Shown piece by piece: positions 1 through 6,789 of a DNA stretch of 6,789 nucleotides (position 1 is the first letter of the stretch; every line of letters starts with the position of its first letter). Origin of the DNA: an uncultured Ruminococcus sp. (GTDB taxonomy: Bacteria; Bacillota; Clostridia; Oscillospirales; Acutalibacteraceae). The position numbers and the translations under genes were made by a program. The stretch covers positions 1-6,789 of the forward strand of contig CACYDZ010000112.1 in the NCBI GenBank assembly GCA_902773265.1, read 5' to 3'. The notes under the pieces are model-generated. The model was not told the DNA's origin and searched no databases. It was given only the letters and a program-made list of their open reading frames with translations.

Positions 1-99
1 GGGCTGCCGCCCTTTAAAATCCTGCTAAGGGGCTGCCGCCCCTTAACCCCGCCCACTTTTTTGAAAAAAAGTGGACAAAAAACTTTCAAGTTTCACCGC
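1..99 (-). repeat. Three-hairpin intergenic repeat, unit 1 (cut by window edge)
   Basis: Read on the minus strand this unit has the order hairpin 0, hairpin 1, hairpin 2. Hairpin 0 spans 53-74 (arms CCACTTTTTT and AAAAAAGTGG). Hairpin 1 spans 26-45 (TAAGGGGC and GCCCCTTA around a 4-nt loop). Hairpin 2 spans 1-17 and lacks its outer left arm because the window starts inside it. A further small hairpin lies at 80-93 (AAACTT, TC, AAGTTT). Positions 1-100 match 286-385 with one mismatch (C50 versus T335). No protein reading is credible. I do not recognise a named repeat family. Confidence 0.8.
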
Positions 100-118
100 C
101 AGACCTCAGATAAACAAT

Positions 119-228
119 CCGAACGAAGTGAGCCAAAAAAGTTTTTGTCAAACTTTTTTCAAAAAGTTTGTGGGGTCAAGGGGTGAAACCCCTTGTAGGA
201 TTTTTAAGGGCAAAGCCCTTAAACTCCC
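119..228 (+). repeat. Three-hairpin intergenic repeat, unit 2
   Basis: This plus-strand unit sits head-to-head with unit 1. It starts with GAACGAAGTGAGCC (121-134). Hairpin 0 is at 149-170 (CAAACTTTTT and AAAAAGTTTG around TC). Hairpin 1 is at 177-195 (CAAGGGGT and ACCCCTTG around GAA). Hairpin 2 is at 203-223 (TTTAAGGGC and GCCCTTAAA around AAA). An alternative hairpin, 135-144 with 150-159, would compete with hairpin 0. Compared with unit 4, hairpin 1 carries paired changes on both arms, so pairing is kept although the sequence differs. Confidence 0.8.
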
Positions 229-238
229 CAAAAACAAA

Positions 239-264
239 ACAAAATTTGCGTATGCAAATTTTGT
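239..264. repeat. 11-bp inverted repeat with GTAT loop
   Basis: ACAAAATTTGC at 239-249 and GCAAATTTTGT at 254-264 are perfect reverse complements around a 4-nt loop. The hairpin lies between repeat units 2 and 3 and is absent from the other copies. It has no T-run after it on either strand, so it does not look like a classic terminator. Confidence 0.6.
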
Positions 265-280
265 CTGAAATTTTAGCCGA

Positions 281-385
281 TTAAAGGGCTGCCGCCCTTT
301 AAAATCCTGCTAAGGGGCTGCCGCCCCTTAACCCTGCCCACTTTTTTGAAAAAAAGTGGACAAAAAACTTTCAAGTTTCACCGCC
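281..385 (-). repeat. Three-hairpin intergenic repeat, unit 3
   Basis: This is the second minus-oriented unit and a near-exact copy of unit 1, complete at the hairpin 2 end. Hairpin 2 spans 281-302 (TTAAAGGGC and GCCCTTTAA around TGCC on the plus strand). Hairpin 1 spans 311-330 (TAAGGGGC and GCCCCTTA). Hairpin 0 spans 338-359 (CCACTTTTTT and AAAAAAGTGG). Hairpins 1 and 2 of this unit, read in reverse complement, match unit 5 at the window's other end in order, spacing and the linker GGATTTTA. Confidence 0.8.
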
Positions 386-404
386 AACACTTAGATAAGA
401 ATTT

Positions 405-509
405 CCGAACGAAGTGAGCCAAAAAAGTTTTTGTCAAACTTTTTTCAAAAAGTTTGTGGGGTTCAGGGGCGAAGCCCCTGATTAGGGGTTCGGGGGCTTC
501 GCCCCCGAC
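405..509 (+). repeat. Three-hairpin intergenic repeat, unit 4
   Basis: This plus-oriented unit ends six bases from the stop codon of the PqqD-like gene, which runs into it from the right. GAACGAAGTGAGCC is at 407-420. Hairpin 0 is at 435-456, hairpin 1 at 463-481 (TCAGGGGC and GCCCCTGA around GAA), and hairpin 2 at 490-508 (TCGGGGGC and GCCCCCGA around TTC). Bases 407-462 are identical to 121-176 of unit 2. On the minus strand it is the first thing transcribed after the PqqD-like gene. It could act as a 3' end or weak terminator, although no strong T-run follows the GC-rich stems. Confidence 0.8.
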
Positions 510-514
510 TACCG

Positions 515-769
515 CTATAACACGGATTTCTGACGAAGATAGGCGATAAATTTAACGACATCAGTTTTAGCTTTATCGAAAGAAACCTGATATTCTTTTG
601 ATAAATCAGTGGCAATCTGTTCAGGTGTTTTGTTCTGTTCAAGGCGTTTCCAGATAAAAGCACCTGTTTCATTCATGGTAATAAGGGAAGTAAATTGCTG
701 ATTGCTGTTTCCCAGAGGAACAAGCAGATATTCCCCGTCAATTTCTCGCAGTAAAAATTTTTGTTTCAT
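515..769 (-). CDS. PqqD-family protein (RiPP recognition element-like)
   Basis: The 84-residue product looks like a complete PqqD-family protein (family members are about 85-95 residues). The family hallmark is residues 32-42, MNETGAFIWKR, followed by a helical half with the usual 'TPEQIATDLSKEYQVS' pattern (about 48-63) and a C-terminal helix ending near 'LRQKSVL'. Known PqqD-like proteins are small winged-helix domains that bind the leader of a ribosomally made precursor peptide and present it to a modifying enzyme, often a radical SAM protein. The start is supported by AGGTGA a few bases upstream. An ABC exporter is transcribed divergently 77-83 bp away, which fits a peptide export role. 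No radical SAM enzyme, protease or precursor gene is visible here, so the pathway and the partner peptide are unknown. The family call is firm; the RiPP role is inferred. Confidence 0.85.
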   Translation of the reverse strand: MKQKFLLREIDGEYLLVPLGNSNQQFTSLITMNETGAFIWKRLEQNKTPEQIATDLSKEYQVSFDKAKTDVVKFIAYLRQKSVL

Positions 770-781
770 TATCTCACCTGA

Positions 782-810
782 CTGTTACGGATAATATCAT
801 TTATTATAAT
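782..810 (+). promoter_or_regulatory. Possible promoter of the ABC transporter gene
   Basis: The plus strand has a perfect TATAAT at 805-810. The best -35 at 17-base spacing is CTGTTA (782-787), a poor match, so activity may be weak or need an activator. It shares the eight-base ATTATAAT core (803-810) with the opposing promoter of the PqqD-like gene. Confidence 0.35.
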
Positions 811-831
811 TGTTTTTTCAGAAATAATCAA
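803..831 (-). promoter_or_regulatory. Promoter of the PqqD-like gene
   Basis: On the minus strand, TTGATT (826-831) and a perfect TATAAT (803-808) are separated by 17 bases, matching a sigma-A-type promoter. Transcription would start near 796, giving a leader of roughly 27 bases before the start codon at 769. The -10 element overlaps a plus-strand TATAAT at 805-810. Confidence 0.7.
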
Positions 832-852
832 GCGAAATGAAGAGGTATGCGA

Positions 853-2592
853 ATGTTTTTGGGAATGGTCAAAGAAAAAAAGGATAGTCTTGTCAGTCTG
901 AAAGCAGAATTGCAATGGCTCTGGCGGATAAGCCGTACCTATAAGAAAGAAATTTTTATTATCACACTGATTTCGGTTATCGGGAGTATTTTCAGCTTAT
1001 CCATCAATCTTTGTCTGAAATATGTCATTGATACGGTCACAGGGGAACATAAGTCCAGTGTGATATATTATGCAGTTATTGCGGTAGTGCTGATGTTGAG
1101 CAATATTGGATTTTCGGCATTGAGTTCAAGGATAAGGATTAAAATTTACATCAAAATTCAGAATGAGTTACAGCTTGATGTATACGGAACGATTTTCAAT
1201 GCACAGTGGGAAAGTCTGCGGGAATATCGTCGTGGCGATTTGATTAACCGACTGAACAGTGATGTCAATGCGATATCGGGTGGAGTTATCGGGTGGTGGC
1301 CGAATTTACTCAGTGTACTGACACAGTTTATCTATTCTTTCATTCTTATCATGACGAATGACCCCATTATGGCATTGATTGCTTTTATTTCGGCACCGTT
1401 TTCAGCATTCATGTCAAGATTTATGATACGCCGTATGCACGAACATAACCTCAAAGTTAAAGAACTGAATGCCGACATGATGGCCTATCAGACGGATTCT
1501 TTCAGCAATTTACAGTATATCAAAGCCTTTGGGATTGCTGATATTGTCAGGGAGAAACTGGCAGAAAAACAGAATGCTTTTAAAGAAGAAAATCTGGATT
1601 ATAACAGAGTTTCGGTAAAAATGAATGTCGTACTGAAACTGGCAGGGCTGCTTGTGACATTTGTTTCCTACGCATGGGGAATATACCGTTTGCATGAGGG
1701 GTATATTACTTATGGAACAATGGTTATGTTCTTGCAGATTACCCTGACACTTTCAGGGTCGTTCAATTCTTTGTTACAGGTAATACCGCTGACCATTAAT
1801 CTTGGTACTTCCGCTTCCAGAATTATTACCATCGAAAATCTTCCCTCCGAAACAGTTATCCCTACCGCAAAAGAAAAAGCCTTCATCGAAAACAGCCGAA
1901 AAGACGGTATCAGTATTCACTGTAAGAATGTGACATTCAGTTATAGTGATGACCCTGATATCCATATATTGGAGGATACTTCCTTTTCGATAGAAAGGGG
2001 AGAAACGGTAGCGATTGTAGGCGGGTCAGGATTGGGAAAGACAACTTTTTTCCGTTTATTGTTGGGAATTTTGCAGTGCAGTGAGGGGAAAATCGAACTG
2101 GAAAACGCTGATGGTGACAAGATAGCAGTAAGTTCTTCAATGAGGGAATTGTTTGCCTATGTTCCGCAGGGAAATCCTGTGACGGAAACGACAATAGCGG
2201 AAAATATCCGTATGATAAATCCGCAGGCAACTGATGAAGAAATTATTGAAGTGTTGAAAATGGCGTGTGCCTATGAGTTTATCGAAACATTACCTGATGG
2301 AATTAATGCCCATATAGGAGAAAGCGGAAAAGGATTTTCTGAGGGACAGATACAGCGTATTGCGATAGCCAGAGCGTTGATTAAAGACGCTCCGATTATT
2401 CTTTTTGATGAGGTTACTTCCGCACTGGACGAGGAAACAGAATGGCAGTTACTGGAAAATATCAGAACACATCTGCATAACAAGACCGTTATCTTTGTTA
2501 CCCATAAATTCAACACGCTGGAAATCTCAGATAAAATATTCAAAGTCAAAAACAAGAAATTTCAAAGGGTTTCCTTTCAGCAGAAGGAGTAA
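853..2592 (+). CDS. ABC exporter, fused permease and ATPase subunit
   Basis: This is a half-transporter of 579 residues, a typical length. The N-terminal half holds about six membrane segments (roughly residues 34-56, 68-90, 150-168, 170-191, 258-280, 289-313). The C-terminal half is an ATPase with an A-loop Tyr near 364, Walker A GGSGLGKT (390-397), Q-loop Gln439, signature FSEGQ (495-499, a variant of LSGGQ), Walker B IILFDE (515-520), D-loop SALD (523-526) and H-loop His551. Such proteins dimerise in the membrane and export peptides, lipids or drugs. No N-terminal C39 peptidase is present, so it would not cleave a leader peptide itself. ATG 853 is preferred over ATG 847 because GAAGAGG (839-845) lies about 7 bases before 853 but only one before 847. 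The divergent PqqD-like neighbour suggests a peptide substrate; this is inference. Confidence 0.9.
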   Translation: MFLGMVKEKKDSLVSLKAELQWLWRISRTYKKEIFIITLISVIGSIFSLSINLCLKYVIDTVTGEHKSSVIYYAVIAVVLMLSNIGFSALSSRIRIKIYIKIQNELQLDVYGTIFNAQWESLREYRRGDLINRLNSDVNAISGGVIGWWPNLLSVLTQFIYSFILIMTNDPIMALIAFISAPFSAFMSRFMIRRMHEHNLKVKELNADMMAYQTDSFSNLQYIKAFGIADIVREKLAEKQNAFKEENLDYNRVSVKMNVVLKLAGLLVTFVSYAWGIYRLHEGYITYGTMVMFLQITLTLSGSFNSLLQVIPLTINLGTSASRIITIENLPSETVIPTAKEKAFIENSRKDGISIHCKNVTFSYSDDPDIHILEDTSFSIERGETVAIVGGSGLGKTTFFRLLLGILQCSEGKIELENADGDKIAVSSSMRELFAYVPQGNPVTETTIAENIRMINPQATDEEIIEVLKMACAYEFIETLPDGINAHIGESGKGFSEGQIQRIAIARALIKDAPIILFDEVTSALDEETEWQLLENIRTHLHNKTVIFVTHKFNTLEISDKIFKVKNKKFQRVSFQQKE

Positions 2593-2623
2593 TCAACGAG
2601 AAATTTCTATTTTAATTCTAATA

Positions 2624-2651
2624 TTTTCAAGATATTATAAATATTTGAAAA
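2624..2651. other. AT-rich hairpin downstream of the ABC gene
   Basis: TTTTCAA plus ATATT (2624-2630 and 2632-2636) pair with AATAT plus TTGAAAA (2640-2651), with one bulged G and a 3-nt loop. It lies 31 bases after the stop codon. There is no T-run and the stem is almost all A-T, so a terminator role is weak. Confidence 0.3.
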
Positions 2652-2685
2652 GAGTTTTACAGGATAAAATATTACTATAATACCA

Positions 2686-2715
2686 TTGAAAATACTCTAC
2701 ATTAAGATGTAGAAT
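2686..2715 (+). promoter_or_regulatory. Promoter of the HTH regulator gene
   Basis: TTGAAA (2686-2691) and TAGAAT (2710-2715) each match the sigma-A consensus at five of six positions, with an 18-base spacer. Transcription would begin around 2722, about 75 bases before the preferred start codon. A palindrome fills most of the spacer and overlaps the -10 element. Confidence 0.55.
2696..2713. promoter_or_regulatory. Candidate operator palindrome
   Basis: TCTACAT (2696-2702) and ATGTAGA (2707-2713) form a perfect 7-4-7 inverted repeat between the -35 and -10 elements of the HTH gene promoter. A dimeric Cro/C1-type protein bound here would block RNA polymerase, so autorepression by the downstream gene product is a natural reading. 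Only one site is seen, so this is inference from position and symmetry. Confidence 0.5.
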
Positions 2716-2798
2716 GAAATAAATTGATATTCATGTTATTGTAATACAGTAATGTGGAAACTTCTGTAAGTCTGTTATACAAAAGGTGTTGCGTACTT

Positions 2799-3077
2799 AT
2801 GAAAAAAGATGCCCGTCCGAACCAATACGGAATAGTTTTCAAACTTGCAGACATTATGAAAGAAAAAGGATATTCTAAAAATAAACTTTGTGTAAAATGC
2901 AATCTTCGTTTTGAGACTATTCAGGGATATTATAAGGGTAATATTAGTCGTATTGACTTGTACATCATTTCCCGATTATGTCAGGAACTGGATTGTAACA
3001 TACAGGATTTGATAGAATATCGCCCCGAATTGATTGACAAAGACCAACAACCACCCCATTCCGATAATGACAGTTGA
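2799..3077 (+). CDS. Cro/C1-type (XRE-like) helix-turn-helix regulator
   Basis: The 92-residue protein carries a single small DNA-binding domain over about residues 12-72 and a short polar tail. The pattern 'IMKEKGYSKNKLCVKCNL' is followed by 'IQGYYKGNISRIDL', then 'ISRLCQELDCNIQDLIEY'. This is typical of the compact HTH_26/Cro-C1 family found alone in Firmicutes. ATG 2799 is chosen over the in-frame GTG at 2754 because AAGGTG (2783-2788) lies about ten bases before it and the extra 15 residues are not family-like. The gene stands alone between the ABC exporter and a strong terminator. It probably represses its own promoter through the palindrome at 2696-2713. Whether it also controls the exporter pair cannot be told. 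There is no peptidase or ligand domain. Confidence 0.8.
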   Translation: MKKDARPNQYGIVFKLADIMKEKGYSKNKLCVKCNLRFETIQGYYKGNISRIDLYIISRLCQELDCNIQDLIEYRPELIDKDQQPPHSDNDS

Positions 3078-3175
3078 CCCCCAACCCCGCTTACATGGAG
3101 TTTCCGCATTACGGAGGAAAATTTGTTGTCAAAGAAAAATAATTGATATATTTTCATAGACGAATGTTCTAAGAG

Positions 3176-3224
3176 AGAAACGACAAATTGTATTTTTCAA
3201 AAATACAATTTGTCGTTTCTTTTT
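3176..3224 (+). terminator. Rho-independent terminator, 22-bp perfect stem
   Basis: Positions 3176-3197 and 3199-3220 are perfect reverse complements around a single central C, so the real loop is a few bases of the A/T top. The stem begins AGAAACGACAAATTG and is followed directly by TTTT. It lies about 100 bases after the HTH gene and would stop plus-strand transcripts before the convergent fumarase operon. On the minus strand the flank is TCTCTTAG, a poorer T-run. Confidence 0.75.
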
Positions 3225-3242
3225 ATAGCCGTATGGGGGGAG

Positions 3243-3302
3243 AAAAAACGAACGAAGTGAGCCGAAAAAGTTTGACAAAAACTTTTTCGGCTCACTTCGT
3301 TC
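3243..3302 (-). terminator. Terminator of the fumarase operon, 24-bp perfect stem from repeat sequence
   Basis: Arms 3250-3273 and 3279-3302 are perfect 24-base reverse complements around GACAA. On the minus strand the stem is followed by GTTTTTT, giving a strong intrinsic terminator ten bases after the fumarase beta stop codon. Both arms contain GAACGAAGTGAGCC, the sequence that opens repeat units 2 and 4, and then AAAAAGTTT, so this hairpin is built from the same repeat family. Confidence 0.85.
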
Positions 3303-3312
3303 AGGAAATTTT

Positions 3313-3861
3313 TCAGCGTGTACGATATTTCAAAGGTTCTGTTTGGTAGAGGTTGTTTCCCATACTGTCGATAACAACAATACAAGGGAATTTTTCTACG
3401 GTATAACGGCGGATAGCCTCCGTACCCAAATCTTCATAGCAAAGAATTTCTTCAGATTGAATACTTTTGGCAATCAATGCGGCGGCACCGCCGATAGCGG
3501 CAAAGTAGACACAATGATTTTTCACCATAGCGTCTATCACCGCCTGACTTCTTGCTCCTTTTCCAATCATACCTTTCAGACCCATATTTAAAAGAGTTGG
3601 TGTATACTTATCCATACGATAGCTTGATGTAGGACCTGCCGAACCTACGGTATATCCGGGTTTAGCAGGTGAAGGACCTACATAATAGATAACTTCTCCG
3701 CTGATATCAACGGGGAGGTTTTCTTTTTTCTGAACCAGTTCGTAAAGGCGTTTGTGGGCAGCATCACGACCTGTTATCAGCGTTCCCGTCAATAGAACGC
3801 TGTCGCCTGCGTGTAAAGTGCTGATAATTTCATCAGTCAAAGGTAAAGTGATTTCTTTCAT
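3313..3861 (-). CDS. fumB: Fumarate hydratase class I, beta subunit
   Basis: The 182-residue protein matches the C-terminal (beta) part of class I Fe-S hydro-lyases, a family that includes fumarase and L-tartrate dehydratase. Visible motifs are GRDAAHKR (31-38), YVGPSPAKPG (60-69), the substrate-binding GPTSSYRMD (76-84), GLKGMIGKG (94-102), AAIGGAAAL (121-129) and EDLGTEAIRRYTVEKFPC (143-160). Together with the alpha subunit it reversibly hydrates fumarate to L-malate in the cytoplasm. It starts 15 bases after the alpha stop, and its AGGAGG ribosome site (3870-3875) lies in that gap, so the two are translationally close and surely co-transcribed. Tartrate dehydratase is the main alternative because the families are similar; fumarase is far commoner in this setting. 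Symbol use is loose: 'fumB' here means beta subunit, not E. coli FumB. Confidence 0.9.
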   Translation of the reverse strand: MKEITLPLTDEIISTLHAGDSVLLTGTLITGRDAAHKRLYELVQKKENLPVDISGEVIYYVGPSPAKPGYTVGSAGPTSSYRMDKYTPTLLNMGLKGMIGKGARSQAVIDAMVKNHCVYFAAIGGAAALIAKSIQSEEILCYEDLGTEAIRRYTVEKFPCIVVIDSMGNNLYQTEPLKYRTR

Positions 3862-3876
3862 GATGTGAACCTCCTC

Positions 3877-4728
3877 TTAAAGGACTGCACTCTTGTGTCT
3901 TGCACAGTGACAGCAGATATTTACGGCTACCGGCATTCCGGCGATATGGGTAGGATAAGTTTCGATGTTCACACCCAGAGCGGTAGTATTTCCGCCAAGA
4001 CCTGCGGGACCGAATCCCATTTTATTGATTTCTTCCAGAAGATGATTTTCCATCTGAGCATAACGGCTGTCAGGATTGCTTGTGTTGACAGGACGGAAAG
4101 TTGCTTTTTTCGCCAGCAAGGCACACTGTTCAAAAGTTCCGCCAATCCCGACACCTACCACCATTGGCGGACAGGGATTAGGGCCGGCTTTTTCGACAGT
4201 TTCCAGAATAAAATCAATGACACCCTGTTCTCCATAAGACGGTGTAAGCATTTTTATGGCAGACATATTCTCACTGCCGAACCCTTTACCGCCCACTGTA
4301 AATTTGATGGTATTGCCTGAAACAATATCGGTATGGATAACAGCGGGGGTATTATCTTTGGTATTTATTCTGTCGAAAACGGGGTCACTGACAACGGATT
4401 TTCTGAGATAGCCGTCACGGTAAGCCTGACGGACACCTTCTTCCACAGCGTCTTTAAAGTTACCGCCGTCAACGGCAACTTTATCACCGTATTCCACAAA
4501 CAACACCGCCATTCCTGTATCCTGACAAAGCGGAAGCTGTTCATTTTTAGCAATTTCATTATTTTCCAGCAGTTGGGAAAGTACCTGTTTACCCACCGGA
4601 GATTGTTCATTCTGCCATGCGTTCTGCAAAGCGTCTGTGATATCCGTACCGATAAAAAAGTTACAGTCCATAAATAATTTTTTTACGGTCTGTGTAATTT
4701 CCTGAGCGTTGATTATTCTGATAGTCAT
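3877..4728 (-). CDS. fumA: Fumarate hydratase class I, alpha subunit
   Basis: The 283-residue product is the N-terminal (alpha) half of a two-subunit class I fumarase, close to the usual 280. Likely [4Fe-4S] ligands are Cys68 in LPLCQDTG (65-72), Cys186 in GPNPCPPMVVGVGIGGT (182-198), and Cys273 in NICCHCARHK (270-279), where the usual family form is a Cys-His-Ala-Ala-Arg-His-type motif. The extra Cys272 and Cys275 there are unusual neighbours. The cluster binds substrate directly and one iron is labile, so the enzyme should be oxygen-sensitive, which fits an anaerobe. The start is supported by AGAGGG (plus-strand 4736-4741) seven bases upstream. It is the first gene of the fumarase operon, with its own promoter. 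The lack of other citric-acid-cycle genes nearby is normal for fermenters using fumarate/malate interconversion. Confidence 0.92.
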   Translation of the reverse strand: MTIRIINAQEITQTVKKLFMDCNFFIGTDITDALQNAWQNEQSPVGKQVLSQLLENNEIAKNEQLPLCQDTGMAVLFVEYGDKVAVDGGNFKDAVEEGVRQAYRDGYLRKSVVSDPVFDRINTKDNTPAVIHTDIVSGNTIKFTVGGKGFGSENMSAIKMLTPSYGEQGVIDFILETVEKAGPNPCPPMVVGVGIGGTFEQCALLAKKATFRPVNTSNPDSRYAQMENHLLEEINKMGFGPAGLGGNTTALGVNIETYPTHIAGMPVAVNICCHCARHKSAVL

Positions 4729-4761
4729 AATATATCCCTCTTAATTGCAGTTTACCGAATG

Positions 4762-4790
4762 ATTATAATATAGATTGTCTGATATTGCAA
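4762..4790 (-). promoter_or_regulatory. Promoter of the fumarase operon
   Basis: On the minus strand TTGCAA (4785-4790) and a perfect TATAAT (4762-4767) are spaced by 17 bases. Transcription would start near 4755, leaving a leader of about 26 bases with the ribosome site AGAGGG. No operator-like palindrome overlaps it. Confidence 0.7.
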
Positions 4791-5122
4791 GGCAGAAAAT
4801 AAGCGATAGAATTTCGGAAAAAGTGACAAAAATGTAATCTGATATACAGCATACCGCACAAAACACTGTTAATAATTCTTTGCGGTTTGTGGAAAAATCA
4901 GAAAAATCAATCATGAAAGTCATTCTGCACAAAAAAATAAAACAAGTTTGTAACAGATATTTCGTGTATGTAACTTAAATTTGACAGATTGCACAGAAAA
5001 TTCATTTTATATCATAGAAAAAAAGCGTGTATCAGGGAATTTTACTAACTAAAATCAGGCATTTTTGTGAAATAAAGTTAATTTTGTCGTCATTATATAC
5101 AAAAAACAGTCTTTAATTTTAT
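4791..5122. other. AT-rich divergent intergenic region without a gene
   Basis: This stretch holds no supported coding region or structured RNA. It contains a perfect -35 TTGACA (4981-4986) with only a moderate -10 (TTTTAT, 5005-5010, 18-base spacer), which could be a second, distal promoter for the G5/3D gene. The 10-mer GTTTGTAACA occurs at 4946-4955 and again at 5154-5163, with another TGTAAC at 4969-4974. I looked for cyclic dinucleotide riboswitch cores, which often precede cell-wall genes of this kind, and saw none. Confidence 0.5.
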
Positions 5123-5150
5123 TTGACTTGTCTTACGAAATCGTTATAAT
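5123..5150 (+). promoter_or_regulatory. Promoter of the G5/3D protein gene
   Basis: TTGACT (5123-5128) and a perfect TATAAT (5145-5150) are separated by 16 bases. Transcription would start near 5157, giving a leader of about 80 bases. The start point falls on a TGTAAC-N5-TTTAAC motif (5157-5173). Confidence 0.75.
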
Positions 5151-5156
5151 ACCGTT

Positions 5157-5173
5157 TGTAACATAATTTTAAC
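5157..5173 (+). promoter_or_regulatory. Possible WalR-like (YycF) box
   Basis: TGTAAC, five bases, then TTTAAC resembles the WalR consensus of two TGTWAH hexamers spaced by five, with one mismatch in the second half. WalRK controls peptidoglycan-remodelling genes in Bacillus and Staphylococcus, and the downstream gene is of that type. Its place at the transcription start would suggest repression. A single degenerate site can arise by chance in AT-rich DNA. Confidence 0.25.
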
Positions 5174-5202
5174 CAAAGTGTCTTTTTTGTAGGCAGGAGC
5201 AT

Positions 5203-5301
5203 ATGACAAAGACAAAAAAATTAAGGAGAATTTATCTATGTTTATCACAGATACTTCAAACGGAAATAAAACAAAATCTGCCTTTCAGCGTGGTATGGTA
5301 A
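5203..5301 (+). other. Short overlapping upstream reading frame in the leader
   Basis: ATG 5203 follows AGGAG (5195-5199) with a short 3-base gap and opens a 32-codon frame that crosses the main start codon at 5238 in another frame and ends at TAA 5299-5301. The peptide begins MTKTKKLRRIYL and resembles nothing I recognise. If translated it could interfere with or couple to the main gene. It may equally be chance. Confidence 0.2.
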
Positions 5302-6632
5302 CCTTGCTGATGAGTGCCATTTTACTGACTTCAGCATTCTCCGTAGGAGCGTTGAATAAGACGGCAGTCATCAATGCTGACGGTGAAACGGTGACAGTCA
5401 ATACCATGACGACCGATACCAAAGAAATTCTTGCCAATGCCAATATCAAGGTAGACAGCAACGATAAAGTTACAACAACAGAAAATAAGGGCGTAATTAC
5501 TATCCATATTGCCAGAGCGTTTACTGTATATACGGATATCAACGGTACAAAAACAGCTTACCGTGTCACAGGCGGTACAGTCGGTGAACTGGTCGACAAT
5601 GCCGGTGTAACCATTACCGAAAATCATATTGTCATTCCCAATAAGACAACACAGCTTAAAGAAAATATGACCGTCAAAGTAACTGAATATCGTACCGTCA
5701 ACATTATTGCAGACGGTGAAACTGTAACGGAAAAAGTTCCCGTTGGCACAGTAGAAAATGCTTTGGACTATCTGAATATCAAATTAAGTAAAAATGATGT
5801 TGTCAGTTGTGATGTCAAAGAAGAAGTCACAGACGGTATGGAAATCGAGGTAACAAGGGTCAGTTACAGAGAAGTAACCTCTTTGGCAAAAATTGCTTTT
5901 GAAAGTGAAACGGTCTATTCTGATAAACTGGAAAAAGGTAAGAAAAAAGTCACTACTAAAGGAACAGACGGTGAAGTCCGTAATATTGTCCGACAGACAA
6001 TGGTAAGCGGTACAGTAGTTGATACAGAATATGTCAGTTATGAAGTTATCAAAGAGGCAGTCAATGAAGTGGTTACGGTCGGTACGAAAGAAACCGCCGC
6101 TGAACCTGCTACCGAAAAGGCAACTTCTCCCCAAAAGAAAACAAACAAAACAACAGCTAAGAAAACTGCTGAATCTGAAACCGTTCAGACAGTAGAAAAT
6201 CATGACGATGATGACGATTATAATTACAATTACAACAATACTGAAACTGATGATTACAGTGATAATGATTATTCCTCATTCCCGACAAAAAATGTCGGCG
6301 GAAATGTGTTCTATGACGAAAACGGCAACGCTGTTTCCTATACGGCTTGTTATCAGGGAACGGGTACAGCTTACACCGCTCCTTACGGTTCTCTGACGGC
6401 AACAGGAAATCCGGCTTGTGTAGGCGGTGTTGCGGTCAACCCCAACATCATTCCTTACGGTTCAAAACTGTATATCGTATCTGATGACGGTCTGGTCTAC
6501 GGCTATGCTACTGCGATTGATACAGGCGGTGCATTGATGGACGGCAGAGTACTTGTCGATGTGTTCTACGATACGGAAGACGAATGTTATGTTTTCGGTC
6601 GCCGTGATGTAACCGTCTATGTTCTTGACTAA
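5238..6632 (+). CDS. Secreted cell-wall protein with DUF348 repeats, G5 and C-terminal 3D domain
   Basis: The 464-residue protein begins with a signal peptide (Lys/Arg near 11-18, hydrophobic 19-38, likely cleavage near 38-40). Three ubiquitin-like DUF348 repeats follow (about 40-80, 96-137, 151-192), then a G5 domain (about 207-285). Next come a Lys/Thr-rich linker and a low-complexity Asp/Tyr/Asn stretch (322-345), and finally a 3D domain (about 374-463). The layout resembles Bacillus YabE and Clostridia relatives, which act in peptidoglycan remodelling; 3D domains share a fold with MltA lytic transglycosylases. In the 3D domain the Asp residues at 428 (IDTGG) and 441 (LVDVFY) are present, but the position usually read as AVDP is AVNP with Asn401. 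No sortase signal, transmembrane tail or LysM is seen, so it is probably released or held by G5. ATG 5238 has AAGGAGAA (5223-5230) at a good distance. It is monocistronic. Confidence 0.9.
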   Translation: MFITDTSNGNKTKSAFQRGMVTLLMSAILLTSAFSVGALNKTAVINADGETVTVNTMTTDTKEILANANIKVDSNDKVTTTENKGVITIHIARAFTVYTDINGTKTAYRVTGGTVGELVDNAGVTITENHIVIPNKTTQLKENMTVKVTEYRTVNIIADGETVTEKVPVGTVENALDYLNIKLSKNDVVSCDVKEEVTDGMEIEVTRVSYREVTSLAKIAFESETVYSDKLEKGKKKVTTKGTDGEVRNIVRQTMVSGTVVDTEYVSYEVIKEAVNEVVTVGTKETAAEPATEKATSPQKKTNKTTAKKTAESETVQTVENHDDDDDYNYNYNNTETDDYSDNDYSSFPTKNVGGNVFYDENGNAVSYTACYQGTGTAYTAPYGSLTATGNPACVGGVAVNPNIIPYGSKLYIVSDDGLVYGYATAIDTGGALMDGRVLVDVFYDTEDECYVFGRRDVTVYVLD

Positions 6633-6696
6633 TCAACGCCGAAAAAACTTATCTGTTGCACTCCGCTCGGAATGTTCCGCTAAGTATCAGCTTACA

Positions 6697-6789
6697 CAAC
6701 TAAAAGTTTTTGTCGAACTTTTTTCAAAAAGTTCGTGGGGTTCAGGGGCAACGCCCCTGATGGGATTTTAAAGGGCAACGCCCTTTAAC
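6697..6789 (+). repeat. Three-hairpin intergenic repeat, unit 5 (reaches window end)
   Basis: This unit lies downstream of the G5/3D gene, about 65 bases after its stop. Hairpin 0 is at 6714-6735 (CGAACTTTTT and AAAAAGTTCG around TC), hairpin 1 at 6742-6760 (TCAGGGGC and GCCCCTGA around AAC), and hairpin 2 at 6768-6788 (TTAAAGGGC and GCCCTTTAA around AAC). The opening GAACGAAGTGAGCC block is missing. A competing hairpin, 6702-6709 with 6715-6722, is followed by TT and might help end the gene's transcript. Loops differ from the other units while stems stay paired. Confidence 0.8.

Follow-up and report, generated by a model that had tools for sequence, protein, structure and literature searches.

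REP and REPIN sequences, as described in PMC2817692 and PMC3116915, are gene-less DNA thought to be mobilised by RAYT proteins. In its account of dimers, a survey of REPs notes a preference for heterodimers without explaining it (PMC3733652), and template switching between the hairpin arms of RNA stems has been described as a source of matched multi-base changes (PMC8794818). We compared with these systems a family of multi-hairpin repeats found in the window, by which we mean the whole stretch of 6,789 nt that was analysed.

Units and head-to-head dimers

The window is one entire contig (C112) of a draft genome (G000; 1,786,911 bases or 1.79 Mb, 388 contigs, 76.8% complete), so its first and last units are truncated at the contig ends. 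It encodes a PqqD-like protein, an ABC transporter, a Cro/C1-type HTH protein, two fumarase parts, and a G5/3D protein. By the G5/3D protein, the nearest named relatives are the uncultured Ruminococcus sp. MAGs RUG10751 (86% identity; our G020, with pattern places identical to those of G002) and RUG11803 (71%; our G021, identical in this respect to G003). Units were called with a sequence-only nhmmer profile made from 64 seed copies, which matched the window at 2-87(-), 136-232(+), 271-372(-), 422-515(+), and 6701-6788(+). This recovered all five units of the preliminary description at the places it gave, every one of them intergenic or at a contig end, and its hairpin order, matched arms, and loops read in the window as it described them. 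The features are as follows.

1..99, minus strand: unit 1, left half of dimer 1; H2 1-16 (truncated by the contig start), H1 26-45, H0 53-74, type I leader to about 100
118..228, plus strand: unit 2, right half of dimer 1; type II leader 118-134 (TCCGAACGAAGTGAGCC), H0 149-170, H1 177-195, H2 204-222
240..263, plus strand: H3, an A/T-rich hairpin (CAAAATTTGCGTATGCAAATTTTG) 3' of unit 2
281..385, minus strand: unit 3, left half of dimer 2; H2 281-302, H1 311-330, H0 338-359, type I leader
404..509, plus strand: unit 4, right half of dimer 2; type II leader 404-420, H0 435-456, H1 463-481
490-508: third hairpin of unit 4, of a different kind (TCGGGGGCTTCGCCCCCGA), its loop inverted relative to CGAAG
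6697..6789, plus strand: unit 5; H0 6714-6735 (CGAAC/GTTCG), H1 6742-6760, H2 6768-6788, truncated by the contig end
1..232: dimer 1, units 1 and 2 head-to-head with leaders facing; H0 unlike, CCAC against CAAAC
281..509: dimer 2, units 3 and 4 head-to-head; H0 unlike, CCAC against CAAAC
H0 arms: CCAC/GTGG at 53-74 and 338-359; CAAAC/GTTTG at 149-170 and 435-456; CGAAC/GTTCG at 6714-6735
H1 arms: TAAGGGG/CCCCTTA at 26-45 and 311-330; CAAGGGG/CCCCTTG at 177-195; TCAGGGG/CCCCTGA at 463-481 and 6742-6760
3250..3302: perfect inverted repeat with 24-bp arms and a 5-nt loop; a type II leader and unit start followed by its own reverse complement

The palindrome at 3250-3302 has the look of a unit that snapped back on itself by template switching, and is the sole such case in the stretches of G000 and RUG10751 examined. 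It lies close to another perfect hairpin (3176-3220), and near the syntenic place RUG10751 has an ordinary unit (L081:7963).

Units are ordered as leader, H0, H1, H2, and at times H3, which is present 3' of 154 of 457 units and has a GTAA loop in 77. The leader is of two types, each with variants: type I (AGCTGTGACAATTAAAAG) and type II (TCCGAACGAAGTGAGCCATAAAAG). Among 233 units, H1 is preceded by GTGGGG in 178 and by GTAGGG in five, and H2 by GTGGGA (95), ATGGGA (40), GCAGGA (30), ATAGGA (21), GTAGGA (14), or another sequence (33). An insert of about 20 nt (GGGAACACAGACACTGTGC), itself a small hairpin, occurs in the H1 loop of some copies and the H2 loop of others, at 12 places (L040, L042, L046, L051, L068, L074, two in L141, L122, L132, L157, and L168). 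A second repeat beginning with TCATTCCGAACGAAGTGAGGAATCT, seen in L040 and L170, has an end in common with the type II leader, as if it and the hairpin family had exchanged modules.

The preliminary description had treated the units as independent. Judging from how they pair, what replicates or functions is probably the head-to-head dimer: neighbours closer than 250 nt comprise 110 head-to-head pairs, 10 tail-to-tail pairs, and 13 and 12 pairs in the same direction. Spacing in head-to-head pairs is 40-59 nt in 101 of 110, and the linker averages 48.7 nt over 96 dimers. A type I leader faces a type II leader in 93 of the 110, one half is unscored in the other 17, and none is scored as I-I or II-II. 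Another genus (g107, genome G113) has head-to-head dimers with other stems; in the 14 stretches chosen there around matches, all 17 pairs join a CAAGCC stem to a TTAAGARAAC stem across a gap of 41-45 nt, some of them in tandem arrays.

The two halves of a dimer are consistently unlike. H0 is identical in four of 76 readable dimers (of 106) against a mean of 25.1 after shuffling (at least 14 in 2000 shuffles), and H1 arms agree in two of 48 against 9.3 expected (two of 2000 shuffles as low); dimers may stem from few founders, in which case shuffle counts overstate independence, and these probabilities are not literal. All four like-stemmed dimers have CCAC and differ in H0 length or H1. Stems are assigned to leaders both ways, type I carrying CCAC with type II carrying GAAC or AAAC and also the reverse, and dimers of RUG11803 are unlike-stemmed too (CAAAC with CCAC in L234; CCAAC with CAAGCC in L093 and L099). 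Perfect inverted matches stop at 17 nt in the 96 dimers whose halves were long enough to compare, whereas 20 nt or more is attained in 31% of swapped combinations. An assembly artefact is an unlikely cause for matches of 18-40 nt, and a possible one for the loss of whole-unit homodimers.

The idea that the halves differ so that each can fold locally was rejected, as the RNA folds join the halves. At minimum energy, the RNA of each window dimer folds across the halves into a single long and imperfect hairpin, not six local ones, with z-scores of -8.6 for dimer 1 and -7.3 for dimer 2 (-6.6 for dimer 2 as DNA). For 65 of 96 dimers, the cross-duplex outweighs the two folds formed locally; with swapped halves this share is 84%. 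The feature avoided in dimers is a long perfect palindrome.

Copies, placement and taxonomic spread

The preliminary description had suggested counting copies in the host genome and its relatives; they are very many, not few. A search with the pattern TTTTTNNAAAAAGTTNGNGGGG, allowing up to two mismatches, found 236 copies in G000 (123 forward, 113 reverse), 578 in RUG10751, and 70 in RUG11803, while the reversed pattern used as a control gave none in G000. With one mismatch the counts were 144, 332, and 49, and 1, 0, and 0 in the other three genomes of the genus. The pattern misses variants, since at a single locus of one of these (G001) the model gives two strong hits, at 96 and 89 bits. Of 100 pattern places listed for G000, at least 27 have a contig start no more than 100 nt away, which makes 236 a lower bound; this genome may be fragmented partly on account of the repeats. 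The nhmmer profile, run over 748 kb of RUG10751, called 345 units; in G000 it called 128, over 280 kb of stretches chosen around units.

Units lie between genes. Genes were called with a simple caller written for this analysis, and 11 of the 345 RUG10751 units fell within called genes. Fractions of occupied spacers are quoted for RUG10751 only, as the selection of G000 stretches around units biases them. Among sampled spacers of at least 100 bp, 209 of 327 held a unit; by type, occupancy was 40 of 52 (convergent), 142 of 213 (tandem), and 27 of 62 (divergent, the lowest fraction). In tandem spacers, orientation showed no bias, with 111 units along and 97 against the genes in RUG10751 (208 units) and 33:31 in G000 (64 units).

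A covariance model (R1) made from 60 units and used at E <= 0.001 matched 36 of 150 genomes and 34 of 135 genera of the window's family (with at most 29 matches counted per genome), and 53 of 245 genomes, 34 of 127 genera, and 13 families of the order. Seven of the 13 families had at least two matches in some genome. A draw across the phylum gave 3 of 249 genomes, one of them G000, the other two of 248 having a single match each. Matches in other genera and families mostly read AAAGTTTTNGNC - H0 - GGGG - H1 with quite unlike stems (H0 examples are CAAGC/GCTTG, CGACC/GGTCG, CCGCC/GGCGG, and CCACC/GGTGG), and in other genera the third hairpin is often TCG-stem-CGCA-stem-CGAAA. H0 was present, by eye, in the minimum-energy RNA fold of 18 of 20 one-per-genome units (exceptions in G034 and G001); R1 scores pairing, so cross-genus units favour paired stems and the sample is not unbiased. 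In a check by sequence only over six genomes, stems differed and were yet paired in 330 of 368 cells of H0 and 146 of 172 of H1, the poorest being H1 of G147 (8 of 16) and of G148 (8 of 12). Several genera (L211, L213, L214, L216, L219, L220, and others) have a conserved AGGAGGG-like stretch after the unit followed by more hairpins with variable stems (for example CAGTCC-GGT-GGACTG and GGGAACCC-GGGTTCCC), so that up to six hairpins may make up the element in these genera.

The preliminary description knew of no named family, and neither Rfam nor the open papers searched supplied one. In Rfam, the best hit in the window had E 0.061 and 27.3 bits against a gathering score of 90, which is no family match, and 12 cross-genus loci gave nothing but a tRNA; matches to plant and animal miRNAs (E 0.06-1) were taken as chance hairpin matches. 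Searches of open full-text literature aimed at such repeats, and others on template switching and BOX elements, with subscription papers and preprints outside their scope, found no description of the family. Carriage by phages or plasmids was considered and found no match: the exact degenerate pattern was unmatched in IMG/VR and the stretch 119-228 in INPHARED and PLSDB, searches that diverged relatives would escape.

Stem covariation and turnover in shared slots

Covariation of the stems is real. For the 233 of 473 units with parsed cores (the others were dropped), the two outer bases of the 5' arm of H1 share 1.91 bits with the 3' arm, 90% of what is possible after shuffle correction, and 0.61 bits (19%) with the loop between the arms. 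Arm-arm information is 92% for H0, 90% for H1, and 79% for H2, arm-loop information is 17-24%, and neighbouring hairpins share 8-13%. An arm is thus tied to its far arm more than to its own loop. Descent or linkage alone would be expected to bind it to the loop no less closely, and so does not account for this. An alignment of 60 units, covering H1 and H2 only, had 96.4% of stem cells paired (88.2% shuffled) and a covariation of 0.223, against 0.077 shuffled (0 of 500 shuffles as high) and at most 0.089 in controls with the 3' arm slid. Two of five measures on this alignment were not above shuffling: the number of two-sided changes was equalled or exceeded in 61 of 500 shuffles, and that of pair types in 333. 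With anchoring on the cores, in every unit with a readable hairpin, non-pairs numbered 2 of 398 at H0 position 3, 5 of 344 at H1 position 2, and 9 of 393 at H2 position 2; the loosest position, H1 position 3, had 41 of 344. G-T mismatches numbered 23 and A-C mismatches 14.

Changes in the stems are compensated far beyond shuffling, a check that the preliminary description had proposed. It had further called the covariation the signature of selection for the folded form. The covariation itself stands and is not by itself a signature of selection, because copies share descent and template switching can also give matched changes. Over ten stem positions in 233 units, a Watson-Crick pair that is not the commonest fills 531 cells, a one-sided mismatch 34, and another mismatch 28; 395 of the 531 are of transversion and 136 of transition type, counted as cells and not as events. 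Since one-sided changes are rare and transversion types dominant, arm-to-arm copying by template switching may contribute besides selection.

The slots occupied by units are mostly old. Of 29 comparable spacers in G000 and RUG10751, 10 have units in both genomes, two in one only, two in the other only, and 15 in neither (Fisher p = 3e-4, with spacer length uncontrolled), and a unit is retained in the other genome for 14 of 15 collinear clusters from the RUG10751 side and 13 of 15 from the G000 side. Within shared slots, the number, orientation, and stems of units are often unlike. Three orthologous pairs differ in a stem and retain the loop: CAA/TTG against TCA/TGA around CAACG (L043/L170), TAA/TTA against TCA/TGA around CAAAG (L063/L168), and GCA/TGC against TCA/TGA around CAAAG (L152/L119). 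Unit 5, behind the 3D gene, has H0 arms CGAAC/GTTCG, and the syntenic RUG10751 copy (L081:11456) has CCAC/GTGG. The view of units as new insertions was rejected, most slots being common to the two genomes; turnover inside old slots therefore dominates. Recent jumping was not observed in this comparison; the three clusters without a counterpart are near-empty sites, which favours mobility, and they show no clear target-site duplication.

Competing readings and known repeat classes

We favour, as on balance the probable reading, that these order-wide, gene-less, intergenic hairpin repeats are REP/REPIN-like non-autonomous mobile DNA, whose replicating form is likely the head-to-head dimer. A trans-acting enzyme would move the element by recognising its folded single strand, and could do so through the recurring GGGC/GCCC tips and small loops, set on freely variable stems. 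Only changes that keep the arms matched would persist, helped by arm-to-arm template switching, and correction of one arm from the other is a likely second ingredient. Dimers with halves too alike would form a long perfect inverted repeat and be lost, which would leave differing halves and favour diversity of stems. Of this reading, the number of copies, their placement between genes, the dimers, the covarying stems, and the relatives across the order are shown. Against it stand the search that tied no transposase to the units, the lack of a clear target-site duplication, and RNA folds that join the dimer halves.

An unlikely alternative is that the units are true REP, BIME, or REPIN sequences moved by a RAYT (Y1 tyrosine transposase) that is lost or unsampled in some hosts. 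REPs too, as described in PMC2817692, PMC3116915, and PMC3733652, form inverted doublets and exceed 100 copies outside genes, with compensated stems and a heterodimer preference; the heads of H1 and H2 (GTGGGG, GTGGGA, and the GTAG-bearing GTAGGA) are near the GTAG and TGTGGGA heads described for REPs, and broken pieces of Y1 transposase exist in RUG10751 and G000 (L171:11579-11942 and L261:1451-1585, neither adjoining a unit). However, Y1_Tnp (PF01797) was absent from 17 of the 36 positive genomes of the family and unmatched in G097, G147, G148, and G095, which are rich in units and 99-100% complete. Nor was it commoner in positive than in negative genomes (19 of 36 vs 52 of 114, assuming the same genome draw), and it has almost no flanking association with units: one of 21 Y1 loci had a unit within 300 nt, a count in which seven of the loci meet a contig end inside that distance and diverged units may escape the model. 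Over 150 family genomes and these 21 loci, spread driven by a RAYT was unsupported. The units might instead be functional RNA at mRNA 3' ends, acting as terminators or as barriers to exonucleases, whose stems are kept because the RNA hairpin works, which we hold to be improbable. The high occupancy of convergent (40/52) and low occupancy of divergent spacers (27/62) would suit such a role, as would the very stable hairpins (dimer z-scores of -7.3 and -8.6 as RNA), the GNRA-type loops of 82 of 154 H3 (the 77 GTAA, three GAAA, one GTGA, and one GCAA), and, in tandem units of other genera, 16 sense against 9 antisense orientations (not significant). Yet tandem orientation is unbiased in RUG10751 (111:97) and G000 (33:31), a T-run is absent directly after H0, H1, and H2 on either consensus strand, and separate terminators are found at 38 of 223 gene ends with units and 27 of 150 without (by a simple and weak finder), preceding the unit in 24 of the 38 cases. 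With no T-run after H0-H2, no orientation bias, and terminators equally common, units are probably not intrinsic terminators, and a terminator or mRNA-end role is the less likely one. Two narrower proposals were rejected: replacement of terminators by units, as terminator frequency is no different, and selection on RNA seen through G-U wobble asymmetry, as the mismatches with a known transcribed strand (15 wobble-compatible, 9 incompatible) are too few to decide.

Mutation might also act alone, with template switching at replication rewriting one arm from the other to produce covariation without selection on the fold, which seems to us distinctly unlikely. The mechanism is known for RNA stems (PMC8794818), one-sided changes are rare (34 vs 531 alternative-pair cells), 395 of the 531 are of transversion type and cannot pass through G-U, arms change while loops stay in the orthologous spacers too (L043/L170, L063/L168, L152/L119), and the window holds a perfect snap-back palindrome of a unit (3250-3302). 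The same process would, however, make the inverted halves of dimers alike, and they stay different. It would also invert loops, and inverted common loops are absent among 233 H1 and 233 H2, rare inverted ones being CGTTG in 2 of 227 H1 (looser parse), CTTCG in unit 4 of the window, ACTCCGT once in G097, and TTAC in 6 of 154 H3. From genus to genus the tips and loops return on changed arms, and spread to hundreds of sites is left unexplained by mutation only.

The reading as mobile DNA can be carried further, tentatively and with more doubt than conviction, to a new class of mobile DNA of one Bacillota order that is defined by its fold: a multi-hairpin heterodimer with a non-RAYT, tip-reading mover and template-switched arms, in which like halves would be a lethal or deletable palindrome. 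If true, this would supply a cause for the excess of REP heterodimers that the account in PMC3733652 notes and leaves unexplained, and the rule of unlike halves puts that REP observation in a testable form. The repeat occupies about two thirds of the sampled longer spacers of RUG10751 and reaches 13 families, with no match in Rfam or description found in open papers. Its copies amount to hundreds of natural experiments on stem evolution, whose matched arms, scarce intermediates, and free loops may separate selection from template switching.

Among described classes, the preliminary guess of a REP- or MITE-like element remains the best. Like MITEs, as generally understood and in part as described in PMC3049150, the units are short, gene-less, intergenic, highly base-paired, and probably mobilised in trans; they may differ from MITEs in that three near-empty sites, loosely defined element ends, and a transposase search with PF01797 revealed neither well-defined terminal inverted repeats nor a clear target-site duplication nor a parent transposon. 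With the pneumococcal BOX elements of PMC3049150, compared by description only, they share a composite, modular build, stable predicted folds, and past proliferation, whereas BOX is a boxA-boxB-boxC series and the units here form inverted halves with hypervariable matched stems. The GTAG- and CGTC-tagged REP dimers of PMC3733652 are likewise head-to-head with an unexplained excess of heterodimers, and CGTC REPs are described there as also lacking a dedicated transposase. CGTC stands directly before H0 in single units of G147, G136, G127, and G095, and TGTC in the window. Those REPs are single short palindromes, in contrast to the multi-hairpin units here, and the words "Firmicutes", "Clostridi", and "Ruminococc" are absent from the main text of PMC3733652.

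Relative to the REP, BIME, and REPIN sequences of PMC2817692 and PMC3116915, a half here has at least three hairpins over about 90 nt, in contrast to a single 20-40 nt palindrome, and the halves are told apart by two distinct leaders. No RAYT could be linked to the family, which is seen here in one Bacillota order. The family works like a REPIN, and with the RAYT link searched for and not found we do not call it one. It shares with those sequences more than 100 extragenic copies, inverted doublets of palindromes at fixed spacing, compensated stems, and lineage-specific abundance, and perhaps also GTGG- or GTAG-like heads.
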